This document shows, piece by piece, positions 1-64,000 of a stretch of DNA of 64,000 bases (positions are counted from its first letter, which is position 1; each line of letters begins with the position of its first letter). Source of the DNA: Methylophilaceae bacterium. GTDB lineage: Bacteria; Pseudomonadota; Gammaproteobacteria; Burkholderiales; Methylophilaceae. Under the pieces are notes generated by a model that saw only the letters and a program-made list of their open reading frames with translations, did not search any database and had not been told where the DNA came from. The DNA lies in the NCBI GenBank assembly GCA_028355955.1, contig JAOMTQ010000004.1, positions 1 through 64,000 on the forward strand. Reading direction: 5' to 3'. The position numbers and the translations under genes were made by a program.

Positions 1-11
1 TGAAACGTTTA

Positions 12-422
12 TTAATTTAGATTAATTAAAATAAAGCTATTTATTTTTTTTCTTATCTGTTCAGAAATCTCAGTTTTTTTAAATTTTTTTTGCTGCGACC
101 AAATTGAGCCGGGAAAGTGATTATCATCATAAAACCTCGGGATTATGTGCCAGTGTAAATGAGGTGTTAAATTTCCCAGAGAAGCTAAATTAATTTTATC
201 AGGCTTATAATAAATTTTAATTGCTGACTCTACAATAAATACAACCTTCATTAATTCATCTCTTTCACTCTCATTTAGATCTGTCATTTCCTTGATATGC
301 TGAATATGCTGAACTCGATAATATGCCGAGTAGGATGGATCATCTATCTCATTAATCCTGAATTTATTATTTTCCCAAACAATTGGATAAACTGAAGGTA
401 AACATAATTCACATTTACCCAA
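12..422 (-). CDS. HIT family nucleotide-binding protein
   Basis: The 136-residue protein carries the histidine triad HxHxHxxP at H88, H90 and H92 (HLHWHIIP). This is the nucleotide-phosphate-binding signature of the HIT superfamily, which hydrolyses or transfers nucleoside monophosphates from substrates such as dinucleoside polyphosphates. The N-terminal CxxC (CELC) occurs in many bacterial HIT proteins. The start is a TTG lying directly after the nadA stop; a GAGG about 8 nt upstream, inside the end of nadA, supports it and implies translational coupling. It is the last leftward gene in the window and probably the tail of the nadA operon. The exact substrate cannot be read from sequence. Confidence 0.85.
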   Translation of the reverse strand: MGKCELCLPSVYPIVWENNKFRINEIDDPSYSAYYRVQHIQHIKEMTDLNESERDELMKVVFIVESAIKIYYKPDKINLASLGNLTPHLHWHIIPRFYDDNHFPGSIWSQQKKFKKTEISEQIRKKINSFILINLN

Positions 423-1520
423 TTATGAAACCTCGAGCATTTTGTCAAGAGTAAGCCTTGCTAAGTCAGCCTCTTTTTGGGGAACCTTAATTATGTTTAC
501 AGGATTTTCTTTAATAAGGCTTTCTAATGTCCATGCGAGATGTTGGGGATCAATTCTTGCCATAGTTGAACACTCACAAATGACATGTGACATGAACTTT
601 ACAAGTTTACCTTCAGCCTTCATTTCTTTTGCAAGGCGATTGACTAAATTAAGCTCTGTTCCAACTAACCATTCAGATCCCGGGTCTGCTTTTTCTATTG
701 TGCGAAGAATAAATTCTGTAGAACCTACTAAATCTGAATTTTTACATACCTCAAATGGAGCCTCTGGATGTGAAATAACATTTCCATTAGGATAGTTTTT
801 TTTAAAATCTTTGATGCTCTCCACTCTGAACATTTGATGGACAGCACAATGACCTTTCCATAATAAAATTTTAGATTCTATAATTTGCTTTTCTGTAAGA
901 CCTCCTAATGGAAGGTCTGGATCCCAAACTGGCATCTTATCAAGAGGAATCCCCATCTTATATCCCGTCCATCTCCCTAAATTTTGATCTGGAAAGAATA
1001 GTGCTTTTTCTTTTTGCTTAAATGCCCAGTTTAAAATTTTCGGAGCATTTGTTGACGTACAAACAATCCCCTGATGTTCACCACAAAATGCTTTAAGATC
1101 CGCTGCTGAATTAATGTATGTGACCGGGGTAATCTTTTCATCAAAGTCTAAAACCTTTGAAATCTCCCTATAGGTCCTCTCGACCTTAGCTAGGTTTGCC
1201 ATATCAGCCATCGAACAGCCTGCTGACAAATCTGGCAGTATAGTAATTTGGTTATCTCTTGATAAAATATCTGAGACTTCTGCCATAAAATGGACACCTA
1301 AAAATACAATATATTTAGCTTCAACATTTTGTACATGTTGTGCTAATTTCAAGGAGTCACCTGCAAAGTCTGCGTGTCGGTATACTGCTTCATTTTGATA
1401 GTGGTGCCCGAGGATAAGTAGATCCTTACCTAGAGTTTTTTTTGCTTTAATGATTCTTTCCTGGCAATCATCATCTTTTAATTTTTGAAAAGAATCGAAA
1501 TTAATAGTAGAAATATTCAT
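423..1520 (-). CDS. nadA: quinolinate synthase A
   Basis: NadA condenses iminoaspartate with dihydroxyacetone phosphate to quinolinate, the second step of de novo NAD synthesis, using a [4Fe-4S] cluster. The 365-residue protein has the NadA N-terminal block GHHYQNEAVYRHADFAGDS and conserved cysteine regions SAGCSMAD, GIVCTSTNAP and VICECSTMARI, which fit the cluster ligands. The length is normal for the longer proteobacterial form. nadB and nadC are not in the window. It is followed with no gap by the HIT gene and preceded by nudB 15 nt away, so it is probably in the same leftward transcription unit. Confidence 0.96.
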   Translation of the reverse strand: MNISTINFDSFQKLKDDDCQERIIKAKKTLGKDLLILGHHYQNEAVYRHADFAGDSLKLAQHVQNVEAKYIVFLGVHFMAEVSDILSRDNQITILPDLSAGCSMADMANLAKVERTYREISKVLDFDEKITPVTYINSAADLKAFCGEHQGIVCTSTNAPKILNWAFKQKEKALFFPDQNLGRWTGYKMGIPLDKMPVWDPDLPLGGLTEKQIIESKILLWKGHCAVHQMFRVESIKDFKKNYPNGNVISHPEAPFEVCKNSDLVGSTEFILRTIEKADPGSEWLVGTELNLVNRLAKEMKAEGKLVKFMSHVICECSTMARIDPQHLAWTLESLIKENPVNIIKVPQKEADLARLTLDKMLEVS

Positions 1521-1535
1521 TGAATAAATTTTAAC

Positions 1536-1988
1536 TTACAATTGTTTGATTTCGCATAATTTTTCTAGTGCTTTTTTATTCGTCCAGGAAAAGACCTTGG
1601 ACTTAGCTTCCTGAATACTTACCCATTCATATTCTAGATGCTCTCTTAGTGCTATTGAGATAGCTATTTTTTTTGGAAGTTCCATACCAAATATATGTTC
1701 AGTATTCTTAGAAACATTTGGTGGGTATCGGTGTCTCCAGTGAGTGAATATTTCATACTCATGATTCAGATTCCAATCTTGTATTTTATATTGATTTGGA
1801 TTTATTCCAGTCTCTTCAAAAACTTCTCTTTGTGCAGCTTCATAAGGAGATTCTTCGGGTTCGAGGCTGCCTGTCACCGACTGCCAATATCCTTTCTTAT
1901 CAGCACGATGAAGTAACAAAATATCATTCTTTTTTGTATAAATCACAATTAAGGATGATACGGGTATTTTATATTTACGAGTTTTCAA
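1536..1988 (-). CDS. nudB: dihydroneopterin triphosphate diphosphatase (Nudix hydrolase)
   Basis: The 150-residue protein carries a full Nudix box at residues 40-62 (G-x5-E-x7-REVFEETGI), which binds the Mg2+ for diphosphate hydrolysis. The features KIPVSSLIVIYT at the N-terminus, the WQSVTGSLE entry to the box and the HWRHRYPP segment resemble NudB, which removes pyrophosphate from dihydroneopterin triphosphate in folate synthesis. The start overlaps the end of ispH by 4 nt, suggesting translational coupling. Nudix assignment is certain; the NudB subfamily is likely but rests on recalled family similarity. Confidence 0.85.
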   Translation of the reverse strand: MKTRKYKIPVSSLIVIYTKKNDILLLHRADKKGYWQSVTGSLEPEESPYEAAQREVFEETGINPNQYKIQDWNLNHEYEIFTHWRHRYPPNVSKNTEHIFGMELPKKIAISIALREHLEYEWVSIQEAKSKVFSWTNKKALEKLCEIKQL

Positions 1989-2917
1989 ATATTAGGTAGT
2001 TTAAATATAATGTTTTCTTCGATCCCACTCATTTCTTCAATCAAAACATCGTAGTTACTCTTTATCTTTTTTATAAGATTTTTAACTAAAATTTCTGGTG
2101 CCGAAGCTCCTGCAGTAATTCCAACCTTTTTTTTATTTATTAATATAGATAAATCAAAGCTCTCTATGTTCCCTACCAAAACTGATTCAACTCCCTCTTG
2201 TTTTGCAAGTTCCGCCAATCTCGTAGAATTTGAGCTATTAGAAGACCCGACGACAATAATCAGCTCTTTATCTTTTATTAATGATTTAATTGCATCTTGA
2301 CGATTTTGGGTTGCATAACAGATATCACTTTTATTTGGTCCTGAAATGTCAGGATATTTTTCCTTTAATTTATTTATGATCTCTTTTGTTTCGTCAATCG
2401 ATAAGGTTGTTTGTGTTACATAGCTAATTTTTTCTGTATTTTTAAGCCTTAATCTATCAATATCTTCAAGGTTTTGTACTAAGTAGGCTTTGTCTTTATT
2501 GTCAACCTGCCCCATTGTTCCATCAACTTCCGGGTGGCCTTCATGACCTATCATAATAATTGTGTGGCCCTTTTTATTTTGTTGGGTTACTTGTTTATGA
2601 ACTTTTGTTACTAATGGGCATGTTGCATCAATAGGAACGAGGTTAAAATCACTTGCCTTTTTTCTAACTAACTTTGATACACCATGGGCACTATAAATTA
2701 CATGGCTTCCCTTAGGAATTTCTTCCATATTCTCAACAAAAATGGCACCCTTTTTTTTTAAATTCTCAATAACAAACTCGTTATGAACAACTTCATGTCT
2801 TACATAAATTGGTGATCCATATTTTTCAAGAGTTTTTTCAACAATTGCTATTGCTCTATCAACGCCCGCACAGAAACCCCTAGGCTCCGCTAATGTAATA
2901 TGTATTTCTTTCTTCAT
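1985..2917 (-). CDS. ispH: 4-hydroxy-3-methylbut-2-enyl diphosphate reductase
   Basis: IspH (LytB) catalyses the last step of the MEP isoprenoid pathway, reducing HMBPP to IPP and DMAPP with an iron-sulfur cluster. The three cluster cysteines sit in EPRGFCAGVDRAI (C16), DATCPLV (about C100) and SDICYATQNRQ (about C200). Conserved substrate-binding blocks HEVVHN, GHEGHPEV and VVGSSNSSNS are present. The 310-residue length is typical. It lies 7 nt after lysA and overlaps nudB by 4 nt, within the long leftward cluster. Confidence 0.97.
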   Translation of the reverse strand: MKKEIHITLAEPRGFCAGVDRAIAIVEKTLEKYGSPIYVRHEVVHNEFVIENLKKKGAIFVENMEEIPKGSHVIYSAHGVSKLVRKKASDFNLVPIDATCPLVTKVHKQVTQQNKKGHTIIMIGHEGHPEVDGTMGQVDNKDKAYLVQNLEDIDRLRLKNTEKISYVTQTTLSIDETKEIINKLKEKYPDISGPNKSDICYATQNRQDAIKSLIKDKELIIVVGSSNSSNSTRLAELAKQEGVESVLVGNIESFDLSILINKKKVGITAGASAPEILVKNLIKKIKSNYDVLIEEMSGIEENIIFKLPNI

Positions 2918-2924
2918 TCAGTAA

Positions 2925-4181
2925 TTAGGATTCTGATAGAACCTTTTCCCCTTTAATAAGATCATCAAAAGTTTCTTTCTCTCTTATTGTATAAATTTTA
3001 TGTTTATCAATCATCAGTTCGTATAGCCGTGGCCTTGAATTATAGTTTGAGCTCATTGACATTGCATAAGCCCCTGTATCCATGATCACTAAAATATTAT
3101 TTGGCTCTATACTGATCACTCTGTCCTTTCCAATAAAATCACCTGTTTCACAAATTGGTCCCACAATATCAAAAACAGATTCCTTATCAGTTGTCTCTGA
3201 AGTATTAAAAATCTTGTGGAAAGCACCATATAACGATGGTCTCATTAGATCATTCATTGCAGCATCTATAATTGCAAAGTTTTTATCTTGAGTCTTTTTT
3301 ACATATTCTACTTTTGTCAAAATGGCACCTGCATCTGCCATAATTACCCTTCCAGGTTCTAATAAAATTTTGAAGCCTCTTCCTTTAGTTAATGTGAATA
3401 CTGCTTTTGCATAGTCATCAAAGGCAATAGTTTTTTCATTGTTGTAACTTATCCCGATGCCTCCCCCAATATCCATATGCTTAATTTTTATGCCTACTAA
3501 TTCTAATTTATCAATTAATGCGATTAACTTTTTTACTGAGTCTTCAAATGGTTTCAGATCTGTAATTTGTGAGCCAATATGACAATCAATTCCTTTTATT
3601 AAAATTGAATCCATAGTTTTAGCCTTTTTATATAAAATCAAAGCAGACTCTTCACTTACACCAAATTTATTCTCTTTAAGACCGGTTGATATATATGGGT
3701 GGGTATTAGCATTAACATCAGGGTTTACTCTAATAGATATAGATGCTTTTTTATTTAATGACTTTGCTATTTCTTGAATTCTAATCAGCTCATCCTCTGA
3801 TTCAATATTAAAGGCAAGAATGTTATTTTCTATAGCTAGTTTAATTTCTTCTGAAGTTTTACCTACTCCAGAAAAAACAATTTTCTTAGGGTCCCCATTA
3901 GCAGCAATAACTCTTCTCAGCTCACCGCCTGAAACAATATCAAAACCTGCTCCATTTTTTGCAAGAAGATTTAATATTGCTAGATTAGAATTTGCTTTAA
4001 CAGCAAAACAAATTAAATGATCTACATTTTTAAATGCAGATTCTAAGTTCTTAAAGTTATCTACTATTCTTTGTTTAGAATAAATATAAGTTGGAGTACC
4101 AAACTTTTCTATAATTGACTCAATGCAGACATCCTCAACAAAAAATTTGTCTTTTTTCTTAATTAAAATTGAAGAGTTCAT
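2925..4181 (-). CDS. lysA: diaminopimelate decarboxylase
   Basis: This PLP enzyme makes lysine from meso-diaminopimelate. The 418-residue fold-type III decarboxylase shows the lysine-bearing segment CFAVKANSN, the HIGSQI block, the glycine loop GGGIG, the LEPGR phosphate-binding motif and the C-terminal CETGDF region with the active-site cysteine. It starts immediately downstream of the lptM stop codon, an lptM-lysA arrangement common in proteobacteria. Confidence 0.97.
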   Translation of the reverse strand: MNSSILIKKKDKFFVEDVCIESIIEKFGTPTYIYSKQRIVDNFKNLESAFKNVDHLICFAVKANSNLAILNLLAKNGAGFDIVSGGELRRVIAANGDPKKIVFSGVGKTSEEIKLAIENNILAFNIESEDELIRIQEIAKSLNKKASISIRVNPDVNANTHPYISTGLKENKFGVSEESALILYKKAKTMDSILIKGIDCHIGSQITDLKPFEDSVKKLIALIDKLELVGIKIKHMDIGGGIGISYNNEKTIAFDDYAKAVFTLTKGRGFKILLEPGRVIMADAGAILTKVEYVKKTQDKNFAIIDAAMNDLMRPSLYGAFHKIFNTSETTDKESVFDIVGPICETGDFIGKDRVISIEPNNILVIMDTGAYAMSMSSNYNSRPRLYELMIDKHKIYTIREKETFDDLIKGEKVLSES

Positions 4182-4337
4182 TTATGCTAACTGTTTTTGA
4201 TCAGTAAAAATTTGATCTTTATATATATTGAGCTGAGATTGGGGATATTTCTCTTCAGGAATGTAAAGTTCTCCTTTTGTACCGCACCCAACAAGCAAAA
4301 GAACATAAAAACAAATTAAAAAATAATATTTTTTCAT
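4182..4337 (-). CDS. lptM: LPS translocon maturation chaperone LptM-like lipoprotein
   Basis: A 51-codon gene. The product begins with a short hydrophobic signal peptide ending in the lipobox LLVGC, so Cys18 would be lipidated. The mature N-terminus CGTKGELYIPE matches the CGxKGxLYxP signature of LptM (formerly YifL), a small outer-membrane lipoprotein that assists oxidative assembly of the LptD LPS translocon. Position directly upstream of lysA is also the usual one. The mature part is only about 33 residues with no other recognisable domain. The ATG at 4335-4337 is the only sensible start. Confidence 0.85.
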   Translation of the reverse strand: MKKYYFLICFYVLLLVGCGTKGELYIPEEKYPQSQLNIYKDQIFTDQKQLA

Positions 4338-4352
4338 AAAAGTATTTTATCA

Positions 4353-5405
4353 TTAATAAATAGTAATTTTTTTCTCATCTATTTTATCTTGCCACATAAT
4401 AATTTTATTGAGTTCATCGCTAATTAAAATCTCATTATTGTCTAAAACTATCAAATAATGACTTACACCCAAATCATTGGCCATTTCTATTTTTTTTGAA
4501 GTCTCTTCAATAAATATGGGGTTAGTGTAAACATCTGATTTTTCTCCAGAATTATCTCCAGGAGGCATTAATATTGTGACTGACTTTGCGTTTGAGACTG
4601 GATAACCTGTATGAGGATTAATAATATGTGAATATCTTTTTTCATTAGCAGTAAAATATTTTTGATAATCTCCAGATGTTCCAATTGACCAACCTGCCTT
4701 TAATGGTAACGTCGCCATCAAATTTGGATTTCTTGGATTCTGAATTCCTACAACCCATTCTTTATCTCCCTGCATACCCCATGCTAAAATATTTCCTCCG
4801 ATATTAATGAGTGCATTATTTATTTTATATTGCTCCAATATATTTTTAGCTTGATCTAAAGCATAACCCTTGGCATATCCGCCCATATCAACTTGTACAA
4901 ACTCATTTGTACTGCTGAGTTTATTATTAATAATTTCAATATTTCTCATAGATGGTTTAGCTTCAACTAGTTTTAAAATAGCCCTAGTATCTGGCATCAT
5001 TTTACGAGGAACTTCTGAATGAAATCCCCATAAACTCACCAGTTTTCCAATTGCTGGATTGAAGTTACCTTTGGTTTGTTTTTCATATTCTTGACCTCTC
5101 ATAATCAAAGATATTACTTCCTGATTCTCCAGTAAAAAAGGAGTTTCATTTTGAATTGCTTTATTGATTTCAAACATTAAGCCTTTCCTCCATGGATGGA
5201 GTAATTGATGAAGGTTATTAAAATTTGATAAAATTTCCTCTGAAGCTTTTGTGGCTAATTTCTTAGATTCTCCATATATTTGGATATCAACAATCGTACC
5301 AAATACATAAGCTTTTTTTTGAAAAAGTGACTTTCCATTCGGGCTTATAGTTAATATAGGAATAATTACTAAAATTAATAAGAAAAACTTTACGTACCTT
5401 TGCAT
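4353..5405 (-). CDS. apbE: FAD:protein FMN transferase
   Basis: ApbE attaches FMN covalently to threonine residues of target flavoproteins, typically NqrB/NqrC or RnfD/RnfG subunits, in the periplasm. The 350-residue protein has an N-terminal hydrophobic segment (residues 6-20) serving as signal or anchor, followed by the ApbE blocks VDMGGYAKGYALD, NIGGNILAWG and HIINPHTGYPV. No Nqr, Rnf or other flavinylation target lies in the window, so its client is unknown. It is preceded by gshB 9 nt upstream. Confidence 0.93.
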   Translation of the reverse strand: MQRYVKFFLLILVIIPILTISPNGKSLFQKKAYVFGTIVDIQIYGESKKLATKASEEILSNFNNLHQLLHPWRKGLMFEINKAIQNETPFLLENQEVISLIMRGQEYEKQTKGNFNPAIGKLVSLWGFHSEVPRKMMPDTRAILKLVEAKPSMRNIEIINNKLSSTNEFVQVDMGGYAKGYALDQAKNILEQYKINNALINIGGNILAWGMQGDKEWVVGIQNPRNPNLMATLPLKAGWSIGTSGDYQKYFTANEKRYSHIINPHTGYPVSNAKSVTILMPPGDNSGEKSDVYTNPIFIEETSKKIEMANDLGVSHYLIVLDNNEILISDELNKIIMWQDKIDEKKITIY

Positions 5406-5414
5406 TAGATATAT

Positions 5415-6335
5415 TTAAAGTGCATCAATTATAAATTTAGCGCAATTAAAATTTGTTTGATTTTCTATTTCAACTAAACATGTTGGACTTGTAACATTTA
5501 TTTCTGTTAAATATTTTCCAATCACGTCAATTCCTACAAAATCTAGTTTACTTTTTACTAAATACTTTTTAAGCACATTAACAATTTTAATATCATCGTC
5601 TGTTAACTTATTCGCGATACCTGTTCCACCTTTTGCCAAATTTGCTCTAAAATCTTTTCCGTCTGGAATTCTTGCTAGACAAAATGGAAGTGGTTCACCT
5701 TTTATAACAATAATACGTTTATCGCCCTCGGTGATATCTGGAATATACTTTTGAGCCATCATAACTTTAGTTTCATTTACAGTGATTGTCTCAAGAATAC
5801 TATTTATATTTTTATCTGTCTTATCAATCACAAAAATTCCATTACCTCCCATACCATTAATTGGCTTAAGAACAATCTTTTCATGTATTTTAAGAAAATT
5901 TACTACGCTACTAGAATTAGAGGTAACTATTGTAGGTGGAATAATTTCTTTGAAATTAAGAATAGATAGCTTTTCATTATGATTTCTGACTGATGACGGA
6001 TTATTAATGACATCTATACCTTCTTTGACTGCATGATCCAATAAATAGGTAAGGTTTAAATAGTTATCATCAAATGGTGGATCTTTTCGAATAAAAATTT
6101 TTTTGAAAAAAGAACTTAAATTTAATTCAGGATCCTGATAATTGATTTCTTTCTCTATTTGTATAATTTTCTGACTATGAATATTTATATTTCCCTCATT
6201 CATTGAGAATTGATTAATTCCACAAAAATGTACTTCAATTTTTCTTCTTAAGCATTCTTTCATTAATAGTAAGGAGGAGTCCTTAATTATATTTAGAGAC
6301 TCAATCGGATCGATGATAAAAAGATAAGCCGTCAT
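5415..6335 (-). CDS. gshB: glutathione synthetase
   Basis: GshB joins gamma-glutamylcysteine and glycine using ATP. The 306-residue ATP-grasp protein shows the family opening YLFIIDPIESLNIIKDSS, RKDPPFD, the nucleotide-binding loop VLKPINGMGGNGIF, the EGDKRIIVI strand and the C-terminal FVGIDVIG / EINVTSPT metal-binding region. Its start overlaps the gshA stop by 4 nt, so the glutathione pair is translationally coupled. Confidence 0.95.
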   Translation of the reverse strand: MTAYLFIIDPIESLNIIKDSSLLLMKECLRRKIEVHFCGINQFSMNEGNINIHSQKIIQIEKEINYQDPELNLSSFFKKIFIRKDPPFDDNYLNLTYLLDHAVKEGIDVINNPSSVRNHNEKLSILNFKEIIPPTIVTSNSSSVVNFLKIHEKIVLKPINGMGGNGIFVIDKTDKNINSILETITVNETKVMMAQKYIPDITEGDKRIIVIKGEPLPFCLARIPDGKDFRANLAKGGTGIANKLTDDDIKIVNVLKKYLVKSKLDFVGIDVIGKYLTEINVTSPTCLVEIENQTNFNCAKFIIDAL

Positions 6336-7615
6336 TTTTTTTCTGCTAGTTCTTTAGCCGAAGCTAACATCGACAATCTTGCAATAACGCCGTAAGCGTA
6401 AAATCTGTTGGCCTTATCATGACAAGGCCTGCCTTGGTCTGGCATAAGGCATGAGGTTTCAAAAGCGACCGGTTCAAAATGCATTCCAGGAGAATTCAAA
6501 TTTTCATCCTTGCCCTTGCTTGTATGAACGCGGTAAAAACCTCCAATTACAAAATGGTCAATCATATATACCACGGGTTCGGCCACTGCTGTGTTAATAG
6601 TTTCTTCAGTGTGTATACCCTCCTGTACGAGCACCTCAGATACTGGCATCCCCTCTTTTATCACTGACATTTTCTTTCTCATCTTTCTATTGAGATTGAT
6701 AGCCTCTGAGCTTGATTTAACAGTCATCACACCCATGCCGTATGTACCTGCATTTGCTTTTACAACTATGTATGGATCTTGAGAAATATTATATTCATTA
6801 TATTTATTTTGTATTTGATGTAACAGCCTATCAATAGTCTCTGCAAGCCTATCTTCACCTTCACCGGCAGAAAAATCTAAATTATCTAATTTCTCAGAGA
6901 GTGGATCAATTAACCAAGGATCACTGTTAGTTAACGATGAAAATTCTTTTGCCACTTGACTATAAAAATGGAAATGAGATGATTTTTTTCTTGTGGGCCA
7001 GCCAGCATTAATTGGTGGAATGATTTGCTGTCCGAGATTTTTAATTATTTCAGGTACACCGCCAGACAAGTCATTATTCAAAATAATTGAACAGGGTATA
7101 AATTCAGAACCATCTGTATTTTTTAAAAATAGAAAGTCTTCCCTTTTTTTAATGAGCTCAATAGTAATAAAATGGTTTTCATCTATATCGATGTTCGTTG
7201 ATTCTAAAATACTTGTATCTACAGAGCCAATCCTAACCTCAAGTCCAGAATTTTTTAAAATTTCTTTAAGTTGATATAAATTTTTCAAATAAAATATATT
7301 TCTTGTATGTTTTTCAGGAATTATGAGAACCCTTTTTGCTTCTGGGCAAACTTTTTCTATAGCAACTGATGATGCTTGGATTGCGAGGGGCGAAAAATCT
7401 GGGTTTAAGTTATTGAATCCTCCAGGAAATAAATTCATATCGACAGGTGCTAATTTAAAACCTGAATTTCTAAGATCAACTGAACCATAAAAGGGCGCTT
7501 GGTTTTCTAACCACTGAGTTCTGAACCATTGTTCGATATCACAACTGCGATGTATTATAAAATTTTCTAATTCAAATAATTCTTTTGTAAGGTTAACTTT
7601 AAGAGGTTGGTTCAT
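6332..7615 (-). CDS. gshA: glutamate-cysteine ligase (proteobacterial GshA type)
   Basis: This is the first enzyme of glutathione synthesis. The 427-residue protein belongs to the glutamate-cysteine ligase class found in many beta- and gammaproteobacteria and cyanobacteria, not to the classical E. coli gshA class. Supporting segments are [41 protein letters not shown] (ATP binding) and [20 protein letters not shown]. It overlaps lipA upstream and gshB downstream by 4 nt each, giving a tight lipB-lipA-gshA-gshB series. In methylotrophs, glutathione can serve formaldehyde detoxification as well as redox balance; that role is inference here. Confidence 0.92.
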
Positions 7616-8544
7616 ATAATGCTTTCCCCCTGCGCCTGAAGATCTGCATGGTAACTACTTCTGACCATTGGACCGCTTGCGACTGAAGTAAAACCTAAAT
7701 TTTCAGCTATCACCTTTAAGCTTTCAAATTCATCAAGTGAGACATATCTTTCAACTGGTAGGTGAAATTCAGTTGGTTGGAGATATTGCCCTATTGTGAT
7801 CATATCTACCTTATGACTTCTCAAGTCTCGCATAACCTCTATAATTTCATCATTTGTTTCACCCAAGCCTAGCATCAAACCCGATTTAGTAACTACACTT
7901 GGGTATTTACTTTTATATGTTGACAATAATTTTAACGAATGTGAATAATCAGAGCCGGGCCTTGCTTGCTTATATAATCTTGGAATTGTCTCAAGATTAT
8001 GATTAAAAACGTTTGGAGGAGACTCAAATAAAATATCTATTGCTTTGTCTAAGCGCCCTCTAAAATCTGGTACAAGGATTTCAACACTAATGCTAGGGTT
8101 TAATCTTCTTATTTGATCTATACACTTTACAAAATGTGAGGCGCCTCCATCTCTTAAATCATCTCTATCGACACTTGTAATAACAACATATTTTAATCTT
8201 AGAGATGAAATCGTTTTTGCAAGATGTAATGGCTCTAAATCATCTGGTGGTTTTGGCTTACCATGTGTCACATCACAAAAAGGGCATCTTCTTGTGCACA
8301 AATCTCCTAAGATCATAAAGGTTGCTGTGCCATGACTATAACATTCTGCAATATTAGGACAGCTTGCCTCCTCACAAACACTATGTAATTCTTGCTCACT
8401 AAGTAAATTTTTTACCCTCATGTACTCTGCTGTTTTTGGAAGCTTCATTTTTATCCATGCAGGTTTTTTTAAAGGCTCTATTGGTACTATTTTAATAGGG
8501 ATCCTTGATGTTTTCTCTTTGCCTAATTCTTTATTGTTTCTCAT
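7612..8544 (-). CDS. lipA: lipoyl synthase
   Basis: LipA is a radical SAM enzyme that inserts two sulfur atoms into protein-bound octanoyl groups. Both clusters are visible: the auxiliary cluster [12 protein letters not shown] and the SAM cluster CTRRCPFC (CxxxCxxC). The C-terminal [13 protein letters not shown] block with the conserved RSSYHA is intact. The 310-residue length is typical. It overlaps lipB by 14 nt, so the two lipoylation genes are co-expressed, and it overlaps gshA by 4 nt. Confidence 0.97.
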
Positions 8545-9145
8545 TCAATGACCTAAAAAAAAATTTAAATTGCTCCAAAACTTCCTTCTCAACTTCATTT
8601 TGTCTAATCTTTGGTAAATAATCATTTAATTGTGACATTTTTAAGCCTTTATAACCACAAGGATCAATATCTAAAAAGGGATCTAAATTCATATTTACGT
8701 TTAAACTTAACCCATGATATGTATATCCTTTTTTTAATCTCAAACCAATGGAAGCAATTTTTTTCTCATCAATATAAATACCGGGTGCATTTTTTTTTAG
8801 CTCTCCAATTAATTTTTTATTTTTAAGAAATATTAAAATAGAATTTTCAATACCAGAAACAAGCTGTCTAATTGAAAGCTTATTTTTATCTAAGTTAATT
8901 AAAAAATAAAAAATTAATTGCCCTGGTCCATGAAACGTTATTTTTCCACCACGATCCACAAAAATATGAGGTATTGAGCTATTAGGTAATTTAAAATCTT
9001 TTTTATTAAGACCCGTTGTGTATATTGCATTATGCTCGGTAACCCATATTTCATCTGATTTAGGATTATTTTCGATATGAGTTTTCATAGCTAACCAGCA
9101 AGCTTTATAATCTGTTAAGCCTAAATATTTTATATTCAAGACCAT
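8531..9145 (-). CDS. lipB: lipoyl(octanoyl) transferase
   Basis: LipB moves the octanoyl group from acyl carrier protein to lipoyl domains, the step before LipA. The 204-residue protein shows the binding motif [14 protein letters not shown], the lysine region [18 protein letters not shown] and the catalytic-cysteine segment [10 protein letters not shown]. It follows the DUF493 gene by only a stop codon and overlaps lipA. Gene order DUF493-lipB-lipA is the common proteobacterial ybeD-lipB-lipA arrangement. Confidence 0.95.
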
Positions 9146-9418
9146 TTATAAAACAAACTTGGTAACTTTTAACCCTGAAAGTTCTATATAAATATTATCC
9201 AACTGTTTTTGTGATAAAACGAAAACATTACAAGTCAGACTAATATATTTTCCTGCGCTACTCCCTTTCATTTCAATACATGAGCTATCAAATCGAGCAT
9301 CGTACTTAATTATTGATTTGAGTACAATATCAGAAAAGTTTTCAACGGCATCACCGATTACTTTAATTGCAAAATGGCAAGGGAAACTGATCAAAGGTTC
9401 TTTTATTGGATCATCCAT
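9146..9418 (-). CDS. YbeD-like DUF493 protein
   Basis: A 90-residue single-domain protein of the YbeD/DUF493 family, identified by the FPCHFAIKVIGD opening, the central SSAGKYISLTCNV strand pair and its position directly ahead of lipB. The fold is an ACT-like ferredoxin fold and the family is thought to have a regulatory role near lipoate genes, but the molecular function is not established. It is separated from rlpA by 9 nt. Confidence 0.85.
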   Translation of the reverse strand: MDDPIKEPLISFPCHFAIKVIGDAVENFSDIVLKSIIKYDARFDSSCIEMKGSSAGKYISLTCNVFVLSQKQLDNIYIELSGLKVTKFVL

Positions 9419-9427
9419 TTTTGTATT

Positions 9428-10252
9428 CTATCTTTTTATAATAAAGCCATTTATAAAAAAATTTTCAGATAGCTCGTCTTTCTTTAAATTAGCCTTTTGA
9501 TTATTTTGGAAGGGACCTATTAATACTTGAAATTGATCTTCATTCTTAATTTTTTTAATATTTTCATTTTTAACCGTCCCTAATTTCTTTATTTTCTTTA
9601 TTAAATTATTTGCATTTTTCTCGTCTGAAAATAAGCCTGCTTGTATGTATATTTGTTTATTTATCTTACTTACTTTAACTTTGTCATCAAGGTCTATTAA
9701 TTCTACTTTTACAAGCTCACTGCCTTTTTCAATAATTTCTAATCTATTGGCTGCTGCGTAAGATAAATCAATAATACGGTCTTTAACAAATGGGCCTCTA
9801 TCGTTGACGCGGACTATTACCGTTTTGTCATTTTTTAAATTTGTTACTTTCACATAGCAAGGAAGTGGGAGGGTTTTATGAGCTGCCGTCATCTCATACA
9901 TGTCATATACCTCTCCGATTGACGTTTTATTACCATGATATTTTTTACCATACCATGTAGCATAACCAGTCGCTGTGTATGGCTTTAAAGATGTCATTGG
10001 ATAATATGTTTTACCAAAAACTTTGTAAGGTCTGTTCGAAAACTTATTTAAAGGTTCTTTTTTAGGTATTGCATTAGGAATATTCGAAAGATTTTCTGGA
10101 ATCACATCTTCAGGACCATCATCAAGGTAATAAGCCCCTTTAGATTTTGAATCTATGACCGGATCTTCGTTATTTTTTTCAACGTTATTTGATTGACAAC
10201 CGGCAAGACTTAGAGCTATTACTAAAAATATAATGCCTTTTATATTATTCAT
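9428..10252 (-). CDS. rlpA: septal ring lytic transglycosylase RlpA-like lipoprotein with SPOR domain
   Basis: A 274-residue predicted lipoprotein: the signal peptide ends in SLAGC (C19). The double-psi beta-barrel follows at about residues 90-185, with GYATWYGKKYHG, the NDRGPFV catalytic block and DLSYAAANRL. The last roughly 75 residues form a SPOR domain (IYIQAGLFSDEKNANNL), which binds denuded peptidoglycan at division sites. RlpA cleaves glycan strands lacking stem peptides in Pseudomonas. The start overlaps the end of the upstream protease gene by 8 nt. Confidence 0.9.
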   Translation of the reverse strand: MNNIKGIIFLVIALSLAGCQSNNVEKNNEDPVIDSKSKGAYYLDDGPEDVIPENLSNIPNAIPKKEPLNKFSNRPYKVFGKTYYPMTSLKPYTATGYATWYGKKYHGNKTSIGEVYDMYEMTAAHKTLPLPCYVKVTNLKNDKTVIVRVNDRGPFVKDRIIDLSYAAANRLEIIEKGSELVKVELIDLDDKVKVSKINKQIYIQAGLFSDEKNANNLIKKIKKLGTVKNENIKKIKNEDQFQVLIGPFQNNQKANLKKDELSENFFINGFIIKR

Positions 10253-11234
10253 CCATTTCCAAGTTTATATTTGAATCAAGTTGTTCAACATTTTTTTTAT
10301 ACTCAACCATTTCATTCTTATTGTTATTTGCTTTAGCAATTTTATACAAATAAAAATAAGATAGTGTATGTTTTTTATTTTGATTTACGACTTTTTTAAA
10401 CAAATTATAGGCATCTCCCTCATTTCCTTGATTATAATTTGCTAAACCTAAATGAAAATTTGATTCGTCTGCGTTTGGTTCACTTTTAACCCAGTCCTCA
10501 GATATTAACTTAAGTTTATTCCAATCTTTTTTATTTAAAGCGCTAACGACTCTCATAAAGTGAGGCTGTTCATCTTCTGGCCTATCCCAAAATGCTCTTT
10601 CCGGAGCAGTAGTGATTGAAACCTCCTCACCATTTATTAACATTTCCTCAATAATTTCTACTGGCATACTATAATAAAAAGCGGACCTTCCTGGTGTTTT
10701 AAATGTAGTAATTCCTAACAACTCCCCTTGATAATTAAATATTCCTCCTCCACTAGCTCCTAACATAAAAGAAGCCGATGACTGAATAATCTGATGACCG
10801 TCGTAATCGAATTTGGCCTTTACAGTTCCGAACGACGAACCTGGTCTTGCCGAATTCCCCCCATAGCTTTTTGTAAAAACATCTGTTTCGTATTCAACGT
10901 CTGTTGTCTTGGTCATTTTTACTGGCTTTAGTTCTAAGAATTTGAATTTCAAAATGCAAAGGTCACTCTTCCAGTCTGCTATTAAAGCATCGGGGGAATA
11001 ACTTATGCCATATTTGGTCACATGGATTCCCTGTGAATTTGCTATCACATGGCAATTGGTCACGATATAATTTTTTGCGACTACCACTCCAGAACCTACG
11101 CCATGATTTCCTTTATCATTGGCAACATGGACTTTTACGACAGATGGGTTTGTATTAAATAATACTTCAACACTTGGAGTTGAAAGACACGTTACTGGAA
11201 ATAACATGCCTAGTAAAAATAATTTTTTTATCAT
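10245..11234 (-). CDS. secreted trypsin-like serine protease with C-terminal TPR region
   Basis: A 329-residue protein with an N-terminal signal peptide (residues 1-19). A chymotrypsin-fold domain follows with a complete visible triad: H62 in VTNCHVIANS, D91 in SDLCILKF and S161 in GASGGG. Residues about 225-320 lack PDZ features and instead read as TPR-like helical repeats (ESNFHLGLANYNQGNEGDAY and the following repeat). It is therefore not a DegP/HtrA with PDZ domains. Substrate is unknown; periplasmic location and overlap with rlpA suggest an envelope role (inference). An intercistronic hairpin lies upstream. Confidence 0.82.
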   Translation of the reverse strand: MIKKLFLLGMLFPVTCLSTPSVEVLFNTNPSVVKVHVANDKGNHGVGSGVVVAKNYIVTNCHVIANSQGIHVTKYGISYSPDALIADWKSDLCILKFKFLELKPVKMTKTTDVEYETDVFTKSYGGNSARPGSSFGTVKAKFDYDGHQIIQSSASFMLGASGGGIFNYQGELLGITTFKTPGRSAFYYSMPVEIIEEMLINGEEVSITTAPERAFWDRPEDEQPHFMRVVSALNKKDWNKLKLISEDWVKSEPNADESNFHLGLANYNQGNEGDAYNLFKKVVNQNKKHTLSYFYLYKIAKANNNKNEMVEYKKNVEQLDSNINLEMDE

Positions 11235-11244
11235 GGTTTAAGAA

Positions 11245-11291
11245 GAACTACTTATTGAATAGGCAGTAGACCAAATCAACTGCCTTAGTTC
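11245..11291 (-). other. two-part hairpin between nrdJb and the protease gene
   Basis: A nested inverted repeat: GAACTA (11245-11250) pairs with TAGTTC (11286-11291), and AGGCAGT (11261-11267) pairs with ACTGCCT (11279-11285). It lies between the nrdJb stop and the protease start on the leftward transcript. No run of T follows on the minus strand, so it is more likely an RNA-stability or attenuating element than a classical terminator. Confidence 0.45.
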
Positions 11292-11299
11292 ATGTTATT

Positions 11300-11980
11300 T
11301 TAACCGCACTTACTTTCACCACAGTTTAGACAAGTAAGACAACCATCCATCATGATAGCTGCTTTAGTTTGACACTTATTGCATAACTGTGCGTCTTTTG
11401 GAAAACCAGATTCATCTAACTTATCAGGATTTTTTTTTTGATACTCTGCTTTCTTATCATCGATTAATTGTTGCTGATGCTCTTCGGGTTCTGTAACTTT
11501 TAGCATACCAATATTTTTAAGATGCTCTTCTAAAACTTGGCCTAATTCAGCAACTAAACTAGGGACATATTTCCCTCCCTTTTTGTAATAGCCTCCATTA
11601 GGATCAAAAACACTTTCTAACTCTTCAATTAAGAATGTTAAATCACCGCCTTTTCGAAATACCGCTGACATTACTCTTGTCAGACCTACTATCCATTGAA
11701 AATGCTCCATGTTTTTTGAATTAACGAATATTTCAAAAGGCCTTCTATGTTCTTGGTCAGTGCCTTCATTCATGATGACATCGTTAATAGTTATGTACAG
11801 AGCATGTTCTGTTACAGGGGTTTTAACTTTATAAGTAGAGCCTGTTATTTTATCTGGTCTTGCTAATGGCTCCCCTATTTGAACTACTTCAGCAGGTATT
11901 TCTTTTTTTTCTTTTTTTTGCTCATCTGTTTTATCAACAACAGAATAGCTAACGATTTTCTTTTCAATCTTAATTGACAT
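11300..11980 (-). CDS. nrdJb: class II ribonucleotide reductase small component NrdJb
   Basis: A 226-residue TSCPD-domain protein with a C-terminal zinc-ribbon-like tail (CNKC...CLTCLNCGESKC, residues about 202-225). In species with a split adenosylcobalamin-dependent reductase, as in Pseudomonas, the catalytic barrel (NrdJa) and this C-terminal portion (NrdJb) are separate genes. Cysteines in the tail are thought to re-reduce the active site. It starts 10 nt after the nrdJa stop, so the two are co-transcribed. Confidence 0.87.
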   Translation of the reverse strand: MSIKIEKKIVSYSVVDKTDEQKKEKKEIPAEVVQIGEPLARPDKITGSTYKVKTPVTEHALYITINDVIMNEGTDQEHRRPFEIFVNSKNMEHFQWIVGLTRVMSAVFRKGGDLTFLIEELESVFDPNGGYYKKGGKYVPSLVAELGQVLEEHLKNIGMLKVTEPEEHQQQLIDDKKAEYQKKNPDKLDESGFPKDAQLCNKCQTKAAIMMDGCLTCLNCGESKCG

Positions 11981-11990
11981 CCACTAACTC

Positions 11991-14147
11991 CTAGAATTTT
12001 CCGTAATAGCCTTCTTTTAAAGCGTCGTACAAATTAGCTGCAGAATGAACTTCTCCATCATATTCAATTTCCTCATTCCCTTTTACCTCAACTTCTTGTC
12101 CATCATCAAGAGTGAATTTGTAGCTGGTATTTTCTAAATCTTTTTCAGTTACTAATACTCCTTGAAAGGCCTCTGGATTAAATCTAAAAGTTGTACATCC
12201 TTTTAATCCTTTTTCATACGCGTACAAATATATTTCCTTAAAATCTTCGTAATCATAATCTGTAGGAACGTTGATTGTTTTAGATATTGAGCTATCAATC
12301 CATTTTTGGGCTGCAGCTTGAATATCTACATGAGCTTTTGCCTTAATGGTTGACGAATCAATAAAGTAATCTGGTAATTTCTCTTCAGCATTTTCTGAAA
12401 ACGGCATTGCCTTTGGGTTCACCAACGCTCTGTAAGCAAGTAGCTCAAAAGAAAAAACATCGACTTTTTCTTTTGATTTTTTACCTTCCCTGATGACATT
12501 GCGACTATAATGATGGGCAAACGAGGGCTCAATTCCGTTGCTTGCATTATTTGCTAATGATAGAGAAATGGTACCTGTTGGTGCGATAGAACTGTGGTGA
12601 GTAAATCGACAGCCGACTTTTGCTATTTGGGCTTGAATGGAAGCAGGAAACTGTTGCATGTATCGGCTATATTTTCCAAGTAAAACTCTTCCCTTTAATT
12701 TATCACCAACTTTAATTCCATCTTTTTTCATTTCAGGTCTCATTAAAAGCATTGATGCTGTGACCTCAAAATCTTCTTCCATTATTGGTGCTGACCCTTT
12801 CTCTTTAGCAAGGTCTATGCCTACCTGCCATCCTATCTCAGCTAGGATTCGGCTTACTTCTTCTGTAAATTTTAAAGATTCTTCATCACCATAAACGAGA
12901 CCCATCATTGACAATGTTGATCCGAGCCCAAGATAACCCATTCCATGACGTCTTTTTCTAGCAATTTCATCCCTTTGCTTCCCTAAAGGTAAACCATTAA
13001 TCTCAACAACATTATCAAGCATTCTTGTAAATATACTAACGACCTCTTTATACTTATCCCAATCAAAATGTGACTCTTCAGTGAAGGGGTTTTTTACAAA
13101 TTTTGTTAAATTTACAGATCCAAGCAAACATGCTCCGTAGGGAGGAAGAGGCTGCTCGCCACAAGGGTTTGTCGCCCTGATATTTTCACAAAACCAGTTA
13201 TTATTCATCTCATTAACGCGGTCAATAAGAATGAATCCTGGTTCTGCGTAATCGTATGTTGATGACATGATTATGTCCCACAATCTCTTAGCTGGAATAA
13301 CTTTATATACTCGACATGCTACTTTTCCTGTATCTTTGCCTTCCGTTTTAGATAAATACTTTCCAGGTACTGGCCAATTTCTCCAAACTACTTGATCTTC
13401 ATTTTCTAAATCTAAGTCTTCGTCTTTAGCTTCTTTTGCCGTTACAGGAAATGCGACCTTCCATTTTTGATCATTCTTAACCGCTTCCATAAAATCTTTA
13501 GTAATCAAACAAGATAAATTAAACTGCCTTAGCCTTCCGTCTTCTCTTTTTGCTTTAATGAAATCAGTAACGTCAGGATGAGCAATATCAAATGTAGCCA
13601 TTTGTGCTCCACGCCTTCCTCCAGCGCTTGAGACAGTAAAACACATACGATCATAAATATCCATAAATGAAAGAGGTCCACTAGTATAAGCACCAGCCCC
13701 TGCAACAAAAGCACCTTTTGGTCTTAACGTAGAGTACTCATAACCAATTCCACAACCCGCTTTTAAAGTCAGACCTGCTTCATGAACTTTATCCAAAATA
13801 TCGGTCATGCTATCTTCGATTATTCCTGATACCGTACAGTTAATTGTACTTGTGGCAGGTTTATGTTCTAAGGCACCAGCATTTGAAGTGATTCTTCCAG
13901 CAGGTATTGCTCCATTTTGTAATGCCCAAACAAATTTAGCACTCCATTGCTCTTGAATCTCTTTTTCTTCAACTTCAGAAAGTGCTTTAGCAACTCTTAG
14001 GTAGGTATCATCAACATTCTTATCAATAAAGTCGCCTTTCTTGGACTTAAGTCGATATTTTTTATCCCATATATCAAGTGAGACTGGTTGAACTGGAATC
14101 AAACCATCTTCGGGATGATCCTCATTGTTTGGTACCGCTTTAAGCAT
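11991..14147 (-). CDS. nrdJa: adenosylcobalamin-dependent ribonucleoside-diphosphate reductase, catalytic part NrdJa
   Basis: A 718-residue class II (B12-dependent) ribonucleotide reductase. The segments INCTVSG (first redox cysteine), GCGIGYEYSTLRPKGA, the active-site NPCGEQPLPPYGAC (about residues 327-340; thiyl cysteine and glutamate) and APTGTISL are all seen. The enzyme reduces ribonucleotides without oxygen and needs cobalamin. No class I nrdAB is in the window. The region of the barrel usually followed by the C-terminal tail is supplied by the separate nrdJb gene. Upstream lies a paired NrdR operator. Confidence 0.93.
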   Translation of the reverse strand: MLKAVPNNEDHPEDGLIPVQPVSLDIWDKKYRLKSKKGDFIDKNVDDTYLRVAKALSEVEEKEIQEQWSAKFVWALQNGAIPAGRITSNAGALEHKPATSTINCTVSGIIEDSMTDILDKVHEAGLTLKAGCGIGYEYSTLRPKGAFVAGAGAYTSGPLSFMDIYDRMCFTVSSAGGRRGAQMATFDIAHPDVTDFIKAKREDGRLRQFNLSCLITKDFMEAVKNDQKWKVAFPVTAKEAKDEDLDLENEDQVVWRNWPVPGKYLSKTEGKDTGKVACRVYKVIPAKRLWDIIMSSTYDYAEPGFILIDRVNEMNNNWFCENIRATNPCGEQPLPPYGACLLGSVNLTKFVKNPFTEESHFDWDKYKEVVSIFTRMLDNVVEINGLPLGKQRDEIARKRRHGMGYLGLGSTLSMMGLVYGDEESLKFTEEVSRILAEIGWQVGIDLAKEKGSAPIMEEDFEVTASMLLMRPEMKKDGIKVGDKLKGRVLLGKYSRYMQQFPASIQAQIAKVGCRFTHHSSIAPTGTISLSLANNASNGIEPSFAHHYSRNVIREGKKSKEKVDVFSFELLAYRALVNPKAMPFSENAEEKLPDYFIDSSTIKAKAHVDIQAAAQKWIDSSISKTINVPTDYDYEDFKEIYLYAYEKGLKGCTTFRFNPEAFQGVLVTEKDLENTSYKFTLDDGQEVEVKGNEEIEYDGEVHSAANLYDALKEGYYGKF

Positions 14148-14204
14148 TACAGACCCCCTAATTTAAGTGCTAAACTGACTTTTTAATGAAAATTATTAAT
14201 TTTT

Positions 14205-14232
14205 TTAATACCACTACATCTTGTGGATACAA
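14205..14232 (-). promoter_or_regulatory. putative nrdJa promoter
   Basis: On the minus strand a TTGTAT (-35, plus positions 14227-14232) and TATTAA (-10, plus positions 14205-14210) are separated by 16 bp, 58 bp ahead of the nrdJa start codon. The 16-bp spacer is exactly the first NrdR box. A GGGGG ribosome-binding site sits 6 nt before the ATG. Confidence 0.5.
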
Positions 14233-14257
14233 TAAAAATAATATCACTTGATTGTGT
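14211..14257. promoter_or_regulatory. paired NrdR boxes (RNR repressor operator)
   Basis: Box 1 at 14211-14226 reads CCACTACATCTTGTGG and matches 12 of 16 positions of the NrdR consensus acaCwAtATaTwGtgt. Box 2 at 14242-14257 reads TATCACTTGATTGTGT and matches 10 of 16. The start-to-start distance is 31 bp, the three-helical-turn spacing typical of NrdR operators. NrdR is the ATP/dATP-sensing repressor of ribonucleotide reductase genes. nrdR itself is not in the window. Confidence 0.65.
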
Positions 14258-14382
14258 CTGGTCAAGTAATTTTTCTTAAAAAAATACAAAAAAAATAAAA
14301 GAATAAGAAATTATCATTTAAAACAATCACTTTCATAAAAATTAATTTTATTTGTAGATAATTTATGTGAGAAAATAAAAAA

Positions 14383-15645
14383 ATGCGTCTTATTATCTAC
14401 AATATTATTGTTTACCTTGTTCTTCCCCTAACTATAATTAAATTGGTTTATCGAGGAATAAAAAATAAAGATTACTTAAGGGGTTGGACTGAACGTTTCG
14501 CAATTTACCCCCATTCTGAAAAAAATAAGTGGATAAAAAGAAAAACTTTATGGATTCATTGTGTCTCAGTAGGGGAAACAAAGGCGATTTATAGGCTTTT
14601 AGAACAATTACAAGAAAAACATTCACAAGCGCATTTCTTAATCACTAATGGTACTCCGACAGGGAAAAAAGTTGCACTCCCAAAAAATAGAAACATTCAC
14701 AGAGCCTATCTGCCTTATGATGCTTTTGGATTAGTCAAAAGGTTTCTCAATTTTTATAAACCTACGGTCGGAATATTGATTGAAAAAGAAATATGGCCAA
14801 ACTTAATTACTCAATGTAACTATAAAAAAATTCCTCTGCTCCTTATAAATGGAAGACTTTCTAATGAATCTATTAATAACTATATAAAATTTAGAAATTT
14901 TTATACCCCTTTGTTAAATAAATTATCAGATATTTACGTACAGAGTGAATCTGATAAGAAAAATTTTGAGCAATTAACTACGCATAAAGTTCAAGTGATA
15001 GGTAACTTGAAATTTGATCAAATACCTCCTAAGGAAACGATGCGAAACTCAAAAAAATTGAGGGATGATTTAATGATTAACAATCAAATTGTAATAGTTG
15101 CTGGAAGCACTCGTGAAGGAGAAGAAGAAATTATTCTTAATCAAATATTAAAAATATATAAGAAAAATATTACTTTAATCTTAACGCCAAGACACCCTGA
15201 AAGATTTAGTAAAGTTGAAAACCTTTTAAAATCAAAAAACTTGAAATTTGCTAAACGAAGTAAAGTCTCTTCAATTAAATCAACACCGAATTTTATTTTA
15301 GGTGACTCCATGGATGAGATGTATATTTACTACGAGATGGCAAATATCGTAATTCTTGGAGGCAGTTTCTTTAATTATGGAAGTCAAAACCCAATTGAAC
15401 CAATAAAAATGAAAAAGCCAACCATTATTGGGCCGTCTATTTTTAACTTTAAGGACATCATCCTTGATGCTATAAAATCAAAAGCCGCTATTCAAATAAA
15501 CCATATCCACGACTTACCCAAAACTATTACAAAATTAAGCCATTTAAAAACACAAAATTCAATGATTCAAAGATCTAAGAAGTTTATTTCAAGGTCAGAG
15601 GGAAGTTCTAGCAAAGCATTAAAATTTATCAATCAATATTTTTAA
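14383..15645 (+). CDS. waaA: 3-deoxy-D-manno-octulosonic acid transferase
   Basis: WaaA (KdtA) adds Kdo residues to lipid A precursor at the inner membrane. The 420-residue protein has the N-terminal membrane anchor (residues 4-20), the catalytic-glutamate motif CVSVGETKA, the LITNGTPTGK block, EKEIWPNL, the GT-B sugar-nucleotide region VVAGSTREGEE, and PRHPERF plus GGSFFNYGSQNPIEP near the C-terminus. It transcribes rightward, divergent from nrdJa. Its 3' end overlaps the convergent hydrolase gene by 17 bp. Confidence 0.95.
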   Translation: MRLIIYNIIVYLVLPLTIIKLVYRGIKNKDYLRGWTERFAIYPHSEKNKWIKRKTLWIHCVSVGETKAIYRLLEQLQEKHSQAHFLITNGTPTGKKVALPKNRNIHRAYLPYDAFGLVKRFLNFYKPTVGILIEKEIWPNLITQCNYKKIPLLLINGRLSNESINNYIKFRNFYTPLLNKLSDIYVQSESDKKNFEQLTTHKVQVIGNLKFDQIPPKETMRNSKKLRDDLMINNQIVIVAGSTREGEEEIILNQILKIYKKNITLILTPRHPERFSKVENLLKSKNLKFAKRSKVSSIKSTPNFILGDSMDEMYIYYEMANIVILGGSFFNYGSQNPIEPIKMKKPTIIGPSIFNFKDIILDAIKSKAAIQINHIHDLPKTITKLSHLKTQNSMIQRSKKFISRSEGSSSKALKFINQYF

Positions 15646-16183
15646 TCAGAGGAGCAATTTCTTTAAATATTTGATTCTCAGATGAACCTAACCATTCAAA
15701 TACAACTGATTCAACATTTGTAATAATACATCCTTCACTTTTTAATCTTCCTAAAGCATTTTGCTTATTTAATATATTCCTTGAAACTACTGCATCTTCA
15801 ATCACAAAAACTTCTTTACCGGCTTTGAGAAGTCCAAGTGCTGTTTGGAGAATACAAATGTGCGTTTCCATTCCAATTAAAAAAACTTGAGGTTTGGTGC
15901 GGATTAAATATCGATTAAAAATAGCATCATCAGTACATGCAAAGACCTTTTTTTCTATATAACTTGCTTCGTTAACAAAAGCCTTAATAGATGGCAAAGT
16001 TGTGCCTAAGCCTTGTGGATATTGTTCAGTGATAATTGAGGGAATTTCTAATTTTTGAGCTACAGTAAATAAAAGCTCACATCTCTTAATAATTTTATTA
16101 ATTACTTCTTTTGGCATAACAGAGGCTAATTTTTCCTGCATATCTACTAAAACTAATTGGCTTTTATTTTTTGCGGCAATCAT
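15629..16183 (-). CDS. isochorismatase-family cysteine hydrolase
   Basis: A 184-residue protein of the isochorismatase/nicotinamidase superfamily. Visible triad elements are the aspartate in VDMQEKL, the lysine region IEKKVFAC, and the catalytic cysteine in ETHICILQTALGL preceded by the family cis-peptide region FLIGMETH. It is closest in feel to YcaC-type hydrolases rather than PncA, because the metal-binding aspartate/histidine set of nicotinamidases is not evident. Substrate is unknown. The start ATG overlaps the tolC-like stop by 1 nt. Confidence 0.82.
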   Translation of the reverse strand: MIAAKNKSQLVLVDMQEKLASVMPKEVINKIIKRCELLFTVAQKLEIPSIITEQYPQGLGTTLPSIKAFVNEASYIEKKVFACTDDAIFNRYLIRTKPQVFLIGMETHICILQTALGLLKAGKEVFVIEDAVVSRNILNKQNALGRLKSEGCIITNVESVVFEWLGSSENQIFKEIAPLIKNID

Positions 16184-17589
16184 TACTTTTCCAGTATTAA
16201 ATATTTATTTATTTCAATTATGTCCTGTTTTGTTAGCATGCCAACAGAAAATTTTAAATTAATCAAATTCATTAAGTAATCATATTTGTTATCAAGTATA
16301 TCTTTTTCAGCATCAAAATAAACTTGTTGGGCTCTTAAGACATCTATACTATCCCTTAAACCTGCTTTAAAGCCTAAATTTGTTGATTCAAGAGTTAATT
16401 CGGCACTTTTTAATGCAACGTCATAAGCGACTATTTCCGCAAAATTTGTTTGGAGGTGCAAAAAATTTTCTCTTACCGCTAACTTAACTTGTCTTTCTAA
16501 ATATTCTTCATCTTCTTGTAATTTTAGTTTGAGTAATTTGCCCTCACGCACTCTAGAGCTTCTAAATCCTCCTTCATAAATTGGAATATTTATTTCAATA
16601 CCAATGGCATCAGAAAATTGTTTATTCCCTTGGTTTTTATCTGTACCATAAGGATAACCTCCACTATCCCAACTTCTTGAACGACTCGCAAATGCTTCAA
16701 TTGTTGGATATCTGTCTCCAGCTCGAATATCGATTTCTTTATCTGCAATTTTGACTTCATCTCGCCTAATTTGAAGATCTAAATTATTCTCAATTGCAAT
16801 ATCAATCCATTCTTCTGCCTTATTTTCAACTTCTGTAAACGTAATCACTGGATTTAATTTATTTAGCTTCCCAGGTAAAGACCCTGTGATAGTTTCAAAT
16901 TCTCTTTTTTTTATTTTAAAAAGTTGTAGGGCATTTAATTGTTCAACTTCAATCAACGCAGCTTTAGTTTTTGTTTCATTGACATCTGTAATGGAAACTA
17001 GTCCAGCATTAAACATAGCGTCTGCTTCAGCAAGCTGTGCAAGTATTTCTTTACGTTGGGCTTGTAGTAAATCAATCTCATCTGATGCCTGTAGTGTTTC
17101 AAAATATAATTTCACAACACGATAAATCAAGTCTTGTTGGGACCAAAGAAGTTGTTTATCACTTAGGCTAGTTTGAACTAAGTTTTGCTTATAGCGATTA
17201 TAAGAAGCATAATTAAAAATTGGTTGCCTCACCACAACGCCATATTCATAATTTTGATAATCTGCTTTCGTTCCAGCCAATAAAACGTTACTGATTGGTG
17301 TATTAAATTTCCTTGAATTGTCGAGATCTGTATAGCTACCCTGAGCAGATATATTTGGTAGCAATAGGGACAAGCCTTGATCTATTAATTCTTGAGTTGC
17401 TTGATTTTGTATTGTCGCGGCAGATAAAAGAGCATCATGCCTTAACGCTTCATTGTAAAGTGATAATAAATCGCTCGTTTTTTCAGCATAAATAAATGAC
17501 GAGAAGCTCATGCTGAACAAAAATACCAATGACCTAATACTTACATAAGGTATCGACATAAAATTTAAGTATTGTTTTATCACATTCAA
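16183..17589 (-). CDS. tolC: TolC-family outer membrane channel
   Basis: A 468-residue outer membrane factor. It has an N-terminal signal peptide (hydrophobic segment about residues 19-35), then two repeats of the OEP fold: LYNEALRHDALLSAA and YGVVVRQPIFNYASYNRYK in the first half, GIEINIPIYEGGFRSSRVRE and TNLGFKAGLRDSIDVLRAQQ in the second. The last matches the TolC type I secretion signature. It forms the trimeric outer membrane tunnel for type I secretion or efflux; no partner pump is in the window. It overlaps the upstream methyltransferase gene by 4 nt. Confidence 0.9.
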   Translation of the reverse strand: MNVIKQYLNFMSIPYVSIRSLVFLFSMSFSSFIYAEKTSDLLSLYNEALRHDALLSAATIQNQATQELIDQGLSLLLPNISAQGSYTDLDNSRKFNTPISNVLLAGTKADYQNYEYGVVVRQPIFNYASYNRYKQNLVQTSLSDKQLLWSQQDLIYRVVKLYFETLQASDEIDLLQAQRKEILAQLAEADAMFNAGLVSITDVNETKTKAALIEVEQLNALQLFKIKKREFETITGSLPGKLNKLNPVITFTEVENKAEEWIDIAIENNLDLQIRRDEVKIADKEIDIRAGDRYPTIEAFASRSRSWDSGGYPYGTDKNQGNKQFSDAIGIEINIPIYEGGFRSSRVREGKLLKLKLQEDEEYLERQVKLAVRENFLHLQTNFAEIVAYDVALKSAELTLESTNLGFKAGLRDSIDVLRAQQVYFDAEKDILDNKYDYLMNLINLKFSVGMLTKQDIIEINKYLILEK

Positions 17590-18245
17590 AAAATAAACTT
17601 AGATGATTTACCCTTCATAACTAAAAAAGGAATAACATCTTCAAAAATTGATTTGTATTCATATTCATTTGGACCAACTTTCTCAATAAGGTTCGCTTGC
17701 ATAAGTGTTTCTGTACCCTCGAATAAAAACAATTTACCTCCTATTTTAAGCTGTTCTTTGAGCCCCAAAGGCTCCTTAGGAACACCTCCAGTAAATACAA
17801 TCACATCATATGGAGCAAAGTCTAAATTACCTTGAAGACCATCATCATTTATATAAGATAAATTCAAAAGATTATCTTTTTGATGAATACTTTTTGCATC
17901 TTCTAAAAAATTTTCAAATAAATCCATTGTAACGACATGCTTTGAAAGAGAAGCTAACAAAGCGGCAAAAAAACCAGTCCCTGTCCCAACATGCAATATA
18001 TGATCAGTTGGTTTTAATTGTAAGGATTGCAAAACTCTTGCCTCTTGTTTCGGTGCAAGCATATATTGATTATGTTTAAGTGGGATTTGTGTGTCTGTGA
18101 AAGCTATTTTTTTATACGATTCTGGCACGTATTCTTCCCTTTTAATCTTGTCATACAAATCTAGTATCAGTGTATCAAACACGTCCCATGTTCGAATTTG
18201 TTGCTCAATCATATTGAAGCGTTTGAGATCGGTAAGGGTTTTCAT
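17586..18245 (-). CDS. protein-L-isoaspartate O-methyltransferase-like protein
   Basis: A 219-residue SAM-dependent methyltransferase. The SAM-binding glycine motif HVGTGTGFFAALLA and the acidic strand end TMDLFENF are clear. The preceding segments MIEQQIRTWDV and MLAPKQEARVLQSL match the short PCMT-like proteins encoded next to tolC and waaA in betaproteobacteria. Whether it repairs isoaspartyl residues or methylates something else is uncertain. It overlaps tolC by 4 nt and is divergent from thiC, with a 262-bp intergenic region that holds the TPP riboswitch. Confidence 0.82.
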   Translation of the reverse strand: MKTLTDLKRFNMIEQQIRTWDVFDTLILDLYDKIKREEYVPESYKKIAFTDTQIPLKHNQYMLAPKQEARVLQSLQLKPTDHILHVGTGTGFFAALLASLSKHVVTMDLFENFLEDAKSIHQKDNLLNLSYINDDGLQGNLDFAPYDVIVFTGGVPKEPLGLKEQLKIGGKLFLFEGTETLMQANLIEKVGPNEYEYKSIFEDVIPFLVMKGKSSKFIF

Positions 18246-18346
18246 TTATTTGTAAGCTCTGAAAAATTTAGACTAAATTAAAACCAATTATAGCTGAGAC
18301 GGTCACAATTACATTGGGTATTTTCATTAAAAATATCATGCTTACC

Positions 18347-18375
18347 TTGCTATAAGCTTGATAATCAAGTAATTT
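18347..18375 (+). promoter_or_regulatory. putative promoter of the thiC transcript
   Basis: TTGCTA (18347-18352) and TAATTT (18370-18375) lie 17 bp apart. The implied transcription start, about 18382, coincides with the 5' edge of the TPP riboswitch, which makes this the most plausible promoter although neither hexamer is close to consensus. Confidence 0.4.
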
Positions 18376-18380
18376 ATATG

Positions 18381-20403
<2,023 letters not shown>

Positions 20404-20425
20404 TAAAGCATTTTAAGGAATATTG

Positions 20426-21223
20426 ATGGATTTATATCTTTTATGGGTAGCTTTTATTCTCGGTATTGTTGAAGGAGTTACTGAATTTATCCCTGTCAGC
20501 TCTACAGGTCATTTAATTTTAGCAGCTGAGCTTTTACATTTTAATGATGACTCAACTAAGGTTTTTGAAATTTTTATTCAGCTAGGCGCCATCCTCGCCG
20601 TTATAGTTGAATACAAAAATAAATTAATATTGACCTTCAAAGGAGCGTTGTATGAAAAAGTCTCCCAAAACTTTATTCTCCATCTATTCATTGCCTTCCT
20701 CCCAGCCGCGATAATGGGACTTCTACTTCATAAAATGATCAAGTTTTATCTTTTTAATCCAATAATCGTAGGCATAAGTTTGATAATTGGTGGTTTAATA
20801 ATGATTCTGATTGAAAAAAAATTAACCATTAAAACAAAAACGAATGTTGATCAAATAACAAAAAAGCAAGCTTTAGTCGTAGGTTTGGCACAATGTTTTG
20901 CTTTGATTCCAGGAGTTTCAAGGTCGGCATCTACTATCATGGGTGGTTTAATATCGGGGCTGGATCGAAAAACAGCAACTGAATTTTCGTTTTTTTTAGC
21001 TATCCCTATTATATTCGCTGCTTCATTATTTGATTTAGCAACTAACTTTTCTGTACTCAATATGCATCATGTCCCCATCTTCTTAATTGGTTTTATCACA
21101 GCATTTGTAAGTGCTTTGTTAATTATAAAAATTTTTATAAAGTATGTAGCAAACCATGACTTTGTCATATTTGGTTGGTATAGGATTGTTATTGGAATAA
21201 TTGCTGTAATTTATTTTTACTGA
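20426..21223 (+). CDS. uppP: undecaprenyl-diphosphatase
   Basis: UppP (BacA) recycles the undecaprenyl carrier lipid by dephosphorylating undecaprenyl diphosphate at the membrane. The 265-residue polytopic protein has both signature blocks: GIVEGVTEFIPVSSTGHLIL near the N-terminus and PGVSRSASTIMGGL in the middle. The start is the ATG at 20426, six nt after AAGGA; the TTG one codon earlier is less likely. It follows thiC by 22 nt and may be in the same transcript. Confidence 0.96.
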   Translation: MDLYLLWVAFILGIVEGVTEFIPVSSTGHLILAAELLHFNDDSTKVFEIFIQLGAILAVIVEYKNKLILTFKGALYEKVSQNFILHLFIAFLPAAIMGLLLHKMIKFYLFNPIIVGISLIIGGLIMILIEKKLTIKTKTNVDQITKKQALVVGLAQCFALIPGVSRSASTIMGGLISGLDRKTATEFSFFLAIPIIFAASLFDLATNFSVLNMHHVPIFLIGFITAFVSALLIIKIFIKYVANHDFVIFGWYRIVIGIIAVIYFY

Positions 21224-21235
21224 TAAAAATTAAAT

Positions 21236-22279
21236 ATGGGTTTTATTTCAGACCAATTAATTCAATGGCATAAAACATCAGGACGCCATAACCTACCATG
21301 GCAAAATACACACGATCCTTACCTTATCTGGTTGTCAGAAATCATGCTGCAACAAACACAAGTTACAACTGTTTTAACTTATTATAAAAAATTCATAAAA
21401 CGCTTTCCTGACATAGATATCCTAGCTAACGCAGAAGAAGAAAAGGTTCTTGAGTTATGGAGTGGTCTTGGTTATTACGCTCGTGCAAGGAATTTGCATA
21501 AAACAGCTATAGAAATTTCAAAAAATTATGATGCTAAATTCCCATCATCCTTCGATAGACTTTTATCTTTACCAGGGATTGGTCGCTCAACAGCAGGGGC
21601 AATTTCTGCATTTGCTTTTAAAAAAAAGAAACCTATTTTAGATGGAAATGTTAAGCGCGTATTTACAAGGTACTTAGGCATCAAGGAATGGGCTGGAAAA
21701 CCTTCAGTAGAAAAAGAATTATGGGAAATAGCTACTCGTAATTTACCGAAGACCAATAAACATATTCACACCTACACCCAAGCACTGATGGATTTAGGAG
21801 CTACTATCTGCAGAAGAACCCAACCATTGTGTAACAACTGTCCCCTTAAAAGTAAGTGTATAAGTTTTAAAAAAAATTTAACAAAAGAAATTCCCGCGTC
21901 TAAACCAAAAAAAACTTTGCCGATAAATGAAATTTATTTATTAATAATTAATTCTAGAGATTCTTATTTATTTGAAAAAAAACCTTCCAAAGGAATTTGG
22001 GCAGGTCTCTGGTCAATGCCTGAATTAGAGAATTTTAAGAATACTGCAAATTGGATAAAAGAAAATTTAAATGAGGATGATTATAAAATGTTGGAAATAG
22101 GTAAACACAAGACTTCATTTACGCACTATAAACTGAACATCCATTTTCAATATATATTTCTGAATTCCTCAAAACTTCTTAAAACAGATAATTGTAAATG
22201 GATTAAGAAAAGTAGTTTAAAAAATGCAGCTTTACCAAGCCCTATTAAAAAAATTTTAAATACTCTTAAAGATGTTTAA
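21236..22279 (+). CDS. mutY: A/G-specific adenine DNA glycosylase
   Basis: MutY removes adenine mispaired with 8-oxoguanine. The 347-residue protein shows the N-terminal WQNTHDPYLIWLSEIMLQQT, the helix-hairpin-helix LPGIGRSTAGAI, the catalytic aspartate in LDGNVKRV and the [4Fe-4S] ligands CRRTQPLCNNCPLKSKC (C-x6-C-x2-C-x5-C). The C-terminal 120 residues form the NUDIX-like domain that recognises 8-oxoG (GIWAGLWSMPE). It starts 12 nt after uppP. Confidence 0.96.
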   Translation: MGFISDQLIQWHKTSGRHNLPWQNTHDPYLIWLSEIMLQQTQVTTVLTYYKKFIKRFPDIDILANAEEEKVLELWSGLGYYARARNLHKTAIEISKNYDAKFPSSFDRLLSLPGIGRSTAGAISAFAFKKKKPILDGNVKRVFTRYLGIKEWAGKPSVEKELWEIATRNLPKTNKHIHTYTQALMDLGATICRRTQPLCNNCPLKSKCISFKKNLTKEIPASKPKKTLPINEIYLLIINSRDSYLFEKKPSKGIWAGLWSMPELENFKNTANWIKENLNEDDYKMLEIGKHKTSFTHYKLNIHFQYIFLNSSKLLKTDNCKWIKKSSLKNAALPSPIKKILNTLKDV

Positions 22280-22351
22280 ATACTTGCGGAGTTTTCTATA
22301 AAGAGGCATTATTAATTAAAGTTTCTAAATTCTAATTAAGGAAAAATAACA

Positions 22352-22756
22352 GTGTGTAAATTTTTAGGCGTTATCTCTCGTGTGCTATTGGCACTTGTTT
22401 TTTTTGTATCCATTATTTTTATCATAATGAACATCTACAATACTCCAAACGGTTATACCTTATACCAAGATATGCTAATGGCTAGAGGCTTGCCAGGAAT
22501 TTCTGCGCCCATCAGTATTCTTGTTCAACTAGTTGCGGGGTTTACTTTAATCATTGGTTATAAAATCAAAATAACAGCTTACGTACTATCAGTTTATTCA
22601 TTTTTATGGGCGTGTGTTTACTTTATGGGTTTTTTAGGTGGGCAACCACTTATAATAATGGCACTTCAGTACCTTGCAATATCAGGAGGTCTGCTTTACA
22701 TGGCATTGAACCCTGATACAGGTTTCAGTATTGATAATTGTAAGAAAGACAAATAA
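22352..22756 (+). CDS. DoxX-family membrane protein
   Basis: A 134-residue protein with four predicted membrane helices, a loop containing a short PISILVQLVAGFTLIIGYK segment and a C-terminal hydrophobic hairpin, all typical of the DoxX/DoxD family. Function in this family is poorly defined; members associate with respiratory or redox systems. The start is GTG at 22352 with AAGGA about 9 nt upstream. It is followed by a strong bidirectional terminator and is convergent with the metallo-hydrolase. Confidence 0.75.
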   Translation: MCKFLGVISRVLLALVFFVSIIFIIMNIYNTPNGYTLYQDMLMARGLPGISAPISILVQLVAGFTLIIGYKIKITAYVLSVYSFLWACVYFMGFLGGQPLIIMALQYLAISGGLLYMALNPDTGFSIDNCKKDK

Positions 22757-22763
22757 TTAAATC

Positions 22764-22794
22764 CCAGACATAGGCACATCATGCTTATGTCTGG
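22764..22794. terminator. bidirectional hairpin terminator
   Basis: CCAGACATAGGCA pairs with TGCTTATGTCTGG to give a 13-bp stem (one G-T wobble) with a 5-nt loop. It sits in the 40-bp gap between two convergent genes. T-rich tracts are weak, but position and stem strength argue for termination in both directions. Confidence 0.75.
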
Positions 22795-22796
22795 AG

Positions 22797-23747
22797 TTAT
22801 TCCCACTCCATAATAGGAAATATTTGATTTATATTTCTAGCATTCTGGATATCAAATAGCTCCCATTTCTTTGACTCCGATTGGCCTGCTGTATCAATTG
22901 TTAATTGAAGGTCCTGGTCGTTATCAATTGCCAACCTAACTTCATCTCTTAATAATTTAAAATAATCTTGCTCTTTTAAAAAGGCTTCTTTCCATTTCTT
23001 TGTAGGAGTCCCATGACCAGGAATGACCTGCTCAATATCCAACATTAAAATTTTATCGATAACAGCTATGAATCCATGAATATCCCCATCAATTACTGGG
23101 GTTCTCTCTGTAAATAATAAATCTCCTGCCCAAAGCGTCTTAGTTTTCATATCTTCGATAGTTACATCGGTTTTTGTATGAGCTATCGAAAATGCAGTGA
23201 CCTTAATTTTTCTATTTCCTAAATCAAAAATTTTACTTTCATTCGGTTTAATTAATATATTAGGCGCAACTTGAATTGATTGATCATTGGGTACATCAAG
23301 GAATTCAAGATTTATACGTTCATAAAACTCTTTTCTAAGTGCCATCGCTTTTGGTAATTCAACATGACCTATGAAATCTACGTTTTCTCCAACAAAGGAA
23401 GCATTCCCATAAATATGATCGAGATGGACATGGGTATTGATTACATATCGAACGGGTAATTTAGAAAATTTTCTAATTGCAGTTTTAAGTTCGTTACCAA
23501 TTTTTAGAGAACCTCCCGAATCAATCACGGCAATTGATTCTTCTCCGACAATAAAACCAATGTTTGCAATGTCTCCATGGTATGTCTCGTCTACATCCAA
23601 ATGTTCACCTTGATGAACAAAAATGCCTGGCGCAACTTCTTCAAAGTCAATCGAAGGACCTGAAGCAAAAATAAACATACTAAAGGTCAGTAAAAAAATT
23701 GAAAGCGAGTAATGTTTCAAAAAAAAGTTTTTTCTATATCTAATCAT
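22797..23747 (-). CDS. MBL-fold metallo-hydrolase, quinoprotein-relay (SoxH-like) type
   Basis: A 316-residue metallo-beta-lactamase-fold protein with an N-terminal signal or anchor segment (residues 12-29). Metal ligands are visible: HVHLDH (HxHxDH), the histidine in SIAHTKTD, the aspartate in WAGDLLF and GHGTP. The opening VAPGIFVHQGEH...GDIANIGFIVGEESIAVIDSGGS and the C-terminal LFDIQNARN...MEWE resemble the family named quinoprotein relay system zinc metallohydrolase. That family occurs beside PQQ-dependent dehydrogenases; a PQQ lipoprotein lies 1.5 kb downstream. Substrate is unknown. The gene is divergent from the cytochrome b561 gene. Confidence 0.75.
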   Translation of the reverse strand: MIRYRKNFFLKHYSLSIFLLTFSMFIFASGPSIDFEEVAPGIFVHQGEHLDVDETYHGDIANIGFIVGEESIAVIDSGGSLKIGNELKTAIRKFSKLPVRYVINTHVHLDHIYGNASFVGENVDFIGHVELPKAMALRKEFYERINLEFLDVPNDQSIQVAPNILIKPNESKIFDLGNRKIKVTAFSIAHTKTDVTIEDMKTKTLWAGDLLFTERTPVIDGDIHGFIAVIDKILMLDIEQVIPGHGTPTKKWKEAFLKEQDYFKLLRDEVRLAIDNDQDLQLTIDTAGQSESKKWELFDIQNARNINQIFPIMEWE

Positions 23748-23796
23748 GTAAATTTATTATAATCTGATTATAAAATTTAACTAGTCAACTATCTTG

Positions 23797-24396
23797 ATGA
23801 ATAATAATACCAAATATACAAACGTAGCCATTGCCTTACACTGGTTAATTGGAATTGCAATCTTGTTTATGTTTATTCTTGGATGGTTTATGACAGAGCT
23901 ACCAAAAGAATCAGCTAAAACCACAAGTTTTGATATATTTAATCTCGGTCTTATGACTTGGGAAGTAGTCAAGGAAGAATCTCCCAGAGCTTTTTATTTT
24001 AATTTACACAAATCCATTGGCTTAACGATTTTAATGCTCATTATATTAAGAATGTACTGGAGGTTTACACATCGACCGCCTGCTTTTCTTAATTCGATGA
24101 AGCTTTGGGAAAAACGTTTAGCAAAAGCTACGCACCACTCACTTTATTTGCTTATGTTTCTCATCCCTCTATCAGGAATCATAATGTCTGCTGGCAGCAA
24201 ATATGGAATAAAATGGTTTGGTATCAAAGTAATTCCTGGTTTTGATGACAAAGCAATCAGAGAATTATTTTTTGAATTCCATGAAATTTTTGGCCTACTC
24301 CTTTTATTACTTCTCATATTCCACATACTCGGTGCAATAAAACACTCCATTATTGATAGAGACGGTACACTGAGAAGGATGTGGTTCAGCAAATAG
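23797..24396 (+). CDS. cytochrome b561 family membrane protein
   Basis: A 199-residue four-helix membrane cytochrome. Candidate heme-ligand histidines are in NVAIALHWLIG, FNLHKSIGL, ATHHSLYL and LIFHILGAIKH. Prokaryotic b561 proteins pass electrons between periplasmic donors and the quinone pool. The ATG at 23797 is preferred over a TTG one codon earlier. It is divergent from the metallo-hydrolase (49 bp between start codons), which suggests a shared control region and possibly a common electron-transfer function with the PQQ protein downstream (inference). Confidence 0.88.
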   Translation: MNNNTKYTNVAIALHWLIGIAILFMFILGWFMTELPKESAKTTSFDIFNLGLMTWEVVKEESPRAFYFNLHKSIGLTILMLIILRMYWRFTHRPPAFLNSMKLWEKRLAKATHHSLYLLMFLIPLSGIIMSAGSKYGIKWFGIKVIPGFDDKAIRELFFEFHEIFGLLLLLLLIFHILGAIKHSIIDRDGTLRRMWFSK

Positions 24397-24398
24397 AA

Positions 24399-24450
24399 TT
24401 GGGCAGCTAATCTACTTAGTCATGAACCAATCAATCACTCATTTGCCCAA
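24399..24450 (+). other. inverted repeat in the radical SAM gene leader
   Basis: TTGGGCA (24399-24405) is a perfect complement of TGCCCAA (24444-24450), enclosing about 38 nt, in the 63-bp gap before the radical SAM gene. No T-run follows. It could be a weak leader structure or chance. Confidence 0.3.
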
Positions 24451-24459
24451 AAGACATAG

Positions 24460-25299
24460 ATGAAAAAAGAAATACTTACAATTTTTAATCATGATCGTAA
24501 TATTTTCAATAGTAAATATATTTATCCTGTTGTTTCAAGGCGATCAATGGGGCTATCTTTAGGAATTAATTTAAATACAAATAATGCGTGCAATTGGCAA
24601 TGTATCTACTGCCAAGTATCAGACCTAACGCGAGGTAAACCGGAAAAGATTGATCTAAAACTTCTTAAAAGTGAGCTTGATAAATGGCTTGAGGAGATTA
24701 TTAATGGCTCTTTCCTAAATGAATGTGCTTCACATAAAGTTGATTTTAAAGATATTGCCTTCTCTGGTAATGGTGAGCCAACTGCCACAGCGGAATTTGA
24801 AGCTATAGTTAAAATTGTTTTAGAAAAAATAGATAAATTCCAACTATCAAAAACTATTAAGTTAAGATTAATTACTAATGGAAGTTATTTGAATAAAAAA
24901 AATATTCAGCATGGCCTAGAGCTTATGAAATCCGTTGATCATGAAGTTTGGTTCAAGATTGACCATGTAAATCCAAAAGAGGCCAAAAAAATAAATCGTA
25001 TTAATTTATCAATCGCAAGCTTAAAGAAAAACTTAATAAATTCTTTTTCTATTTCTCCTACAATAGTGCAGACATGCCTACTTAAAATAAATAGAGAACT
25101 ACCTTCAAACAATTTTGTAAATGAGTATATTAAATTCCTAGAGCCCTATGCTTCAAATCTTAGAGCGATTCACCTTTACAGTATGGTACGTCCTTCTCAA
25201 CAAAAAACTGATTTACAAATAGAGGCTTTAGATAAAAGCGAGTTACAAATAATTGCTGATAAAATAAATGTTTTAAAAACGAAAATAGAATGTTATTAA
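24460..25299 (+). CDS. radical SAM protein
   Basis: A 279-residue protein with the radical SAM cluster motif CNWQCIYC (CxxxCxxC) at about residue 47 and the SAM-binding FSGNGEPTA and LITNGSYL segments. It belongs to the small stand-alone radical SAM group related to wybutosine-type proteins (COG0731 type). The reaction is unknown. It overlaps the quinoprotein gene if the latter starts at 25290, so the two are probably co-transcribed; a maturation role for its neighbour is possible but unproven. Confidence 0.82.
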   Translation: MKKEILTIFNHDRNIFNSKYIYPVVSRRSMGLSLGINLNTNNACNWQCIYCQVSDLTRGKPEKIDLKLLKSELDKWLEEIINGSFLNECASHKVDFKDIAFSGNGEPTATAEFEAIVKIVLEKIDKFQLSKTIKLRLITNGSYLNKKNIQHGLELMKSVDHEVWFKIDHVNPKEAKKINRINLSIASLKKNLINSFSISPTIVQTCLLKINRELPSNNFVNEYIKFLEPYASNLRAIHLYSMVRPSQQKTDLQIEALDKSELQIIADKINVLKTKIECY

Positions 25300-27059
25300 A
25301 TTTTATGATTTTACGAAATTTTTTTATCGCCTCTTTTATAGGGATATTCACTGTCAGTTGTGGTCAGCCAGACCAAGAATGGAATTCTTATGGCATGGAT
25401 TTAAGTAACCAACGTTTTTCTAGAATCACTCAAATTAATAAAACGAATGTTGAGACTCTAGAGATGGCATGGCAGTTTCAAACTGGCGTGAAGGCAACTT
25501 TTCAATCGACACCAATTGTTCACAAAGGCATCATGTATGTTTCCCTCCCTTTTAATAATGTACTGGCTTTGGATGCCAAAACTGGAAATGAAATTTGGCG
25601 ATATGAACATGATCTTAACCCTAACTGGAAACTTTGTTGTGGTCCATCAAACAGGGGGGTTGCACTTCAAGGTAAACAATTATTCTTTGGTACGGTAGAT
25701 GCTCGACTTATTTCTCTAAATATTAAAACAGGTGAAAAAATATGGGATATCAATGTTGTCAAAAATAATGTTGAGACTGAATCAATAAATGACCTGGATG
25801 AATCTGATGCCAATTCTGAAAAACAAATAAGCGGAGGGACTGGTGTAGGTATTTCTATGGCGCCGGTGGTCTATAACGGTAAAGTAATTATTGGAATTAC
25901 TGGAGTAGGTTATGGGCTTCATGTAGAGGAAGAAGGAGCTAATAAACCATTGGGCGCGGTGGTTGGTGTGTCAGGTAAATACGGTCGGTCAGGTTTTTTG
26001 GCTGCTTACGATATACATTCTGGTCAGAAAGTATGGCAATTTAATACTATTCCGGAGAGTGGATGGGAAGGAAATTTTAATAACTTTATTGAAGACGGAC
26101 TTACTTTAAACAGAGATATTTATAATGAAAAATCTACCTTAGATAAATATCCTAATGCAGCAGAATTTGGAGGAGGGTCAGCATGGACAACCCCCGCCAT
26201 AGACAAGGAAACAAATACGCTTTTCTTTGGGACAGGAAATCCTTCTCCTCAAATGAGCGCTGAAACCCGACCGGGTGATAATTTATATACTGTATCAATC
26301 GTTGCTCTTAATGCTGAAACAGGTAAATTGAAATGGTACTACCAACAAGTTCCTCACGATATATGGGGATATGATGTTGCAAGCCCGCCTGTACTTTTTT
26401 ATACATATCATGATGATCAAGTTATTCCTGCTGTCGCCCAAGCAAGTAAAACTGGATGGTTATATATTATAAATAGAGAAACAGGAGCTCTTATATTAAA
26501 GTCAGCAGCATTTGTACCACAGAGTAATCTTTTTGCCGGTGCATCAAAGGAGGGGACTATTATCTACCCAGGTATTTTGGGAGGTTCCAATTGGTCTCCT
26601 ATAAGCATTAATTCAGATTTAAACCTTGCCTTTGTGTCAGGCATTCATGCTCCAATCAAATATACACTTCATGAAAAAAATACTGAAAATGGAATTACTG
26701 AATATACTAGCTCAGAGCCAACAAATGACCCGCAGTGGGGTCTACTTTCAGCAATTAATTTATCAACAGGTAAAATACAATGGCAATATAAAACACCACA
26801 ACCACTTGTTGGGGGAACGTTATCCACCAAAGGGGGTTTAGTATTTGTAGGTGAGGGCAATGGAAATTTTAATGCCATTGATGCGGCTTCTGGAACATTA
26901 CTTTGGCAAACTTATATTGATGCTGGAGTTAATGCGCCGCCCATCACCTACTTTATAGATGGGGAACAATATATCGCTGTCGTTGCAGGTGGTAATAAAA
27001 TTATGGGCTTTTCTCAGGGTGATTATATAAATGTTTATAAACTTCCAAAAGCTGAATGA
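25290..27059 (+). CDS. PQQ-dependent dehydrogenase-like quinoprotein, probable lipoprotein
   Basis: A 589-residue eight-bladed propeller quinoprotein. Repeat tryptophan motifs (DAKTGNEIWRYE, NIKTGEKIWDI, DIHSGQKVWQF, NAETGKLKWYY, NLSTGKIQWQY, DAASGTLLWQT) are spread along it. An adjacent-cysteine pair C116-C117 (LCCGPSNRG) matches the disulfide next to PQQ in methanol and ethanol dehydrogenases. The N-terminus ends in FTVSC, a weak lipobox. At the usual catalytic site, PHDIWGYDVASPP, the expected first aspartate of D-x-D reads Gly360 while D362 remains, so it is not a standard XoxF/MxaF. Alternative start ATG 25305 drops five residues. Confidence 0.82.
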   Translation: MLLNFMILRNFFIASFIGIFTVSCGQPDQEWNSYGMDLSNQRFSRITQINKTNVETLEMAWQFQTGVKATFQSTPIVHKGIMYVSLPFNNVLALDAKTGNEIWRYEHDLNPNWKLCCGPSNRGVALQGKQLFFGTVDARLISLNIKTGEKIWDINVVKNNVETESINDLDESDANSEKQISGGTGVGISMAPVVYNGKVIIGITGVGYGLHVEEEGANKPLGAVVGVSGKYGRSGFLAAYDIHSGQKVWQFNTIPESGWEGNFNNFIEDGLTLNRDIYNEKSTLDKYPNAAEFGGGSAWTTPAIDKETNTLFFGTGNPSPQMSAETRPGDNLYTVSIVALNAETGKLKWYYQQVPHDIWGYDVASPPVLFYTYHDDQVIPAVAQASKTGWLYIINRETGALILKSAAFVPQSNLFAGASKEGTIIYPGILGGSNWSPISINSDLNLAFVSGIHAPIKYTLHEKNTENGITEYTSSEPTNDPQWGLLSAINLSTGKIQWQYKTPQPLVGGTLSTKGGLVFVGEGNGNFNAIDAASGTLLWQTYIDAGVNAPPITYFIDGEQYIAVVAGGNKIMGFSQGDYINVYKLPKAE

Positions 27060-27086
27060 ATTCATTGAAGAAAATATAAAGTCTAA

Positions 27087-27809
27087 ATGGTTAAATTTTC
27101 TTTAATCATCATTCATCTTTTTTACGGTTTTTTTCAAGCACTATATATTTTGTATATCAATGATAAACCGAAAAAGAAATACATAAAAAACTGGTCAAGA
27201 AGACTTTTAAATATCCTAAAAATTCATTTGGAAATAAACCAGGATTTAAAAAAACTTTTGTCCCGTAAACATTTTTTAATTGTTAGTAATCATATTTCAT
27301 GGATAGATATTTTCTTAATCAACTCCATCTTTCCTATTTCTTTTTTATCAAAGGGTGATGTAGCAAGATGGCCACTTATTGGAAAACTAACTAAAAGTGC
27401 TGATACGATTTATATAAAAAGAGGTAATAAAAAATCACTCACAATTGCATCAAACCAAATTGAGAAAAAGTTAAATGAAATGGATAGCGTAATTTTTTTT
27501 CCTGAAGGTTTTGCAACAGATGGATCTAAATTACTCCCCTTTAAAAGTAATTTTTTTCAAACAGCTATAAATTGTAATGTAAGTATTTTACCTTTGGCCA
27601 TACAATATACCTCTGATGGTAAATTTACTTCCGCTCCTTCTTATGCAGGAGATATTAGTCTTGTCCAATCAATGTTAAGCTCAATAAGGATAAAAAATTT
27701 AACTGCACATATATCTGTGCTTCCAGTAATATCAAATAAAAAAAATAGAAAAATTATTGCAAATAAAACGCATCAGAGAATATATAAAGCATTAGAACTA
27801 TTTAAATAG
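27087..27809 (+). CDS. lysophospholipid acyltransferase family protein (PlsC-like)
   Basis: A 240-residue 1-acyl-glycerol-3-phosphate acyltransferase family member. The catalytic NHISWID (HxxxxD), the FFPEGFATDG (substrate-binding EG motif) and an N-terminal hydrophobic stretch (residues 3-20) are present. It could be the phosphatidic-acid-forming PlsC or an ornithine-lipid OlsA-type enzyme; the sequence does not decide. It follows the quinoprotein gene by 27 nt. Confidence 0.85.
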   Translation: MVKFSLIIIHLFYGFFQALYILYINDKPKKKYIKNWSRRLLNILKIHLEINQDLKKLLSRKHFLIVSNHISWIDIFLINSIFPISFLSKGDVARWPLIGKLTKSADTIYIKRGNKKSLTIASNQIEKKLNEMDSVIFFPEGFATDGSKLLPFKSNFFQTAINCNVSILPLAIQYTSDGKFTSAPSYAGDISLVQSMLSSIRIKNLTAHISVLPVISNKKNRKIIANKTHQRIYKALELFK

Positions 27810-27880
27810 CGTCATTATTTTAATTTGGTTATATGAATTCAATCCTGTAACCTTATTTTTTTTGGTTAACAATTTATCTT

Positions 27881-28165
27881 ATGAAGTCAAATTATAAAGA
27901 TCAGCTCAATGTTCTAATTAAATTGAGGTCAAAAATAATTCGCCCGCTTTTATTTTTAACTATAACCCCTTATTTCTTTTTTATTGGTGTCATTGCATTT
28001 AAACCAGAAATGTTTAGTCCTCTTATTTTTGATACTAATATTTCCCTAGGGATTTTTTTAGGATTAGTTCTTATTCTATTGATATTCATCATTACACTCA
28101 TATATGTTTATCTAGCCAACAAATTTATCGAGCCACAGATTAGTGCCATCAAAAATAATGAATAA
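27881..28165 (+). CDS. DUF485 membrane protein, acetate permease partner
   Basis: A 94-residue protein with two membrane helices (about residues 22-45 and 55-80) and the DUF485 layout seen in YjcH. The gene overlaps the actP-like gene, the standard yjcH-actP arrangement, so it is probably an accessory subunit of the acetate/glycolate symporter. The N-terminal [20 protein letters not shown] is typical of the family. Confidence 0.82.
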
Positions 28166-29789
28166 ATTAATTTTATCTATCTTATTATTTAGCAATCTTT
28201 CTCTAGCCACTGATGGTAATGGTGGGAACAATCATATTTCCATCATCATGTTTATTTTATTTGTTTCTGTCACTCTTTTCATTACCTACTGGGCCTCAAA
28301 AAGATCTTCAACTGCAGATGGATTTTATACGGCGGGTGGGAATATTTCTGGCTTACAAAACGGATTAGCCATATCTGGAGATTTTATGTCTGCTGCATCT
28401 TTCTTAGGCATTTCTGGACTGGTATATTTAACAGGATTTGATGGATTAATATATTCAATTGGTTTTTTAATTGGCTGGCCCATTATTCTTTTATTAATTG
28501 CTGAGCCTTTAAGAAATCTTGGCAAATATAGCTTTGCTGATGTTGTATCCTTTCGCCTTAACCAAAGGCCCATTAGGATTTTAGCCGCGTGTGGATCACT
28601 TTCCACCGTCATTTTATACTTAATCGCCCAAATGGTAGGGGCAGGCAAACTTATTGAAATTCTTTTTGGATTACCTTATTACTCAGCTGTTATGATTGTC
28701 GGGGGATTAATGATTTTATATGTCACTTTTGGTGGCATGTTGGCGACGACGTGGGTGCAAATTATCAAAGCCATTCTATTATTATTTGGCGCAACTGTTA
28801 TTGCATTACTTGTGTTATTTCAATTTAATTTTGATTTAAATTTATTCTTAAATGAGGCTACAAGTATTCATAAAAAGGGTATTACTATTTTATCTCCAGG
28901 TGGCTTAATCTCAGATCCAATCTCAGCAGTTTCACTAGGTCTTGCTTTAATGTTTGGTACAGCCGGTCTACCTCATATCTTAATGAGATTTTTTACAGTA
29001 CCAAATGCCATACAAGCAAGAAAATCTGTTGCATACGCAACTGGATTTATCGGTTACTTTTATCTACTAACGTTTATTATTGGCTTTGGTGCCATCATTT
29101 TAATTTCAAATAATCCAGCATATCTTGATACCTCTAACACTCTAATTGGAGGCAACAATATGGCTGCAATTCATTTAGCCGATGCTGTAGGGGGGGAAAT
29201 ATTACTGGGCTTCATTTCTGCTGTAGCATTTGCCACAATTTTGGCTGTGGTTTCTGGACTTACACTCGCAGGTGCCTCTGCAATTTCACACGACTTGTAT
29301 GCTAATGCTTTTCTAAAAGGAAAACAAAGTGAAAAAAATGAAATGCTTGTTTCAAAATTAGCAACCATACTACTTGGTATTTTAACTATTTATCTTGGAA
29401 TTATTTTTCAAAATCAGAATGTTGCCTTTATGGTTGGGCTCGCCTTTGCAATTGCGGCAAGCGCAAATTTTCCGTTGTTATTACTCTCAATCTACTGGAG
29501 AAAGCTTACAACTAGAGGGGCTGTCATTGGAGGTTCTCTTGGATTATTTTCTGCGATCACATTTGTCGTTTTAGGTCCAGTTGTTTGGGTAGATATTTTA
29601 GGAAACTCTAGCCCTATATTTCCCTATAAATATCCGGCTTTATTTTCCATGACAATAACGTTTATAACTATTTGGATAATTTGTACATTCGATAAGTCTG
29701 AAAATGGATATAAAGAAATTAAAAAATTCGATTCTCAATATTTTAGATCCCAGACCGGGATTGGTATTGATTCTAAAACTACTCACTAA
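28158..29789 (+). CDS. actP: sodium:solute symporter family acetate permease
   Basis: A 543-residue SSS-family transporter with a leader-like N-terminus and about 13 membrane helices. [29 protein letters not shown] and the [16 protein letters not shown] segment are typical of ActP/MctP-type monocarboxylate carriers. The ATG at 28158 overlaps the DUF485 stop by 8 nt; a GTG at 28143 would add five residues. Substrate may be acetate, glycolate or another small carboxylate. Confidence 0.88.
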
Positions 29790-29798
29790 CTCATCGAT

Positions 29799-30239
29799 AT
29801 GCTGACTTGGAAAGACATTGAAGATTTTGTAAAAAATGGTGTAGCTGCACCTGAAAAAAAAGTTATCAAAACTGAGGAAGAATGGAAAAAATTATTAAGT
29901 GATGATGTTTTTTATATTACAAGGCAGTCAGGAACGGAACATGCTTTCAGCTCAGAAATGTGTTCACGTTTTGAACCTGGAATCTATGCTTGTGCTTGCT
30001 GTGGAACACTTCTTTTTGATGCCTCTGAGAAATTTGATTCACAATCAGGCTGGCCTTCTTTCACGCAACCCCTGAAAGAAAACTCAATCGCTTATTCTGC
30101 TGATACAACTCATATGATGACAAGAATTGAAGTGACGTGTAATTCTTGTGATGCTCATCTTGGTCACGTATTCCCAGATGGACCTGAGCCATCAGGATTA
30201 AGGTACTGTATTAATTCTCTTTCACTGAAAAGAAAGTAG
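29799..30239 (+). CDS. msrB: peptide-methionine (R)-S-oxide reductase
   Basis: MsrB reduces methionine R-sulfoxide in proteins. The 146-residue protein has two zinc CxxC pairs (CACC and CNSC), the SQSGWPSF block, HLGHVFPDGP and the catalytic cysteine in RYCINSLSL. It is convergent with hemE, with only 3 bp between the stop codons. Confidence 0.96.
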   Translation: MLTWKDIEDFVKNGVAAPEKKVIKTEEEWKKLLSDDVFYITRQSGTEHAFSSEMCSRFEPGIYACACCGTLLFDASEKFDSQSGWPSFTQPLKENSIAYSADTTHMMTRIEVTCNSCDAHLGHVFPDGPEPSGLRYCINSLSLKRK

Positions 30240-30242
30240 ATT

Positions 30243-31304
30243 TTAATGGAATCGTTTACTATATTTTCTTATCGTTTCAAGCATTACTGAAACATTTTCT
30301 ACCGGCGTAAACTGTGTAATACCATGCCCTAAATTAAAAACATGCCCCTCACCAACTCCGTAATCATCTAGCACTTTTTTTACTGCTGCTTCAATTACTT
30401 TGGGTTCAGACAATAAAATTGATGGGTCAAGGTTACCTTGTAATGTAATTTGATCTTTAACCTCGTTCCTTGCTTTATTTAAATTTGTTTGCCAATCTAA
30501 CCCTATGCAATCAGCACCAATCTTTGCTTGTTTGGCAATCCATTGGCCTCCGCCTTTAGTAAAAATAATTTTAGGGATTTTCTCAAAACCTAAGATATTT
30601 AGATTTGAAATAATGACTTTCATATAATTTAACGAATAATGCTCATATTCATGATGAGAAAGAATCCCTCCCCAGGTATCGAACAACATCACTACATCAG
30701 CACCCGCTTTTATTTGGCATGCTAGATATCTTGATACTGTCTCGGCGTTTATTTTTAAAATGTGGTTCATTAAGTCAGGTCGAGAATACATCATTTTCTT
30801 AATTCTCATAAAATCAGTTCCTCCTTGACCTTCAATCATATAGCTAGCTATGGTCCAAGGGCTTCCTGAAAAACCTATAAGAGGGACTCTGCCATTAAGC
30901 GCATCCTTAATTGATTTAACAGCATCAAACACATATTTTAAACTTTCCTCAACATCAGGAATATCTAATTTAAAAATTGCTTCCTCATCTTGCAGAGGAT
31001 ATTTAAATTTAGGTCCTTCCCCTTCTACGAAGTGAAGTCCTAACCCCATTGCATCAGGGACAGTTAAAATATCTGAGAATAAAATAGCGGCATCTAAATA
31101 TGGGTATCTATCAAGTGGCTGCAATGCCACTTCCGTTGCAAAGTTTTTGTTTTTACAAAGCTCTAGGAAACTTCCTGCTGTTTTTCTTGATGCTCTATAT
31201 TCTGGGAGATATCGGCCCGCCTGTCTCATCATCCATACGGGGGTATAAGAAGTTGCTTCTCTTCTTAATGTTTTTAGAAAAGAATCGTTTATTATTTTTG
31301 TCAT
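30243..31304 (-). CDS. hemE: uroporphyrinogen decarboxylase
   Basis: HemE decarboxylates the four acetate chains of uroporphyrinogen III to coproporphyrinogen III. The 353-residue protein shows the signature [43 protein letters not shown] and NLGHGI near the C-terminus. It follows gltD by 21 nt and may be in the same transcript. Confidence 0.97.
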
Positions 31305-31325
31305 TAAGTTTGAGGGAGGTGCTTT

Positions 31326-32756
31326 TTATCGAGGAAGAGTCGTTGTACCCATCAAGAATTCGTCGACAGATCGTGCACATTGTCGCCCCTCTCTAATAGC
31401 CCATACTACGAGAGATTGTCCTCTTCTCATGTCACCTGCAGCATATACTTTTTTCTTAGAGGTAGCATATGAGCTCTCCCCCTCAGTATCAGCTTTAGCA
31501 TTCCCTCGTTTATCCTTATCTACATTAAAAAGATCTAGAATTTTTTGCTGAGGGCTAATAAAACCCATTGCAAGCAAAACAAGGTCGGCTTTTAATTTAA
31601 ATTCAGATCCAGGAATTTCCTTCATTTTGCCATCTTCCCATTTAACTTTACTTGCAATGAGCTCTTTAACTTTACCGTTACCATCATCCACAAATGATTT
31701 TGTCGCAATCGACCAATCTCTATCGCAACCCTCCTCATGTGAACTTGATGTTCTCATCTTGAGAGGCCAATATGGCCAAGCTAATAATTTGTTCTCACTT
31801 TCAGGAGGCTGCGGCATTAGTTCAAATTGTGAAATAGAAGTAGCCCCATGACGGTTTGAAGTTCCGACACAATCTGAACCTGTATCTCCCCCTCCAATTA
31901 CAACGACATGTTTGTTTGTTGCCATGATTTGATCGTCACATTTATCACCTGCAACAACCTTATTTTGAAGTGGTAAGAAATCCATTGCGAAATGTACGCC
32001 ATCTAAATCCCTCCCTGGTATTGGAAGGTCTCTTGGCCACTCCGCCCCTCCAGCAAGAATTACTGCATCATATTCATCTATGAGATCGTCAGGCTTAACG
32101 TTTACACCAACGTTTTGATTTGTTTTAAATACAACACCTTCCTCTTCCATTTGCTTGACTCTTCGATCAATGTGTATTTTCTCCATTTTAAAATCTGGGA
32201 TTCCATATCTTAGTAATCCACCTATACGATCATTTTTCTCAAGAACAACAGCATGATGACCAACACGGGCTAACTGTTGGGCGGCTGCCATCCCTGCTGG
32301 GCCTGAACCAACAATTGCTATTTTTTTCCCTGTTTTATTTTTTGTAACTTGAGGTAATACCCAATTATTTTCCCATGCCTTATCTATAATCGCGTGTTCT
32401 ATCGACTTAATCCCGACTGGATCTGAATTGATACTTAGCGTGCAAGCTGATTCACAGGGTGCTGGACAAATTCTACTGGTAAATTCTGGAAAATTATTTG
32501 TTGAATGTAATACCTCCAACGCGCCTAGCCAGTCCTGCTTGTATACTAGGTCATTCCAATCAGGAATAATATTGTTTACTGGGCATCCATTATTACAAAA
32601 TGGAATTCCACAATCCATGCAACGTGCGCCTTGATTTTTTGCATCCTCATCTGAAAGATGCATCACAAATTCTTTATAATTTTTTACTCTTTCAGAGGGG
32701 GCTACATAACCCTCAGCAAGTCGAGGAAAGTCTAAAAATCCAGTTACCTTTCCCAT
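31326..32756 (-). CDS. gltD: glutamate synthase small subunit
   Basis: GltD delivers electrons from NADPH to the large subunit for glutamate synthesis from glutamine and 2-oxoglutarate. The 476-residue protein has N-terminal cluster ligands ([20 protein letters not shown] and CPAPCESAC), the FAD motif [12 protein letters not shown] and the NADPH motif [12 protein letters not shown]. It starts adjacent to the gltB stop. Confidence 0.97.
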
Positions 32757-35700
32757 TTATGCAGCCTCCTTATTAGAAGCGGTATATATTTCATCTAAAG
32801 CCCTTTTATATTCATTTGGCATTACTTTAATAAAATTGACTAACTCTTTATCCCAGTGTTCAATAATTTTTTTTGCAATTTTACTATCAGTATATTGCAG
32901 ATGTTTCTCTACTAAAGACTTGAGAATTTTTTCATCAGCCTGATCTAAATGTCTTGGGCCCGAAGTTTGTTCATTCTCTCTTTTAATTTTTTCTAAAGTT
33001 ACCATAGCAGGATTACAATTTAGACTAAATCTTCCCATCGGATCATAGATATAAGCTACACCTCCTGACATACCTGCAGCAAAGTTTTGCCCCGTTTGCC
33101 CTAAAACTACAACAGTTCCGCCAGTCATGTACTCACAGCCATGATTACCTACCCCTTCCACGACAGCAGTTGCCCCAGAGTTTCTGACACAAAATCGCTC
33201 TCCAGCAACACCTCTAAAGTATGTTTCTCCCGATGTCGCTCCATACATGACGGTATTGCCAACAATAATATTCTTCTCGTCAATTCCTTTAAAATTTTGT
33301 GGGGGCCTTATCACAATTTTCCCGCCACATAGTCCTTTGGCGACATAATCGTTTCCTTCTCCATATAAATTAAAGGTAATGCCTTTTGCTAAAAAAGCTC
33401 CAAAACTTTGACCTGCTGTTCCCTCTAAATTAATTTTAATAGAGTCATCAGGAAGCCCTTCATTTCCATATGTTTTAGCAATTTCGTGAGATAAAAGAGT
33501 ACCTACAGTTCGGTTCGTATTACTAATAGACATCGTAAATTCACAGGGTTCTTTTGTTTTTATTGTATTCTTTGAACGTCTAATTAACTCGTTATCAAGC
33601 GCTTTGTCTAATGCATGATATTGAGTTTCTGTATTGTATCTTGATACTTCTTTACCCATATCAGGTTGGTGAAAAATCTTTGAAAAATCTAATCCTTGGA
33701 TCTTCCAATGATCAATACCTTTTTTTGTATCAAGCAAATCACTTCTTCCCACTAAATCATTAAACTTCTTAATTCCAAGTGATGCCATTATTTCCCGAAT
33801 TTCTTCGGCAACGAAAAAGAAGAAATTGACGACGTGCTCTGGTTGACCTGCAAACCTTTTTCTTAATATTGGATCTTGAGTCGCAATGCCGACAGGACAA
33901 GTATTAAGATGACATTTCCTCATCATGATACAACCCTCGACAACAAGTGGTGCTGTCGCAAAACCAAATTCTTCTGCTCCAAGCAGTGCACCGATGACTA
34001 CATCACGTCCTGTTTTCATTTGACCGTCGACCTGTAGAACTACCCTTCCTCTCAACTGGTTAAGCACTAATGTTTGTTGTGTTTCTGCCAAACCTAATTC
34101 CCAAGGCGTCCCTGCATGTTTGATTGACGATATAGGTGAAGCACCAGTGCCGCCATCATGACCGGCTATAACAATATGATCAGATTTTGCTTTTGCGACA
34201 CCTGCTGCTACTGTTCCCACCCCTGTTTCCGAAACAAGTTTTACAGATATGCTTGCTTGTGGATTGGCATTTTTTAAATCATGAATCAATTGAGCTAAAT
34301 CTTCTATTGAATATATATCATGGTGAGGCGGAGGCGATATCAAACCTACTCCGGGCACCGAAAACCTTAATTTCGCAATGTATGTGCTTACTTTATGACC
34401 AGGTAATTGGCCACCTTCACCAGGTTTTGCACCTTGAGCCATTTTAATTTGTATTTGATCAGCCGTTGATAGATATTCTGCTGTTACACCAAATCGGCCT
34501 GATGCAACCTGCTTTATCCTTGATCGCATAGAGTCGCCCGCTTTTAATTTAAAATTGGACTCTATTATTTCACTTCCTAAATGTTCCGCGATTGATGAAT
34601 CTTTTTTTATAGGGAAAAAGCGCTTTTTGTCTTCTCCACCCTCACCTGTATTGGATTTACCCCCTATTCGGTTCATTGCAATTGCTAAAGTGGAATGAGC
34701 TTCTGTAGAAATAGACCCTAATGACATTGCCCCCGTGGCAAACCTTTTTACAATATCTTTAGCCGACTCCACCTCATCAAGATTGATAGCTGTTTTTTTC
34801 TTAAAACTAAAGAGCCCTCTTAATGTTTTATGTTTTTTAGTTTGGTCATTTATTAACTGCGCATATTCTTTATATGTCTCATATTGGTTCGTTCGTGTTG
34901 CATGTTGAAGTTTCGCAATAGACTCAGGATTCCACATATGCTCCTCACCTCTTATTCTAAAAGCATATTCTCCGCCAGCATCGAGTGCGTTTATTAATAC
35001 AGGATCATCACCAAATGCTTTTTGATGAATTCTGCTCATTTCTTCAGCAATTTCTTTTGTTCCAATACCTTCAATATTTGTCGCCGTGCCTCTAAAATAT
35101 TGATTAATAAAATCTTGATTTAAACCTACAGCTTCAAAAATTTGTGCGCCGCAATATGACTGATAAGTTGAGATGCCCATTTTTGACATGACTTTAAATA
35201 AGCCTTTTCCAACGGCCTTTATATAATTATCTTGAGCGAGAACAAAGTCATCTGAAATATTATGAATGGTTTTGAATGTTAGCCAAGGACATACAGCCTC
35301 AGCTCCGTAGCCTGCAAGTAAAGCAAAATGATGAATTTCTTTTGCAGATCCAGTATCGACAACCAAGCCTGTGTGTGTTCTTAAACCTTCAGCAATCAAG
35401 TATTGATGCGTCGCAGAGCAAGCTAATAATGCTGGGACAGCCATTCGTGTTTTAGATAAATTTCTATCAGAGAGAATTATTATATTATTATTTTCTATAG
35501 ACTCTTTTGCAAGCTTACGAATTCTATCTAACTCTTTCACCAGTGATGCTTCGAGCGACTGACCTTTTTTCATTTCAAAAGTAATGTCTATTGTGCAAGA
35601 TTTAAATTTATTATCGGTTAAGTTTTCGATCGAACTTAATTTGTCTAAGTCACTAATTGTTAAAATTGGTTGGCTCGCCTCAAGTCTAGGCGAAGCATCA

Positions 35701-37376
35701 TCCTCTGTTTGATTAAATAGGTTTGGCTTTGGGCCAATAAATGTCATCAATGACATCACTATGTTTTCACGTATAGGATCAATTGGTGGATTAGTAACTT
35801 GCGCAAAAAGCTGTTTAAAATAATTAAAAATTAACTTAGGTCTATTCGATAACACGGGAAGTGCCGCATCATTTCCCATAGATCCAGATGGTTCCATACC
35901 AGCTTCAATCATGGGTTTGATTATAAAGTTGATATCTTCTTGAGAATAACCAAATGCTTGTTGAGTATCTAAAATCGACTCATTTAAGGGAAAATCTTCG
36001 GTTTTAAAAGCCAAATCTGATAAACAGAATCGTGAATCCTTAATTTTTTTCTTATAGGGTTTTGCTGTTGATAAAAGCGTTTTTACTTCATCATCGTCTA
36101 TTAATCTGCCCTCTTGTAAATCAATTAAGAGCATTTTACCAGGCTCTAAGCGCCATTTTTTCACAATTTTTTCTTCGGGAAACTTTAATACACCCATCTC
36201 GGAAGCCATCATGACAACACCATCATCGGTCATCAAATATCTTGCTGGCCTAAGACCATTTCTATCGAGTGTTGCTCCAATCATTTGTCCGTCCGTGAAA
36301 GCGACTGCAGCAGGCCCATCCCATGGCTCCATTTTGGTTGCATGATATTCATAGAAGGCTTTTCGATCATCATTCATTAATGGATTATCTGACCAAGCTT
36401 CTGGTACAAGCATCATCATGGCATGGGGAAGGCTGTATCCGCCAGCTACCAATAACTCCAAGCAATTATCAAAACTCGCTGAATCTGACTGAGTTTCATC
36501 TATTAGTGGCCACAATTTTTCTAAATCTTCTCCTAGAAGCATTGATTCCATTTTGCCTGCCCTAGCTTTAATCCAATTAATATTTCCCCTAACCGTATTA
36601 ATTTCACCATTATGAGCAATCATTCTATAAGGGTGTGCAAGCTCCCAAGCCGGAAACGTATTAGTAGAAAATCTTTGGTGGACAAGTGCAATAGCAGATA
36701 TGGCTGATTCATCAACAAGATCTGGGAAAAATTCTCCAACCTCATGTGCCATGAGCATACCTTTGTATACGACGGTTCTTGATGACATTGAAGAAATATA
36801 AAAATTTGCAGGATCGTCTAATGATAACTTACCAACTTCTATTTCAATTCTTTTCCTAATTACAAATAATTTTCTTTCAAATGCCGCTTGATTAGCTAAG
36901 CTCTTATTTCTCTCTATGAAGACTTGTTTTATTATTGGCTGAACTTCTTTTGCAGCCTCAGCAATATCATCATTGTTAAATGGCACATCACGCCAACTAA
37001 TAAAAACTTGTTTTTCATCTTCTATAATTTGTTTAATTTTTGATTCGCATAACTCTCGATTTTTTTTGCTTTGTGGAAGAAAACACATCCCAACGGCATA
37101 CTCACCTATGGGTGGAAGCTTTAAACCATCTGCTTCAAATTCATTCTTGAAAAAAATATCGGGAATTTGAATTAAAATTCCTGCGCCATCACCTAGCTTA
37201 GGATCATACCCAGTGGCACCCCTATGAGTTAAGTTAGTTAATAACTCAAGACCTTGAGAAACAATTTTGTGACTTTGTTCGCCATGAATATTAGCTACAA
37301 ACCCGACTCCACAGGAGTCGTGCTCATTTATTGGGTTGTATAAGCCTTGTTTTTTTTGTTTAAGATGACGCATCAT
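32757..37376 (-). CDS. gltB: glutamate synthase large subunit
   Basis: The 1539-residue large subunit has the class II glutaminase N-terminus EHDSCGVGF, whose cysteine becomes residue 1 after removal of about 21 residues. A central domain follows, then the FMN-binding synthase barrel ([30 protein letters not shown]) with the 3Fe-4S ligands [14 protein letters not shown]. The C-terminal beta-helix ([21 protein letters not shown]) ends the protein. Start is ATG 37376 or the next codon, 37373. gltB-gltD are the main ammonium-assimilation genes here. Confidence 0.97.
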
Positions 37377-37463
37377 GCTTACTAAAAATTATTTATTAAA
37401 TCGGAAGACAATGTTATCGTTTTTTCCTTGTTTATTCAATGTTCTAGACGAATTTTTCTTTTT

Positions 37464-38744
37464 TTATTTAAGCTTTTTAAAGCTAACTTCTGCGGCCTGA
37501 ATGGTTTGATTAATATCATCCATACTGTGAGCTGAAGAAACAAACCCTGCTTCAAAAGCCGATGGACCAAAATAAATTCCTTGATCAAGCATTAAATGAA
37601 AAAACTTATTAAATTTATCTCTATCAGAGACCATAACTTCTTCAAAAGATTCAGGTGGCTGAGCACTAAAATAAAAACCGAACATACCGCCAACGCTTTG
37701 GGCAGAAAATTCAACATTATTTGTCCTAGCTGCCCCAATAAGTCCATCAACTAGAGATTTTGTAGTTTTTGAGAGGTTTTCGAAAAAATTTGGTTTTTGA
37801 ATTAGCTCTAAAGTTTTCATACCTGCAGATACTGCAACTGGATTTCCTGACAATGTTCCAGCTTGATAAACTGGGCCCAATGGGGCAAGTTGTTGCATTA
37901 TTTCTTTCTTCCCTCCAAATGCTCCTACAGGTAATCCTCCGCCTATTACCTTACCTAATGTCGTCATATCTGGCGTTACATCAAATAGAGATTGCGCTCC
38001 GCCCAATGCCACCCTAAACCCTGTCATCACTTCATCAAATATCAATACTGTGTCATATTGTGTGCATAACTCTCTTAATTTATTTAGAAATGCTATTTTT
38101 GGGATTATTAAGTTCATATTTCCGACTACAGGCTCAATGATTACACATGCTAATTCCTGGCCCATCTTTTTAAAACATTCTTCAAGGGCTGTGACATTAT
38201 TATATTCAAGGGTATGCGTGTGTTTAGCCGTATCATTAGGAACACCTGCAGAACTTGGTTGCCCAAAAGTTAAAGCACCAGAACCCGCTTTTACTAGTAA
38301 AGAATCTGCATGCCCGTGATAACAACCTTCAAATTTTAAAATTTTATCCCTTTTGGTGTAGCCTCTTGCAACACGAATCGCACTCATCGTTGCTTCAGTT
38401 CCACTACTTACTAATCTCACTTGCTCAATGCTTGGAACTAATTTAACGAGTAATTCTGCCATTGTGAGTTCTCTTGATGTCGGCGCGCCAAACGACAATG
38501 AAAACTCTGCCGTATCTTTAACTGCACTAATAATTTCAGGGTGTGCATGCCCAACAATCATGGGACCCCATGAATTAATATAGTCGATATATTCTTTATC
38601 ATTTTCATCAATGAGACGACTACCTATTCCAACCTTAAAGAAAATCGGAGTCCCTCCCACAGAACCAAATGCTCTAACGGGTGAATTAACACCTCCTGGT
38701 ATATAAACTTCTGATTGTTCATATAATTCTTTATTTTTATTCAT
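37464..38744 (-). CDS. hemL: glutamate-1-semialdehyde 2,1-aminomutase
   Basis: HemL makes 5-aminolevulinate in the C5 heme pathway. The 426-residue PLP enzyme shows [10 protein letters not shown], the [11 protein letters not shown] block, the [12 protein letters not shown] aspartate segment and the PLP lysine in [12 protein letters not shown]. It follows thiE by 1 nt. The thiD-thiE-hemL order is common in betaproteobacteria. Confidence 0.97.
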
Positions 38745-38745
38745 C

Positions 38746-39372
38746 TTAAATTTTTGACTTAAATTGTTTAATTGTCGATATGATATCTGTAGAAGAAAAT
38801 ATACTATTTATTAAAGCAAAACATTGAATGCCCGTTTCTTTCAAAGATCCTATGTTATCAATAGTTATCCCTCCGATTGCCACTGTAGGAATATCATATT
38901 TTTGTATTACCATACTAATCATTTCTAGAGATACTATAGGAGCAGTAGGTTTAGTTTTAGTTTCAAAACAAGCTCCCAAAGCAATGTAATCTGCTTTATT
39001 TCTAATTGCCATTTCTACTCGATCCACTTGATTATAACAGGACATGCCTATACATTTATTAACCCCAAGAGTTGAACGCGCATTTTTGATAATTTCATCA
39101 TCTTTGCCCAAATGTATACCAAAAGTATCTAATTGTAAGCAAATATCAATATCATCGTTTATTATCAATGGTATTTGGTACTCGTCCGTCACCTTTTTTA
39201 TTTCCTTCGCTTGTTCGAGTCTTATTTTCCAAGGAAGCAATTTAGATCGATATTGTAAAATATTGATGCCGCCCTCACAACAATCTCTTACTTGTTTTAA
39301 CAGAATTTCAGTATTTTTCTGATCTGGTGTAATTGCATATATACCTTTAATGGTGGGTTGGATTATCGCCAT
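38746..39372 (-). CDS. thiE: thiamine-phosphate synthase
   Basis: ThiE couples HMP-diphosphate with thiazole phosphate. The barrel blocks [48 protein letters not shown] and VAIGGIT are all visible. I choose the ATG at 39372 (208 residues) because AGGA lies 8 nt upstream of it. The reading frame extends to an ATG at 39387 that lacks a ribosome-binding site. Either start lies inside thiD, an overlap of 26-41 nt that implies coupling. Confidence 0.94.
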
Positions 39373-40207
39373 CCTCATCTTCCTCATATGAACTATTATT
39401 AAATATCCAGTGAAATCTATCGGGAATTAATTGACCATGTCCAACATTAAATGCATTTTTTAACGCCAGTGAAGTAAAGTGTATCGCTTCATTTACAGCC
39501 TCTTTTAAAGAATAATCTTGGGCACAAAATCCAGCAATGGAGGAAGCTAAAGTGCATCCTGATCCATGATATTCGTTGGGGAGGCGTTCTGATTCAAAAG
39601 GAATGATATCGCCATTTTCTAGGTAAAGGGTATTGGTGACAGCAGCTGTTTTCTCATCACCACCTGTAATGAGAAGATTTTTACACCCAAGGTTAAACAG
39701 ACGTTTAGCACTTTCTGAAATTGAAATACCTTCAAAATCTTCATTGTCATAACAAACTAATTTTCTTGCCTCTATACTATTTGGTGTAATTAATGTTGAC
39801 CGAGGAAGTAACAAGCGAATCATTGCTTTCTTCATTAAATCATTCATTAGAATATCACCGCGGCCTGAGGCAATAATAGGGTCTAGCACAACTGGTATAT
39901 CGGGATAGCTTTCAAGAATTTCTGAAATGACTTTTATATTGTCGAGGCTCCCTAATAAACCTAATTTAAATACAGCAACCTCTACATCTTTTAGCGCGGT
40001 TATTGCTTGTCGTTTTAATAATTGAGAATCTACAGGTGAGACTAATTCAACACCTGTTGTGTCTTGGACAGTAATTGCTGTTGTTATTGAAATAGGGTGA
40101 CAATATATACTTGCCAGTGTCAATATATCTGCTTGCAGTCCTGCGCCACCTGTTGGATCGGTTGCAGAAAATGTCATTACTTTTGGTGGTGATAACAAAT
40201 GTCTCAT
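39347..40207 (-). CDS. thiD: bifunctional hydroxymethylpyrimidine kinase / phosphomethylpyrimidine kinase
   Basis: ThiD phosphorylates HMP and HMP phosphate for thiamine synthesis. The 286-residue ribokinase-fold protein has FSATDPTGGAGLQADI at the N-terminus, VVLDPIIASGRGD, TPNSIEARKL and the C-terminal anion hole GSGCTLASSIAGF. Its 3' end carries the thiE start. It is preceded by priA with only 3 nt between them. Confidence 0.96.
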   Translation of the reverse strand: MRHLLSPPKVMTFSATDPTGGAGLQADILTLASIYCHPISITTAITVQDTTGVELVSPVDSQLLKRQAITALKDVEVAVFKLGLLGSLDNIKVISEILESYPDIPVVLDPIIASGRGDILMNDLMKKAMIRLLLPRSTLITPNSIEARKLVCYDNEDFEGISISESAKRLFNLGCKNLLITGGDEKTAAVTNTLYLENGDIIPFESERLPNEYHGSGCTLASSIAGFCAQDYSLKEAVNEAIHFTSLALKNAFNVGHGQLIPDRFHWIFNNSSYEEDEDGDNPTHH

Positions 40208-40210
40208 TAT

Positions 40211-42421
40211 TTAGAAATCCGTTGGGTCAACATCAACACTCCATTTTACGCGATTCACAAGTGGATGTTGTCTTATTTGAGAAATCCATGGCTTTAACAT
40301 CATATGAAGGTCTTTTCGAGAAGGTGCTTGTATATATAAATGAAAGCGTTCGAACCCTTTAAGCTTTTCAATGGTTGGTCTTGATGGGCCGAGAACATTT
40401 ATTGTTGACACTAAAGACTCTTTTGCCCAACCAGTTACATCATTTATAAATTGTTTTGCCATATTTAAATTTTTTGATTTCACCGTTAAGACTGCATTGT
40501 AGCTAAAGGGTGATAGGCCCATACTTTTTCTTTCATTCAGCAATTGATTGCTAAATGAATCAAAATCATGAGCTTTCAACGAATCAAATAGATTATGATT
40601 TGGAAAAGCAGATTGTATTAACACTTCACCCTTAATTTTTCCTCTTCCTGCTCGACCAGAGACTTGTATTAATTGTGAAAATAATCTTTCGCTTGCTCGA
40701 AAATCTGGACTATATAAGGCATTATCAGCATCTAAAACAACCACCAATGTCACATGGGGAAAATCGTGACCTTTTGCTAACATTTGTGTGCCAATAACAA
40801 TATCTATTTCTCTGTTATTCATTTTTAAATAAAGATCTTCAATAGATTTTTTTGAGTGTGTAGTATCACGATCAACTCTTATTATTTTTGCTTCAGAGAA
40901 AGAGTATTTCAATACATCTTCTATTTTTTGAGTACCCGTTCCTAAGGGAAATAAGTCTGTGTTGCCACAGTCAACACACGCGTTGGTAATTTTTTGATCA
41001 TAGCCACAGTGATGACACTTAAGGCGCTTTTTCTTAAGATGTACCACTAATCGAGATGAACAACGCTCACATTCAGCAACCCAACCACAAGACGAACAAA
41101 TTAAAACAGGTGAGTAACCCCTTCGATTTATAAAAACAATCGTTTGCTCTTTTTTATCTAATCTATTTTGAATTGCATCAATCACTTCCTTTGAAACTTG
41201 TAGCTTAGTTTTATCATTTACTTGGATTGTTTTAATCGCTGGTAGAGTTGCATTATCAACAGCTCTTGAGTTTAACTTTAAATATTTAAAGTTTTGTTTT
41301 GTGTTTATTGCTTTGTACCAAGTTTCTAAAGATGGTGTAGCAGATCCCATAATAATTGGAATGTTTAAATTTTTTGCTCTCATCATTGCAACATCTCTTG
41401 CGTGGTATCGTAACCCTTCACTTTGTTTAAAAGAAGGATCATGTTCTTCATCAATAATAATGATTTTTAGATTAGGCATGGGTGTAAAAATGCCTAATCT
41501 TGTCCCAATGACAATATCTGCATTACCAATTTTTGCTTCTCTCCAGTTATCTAATCGCTCTATATCTGATAAGTAACTGTGAAGAACCACAATTTTTTTA
41601 TCAAAAAAACGATTTTGAAATCGTTCCTCCAGCTGAGGTGTTAGATTAATTTCTGGGACTAAAACTAACGCCTGGCTTTGAGAATTCACTAAAAACTCTG
41701 TTATCAAGTTCATATAAATTTCTGTCTTACCGCTTGCTGTTACTCCATGAATTAACCAAGGCTTATATGATTTTGTTTTTTTGATTTCATCAATCACTTT
41801 TTTTTGTTCTTTATTCAAAACTGGCTGATCTTTTTTAGATCTACTTGTTTCTTGGATGAATACTTCTAAGGATATCAATCCCATACTTTCAAGTTTGTCG
41901 ACACACTCAGATCCATTTGAGACAAGTTTATTTAAATCCTTTTGTCTTAAGTCTTTTTTCAAAATTGCGTTGGCTACTTTTTTCAAACGAAGCTGTCTAG
42001 AAGGTAAATTGTCAATTACTTCATGTGTGAGGCTTGCATCTGCTTTGAATATTAGTTCTTTCTTCTTTGAGGTAAATGAATTTTTTTTTAATCTGCTTGG
42101 TACAACAGACATTATGGTTTGACCAATAGGATGGTGATAATAATCAGACACAAAATACAAAAGTTTAAGCATGGATTTATCAAAAACAATTTCAGTTTCT
42201 GTGCTGATAATGAATTTTAATTTATCGATTGGAACCATTGACTCAATAGATGTTTCACAACAAATCCCTATCAGATTTCTTTTACCAAAGGGGACTCTTA
42301 CATATTGACCAATTTTAATATTTGCATCATTAGAGATATAGTCAAAGAACTTATTGACTGGGACATCTAAAGCAACTTTTAATATTTTTTGATCTTTACT
42401 CAATTTTTGAAAGTTCCTCAA
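40211..42421 (-). CDS. priA: primosomal replication restart helicase PriA
   Basis: PriA reloads the replisome at stalled forks. The 736-residue protein has the N-terminal DNA-binding domain (ALDVPVNKFFDYI), Walker A GVTASGKTEIY, the DEEH box (IIIDEEHDPSFKQ), GSATPSLE, and the eight-cysteine zinc-binding insert (CSSCGWVAECERC ... CHHCGYDQ ... CVDCGN). The C-terminal helicase motif QVSGRAGRG is intact. It is divergent from argS across 57 bp. Confidence 0.97.
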   Translation of the reverse strand: MRNFQKLSKDQKILKVALDVPVNKFFDYISNDANIKIGQYVRVPFGKRNLIGICCETSIESMVPIDKLKFIISTETEIVFDKSMLKLLYFVSDYYHHPIGQTIMSVVPSRLKKNSFTSKKKELIFKADASLTHEVIDNLPSRQLRLKKVANAILKKDLRQKDLNKLVSNGSECVDKLESMGLISLEVFIQETSRSKKDQPVLNKEQKKVIDEIKKTKSYKPWLIHGVTASGKTEIYMNLITEFLVNSQSQALVLVPEINLTPQLEERFQNRFFDKKIVVLHSYLSDIERLDNWREAKIGNADIVIGTRLGIFTPMPNLKIIIIDEEHDPSFKQSEGLRYHARDVAMMRAKNLNIPIIMGSATPSLETWYKAINTKQNFKYLKLNSRAVDNATLPAIKTIQVNDKTKLQVSKEVIDAIQNRLDKKEQTIVFINRRGYSPVLICSSCGWVAECERCSSRLVVHLKKKRLKCHHCGYDQKITNACVDCGNTDLFPLGTGTQKIEDVLKYSFSEAKIIRVDRDTTHSKKSIEDLYLKMNNREIDIVIGTQMLAKGHDFPHVTLVVVLDADNALYSPDFRASERLFSQLIQVSGRAGRGKIKGEVLIQSAFPNHNLFDSLKAHDFDSFSNQLLNERKSMGLSPFSYNAVLTVKSKNLNMAKQFINDVTGWAKESLVSTINVLGPSRPTIEKLKGFERFHLYIQAPSRKDLHMMLKPWISQIRQHPLVNRVKWSVDVDPTDF

Positions 42422-42478
42422 TCACACAACAACATTAGATAGGGTAAAATGTTTTTTTATATTTAATATTGTAACCTT

Positions 42479-44191
42479 GTGAAAGATTATCTAACCAATT
42501 TACTTGATAATGCGCTTAAAAATTTAATTGAAGATTTTGATAAAGATATTATTCAAGTTAGTAGGCCAAAACAAATTCAACATGGTGATTTCTCCACTAA
42601 TGTCAGCCTTCCATTGGCAAAGATTCTAAAAAAGCCACCCCTTGAAATAGCTAATGAAATAATTAAACACATTCCTGTTTCTTTATTAATAGAAAAAGTT
42701 GAAATAGCTGGGGCTGGTTATATTAATTTTTTCTTAAGTTCAGAAGCACGCGTAAAATTAATCAATAAAATTTTGATGGAAAAGGAAGATTTTGGTAAGT
42801 CTTCTTTTGGAAAAAAACAAAAAATACAGGTGGAATTTGTATCTGCTAATCCCACGGGGCCCCTTCATGTTGGTCACGGCCGAGGTGCAGCTATTGGGGA
42901 CTCTATCGCGCGACTTTTAGATGCTACGGGCTGGGATGTAACGAAAGAGTTTTATTACAATGATGCCGGGGCACAAATTAATTCTTTAGCTTTGTCTGTC
43001 CAAGCAAGAGCAAAAAAAATAAATCCAGGTGATAAAGATTTTCCTAAAGATGGTTATCAAGGTGAATATATCGCAGAAATTGCAAATGAAATGGACGGGT
43101 TTAGGGGCTATAGCGATGAAAATATTGACATAATGGAAGAGATCAAGAATCTTACGATACTAAGTTCTGATGAAGTAAAAAAAGATAACAGGCCTCTTCA
43201 TATTGAAGACCTAAATTTAACAGCAGAATACAGTGTTAAATTTCTAAGACGAGAACAAGATTCTGACCTTCGAGCTTTCAATGTAAATTTTGATGTTTTT
43301 AGTCTCGAATCTTCTTTATATAAAAACGGCAAAGTCGATGAAATTGTTAAAATATTAATTAAAAATGGTCACACATATGAAAAAGATGGTGCTCTATGGC
43401 TTAAAACAACCTCGTTTGGTGATGATAAAGATAGAGTAATGAGGAAAACTGATGGTGAGTATACATATTTTGTACCTGACATTGCTTACCACCTCGATAA
43501 ATGGGAGAGAGGATTTAAAAGGGTCATTAACGAACAAGGCTCAGACCACCACAGCACAATAAATCGAGTAAGAGGCGGATTGCAGGCACTAGATAATGGC
43601 ATTCCACTTAAATGGCCTGAGTATGTTCTGCATCAAATGATCACTGTAATGAAAAATAAAAAAGAAGTTAAGATTTCAAAAAGAGCTGGGAGCTATGTCA
43701 CTTTAAGAGACCTTATAGATGAGGTTGGCTGTGATGCAACTAGGTACTTCTTAACTGCAAGAAGACCAGAATCGCAACTTATTTTTGATATTGACCTTGC
43801 CAAAACTAAAAATAATGAAAATCCAGTTTATTACATTCAATATGCTCATGCCAGAATCTCAGGGGTACTTAAACAATGGGGAGGGAGTAAAGAAAGTCTT
43901 AATGTTAAAAATGGAGATAGCATAAAAAATTTAAATGAGCTAAGGCTTATAAAAAGCATTAGTGAATTTCCAGAAGTAGTTGTTCAGGCTGCTGAAGAAC
44001 TAGCTCCTCATCAAATTGCAAACTATCTTAAAGATTGCGCTGCGGAATTCCATAGCTACTATAATGATACAAAGTTTATTATTGATGATAAAAATATTAT
44101 GGAAAACAGACTCGCCCTTATTCGTGCTACACAATTTATATTGAGCAATGGATTGAAGTTGCTTGGAATTAGTGCACCTAATAAAATGTAA
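42479..44191 (+). CDS. argS: arginyl-tRNA synthetase
   Basis: The 570-residue class I synthetase has the ArgRS HIGH segment SANPTGPLHVGHGRGAAIGD, the catalytic region DIAYHLDKWERG, a degenerate KMSKS (KISKRAG) and the anticodon-binding helical C-terminus. The start is a GTG at 42479, the first in-frame codon upstream of the conserved N-terminal domain. argS-SPOR-dsbA is a common betaproteobacterial order. Confidence 0.97.
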   Translation: MKDYLTNLLDNALKNLIEDFDKDIIQVSRPKQIQHGDFSTNVSLPLAKILKKPPLEIANEIIKHIPVSLLIEKVEIAGAGYINFFLSSEARVKLINKILMEKEDFGKSSFGKKQKIQVEFVSANPTGPLHVGHGRGAAIGDSIARLLDATGWDVTKEFYYNDAGAQINSLALSVQARAKKINPGDKDFPKDGYQGEYIAEIANEMDGFRGYSDENIDIMEEIKNLTILSSDEVKKDNRPLHIEDLNLTAEYSVKFLRREQDSDLRAFNVNFDVFSLESSLYKNGKVDEIVKILIKNGHTYEKDGALWLKTTSFGDDKDRVMRKTDGEYTYFVPDIAYHLDKWERGFKRVINEQGSDHHSTINRVRGGLQALDNGIPLKWPEYVLHQMITVMKNKKEVKISKRAGSYVTLRDLIDEVGCDATRYFLTARRPESQLIFDIDLAKTKNNENPVYYIQYAHARISGVLKQWGGSKESLNVKNGDSIKNLNELRLIKSISEFPEVVVQAAEELAPHQIANYLKDCAAEFHSYYNDTKFIIDDKNIMENRLALIRATQFILSNGLKLLGISAPNKM

Positions 44192-44203
44192 AGAGGAAAG
44201 ACA

Positions 44204-44740
44204 ATGATTGATAACAAAGAAACTAGTGAACAAAAAAAATTTAAGGGGACACCCTTTGCAAATGGCTTATTTTTTGGCGTCTTTCTTGGCATAGTCGTCG
44301 CTATTATAATTACCCTTTTGGTAACAAGTGGAAAAAGTCCTTTTATATCAAAAAAAACTGAAGGATCTTGCATTGAAGTTAACTCTGCCTTAGGTGATGA
44401 GGATGTAATTAATATTGACGAAGATACGAATATAGAAGCTTATGCAGATTCTTATGGAGAAGCTCAAGAGGTCGTACCAAATAATGATAGAGACATTCTT
44501 TACTATATTCAAGTTGGGGCATTTTCAGAAAAGAGAGCCGCCATCAATTTAAAAGCTCGTTTAGCCCTTATGGGTTACGAATCTGTTGTAATGACAGCTG
44601 AGATTGGGGTAAATACTTTTCATAGAGTAAGTGTTGGCCCCTATAAAAATTATGATGATGCGAAAGACAACCGTGAAAAGCTCTTTCTTGAGGGATTTAA
44701 AGCGAACTTAATTAAGTTAACTACACCTAAAGACTATTAG
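44204..44740 (+). CDS. SPOR-domain membrane protein (FtsN-like)
   Basis: A 178-residue bitopic membrane protein: a short cytoplasmic N-terminus, one membrane helix (about residues 20-41), an acidic periplasmic linker, and a C-terminal SPOR domain (YYIQVGAFSEKRAAINLKARL ... VSVGPYKNYDDA). SPOR domains bind denuded septal peptidoglycan. Linked to argS and dsbA, as in many betaproteobacteria, where it is annotated as a cell-division SPOR protein. Whether it is the functional FtsN is inference. Confidence 0.87.
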   Translation: MIDNKETSEQKKFKGTPFANGLFFGVFLGIVVAIIITLLVTSGKSPFISKKTEGSCIEVNSALGDEDVINIDEDTNIEAYADSYGEAQEVVPNNDRDILYYIQVGAFSEKRAAINLKARLALMGYESVVMTAEIGVNTFHRVSVGPYKNYDDAKDNREKLFLEGFKANLIKLTTPKDY

Positions 44741-44756
44741 ATAAAGGATTAAAACC

Positions 44757-45392
44757 ATGAAGAAATATATTTTATTGCTTACATTATTATTATCAAGCAT
44801 CGCTTTTGCCGTTGAACCAAAATTTAATGATAATTTTAAACAAACTAAAAACGAAATTGAAACTTCCTCTCCAGGGAAAATTGAAGTAATCGAATTATTT
44901 TGGTATGGCTGTATTCATTGTTATACCATGGACCCTTACCTAGATAAATGGGCAGATGCGCTTCCTGATGACGTTGTATTTAAAAGAGTACCTGCTATTC
45001 CCAGAAAAAGTTGGGTTCCAGGAGCAAAAGCTTTCTACGCATTAGAAACGCTTGGTTTAGAAAAAGAATTACATGAAAAATTATTTGATGCTATTCATAA
45101 AGAGAAAGACCTTGATCCCAATAATGAAAAAGCGCTGATCGACTGGGTTACTTTAAATGGAAAGCTTGATAAAAAAGAGGTTAAATCTGCCTTTAATAGC
45201 TTTTCGATTGATACGAAACTAAAAAAATCTTACAAGATTTTTAAAGAGGCTGGGGCTACGGGCGTACCAACAATTATTATTGATGGAAACTATATGACTT
45301 CAAGCACAATGGCTGGGGGTGAACAGAATGCTATTGATATTACAAATTATATAATTGAAAACATTAGAAACGATAAAAAAAAATCTAACTAA
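44757..45392 (+). CDS. dsbA: periplasmic thiol:disulfide interchange protein
   Basis: DsbA introduces disulfides into secreted proteins. The 211-residue protein has a signal peptide cleaved near AFA-VEP (residue 18), the thioredoxin fold with active site C52-I-H-C55 in FWYGCIHCYTMDP, and the cis-proline GVPTII. The usual active site is CPHC; here the proline is isoleucine, which would be expected to alter the redox potential (inference). It also has a SMAGG-type insertion near the end (MAGGEQ). Confidence 0.93.
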   Translation: MKKYILLLTLLLSSIAFAVEPKFNDNFKQTKNEIETSSPGKIEVIELFWYGCIHCYTMDPYLDKWADALPDDVVFKRVPAIPRKSWVPGAKAFYALETLGLEKELHEKLFDAIHKEKDLDPNNEKALIDWVTLNGKLDKKEVKSAFNSFSIDTKLKKSYKIFKEAGATGVPTIIIDGNYMTSSTMAGGEQNAIDITNYIIENIRNDKKKSN

Positions 45393-45466
45393 CTTTTTTT
45401 TAAATATTTATTGCTCGCGAAAGATTATTATTTAATTTAAAATATGACCTTTAATAAGGCTAATTG

Positions 45467-46519
45467 ATGCATCAACACCGCACACCTGAAAATATTAGTG
45501 ACCACATCGCTTTAATTATCACAAAAACTCTTCGTTTTTTCGCCGACACATTTTTCGCAAAGCGCTATGGGCATAGAGCAGTTGTTTTAGAGACTGTTGC
45601 TGCTGTTCCAGGAATGGTTGGTGGGATGTGGATTCATTTAACTTGTTTAAGAAAAATGCAAAGTGATCGAGGTTGGATAAAGATCCTTCTTGATGAAGCG
45701 GAAAATGAACGAATGCATCTCATGACTTTTATCGAGATTGCCCAACCGAAGTGGTATGAAAGAATGATTATTCTTGCTGCTCAAGCAATCTTTTGGAATT
45801 TTTACTTTTTATTGTATGTTTTTTTTCCAAGAACTGCCCACAGGCTAGTTGGCTATTTTGAGGATGAAGCTGTAATTAGTTATACCTCTTACTATGAGCA
45901 AGTTTCTTCAGACCTAACTTTAAATGTAGACGCACCCCAAATCGCAAAAGATTATTGGAATTTACCAAACGATGCTAAGTTACTTGATGTTATTAAAGTG
46001 GTTCGAGCTGATGAGCAAAAACACGCAGATGTTAATCATGGTCGTGCAGATTCTTTAGATAAGCCTGACAGATTGACAGCAATAAAAAAAGAACCAAACT
46101 TTACTAAGGTTAATCCCGTAAACATTCAGTCATACACAGATGCGAATTATCATATTTACGATAAGCCACTATTTGTTATAAATATCGGTGTCGAAAGCTC
46201 AGGTCTTAATAAGCTTTATGAAAAATATGGGGTAAATGAGGCTGCGGTTTTAACAGCCTATAACCCGATGAGCCAAGAGACAAACGATAACGACAATAAA
46301 AAAAATAATAAACAATTAGAGATAATTTTAAAAGACCAAAAGTTATCTTACATTCGTGCTGAAGGTATCTGTCCTGATAATAAATGGCCTGGGGAAGAAA
46401 GTTTTCTCGTTCTTGGATTGACATTAAATGCTGCTAAAGATCTGGGTACAAAATTCAAACAAAATGCAATTGTTTGGTCAGATCATTCAACTATTTCTCA
46501 ATTAATTTTATTAAGATAA
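45467..46519 (+). CDS. alternative oxidase fused to a C-terminal DUF3293 domain
   Basis: A 350-residue single reading frame. Residues 1 to about 200 are a bacterial alternative oxidase (AOX), a membrane-bound diiron ubiquinol oxidase that reduces oxygen to water without pumping protons. All diiron ligands are visible: E42 (VLETVAAVPG), E81/H84 (ENERMHLM), E132 (FEDEAVISY) and E183/H186 (ADEQKHAD). A hydrophobic helical stretch lies at about residues 100-120. Residues about 225-350 match DUF3293: LTAYNPMSQ, a WPGEESFLVLGL block and the FKQNAIVW segment. Stand-alone bacterial AOX is about 210-230 residues, so this is an addition. Start ATG 45467 follows AAGG; a TTG one codon earlier is in frame. 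Confidence 0.85.
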   Translation: MHQHRTPENISDHIALIITKTLRFFADTFFAKRYGHRAVVLETVAAVPGMVGGMWIHLTCLRKMQSDRGWIKILLDEAENERMHLMTFIEIAQPKWYERMIILAAQAIFWNFYFLLYVFFPRTAHRLVGYFEDEAVISYTSYYEQVSSDLTLNVDAPQIAKDYWNLPNDAKLLDVIKVVRADEQKHADVNHGRADSLDKPDRLTAIKKEPNFTKVNPVNIQSYTDANYHIYDKPLFVINIGVESSGLNKLYEKYGVNEAAVLTAYNPMSQETNDNDNKKNNKQLEIILKDQKLSYIRAEGICPDNKWPGEESFLVLGLTLNAAKDLGTKFKQNAIVWSDHSTISQLILLR

Positions 46520-46522
46520 TTT

Positions 46523-46747
46523 ATGGATTTTCGTAAAACTATTTTAAATTTTTTTACACTCCTTAATACGATTTACTTAGGGCTTGTGATTTACATTGAG
46601 TTTTTCATGGAGAATTTAACAAAGGATCCGTATGAAATTTATTATGATTTATGGATGTATGTTTTTATTGGTTATTGTGCAATTTTAATTTTTAATTTTG
46701 CAATGTTTGGTCAGATAACTTTGTGGAACTTAAAATCAAAAAAGTAA
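46523..46747 (+). CDS. small two-helix membrane protein of unknown function
   Basis: A 74-residue protein with two predicted membrane helices (about residues 8-29 and 44-68) and a short acidic loop with YEIYYDLW between them, ending in a basic tail. I do not recognise a family. It starts 3 nt after the oxidase-DUF3293 gene, so it is probably co-transcribed and translationally coupled; a role with the oxidase is possible. No strong ribosome-binding site is seen. Confidence 0.6.
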   Translation: MDFRKTILNFFTLLNTIYLGLVIYIEFFMENLTKDPYEIYYDLWMYVFIGYCAILIFNFAMFGQITLWNLKSKK

Positions 46748-46937
46748 GTCTGATTTTTTTATACGTAATGAAAATAATAATGATTCGCAATAACGAAGTA
46801 AATTTTAAATACTCATATAATCTTACTTATGAATATTTTTATCACTTATTTAATACATATATCTATAGCATTAACACTTTTGCTCTCATACTGCTTATTG
46901 CTAATTTTAGCGATTTAAGCCATAAATTTTATTAGCA

Positions 46938-47210
46938 ATGTCAAAAATAAACTCCACTTTCTCTGAGGAAGATGTCTCTCGTATTATAGAAATGGCTTGG
47001 GAAGATCGAACACCATTTGAAGCTATTTTAAAAAATTACGGGCTAGATGAGCCTAAATTAATGCGGCTCATGCAAGCTAACTTAAAAAAATCTTCATATA
47101 AACTTTGGAGGAAAAGAGTAAAAGAAAAGTCTATTAAGCATTTGAAATTACGTTCATCAGATATCACCAGAGCTTATTGTCCTACACAATATAAATTAAC
47201 CCGTAAATGA
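46938..47210 (+). CDS. DUF2805 / TIGR03643 family protein
   Basis: A 90-residue basic protein. The layout EEDVSRIIEMAWEDRTPFEA, YGLDE, LMRLMQANLKKSSYKLWRKRV and a C-terminal RSSDITRAY matches the small DUF2805 (TIGR03643) family, with the helix-turn-helix-like core and conserved LW-R-V. Function is unknown; DNA or RNA binding is suggested by the basic content. It lies 190 bp downstream of the previous small membrane gene; that gap holds no convincing gene. Confidence 0.8.
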   Translation: MSKINSTFSEEDVSRIIEMAWEDRTPFEAILKNYGLDEPKLMRLMQANLKKSSYKLWRKRVKEKSIKHLKLRSSDITRAYCPTQYKLTRK

Positions 47211-47224
47211 TTATCCTAGAAAGA

Positions 47225-47262
47225 GGCTTCACAAGCTAAGGGAGGAGTAAGCTTATGAAGCC
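47225..47262. terminator. hairpin between convergent genes, terminator-like for the leftward transcript
   Basis: GGCTTCA (47225-47231) pairs with TGAAGCC (47256-47262), with AGCT/AGCT pairing inside. On the minus strand the stem is followed by TCTTTCT, fitting termination of the leftward small membrane gene. On the plus strand there is no T-run; instead the loop exposes AAGGGAGGAG, nine nt before an ATG that opens a six-codon frame (47255-47275). Confidence 0.55.
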
Positions 47263-47324
47263 AGGTAAGCAATAAGAAATAGCCTACTTACTTAATAGAG
47301 AGGTTGATTTTAATAAAATTCAAT

Positions 47325-47579
47325 TTATTTATCTTGATCTCTTAAATCTAAATCAATACCCTTCACTCTATTTAAGAACTCTTTGCTATATTTAATTTTT
47401 AATTCTTTCGTTTCTTTCTTTATTGGCTTTATTTTTTTACTAATTACTGGCTGACTATCATTCGGTGACATAACTATATGAAAAATAGACATTAAAACAA
47501 CGATGATAGATATTATTAAAATTGCAACAATAAATTCTGAAAGATATAAATCTATTAAATATTCAAATGCTTCATACAT
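47325..47579 (-). CDS. small single-helix membrane protein of unknown function
   Basis: An 84-residue protein with one long hydrophobic segment (about residues 14-38) followed by a highly basic cytoplasmic-type tail rich in lysine (KKIKPIKKETKELKIKY) and an acidic end. No family recognised. The frame is intact and a TATAAT-like element lies upstream on both strands at about 47608, shared with the rightward microprotein pair. No clear ribosome-binding site. Real gene is likely but not certain. Confidence 0.55.
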   Translation of the reverse strand: MYEAFEYLIDLYLSEFIVAILIISIIVVLMSIFHIVMSPNDSQPVISKKIKPIKKETKELKIKYSKEFLNRVKGIDLDLRDQDK

Positions 47580-47654
47580 AGCTTAATTGTCTATTATTTA
47601 CCTTTATTATAATGTGCTAACATGCATTTACATTCACTATTATAAGGATTTGTT

Positions 47655-47810
47655 ATGTTAAAAAATATTATCATCTTAGTTGTTATTATTATAGGTGGGT
47701 ATATGGTTTATACAAACTATATGCAAAATGAAGAAATTGCTGCTCTTGATGGAGTTGTAAATGAAGAACATCCTGGAGAATTAAATCCTGATGACGTTGT
47801 TAGTGATTAA
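47655..47810 (+). CDS. microprotein, single membrane helix, copy 1 of a tandem pair
   Basis: A 51-residue gene: ATG at 47655 with AAGGA six nt upstream. The product is a hydrophobic helix (residues 4-20, MLKNIIILVVIIIGGYMVYT) then an acidic tail. It resembles the next gene in its MLK-[NK]-II start, hydrophobic run, YM pair and acidic tail, so the two look like paralogues. No known family. Confidence 0.65.
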   Translation: MLKNIIILVVIIIGGYMVYTNYMQNEEIAALDGVVNEEHPGELNPDDVVSD

Positions 47811-47848
47811 TATTATCTTCATTATTTTAAATTTTTTAGGAATCTAAA

Positions 47849-47974
47849 GTGTTAAAAAAAATTATCTTGTTGATTATTATTGGTGCAATCGGTTGGTATG
47901 TTTACAGTGATTATATGAAATCAGATTTTGATCAAGTAATTGATGCAACAGAGGATGCTGTTGAAGATATGTAA
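47849..47974 (+). CDS. microprotein, single membrane helix, copy 2 of a tandem pair
   Basis: A 41-residue gene: GTG at 47849 with AGGA seven nt upstream. Product starts MLKKIILLIIIGAIGWYVYSD, then a short acidic tail (DATEDAVEDM). It parallels the preceding microprotein in length, topology and key residues. It is followed by a good terminator at 47991. No known family. Confidence 0.62.
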   Translation: MLKKIILLIIIGAIGWYVYSDYMKSDFDQVIDATEDAVEDM

Positions 47975-47990
47975 ATAGATCGATTCTTAG

Positions 47991-48016
47991 AAAGGGGCTT
48001 TTGCGGCCCTTTTTTA
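47991..48016 (+). terminator. Rho-independent terminator
   Basis: AAAGGG pairs with CCCTTT, with GC/GC pairing inside the loop, followed by TTTTTT. It closes the rightward microprotein unit and overlaps the last bases of pntB, so it may also act as the leftward terminator for the transhydrogenase operon. Confidence 0.8.
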
Positions 48017-49378
48017 TATCTTCTTTACCAAGTCTTCTACTACTTTTTTTGCATCTCCAAACAACATCATTGTCTTATCGGAATAAAAAAGCTCGTTATC
48101 TAGACCTGCATAACCTGGTGACATTGATCTTTTATTGACAATAATCATTTTTGCTTTATCTGCCTCTAAAATTGGCATTCCATAGATAGCACTCCCAGGT
48201 GTTTTTGCTGCTGGATTAACGACATCATTTGCTCCAATAACAAGAACTAAATCAGTTTGACTAAATTCACTATTAATATCTTCCATTTCAACGACCTGCT
48301 CATAAGGTACATCTGCCTCAGCTAATAAAACATTCATATGGCCCGGCATTCTTCCTGCCACAGGATGAATCGCATATCTCACCGATACTCCTTTTTCAAT
48401 TAACTTTTCTGTGAGCTCTTGAAGAGCGTGTTGAGCTCTAGCAACAGCCAGACCATACCCCGGAATTATGATGATCGAGTCAGCATTTGACATTAAAAAT
48501 GAAACATCATCTGCTGAACCAGACTTGACGTTCCTTTCTTTATCATCGGTTTGAAGTGAACTTTGTTCGCCCCCAAAGCCACCCAACATTACTGATATGA
48601 TTGAGCGATTCATTGCTTTACACATAATATATGAGAGAATTGCACCAGAAGAACCGACACAAGCACCTGCAATAATAAGCACTGAATTATTTAGGGTAAA
48701 ACCTATTCCGGCGGCTGCCCAACCAGAATAACTATTAAGCATTGAAACCACCACCGGCATATCAGCACCTCCAATTGGAATTATCAGCGTTACACCTAAA
48801 ACTAAAGCAATTGATAGCATGATGAAGAATGCTGTTAAGGATTCTGTTTGAAAAAATATCACCCCTGCAATAATCATAATAATAGCTAATACTAAGTTGA
48901 GTAAATGTTGGCCATTAAAAATGGAGGGATTTGCCCCAAACTTTCCGGATAACTTTCCAAAAGCAATAACGGATGCCGAAAATGTAATTGCGCCAATGAA
49001 GGCACCAATGAATAATTCAAACCTTTGAACTATAGTATGCATTTCTGAAACATTAAGAACTGCGGCTGTTGCAATTAACACTGCCGCCAAACCCACAAAT
49101 GAATGCATAAGTGCAACTAATTCCGGCATCTTGGTCATCTCTACTTTTTTTGCTACGTAAATACCAATAAATGCTCCAGATAGTAAAGGGATTGCTATTA
49201 ATATAGAAATTAGATTAGTGCCAATCAGTAAAGTAGTAATAATTGCAATACTCATTCCCACCATACCAAATATGTTTCCTAATCTGGAAGAGGTTGGAGA
49301 CGACAGTCCCCTTAAAGCCAATATAAAAAATATTGCAGCAATTAAATAGCTAATCATCGCAAATGCTTCATTTTCCAT
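48014..49378 (-). CDS. pntB: NAD(P) transhydrogenase subunit beta
   Basis: PntB binds NADP(H) and forms most of the proton channel of the energy-linked transhydrogenase, which makes NADPH from NADH using proton motive force. The 454-residue protein has nine or so membrane helices, then the NADP-binding domain with [44 protein letters not shown] and [11 protein letters not shown]. It overlaps pntAB by 11 nt. Confidence 0.96.
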
Positions 49379-49691
49379 TTTTAACCTCCACTTTTTTCTC
49401 TTTTTTCTTAAACATCTCTAACATCCTTTGGGTAACAAAAAATCCTCCAAAAATGTTTATAGCTGCAAAAAATATAGCAAATGCTCCTAAAATGCTGCTA
49501 AAAGTTATTATCTCTCCGTTAATTTCAACAACTTGTAATATCGCTCCTACGATGACTATGCCAGAAATTGCATTTGTCACTGACATTAGCGGCGTATGAA
49601 GCGCTGAAGTTACATTCCAGACAACGTGATACCCAACAAATATAGCTAGAACGAATATAGTTATGTTTTGAACTGTTAATAAATCCGTCAT
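49368..49691 (-). CDS. pntAB: NAD(P) transhydrogenase subunit alpha, membrane part
   Basis: A 107-residue membrane protein with three predicted helices (about residues 10-28, 36-56 and 60-85), corresponding to the C-terminal membrane portion of the E. coli alpha subunit. [26 protein letters not shown] is the conserved segment. Separate pntAA and pntAB genes are the three-subunit form found in alphaproteobacteria and many others. It overlaps pntB by 11 nt and follows pntAA by 2 nt. Confidence 0.93.
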
Positions 49692-49693
49692 CT

Positions 49694-50815
49694 TTATCCC
49701 TTTTTATTATTTTTCGATATTAATGTTTCTGTCACCAATTCATCTTTGTCATTTATAAACAATTGCCCGGATTCATTGATTAGTAATTTTGTAAATTCTA
49801 AGATATTTCTAGAATATAGCGCAGAAGCATCTGTACTTAACATGCTTGGTAAATTATTAAAACCGATTATGGTTACGTTTTCTAGCTGATTAACTTTATT
49901 ATTCTGAGTAAGTGGGCAATTTCCTGACCCGTCAGAACCACTGCCTGCTGCCATATCAACTATCACCGATCCAAATTTCATTTTCTTTACTGTTTCTTCA
50001 GATAATAATTGTGGCGGTGCTTTGCCAGGAATTAAAGCAGAAGTAATAATAATATCTGCTGATTTAGCTTTCTCGGCCACTACTTTAGATTGTCTTGTTA
50101 ACCAAGATTTTGGCATTGGTTTTGCGTAACCCCCTTTACCAATTGCGCAATCCTTTTCCTCTTCTGTTTCAAAAGGCACTTCAATAAACTTGCCCCCTAA
50201 AGATTCAATTTGCTCCTGAACTGATGGTCTGACATCAGAAGCCTCAACGACCGCTCCTAATCTTTTTGCTGTTGCAACTGCTTGAAGTCCTGCTACACCT
50301 GCTCCTAAAACTATTACTTTAGCTGCCTTGACAGTCCCCGCAGCGGTCATAAGCATAGGCATAAATTTTTTATAGTAATCAGCAGCTAGTATTACCGCTT
50401 TGTACCCTGCAATGTTTGCTTGGGACGATAGAACATCCATGGATTGTGCTCTTGTATTTCTTGGCAACGCTTCTAATGCAAAAGCTGAAACTCCTTGTTT
50501 TTTTAATAAAGCTTGCAAATCATTATTAAAGGGTTCCAACATACCAACCATAAATTGCTTTGGCTTTAATGTAATTATTTCCTTTTCGTCTAAAGGTCTG
50601 ACCATTAACAATAGGTCTGATTGGAGAGCTAAATTTCTTGAAACAATTTCAGCGCCATTATTTTTATAGTCTTCATCGGAAATAGAGGCTTGAATACCAG
50701 CTCCGGCTTCAATTAAAACAGAATGGCTTAAAGCGATCATTTTTTTAACTGTTTCTGGAGTGGCTGCTACTCTCGATTCGCCACTAACTATTTCTCTTAA
50801 AACACCTATCTTCAT
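49694..50815 (-). CDS. pntAA: NAD(P) transhydrogenase subunit alpha, NAD-binding part
   Basis: The 373-residue soluble NAD(H)-binding subunit. It begins [20 protein letters not shown] and has the NAD-binding [20 protein letters not shown], the mobile-loop region with PMPKSWLT, and [20 protein letters not shown]. The start is 74 bp downstream of the oxyR stop, with no strong terminator in between, so the transhydrogenase may be co-transcribed with oxyR. Confidence 0.95.
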
Positions 50816-50889
50816 TTTTACTCCCTACCAAAATTAAACCAAAAATATCCCATACTCATTTAAATAATATAAGTGAGCATTGTTGATAT

Positions 50890-51786
50890 TTAACTTCCTA
50901 TTATTTTTTCTTTAATACTCGTTATTGTTTTTACTATCATATCAAGAGATGGTCTTTTTGACGACCCTTGTCTAAATGCTATAGCAACCCTACGAAAAGG
51001 TATTGGATTTTCAAAAGATAAAATATTTATTGAATCATTCGAATAATTTTTTACAGTTGCACTTTGCGGTAATATTGATATTCCTAAATTAGAAGCAACC
51101 ATGTTTCTTATTGTCTCAAGTGATGTACCTGCTTGCACTTCCGCCTTATCTGATATGCCTGGACATGCCTCTCTTACTTGCATGCTAAAGCAATGAGTAT
51201 TGTCTAACAATAGGATTTTTTCATTTTTTAAGTCCTTAGCATCAATTTTTTGTTTCTTGTTCCATTGATGTTTTGACGGTATTAACACTTTGAAAGGTTC
51301 ATCATATAAAGTCAGTATTTCAATTCCAGGAACATCAAATGGTAATGCAATAATGGCTGCATCAATCGTCCCATCTTCTAGTTTAATAATTAAATTTTTG
51401 GTAATGTCTTCTTCAGCTTTTAAAATAATATCGGGAGATGTATTTTTTAATAATGGAATTATTGAGGGTAATAAATATGGCGCTATAGAGTAAATTAAGC
51501 CTAATTTAACATCAACTTGTTGAGCATTTTTTTCAACTATTGAAATTGCTTTAATTTTATCAACTTCTTCTAGGACTTTTTGTGCTTGATTGACAACCTT
51601 CTCACCAACGGTTGTTAGTGAAATTCCCATACGGTTTCTTTCAAAAATTAATAAACCAAGTTCATTTTCTATTTTTTTTATTGCTAAGCTCAATGCTGGT
51701 TGACTAACAAAACTTTTGGCAGCCGCTCTTCTGAAATTTTTTTCTTGCGCAACTGATACGACAAACCTTAGCTCACTAAGCGTCAT
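50890..51786 (-). CDS. oxyR: hydrogen peroxide-sensing LysR-type regulator OxyR
   Basis: A 298-residue LysR-type regulator. The N-terminal HTH is LRFVVSVAQEKNFRRAAAKSFVSQPALSLAIKK. The redox centre is exact: C199 in NTHCFSMQ and C208 in REACPG, the same numbers and 9-residue spacing as the peroxide-forming disulfide of E. coli OxyR. It is encoded 8 bp after the gyrB stop, on the same strand as dnaA-dnaN-gyrB. OxyR activates catalase and peroxidase genes; none is in the window. The pnt genes downstream could supply NADPH for the same response (inference). Confidence 0.92.
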   Translation of the reverse strand: MTLSELRFVVSVAQEKNFRRAAAKSFVSQPALSLAIKKIENELGLLIFERNRMGISLTTVGEKVVNQAQKVLEEVDKIKAISIVEKNAQQVDVKLGLIYSIAPYLLPSIIPLLKNTSPDIILKAEEDITKNLIIKLEDGTIDAAIIALPFDVPGIEILTLYDEPFKVLIPSKHQWNKKQKIDAKDLKNEKILLLDNTHCFSMQVREACPGISDKAEVQAGTSLETIRNMVASNLGISILPQSATVKNYSNDSINILSFENPIPFRRVAIAFRQGSSKRPSLDMIVKTITSIKEKIIGS

Positions 51787-51794
51787 TTACAAAC

Positions 51795-54224
<2,430 letters not shown>

Positions 54225-54228
54225 TTAC

Positions 54229-55329
54229 CTATATTCTCATCGGCATTACTACATACTTATAATCTTCGTTATTCGGAATGGTAACTAAACAACTACTTGA
54301 TGAATCTTTAAAGGCAAAATTTAATTTATCAAATTGAATGTTATTTAATACATCTATAAGGTAAGTAACATTAAACCCAACATCAATATCTTCCCCTTGA
54401 TATTTTATTTCCATTTCTTCTTCTGCTTGTTCTTGTTCACTGTTGGTACTGATCATTTTCAAATTGTTTTTAGTTATTACGACCCTTATTCCTCTATATT
54501 TCTCGTTTGAAAGAATGGAAGCCCTTTGCATTGCTGTTAATAGGGTTTGTCGATCTATTTCAAAAATATTTGGGTGGCCAACCGGTATAACTCTTGAATA
54601 ATCAGGAAACTTACCATCAATAACTTTAGTTATTAAATCTATGTTATTAAAGTGAAAGTGTGCTTGAGTTTTGCTTATATTAATTTCTATATCATCATCT
54701 CCATCACCTAAAAGTTTAACTAACTCCAAAATTGTCTTTCTTGGAATTATGGTTTGGATTTTTCCAAAATCTTTTTGGAGTTTGATTGAGGTAAAGCTCA
54801 ATCGATGGCCGTCGGTTCCTACAATATTTAATTTTTGATTATCTACTTCAAATAGCAATCCATTCAAATAATACCTAATGTCTTGTTGAGCCATAGAGAA
54901 GTCAACTTGCTTTAAAATATCTTTAAATTCTTTTTGTTTAAGCTTAACAAAAGTATTTTCTTCCTCATCCTTTTTCATAATAGGGTAATCTTTAGCCGCT
55001 AATGTTTGAAGGTTAAATTTACTTTTAAGGGCTTTAACTAAAACTGTTGTGTCGTTTATTTGAATATTTAATTTAGTCTTTTCAGGCAATGCTCTTGTAA
55101 TATCAAGGATCTTTCTTGCTGAAATAGTTGTTTCAAATGTATCTTCTAGTTTTGTTCGAACAGAAAGAGAAACTTGCATTTCTAAATCTGTAGCAGTGAA
55201 TCTTAAATTATCTTTGGATCCTTCAAGTAAAATATTTGATAAAATAGGAAGGCTTAGTTTTCTTTCAACAATTCCGGCTACATTACTTAATGGATCTAAA
55301 AGAGTATCTCTGTCTATTTCTATATTCAT
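54229..55329 (-). CDS. dnaN: DNA polymerase III beta sliding clamp
   Basis: The 366-residue clamp subunit. Typical features: LPILSNILLEG, LRFTATDLEMQVS, DYPIM, GTDGHRLSFT, IIPRKTILELVKLL and the C-terminal YVVMPMRI. It sits between dnaA and gyrB on the same strand, 213 bp downstream of dnaA; that gap holds the candidate origin. Confidence 0.97.
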   Translation of the reverse strand: MNIEIDRDTLLDPLSNVAGIVERKLSLPILSNILLEGSKDNLRFTATDLEMQVSLSVRTKLEDTFETTISARKILDITRALPEKTKLNIQINDTTVLVKALKSKFNLQTLAAKDYPIMKKDEEENTFVKLKQKEFKDILKQVDFSMAQQDIRYYLNGLLFEVDNQKLNIVGTDGHRLSFTSIKLQKDFGKIQTIIPRKTILELVKLLGDGDDDIEINISKTQAHFHFNNIDLITKVIDGKFPDYSRVIPVGHPNIFEIDRQTLLTAMQRASILSNEKYRGIRVVITKNNLKMISTNSEQEQAEEEMEIKYQGEDIDVGFNVTYLIDVLNNIQFDKLNFAFKDSSSSCLVTIPNNEDYKYVVMPMRI

Positions 55330-55542
55330 AATATCTTCTTTATATATTTAATAATAATAATAATAGGGCTAGTTTTAAAAATAAACGTAATATAATTTAT
55401 ATAAAACAACAATTTAAAGCTTTTTTAAACCTATGAATTTCATTAGTTTTTATTGTGAACAAATTGTGCATTAATATAAAACTTATTGTAGAGTTATTAC
55501 TAACTCTATTATTATTCACAACCAATGCACAGTTTATCATTT
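55330..55542. other. candidate chromosomal replication origin (oriC) between dnaA and dnaN
   Basis: A 213-bp AT-rich non-coding stretch. DnaA-box-like 9-mers: TTATTCACA (55512-55520, full match to TTWTNCACA), TGTGAACAA (55454-55462, reverse of TTGTTCACA, one mismatch) and TGTGCATTA (55465-55473, one mismatch). A long A/T-only-like run at about 55331-55430 could serve as the unwinding element. Position next to dnaA, divergent gene orientation and nearby parS sites support an origin here or in the dnaA-rpmH gap. Confidence 0.6.
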
Positions 55543-56877
55543 TTACCCGCGCAATACTTGCGTTAAAAATCCCAAATCTTGACCAATGTTTTGGTCTTTA
55601 AGTCTTAACCCCTCAATTTCTTCACAAGCGTGCATAATCGTTGTGTGATGTCTTCCACCATAAGCAGCACCTATATCAGGAAAACTCATGTTGGTAAGTT
55701 CTCTTGTAAGTGTCATAGCTATTTGTCGAGGCCTTGAAAAATTCCTAGACCTTTTTTTACTCAGAATATCGCTGATTTTTATTTTATAAAACTCTGCTAC
55801 TGTCTTTTGTATATTCTCTACACTTACTTGCCTCCCTCGAACTGCAATTAAGTCTTTTAAAGATTCTTTGGCAAGGCTTGTGTTGATTGGTACATTCATG
55901 AAGTTTGACATAGCGACTATACGATTTAATGCACCCTCTAATTCTCTTACATTTGATCTAATTTGTTTGGCCACAAAGAATGCAACATCCTCAGGCAGTT
56001 CAATATTATTTTGTTCAGCTTTTTTTAAAAGAATAGCAACTCTCATTTCAAGTTCGGGGGGGTCAATGGAGACTGTTAAACCCCAACTAAATCTTGTCCT
56101 AAGCCTGTCATCAACACCAACTATTTCTTTGGGATAAGAGTCACAAGTAATTATTATTTGTTTTTTATTTTCAATTAAATGATTAAAGGCATAAAAAAAT
56201 TCTTCTTGTGTTCTGTTTTTTTTTGCAATGAACTGTATATCGTCAATTAATAATAAATCTAAGTTATGAAAAGTTTTTTTAAAACTATCAAAAGATTTAT
56301 TTTCATAAGCTTTTACAACAGCATGTACATATCTTTCAGCATGTAAATATTTAATTTTTGATTCAGGCTTTAATAATTTTAGATGATTACCAATTGCATG
56401 CATTAAATGAGTTTTACCTAGCCCCACCCCCCCATATATAAAAAGTGGGTTATAAGTTTCTCCCGGATTCTCAGCGACTTGTTTGCCAGCTGCGGTCGCA
56501 AGTTGATTTGCTTTTCCTGTTATGAAATTTTCAAAATCAAAGCTTTTACTAAGGCCGTTTGCGGGTATATTTGAGGAGTTTTTTCTTGGAATTTTATTTG
56601 GGGATGCAGCAAGATTAGATGGTTCTTTTTTCCCACTTTTCTTTGTTACTAAATATTCTATATTGTCTATTTTTAAATGTTCTTTGGCTAATAGACTTAT
56701 CTCTTTATCAAACCGATCCTTTACCCATTCTAGAACAAACTGATTAGGAGCATGAATAGAACACTGGCCATCATTGGTTTTTAATAAAAGTGGCTTGATC
56801 CAAGTATTAATTTGTTGGGAAGTAAGTTTTTTTGAAAACTTATCAAGGCACAATTCCCAAAATTTAGATTCATCCAT
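55543..56877 (-). CDS. dnaA: chromosomal replication initiator DnaA
   Basis: The 444-residue initiator. It has domain I (FWELCLDKFSKKLTSQQINTWIKPL), the AAA+ domain with Walker A FIYGGVGLGKTHLMHAIGN, Walker B LLLIDDIQFI, sensor region RLRTRFSWGL, and the C-terminal DNA-binding domain SFPDIGAAYGGRHHTTIMHA. I choose the ATG at 56877 rather than the GTG three bases upstream. A DnaA box overlaps the likely -35 region, suggesting autoregulation. Confidence 0.97.
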   Translation of the reverse strand: MDESKFWELCLDKFSKKLTSQQINTWIKPLLLKTNDGQCSIHAPNQFVLEWVKDRFDKEISLLAKEHLKIDNIEYLVTKKSGKKEPSNLAASPNKIPRKNSSNIPANGLSKSFDFENFITGKANQLATAAGKQVAENPGETYNPLFIYGGVGLGKTHLMHAIGNHLKLLKPESKIKYLHAERYVHAVVKAYENKSFDSFKKTFHNLDLLLIDDIQFIAKKNRTQEEFFYAFNHLIENKKQIIITCDSYPKEIVGVDDRLRTRFSWGLTVSIDPPELEMRVAILLKKAEQNNIELPEDVAFFVAKQIRSNVRELEGALNRIVAMSNFMNVPINTSLAKESLKDLIAVRGRQVSVENIQKTVAEFYKIKISDILSKKRSRNFSRPRQIAMTLTRELTNMSFPDIGAAYGGRHHTTIMHACEEIEGLRLKDQNIGQDLGFLTQVLRG

Positions 56878-56965
56878 CACTCTATTAATTCACCCTTAAA
56901 TTCTTTATTTTAATCTAATAAACTTGTACTAAGATTTCTTTTGATATTATCTTAAATTCTTAAAG

Positions 56966-56974
56966 TTATCCACA
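56966..56974 (+). promoter_or_regulatory. perfect DnaA box upstream of dnaA
   Basis: TTATCCACA, an exact match to the strong DnaA-box consensus, about 90 bp ahead of the dnaA start. On the minus strand its TGTGG overlaps a possible -35 (TTGTGG) followed 18 bp later by GATAAT, so DnaA binding could repress its own gene. Confidence 0.8.
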
Positions 56975-57005
56975 ACCTTTTTTGTTTAGTTTAAGGGACA
57001 TTTCG

Positions 57006-57034
57006 TTGACAAAATTTACTACATGACGTAATGT
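57006..57034 (+). promoter_or_regulatory. sigma-70 promoter for rpmH-rnpA
   Basis: TTGACA (57006-57011), a 17-bp spacer, then TAATGT (57029-57034); the rpmH start follows about 40 bp later, with TAGGAG as ribosome-binding site. This is one of the best sigma-70 matches in the window, fitting a ribosomal protein gene. Confidence 0.75.
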
Positions 57035-57075
57035 TCTGATTCAAAAATTATTGTAAGTAAAACTAGGAGTTTAAA

Positions 57076-57210
57076 ATGAAGCGCACTTATCAACCATCAA
57101 AAATAAAACGTGCCAGAACTCATGGATTTTTGGTACGAATGAAGACTCGTGGTGGTCGTTCTGTAATAGCATCTCGTCGAGCTAAAGGAAGGGCTCGTTT
57201 AGGTTTATAA
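57076..57210 (+). CDS. rpmH: 50S ribosomal protein L34
   Basis: A 44-residue basic protein starting [18 protein letters not shown] and ending [11 protein letters not shown], matching L34 over its full length. It opens the rightward rpmH-rnpA-yidD-yidC-mnmE operon beside the origin. The start is supported by AGGAG seven nt upstream. Confidence 0.98.
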
Positions 57211-57218
57211 GTTTCATT

Positions 57219-57542
57219 ATGAAATTAGTAAATTCAGATGAATTTACAGCGGTATTTAATCATAAAAAAAGGCTATCTTCAGAAAACTTGTTTCTTTACT
57301 ACTGTCCAAATAAGATAAGTAAAAATAGATTAGGATTCGTTGTTCCTAAAAGAATTGAAAGGCTTGCTGTTAGAAGGAACTACATGCGAAGATCTTTAAG
57401 AGAAATTTTTAAAAATATCTTTAATTCAAACCATAATTATTCTTTTGACTTTATTGTCAGCATAAAAAAAACTTTTTACAAAGAAGACTTTTATGCCCTT
57501 AAGGCTCAAGTAAACAATCTTTTCTTAAAGTTACCCCAGTAA
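57219..57542 (+). CDS. rnpA: ribonuclease P protein component
   Basis: RnpA is the protein cofactor of tRNA 5'-end processing. The 107-residue basic protein has the RnpA core LGFVVPKRIERLAVRRNYMRRSLRE (RNR-type motif with conserved arginines). It lies between rpmH and yidD with short gaps, the usual order. Confidence 0.95.
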   Translation: MKLVNSDEFTAVFNHKKRLSSENLFLYYCPNKISKNRLGFVVPKRIERLAVRRNYMRRSLREIFKNIFNSNHNYSFDFIVSIKKTFYKEDFYALKAQVNNLFLKLPQ

Positions 57543-57547
57543 AAAAA

Positions 57548-57760
57548 ATGAGAAAGTCTATAATTACAGTTATAAAAATCTATCAATTGTGTATAAGTTC
57601 CTTCACTTTACGTAGATGTAGGTTTACTCCTACATGTTCGGAATATACAATTGAGGTTTTAAAAACTCATGGAATCTTAAAGGGTTCCTGGTTGGCAATT
57701 AAAAGAATTTCAAGATGCCATCCTTTTTGTAAAAGCTGCTATGACCCAGCCCCGAAATAA
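57548..57760 (+). CDS. yidD: membrane protein insertion efficiency factor YidD
   Basis: A 70-residue protein with the YidD signature: KIYQLCIS, CRFTPTCSEYTIEVLKTHG, and RISRCHPFCKSCYDPAP. YidD helps insertase YidC; the genes are adjacent as expected. It starts 5 nt after rnpA. Confidence 0.95.
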   Translation: MRKSIITVIKIYQLCISSFTLRRCRFTPTCSEYTIEVLKTHGILKGSWLAIKRISRCHPFCKSCYDPAPK

Positions 57761-57774
57761 TATCTGAGGAATTT

Positions 57775-59373
57775 ATGGAAACTAAGAATTTAATTATATT
57801 TGTTGTTTTATCATTTCTAATACTGGCTTTTTTTGGGCCTCAACCTGATAAGCCGAATGAGGTTGTTAATAATGATTCAAATGTTGTTGAGGATAAGTCA
57901 TTGCCAAGTGATTTAAAAAACAAAAATATTTCAACAGCTTTTAATTTGGACAAATCCAATTACGTAAAAGTAGAAACTGATATGTATGAAGCCTTTATTA
58001 GTTTAGAGGGTGGCGATATCAGAAATTTATTTTTAAAAAAATATAAGGATGATGACTCTAATGATCCTTATCAATTAATGAGTGATGCTGGTGATCCGCT
58101 TTTATATATAGCGCAATCAGGCTTATTGGGTAAATCACTTCCAACACATAGATCCATTTATGAATCGCCAATCAGCGCATACAAAATGAAGGGGAAAGTG
58201 CTGCAGGTGCCACTGATTTTTGAGAATGAGGAGTTTCTTGTTAAAAAGGTATATACATTTAGCGAAGGCTCTTATGAAATCGGCACATCATTTGAAATTT
58301 TGAATAAATCACAAAATAACATCAACCCCACTGCATATTTTCAATTTATTCATGATGGGGAATCAAATCAAGGCTCCACTTTTATGCCAACCTATACCGG
58401 CACAGCCTACTATACTAATAATGAGCATTTTCAAAAAATTAGCTTTGGTGATGTAGAAAGCTCTTCATTTACATTAGATTCTAATAATGGATGGATTGGA
58501 ATAATTCAAAGATACTTTGCATCTTCATGGATTTTGTCTTCTAAAGAAAATAGAGAGTTTTTTTCTAAAGAAATTACTTCCAATACTTATGCCTCTGGTT
58601 TAAAAGCAGGGCTTTCTGAGATTTTACCTGGCGAAACATTATCATTTGAGGCTATTTTATATAGCGGTCCACAGGCTAAAGAATTATTAGAAAAGGCAGC
58701 GCCTGGAATGGAGTTAACAGTTGATTATGGTTGGTTAACTATATTAGCAGCCCCACTATTCTCAGTTTTATCAGGCATTCAAAAGGTTGTCGTAAATTGG
58801 GGGGTTTCCATCATATTGCTTACTGTACTAATTAAACTTTTATTTTATCCGCTTTCCGCAGCTAGCTATAAATCTATGGCACAAATGCGTGAACTTGCCC
58901 CTCGCCTTCAAAGCATGAAAGAAAAATTTGGCGATGATAAACAAAAAATGCAAAAAGCAATGATGGAAATGTATAAAACTGAAAAGATTAATCCTTTGGG
59001 AGGGTGTTTGCCTATTCTAGTTCAAATACCTGTCTTTATTGCATTGTATTGGGTTTTGTTGGGTTCGGTAGAATTAAGAAATGCCCCATTTTTATATATT
59101 TCAGATTTATCTTCAAAAGATCCTTACTATTTGTTACCGATCTTAATGGCTGCTTCTATGTTTGTTCAAACAAAGTTAAACCCTAAGCCTACAGATCCAA
59201 TGCAAGCTAGGTTAATGGTGATGATGCCAATAATCTTTAGTATATTCTTTTTCTTTTTTCCAGCGGGATTAGTTTTATATTGGCTTATTAACAATTTACT
59301 CTCAATGGCACAGCAATGGCATATCAACAGAAAAATTCATGCAGAAGCCCTAAAAAAGAAAGGCCATGCTTAA
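57775..59373 (+). CDS. yidC: membrane protein insertase YidC
   Basis: The 532-residue inner membrane insertase, with N-terminal anchor (residues 5-21), a large periplasmic beta domain (about 50-330), then the five-helix core: WGVSIILLTVLIKLLFYPLS, MKEKFGDDKQKMQKAMMEMYK, NPLGGCLPILVQIPVFIALYW and IFFFFFPAGLVLYWLINNLLS. The overlap with mnmE is 8 nt. Confidence 0.97.
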   Translation: METKNLIIFVVLSFLILAFFGPQPDKPNEVVNNDSNVVEDKSLPSDLKNKNISTAFNLDKSNYVKVETDMYEAFISLEGGDIRNLFLKKYKDDDSNDPYQLMSDAGDPLLYIAQSGLLGKSLPTHRSIYESPISAYKMKGKVLQVPLIFENEEFLVKKVYTFSEGSYEIGTSFEILNKSQNNINPTAYFQFIHDGESNQGSTFMPTYTGTAYYTNNEHFQKISFGDVESSSFTLDSNNGWIGIIQRYFASSWILSSKENREFFSKEITSNTYASGLKAGLSEILPGETLSFEAILYSGPQAKELLEKAAPGMELTVDYGWLTILAAPLFSVLSGIQKVVVNWGVSIILLTVLIKLLFYPLSAASYKSMAQMRELAPRLQSMKEKFGDDKQKMQKAMMEMYKTEKINPLGGCLPILVQIPVFIALYWVLLGSVELRNAPFLYISDLSSKDPYYLLPILMAASMFVQTKLNPKPTDPMQARLMVMMPIIFSIFFFFFPAGLVLYWLINNLLSMAQQWHINRKIHAEALKKKGHA

Positions 59374-60718
59374 CGATAGCCCTACAATTGCGGCAATATC
59401 AACAGCAAAGGGTGTCGGTGGTATTGGAGTAGTTCGAGTTTCTGGTAAACATGCGCTTAAAATTGCAAAAAATATATGTAATGTTGATCTATCTCCTCGG
59501 ATAGTAGAATTCACCTCTTTTAAAGATAAAAAAAATGTTACTTTAGATCAGGGCATCGTTATATATTTCCCGTCTCCTGCTTCTTTCACAGGTGAAGATA
59601 TTGTTGAGTTTCAAGGCCATGGTGGCGTTATGGTCCTAAATTTAATCTTAAATGCTTGTTTGTCTTTTGGAGCTACTTTGGCAGAACCTGGCGAATTTAC
59701 AAAAAGAGCTTACTTAAACAATAAATTAGATCTCTCCCAAGCAGAGTCTGTTGCTGATCTTATTAATGCATCAACGGAAGCGGCAGCTAAAAGTGCTATA
59801 AATTCTTTGAGTGGAGTTTTTTCTAATAAAATCAATAACTTACTAAAAAATCTTACTGAACTGAGGATATTCGTTGAAGCTTGTTTAGATTTCCCAGAAG
59901 AAGACATTAACTTTATTGATAAAGGCAAGGTAGATAAAAAGTTGAGAAATTTAAACGAAGATGTGTGTGAAATTTTAAACTCTGCTCGTCAAGGCCAATT
60001 GTTAAGAGATGGAGTAAAGGTAGCGTTAATAGGTCAACCTAATGTTGGCAAGTCAAGCTTAATGAATCAACTAGCAAAAGAAAGTAAGGCAATTGTGACA
60101 GAAATTCCAGGTACTACAAGAGATCCAATAAAGAGTGATATTAGTATTAAAGGTATTCCAATTCATTTAATTGATACTGCAGGCTTGCGCGAGACTGAAG
60201 ATATCGTCGAAAAATTAGGGATTGAGAAAACTTGGGAATCAATAAAAGAAGCTGATATTACTTTAATACTTGTTGATGTTACTAATAAAGATGGAAGTTA
60301 TGAAGAAAAAATTAAAAAAGAGCTACCTAAGGGTAATAAAATAATTATTATAAAAAATAAAATAGATTTATTAAAACAAAAGGCTAGGGTTGATGAGCAG
60401 GACAATGTGCCACAGATATTTATTTCAGCTATAAAGGGCGATGGCATTAAGTTAGTTGAAAAAGAAATTCTTAAAATTGTCCAAAGAGAAGAGCACTCAA
60501 GCAATAAAGAAGACTTATTTATGGCAAGAACAAGGCATGTAGAGGCTCTTGAAAATGTAAAACGTGCTTTAAAAAAAGCTATTTTAAACCTACAAGCACC
60601 GGAATTAGTAGCAGAAGAGTTAATGATTGCCCAAAAATTCCTCAGCAACATTACTGGAGAATTTTCATCTGATGATTTGTTAGGCCAAATTTTTGGACAA
60701 TTTTGTATAGGTAAATAG
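59366..60718 (+). CDS. mnmE: tRNA modification GTPase MnmE
   Basis: MnmE with MnmG makes 5-carboxymethylaminomethyl-uridine at tRNA wobble position 34. The 450-residue protein has the folate-binding N-terminal domain (PTIAAISTAKGVGGIGVVRVSG), helical domain, G domain (GQPNVGKSSLMNQL, DTAGLRETED, NKIDLL) and the C-terminal FCIGK with its invariant cysteine. The stop codon overlaps the first base of the first parS site. Confidence 0.97.
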   Translation: MLNDSPTIAAISTAKGVGGIGVVRVSGKHALKIAKNICNVDLSPRIVEFTSFKDKKNVTLDQGIVIYFPSPASFTGEDIVEFQGHGGVMVLNLILNACLSFGATLAEPGEFTKRAYLNNKLDLSQAESVADLINASTEAAAKSAINSLSGVFSNKINNLLKNLTELRIFVEACLDFPEEDINFIDKGKVDKKLRNLNEDVCEILNSARQGQLLRDGVKVALIGQPNVGKSSLMNQLAKESKAIVTEIPGTTRDPIKSDISIKGIPIHLIDTAGLRETEDIVEKLGIEKTWESIKEADITLILVDVTNKDGSYEEKIKKELPKGNKIIIIKNKIDLLKQKARVDEQDNVPQIFISAIKGDGIKLVEKEILKIVQREEHSSNKEDLFMARTRHVEALENVKRALKKAILNLQAPELVAEELMIAQKFLSNITGEFSSDDLLGQIFGQFCIGK

Positions 60719-60733
60719 GTTTCACGTGAAACA
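60718..60733. other. parS centromere site 1
   Basis: GGTTTCACGTGAAACA at the end of mnmE, 15 of 16 bases identical to the ParB-binding consensus TGTTTCACGTGAAACA (first base differs). The 14-bp palindrome GTTTCACGTGAAAC is perfect. ParB would load here to segregate the origin region. Confidence 0.92.
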
Positions 60734-60754
60734 ATTTATTGAGGTAAAAATAAT

Positions 60755-60770
60755 GGTTTCACGTGAAACA
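60755..60770. other. parS centromere site 2
   Basis: A second copy of GGTTTCACGTGAAACA, 37 bp from the first (start to start), in the mnmE-mnmG gap. It has the same single difference from the ParB consensus. The gap (60719-60835) contains no gene. Confidence 0.92.
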
Positions 60771-60835
60771 ACTACATATCAATATCTAATTAAATCCAGT
60801 AAAATTAAAACTTAAGTAGATTAAATAAAATAATT

Positions 60836-62743
60836 ATGGATTTTCCTAAAGAGTTTGACGTTATTGTTATCGGAGGTGGGCATGCTGGTACTGAAGCATC
60901 GCTGGCTTCGGCACGTCTAGGTAAAAAAACTCTCCTGTTAACTCACAATATTGAAACGCTTGGTCAAATGTCATGCAATCCTTCAATTGGAGGAATTGGT
61001 AAAGGACATTTAGTCAAAGAGATTGACGCAATGGGAGGTGTTATGGGTCGAGCAGCAGATTTTGCTGGGATTCAGTTTAGGACACTTAATTCAAGTAAGG
61101 GTCCAGCAGTAAGAGCAACAAGAGCTCAATCAGATCGTTTGCTATATAAATCTTACGTAAGAGAAAGTTTAGAAAATCAAAACAATTTATGGATATTTCA
61201 ACAGTCAGTTGATGACGTAATTTTAAAAAATCAAGAAATAAAAGGCGTCGAAACTCAAATGGGTTTAAAGTTTTACGCTAAGAACGTAGTTTTGACTGCT
61301 GGTACTTTTTTGGGGGGTTTAATTCATGTGGGTTTAGAAAATTATAATGCTGGCAGAGCAGGTGACCCATCCTCAACAAAGTTAGCGGCAAAACTTAAAG
61401 AGCTAAAGCTTCCGGTAGGAAGGTTAAAAACTGGAACCCCACCGAGAATTGACGGTAAATCTATAGATAAATCAAAAATGATAGAACAACCTGGGGACAG
61501 CCCCACACCTCATTTCTCTTTCATAACACCAAAAATTGAACATCCGGAACAAATTTCTTGTTGGATCACCCATACAAACAACAAAACACACGATATTATT
61601 AAGAGTGGGATTGATAGATCTCCAATGTATACAGGGATTATTGAGGGGATAGGACCAAGATACTGCCCGTCGATAGAAGATAAAATTCATCGATTTGCGG
61701 ATAAAGATTCTCATCAAATATTTATAGAGCCAGAAGGATTAACAACAAATGAAATATATCCTAATGGCATATCTACAAGCCTTCCTTTTGATGTTCAGCT
61801 AGATTTAGTAAGATCAATTAAAGGGTTAGAAAATGCACATATTTTAAGGCCAGGTTATGCTATTGAATATGATTACTATGATCCACGTGCTCTAAAAATG
61901 AGCTTAGAGACAAAAGATATTAAAGGCTTATTTTTTGCTGGACAAATTAATGGGACTACAGGCTATGAAGAAGCAGCTGCTCAAGGACTTATTGCTGGTA
62001 CGAATGCTGCTTTAAGGGCAAATGGCAAAGAAAACTGGACACCGTCAAGAGAAGAATCTTATATTGGAGTTATGATAGATGACCTAATTACAAGGGGGGT
62101 TACAGAGCCTTATAGAATGTTTACAAGCAGGGCTGAATATCGTCTTTTATTGAGAGAAGATAACGCAGACCAAAGATTGACACAAAAAGCAAGAGAAGTT
62201 GGTTTGGTATGTGAAAATCAATGGCAAAACTTTTCTGAAAAACAAACTATTATTAACAATGAAGAAAAAAGATTAAAGCAGCTAGTTATAAAACCAGATG
62301 ATTTAAAAAAAGATGATCAATTAAAAATACTCGGTCACCAACTCGAAAAAGACTATAAAGCATTTGATTTATTAAAAAGACCGAATTTAAATTACGATGA
62401 TCTTATGAAATTAATCAATGAAAACAATGACATAAGGCGAGATGCAGCGGACCAGGTTGATATTTTGGCTAAATATTCTGGATATATTGTTAGACAAAAA
62501 GAGGAAATTAAAAGAATTAAAGGGCAACTCAGCTTGCTTATACCAGAGGATATCAAGTTTGATGAAATACATGGCATCAGCACTGAAGCAAAACAACTTT
62601 TAAATTTACACCGACCAGAATCAGTTGACCAAGCATCGAGGATATCTGGCATCACACCTTCAACAATATCGATTTTATTAGTTTTTATTAAAAAAAATAG
62701 AGATAAATTGACAATTAAGAGGAAAGAAAAAATTGCTGAATGA
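60836..62743 (+). CDS. mnmG: tRNA uridine 5-carboxymethylaminomethyl modification enzyme MnmG
   Basis: The FAD-binding partner of MnmE. The 635-residue protein has the FAD motif [11 protein letters not shown], the [20 protein letters not shown] block, [12 protein letters not shown], the [22 protein letters not shown]-terminal FAD segment and the [17 protein letters not shown] helical region. It is separated from mnmE by the parS pair and overlaps rsmG by 11 nt. Confidence 0.97.
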
Positions 62744-63350
62744 TAAAGCGAAATTAGAGAGTGGAATGCAAAATTTAGGCTTTGAAAATATACCTCAAAT
62801 TATTAGTAAACTATTGATTTATAAGGATTTATTAATAAAATGGAACAAGTCCTTTAATTTAACTGCAGTTAAAAATACAGATGTTGTGACACATCATTTC
62901 TTAGACTCTTTAGCGATTACCCCTTTTATAAAGTCTTCTTCATTGCTGGATGTTGGTACAGGTGCTGGATTACCCGGAATTGTTATTGCTATTGTAAATC
63001 CTGATATCAAAGTAAGTTTGATAGATAAAGTTGGCAAAAAAATTGCTTTTATAAAAAGAGTAGTCCTCGAATTAGAGATTAAAAATATTGAAACACACCA
63101 TAACAGAGTGGAATTATTAATTTCTGAAGAAAAATATGATGGCATTATATCTAGAGCTTTTTCTAATATGGATGATTTTATTAAATCTACGAAACACCTT
63201 ATAAAGCGCCAAGGAGTTTGGTATGGCATGAAAAGTAAGAAGTTTTTGAATGATGAGATGGTAAGTATTAATAAACCATGGACCTTTGAAAAGCTTGATG
63301 TTCCATTTTTAGAGGCTGAAAGATATTTAGTTAAGGTATCTAATTCATGA
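62733..63350 (+). CDS. rsmG: 16S rRNA (guanine527-N7)-methyltransferase
   Basis: RsmG (GidB) methylates G527 of 16S rRNA. The 205-residue protein has [13 protein letters not shown], the HHFLDSLA substrate block, the SAM motif [17 protein letters not shown] and [11 protein letters not shown]. The start is TTG 62733, supported by AGAGGAAAG about 9 nt upstream, inside mnmG. Its stop overlaps the parA start (ATGA). Confidence 0.93.
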
Positions 63351-64000
63351 AAATAATAGCAATTTCAAATCAAAAAGGTGGAGTAGGTAAAACTACGACA
63401 ACAGTGAACCTAGCTGCATCCTTGGTTAGTATGAAGAAAAAAGTGTTGTTAATTGATTTGGATCCGCAGGGTAATGCAACCTCAGGTGGAGGCATTAATA
63501 AAAGTCAGATTCAACATTCAATATACGACGTCTTGATAGGAGAAATTTTCTTAAAGGAAACAATTTTACATTCTAAAGAAAGTTTTTTTGATATTTCACC
63601 CGCTAATCAAGATTTAGCAGGCGCAGAAATAGATTTAGTAGGCATTGAAAACAGAGAATATATACTTAAAAATGCAATCGGGGGATTAAAGCAAAATTAT
63701 GATTACATATTGATTGATTGCCCACCAACATTAAATTTACTAACTGTTAACGCGTTAGTTGCAGCAACAGCTGTTCTGATTCCTATGCAATGTGAATATT
63801 ATGCACTAGAGGGGTTATCTGATTTGGTTGGCACAATTAAACGAGTAAAAAAGCAATTGAATCCTGCTATTCAAATCGAAGGTTTGCTAAGGACATTGTT
63901 CGATAAAAGAAATACACTTGCTCAACAAGTATCTGATGAGCTGTCTTCGCATTTTGGATCAAAGGTTTATAAAACTATCATTCCAAGAAATGTTAGATTG
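63347..64000 (+). CDS. parA: chromosome partitioning ATPase ParA (3' end outside window)
   Basis: ATG at 63347 overlaps the rsmG stop by 4 nt. The visible 218 codons have the deviant Walker A motif QKGGVGKTTTTVNLAAS, the Walker B-like LIDLDPQGNATSG and IDCPPTLNLLT, all typical of ParA/Soj. The gene runs off the window without a stop. With the two parS sites upstream it forms the origin segregation system; parB would be expected just beyond the edge. Confidence 0.95.
   Translation, partial: MKIIAISNQKGGVGKTTTTVNLAASLVSMKKKVLLIDLDPQGNATSGGGINKSQIQHSIYDVLIGEIFLKETILHSKESFFDISPANQDLAGAEIDLVGIENREYILKNAIGGLKQNYDYILIDCPPTLNLLTVNALVAATAVLIPMQCEYYALEGLSDLVGTIKRVKKQLNPAIQIEGLLRTLFDKRNTLAQQVSDELSSHFGSKVYKTIIPRNVRL

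Follow-up and report, generated by a model that had tools for sequence, protein, structure and literature searches.

Why should an alternative oxidase (AOX) carry a domain of the DUF3293 family at its C-terminus, and what may that domain do there? The window analysed, a stretch of 64,000 nucleotides from a Methylophilaceae bacterium, holds one open frame in which the two families are joined (Table 1). A TTG one codon upstream of the ATG is a possible alternative start of this frame. The Pfam search on the protein gave PF01786 (AOX) at residues 3–194 with an E-value of 4.9e-78 and PF11697 (DUF3293) at residues 262–335 with an E-value of 1.6e-22. Both matches lie above the curated cut-offs (262.1 bits against 22.7 and 80.3 bits against 25, respectively). 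The first-pass annotation had read the frame as a single-frame fusion and had named both families, and it was right on each count. It had also assigned about 125 C-terminal residues to DUF3293. The family holds for that part and the length does not, as the unit including its N-terminal part covers about 137 residues. In the full-length model, residues 201–222 have a pLDDT below 50 and are taken as a disordered linker.

Table 1. Features of the fusion locus, with the alternative fusion of a sister species. Coordinates are window positions unless a locus is named.
Feature	Position	Strand	Basis or remark
AOX-DUF3293 fusion gene	45467-46519	+	open frame, ATG start, 350 aa
AOX domain, residues 1-198	45467..46060	+	PF01786; T. 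brucei AOX sequence and predicted fold
Diiron ligand codons	45590..46024	+	E42 45590, E81 45707, H84 45716, E132 45860, E183 46013, H186 46022
Linker, residues 199-222, with KKEP	46061..46132	+	low pLDDT; linker comparison
DUF3293 domain, residues 214-350	46106..46516	+	PF11697; Pfam core 46250-46471; model; apparent SAM-lyase relation
Lyase-site-aligned codons	46295..46462	+	N277 46295, G300 46364, E310 46394, S312 46400, Q332 46460
Protein with two hydrophobic segments, 74 aa	46523..46747	+	starts 3 nt past the fusion stop; segments by eye
DsbA-like protein, upstream	44757..45392	+	PF01323, E 2.3e-9; order kept in five other fused loci
178-aa neighbour, SPOR-type by eye	44204..44740	+	order kept in five other fused loci
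Arginyl-tRNA synthetase (argS), named by eye	42479..44191	+	order kept in five other fused loci; used for tree
AOX-OYE fusion	L037:5578-7332	-	PF01786 and PF00724 scores; likewise L038, L039, L041, L045, L047

The oxidase half is complete. The six expected iron ligands, four Glu and two His, are all there, as had been noticed at first sight, and each of them is kept in all 39 AOX rows of alignment A8. Their identities follow the trypanosome enzyme and were mapped via an alignment to T. brucei AOX. The likeness to T. brucei AOX (3vv9) extends from these ligands to the sequence (phmmer E 1.5e-49) and to the predicted fold (46–47% identity in Foldseek). Judged by its sequence, the AOX half is most likely a normal membrane-bound diiron quinol oxidase, for which cyanide insensitivity is predicted. 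AOX is a dimer. The difference from AOX (PF01786) elsewhere is the addition of the 137 DUF3293 residues.

The fusion was found in six of the 31 genomes of the genus, namely the window genome, G014, G017, G019, G022, and G023. The five sister fusions are 73–92% identical to the window protein, that of G017 being readable up to the contig end. Pairwise dN/dS among the six fusions was 0.02–0.09 for the AOX half (14 of 15 pairs, one being saturated) and 0.10–0.29 for the DUF3293 half (15 pairs). These ratios are rough, as many pairs have a dS above 1. An assembly error or a sequencing frameshift joining two genes, the danger named by the first-pass annotation, has practically no chance, because the same fusion recurs in five other genome records and both halves are under purifying selection. 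The protein consists of two complete, selected domains, each predicted by the models to fold on its own.

AOX is present in 18 of the 31 genus genomes. Their frames were read as six AOX-DUF3293 fusions, seven fusions of AOX to a flavoprotein, Old Yellow Enzyme (OYE), four solo AOX, and one remnant. At the family level, AOX occurs in 52 of 187 genomes, and frames longer than 300 aa appear in this genus only. The class sample had AOX in 10 of 369 genomes and the phylum sample in 19 of 398 (own genome included); neither gave a further AOX fusion, as judged by frame length. The AOX frames outside the genus are at most 292 aa in the samples searched, setting aside a 343-aa frame in G611. The latter was rejected as another fusion, as it has an unrelated upstream extension only. 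Among the AOX relatives in viral-labelled contigs (80 of 87 kept), the longest frame is also 292 aa and no fusion was found by length. The architecture, which had been proposed for a search across genomes, recurs and is confined to one genus in the samples searched, judged by frame length. The genus is read as OM43-type Methylophilaceae with small genomes. OM43-type Methylophilaceae are marine and use methanol. In the literature searched, which covered few subscription papers, no description of an AOX-DUF3293 or an AOX-OYE fusion was found by title, in line with the initial remark that such a fusion was not known as described. The same literature, again with few subscription papers covered, yielded no paper on DUF3293, none linking OM43 with AOX or AOX with SAM lyase, and by title nothing relevant on AOX in Methylophilaceae.

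The surroundings of the gene are conserved. All five sister fusions sit behind argS, the SPOR-type gene, and dsbA; the sister ORFs of argS match a start near 42533. The small membrane protein that follows the fusion, correctly recognised from the start as an adjacent two-helix protein, gave no Pfam family at E 1. It travels with the fusion: all six genomes with the fused gene have it, and G029 is the only other one among the 31 of the genus (7 in total). Near the fusion gene, a promoter scan found 7 sites, shuffled sequences having 9.7 on average, and a terminator scan found 0. Further downstream in the window, a DUF2805/TIGR03643 protein is encoded at 46938-47210 on the forward strand. Its gene has the same place in L032, L033, and L036, the three sister loci with contigs reaching that far.

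In seven of the 31 genus genomes, the same locus holds the AOX-OYE fusion. PF00724 (OYE) was detected in these same seven, where the frame of G009 ends at a contig end. The nearest PDB sequence to the OYE part of L123 is the glycerol trinitrate reductase 5epd (E 1.9e-120). The AOX-OYE of the sister species and the window fusion share the locus, the upstream genes, and a related linker. They differ in the C-terminal partner, which is an FMN reductase (PF00724) in the former and DUF3293 in the latter. The linker motif is KKEEP or KREEP in all seven AOX-OYE proteins and KKEP or KQEP in all six AOX-DUF3293 proteins. A KKEEP-like motif is absent from 14 outgroup AOX tails and from all four solo AOX of this genus. 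In G029, one of the seven AOX-OYE genomes, DUF3293 begins 9 nt past the AOX-OYE stop, in the same frame, and another 4 nt separate it from the small membrane protein. Because of the shared locus, the G029 arrangement, and the related linker motifs, the two fusions are best understood as two alternative forms of the same locus. As to the origin of the join, we prefer an in-frame deletion, by which the OYE segment between AOX and the downstream DUF3293 gene would have been lost. This is a preference, and the reverse order with OYE inserted fits the data equally. In the AOX tree, G029 joins the fused clade with support of 95/92, but the tool marks its row as long and its placement as uncertain. 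Neighbour-gene trees put G029 with the solo-AOX species (86.5/84 and 84.1/86), and the fused clade is hardly resolved from the rest in a neighbour-gene tree (31/61).

Several minor observations belong to this locus. Broken frames are frequent in the G029 contig (L045), and the K found at the E183 position of its AOX, probably a sequencing error, is not trusted. The AOX-OYE gene of L037 is flanked by a short-chain dehydrogenase and a peroxiredoxin (Pfam), with frames of the same size in L038, L039, and L041. AOX-OYE could possibly be a one-protein route from NAD(P)H to oxygen. Beyond the AOX-OYE unit, L037:1766-4469 encodes two Sel1-repeat proteins and a sigma-70-like factor. In solo-AOX species (L042:6966-8401), PD-(D/E)XK and YqaJ-type viral recombinase genes abut the AOX end on the opposite strand, as if the segment behind AOX had been swapped for a phage-type insertion. 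L279 (G002) keeps only a 62-residue C-terminal AOX remnant near 3859-4023, close to two frames that by eye resemble a short-chain dehydrogenase and YqaJ.

For the understanding of the DUF3293 half, its predicted fold was compared with known structures. The domain model, built with 48 rows, had a pLDDT of 93.8. Its elements (E46-49, H61-77, E82-88, E97-103, H107-116, and E121-125, with others before and after) fit in their order the beta-alpha-beta-beta-alpha-beta sandwich of the PII / GlnB-like superfamily, with PDB fold matches that are weak by E-value. In the PDB, Foldseek ranks two chains of 7ock first, an entry titled 'MAT in complex with SAMH'. The better one has a prob of 0.93, an E-value of 0.42, and a TM of 0.48, the other a prob of 0.72 and an E-value of 0.70; no match reached E 0.001 in this search. 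We take 7ock to contain the T3 enzyme, and from their length the matched chains are probably the lyase. Behind them, the PII-like proteins SbtB, PstA, and CutA are among the weak matches, scattered amid unrelated proteins. With the full-length model, the first PDB match that is not an AOX was 6znb, a phage SAM lyase (prob 0.72, E 0.20). The best BFVD match is a DUF3293 protein of a phage (E 8.3e-10). Several small proteins of phages reach a prob of 1.00 there, two of them under the name SAM hydrolase (ranks 14 and 22). The better of them, at rank 14, has an E-value of 3.5e-3, and a third SAM hydrolase stands at rank 26 (prob 0.98). By sequence, no solved relative of DUF3293 was found (best E 0.78), PHROGs gave one unnamed family only (E 0.0024), and a tblastn search of the window DUF3293 against 50,697 phage records had no match at E 1.

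The relation to SAM lyases was then examined with profile alignments. The first hhalign comparison, of 48 DUF3293 rows with nine lyase rows, was weak (E 0.061), and 8 of 300 shuffles were as good. A comparison of 76 DUF3293 rows, with two duplicate pairs inside and one row with X letters dropped, against 13 SAM lyases reached a score of 32.4 and an E-value of 6.9e-5 at a probability of 63%, not above 90%. The conclusion on SAM lyases rests on these enlarged sets, which were enlarged after the weak first result had been seen; subsample and control comparisons were run for that reason. None of 200 column shuffles was as good (maximum 18.05), and reversed profiles gave 12.54 and 11.84. The score was 24.95–34.25 in 20 subsamples, 33.28 without the fused rows, and 28.84 with the six least T3-like lyases. 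Twelve controls, in which each profile was compared with AOX and five locus families, did not exceed 18.47.

The printed alignment, read by eye, pairs the domain with T3 at N64-N27, G87-G55, E97-E68, S99-T70, Q119-Q94, and N120-D95. E97 and Q119 of the domain correspond to E310 and Q332 of the fusion protein. Over the 76 DUF3293 rows, the conservation of N, E, and Q is 1.00 and that of S and G is 0.89. According to the accessible part of PMC7877911, Glu69, Ser71, Gln104, Gly56, and Tyr58 of Svi3-3 are located at the ligand, and Glu68 of T3 is the counterpart of Glu69. T3 Q94 would be the counterpart of Svi3-3 Q104. The domain resembles the phage SAM lyases (T3 gene 0.3, Svi3-3; PF23780) in predicted fold, in element order, and in SAM-site residues (the aligned Gly, Glu, Ser/Thr, and Gln). 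In contrast, the lyase tyrosine (T3 Y57, Svi3-3 Tyr58) has no partner in DUF3293, T3 Y57 falling in an insertion of the hhalign alignment, and no DUF3293 residue matches the lyase-invariant R19 there. The protein also differs in being bacterial, in being fused to a membrane oxidase, and in being undetected by PF23780 (S-AdoMet_lyase) at E 1, whereas the T3 protein scores 143.2 bits against a cut-off of 28. The SAM-AMP lyase of type III CRISPR loci is a bacterial lyase of the PII superfamily and a CRISPR ancillary enzyme, as described in the portion of PMC12255297 available. It has a Glu and a Gln in common with SAM lyase, for which DUF3293 has counterparts at aligned positions. It is set beside DUF3293 here by its description. 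Beside these CRISPR SAM-AMP lyases, as far as that portion of PMC12255297 describes them, DUF3293 would be a further, separate cellular group. From profiles and models, DUF3293 looks like a relative of the phage SAM lyases with a PII-like fold. The domain had been called uncharacterised; this agrees with the literature searched, and the apparent lyase relation now gives a lead.

We propose the following explanation, for which we see about even chances. AOX would carry a soluble DUF3293 at its C-terminus, with a flexible linker of some 20 residues in between. Since it appears to have the PII-like fold of the lyases and keeps their ligand-holding Glu and Gln, DUF3293 would bind SAM or a related adenosyl compound, which it may also cleave. 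A unit that senses or removes the ligand would thus be placed at the quinol oxidase, and non-pumping respiration would be tied to the SAM or adenylate state. The fusion would have arisen by the deletion described above. A more far-reaching form of this explanation is distinctly speculative. The protein might be a bifunctional or ligand-gated oxidase, with DUF3293 as a cellular branch of the SAM lyases, by which the fusion would tie the non-energy-conserving respiration of the OM43-type bacteria to the SAM (methyl or adenylate) pool. The AOX gene of this genus might then have been a socket for exchangeable C-terminal modules, either OYE or SAM-lyase-like. The full-length monomer model has two folded parts, a disordered linker, and a pTM of 0.55. 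A contact of DUF3293 with the diiron domain, which the first-pass annotation had suggested looking for, did not appear with confidence in this model. No interface is claimed because of this pTM and the disordered linker. For the regulator or partner-binding module that the first-pass annotation had considered, the data speak neither way. The fused assembly is hard to picture because SAM lyases are trimers and AOX is a dimer; the lyase trimers have their sites at the interfaces (PMC7877911 and PMC12255297, in the parts accessible).

Among the alternatives, the one that survives best is that AOX and DUF3293 keep separate jobs. The join would be a by-product of deletion in a streamlined genome, and the link would be co-expression only. 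We regard this as possible, if tentatively. DUF3293 also occurs without AOX. A phylum sample of 299 genomes, own included, has the family in 24, and of 55 loci found in another search three are AOX fusions. Within the genus, 10 of the 31 genomes have DUF3293, six of them in the fusion and four (G013, G025, G027, and G029) as a lone gene. The disordered linker, the domains packed without confidence, and the small genomes (complete relatives have about 1.3 Mb) point in the same direction. Against separate jobs, AOX is joined at this locus to another partner, OYE, in sister species, and six genomes have retained the fusion with selection on each half.

A doubtful alternative is that DUF3293 is a non-catalytic, PII-like allosteric sensor of adenine nucleotide, SAM, or another ligand, which would switch AOX. 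Fungal and protist AOX are activated by purine nucleotides, a role comparable to that of such a sensor. That a non-pumping oxidase should need regulation is plausible, and SbtB, PstA, and CutA among the weak fold matches are consistent with a sensor. However, the kept Glu and Gln match an enzyme site, no sensor loop was identified, and no coupling is visible in the monomer model.

It is unlikely, in our view, that the similarity to SAM lyases reflects a shared PII-like (ferredoxin-like) fold only, so that the residue match is chance and DUF3293 does something else. The weak first profile comparison, the modest Foldseek E-values, the missing Pfam cross-match, and the unmatched R19 and Y57 of the lyases would all suit such a reading. 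The enlarged profiles with their shuffles and reversals argue against it, as do the subsamples, the leave-out comparisons, and the control families. Moreover, the alignment pairs the lyase-invariant N27, G55, E68, and Q94 with DUF3293 residues (N, G, E, and Q) that are invariant or, in one case, conserved at 0.89. An adenosyl-binding domain tethered to a normal quinol oxidase is kept as the most likely explanation. Two alternative fusions at the same locus amount to natural experiments on the feeding or control of AOX, which among non-pumping quinol oxidases is the best known. The apparent SAM-lyase link opens a cheap biochemical test for a domain present in 24 of the 299 phylum genomes sampled.

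The neighbours of lone DUF3293 genes were also tallied. From the 55 loci, 19 were dropped as fused or near-fused, close duplicates, or fragments, and small, very long, and distant frames were left out. This gave 119 proteins, of which 113 were scanned (six from L112 and L144 were out). No dominant partner family appeared for these 113 proteins among the best 25 of 82 families listed. The same best 25 include WYL (4), DUF4148 (3), MsrA (PMSR, 2), SelR/MsrB (1), and S-AdoMet synthetase (1), given as raw counts. The lone DUF3293 genes L121:5419-5952 and L150:5419-5949 adjoin MsrA-like genes (by eye, with PMSR scores in two neighbours), and L140:4813-5415 adjoins an MsrB gene (Pfam).
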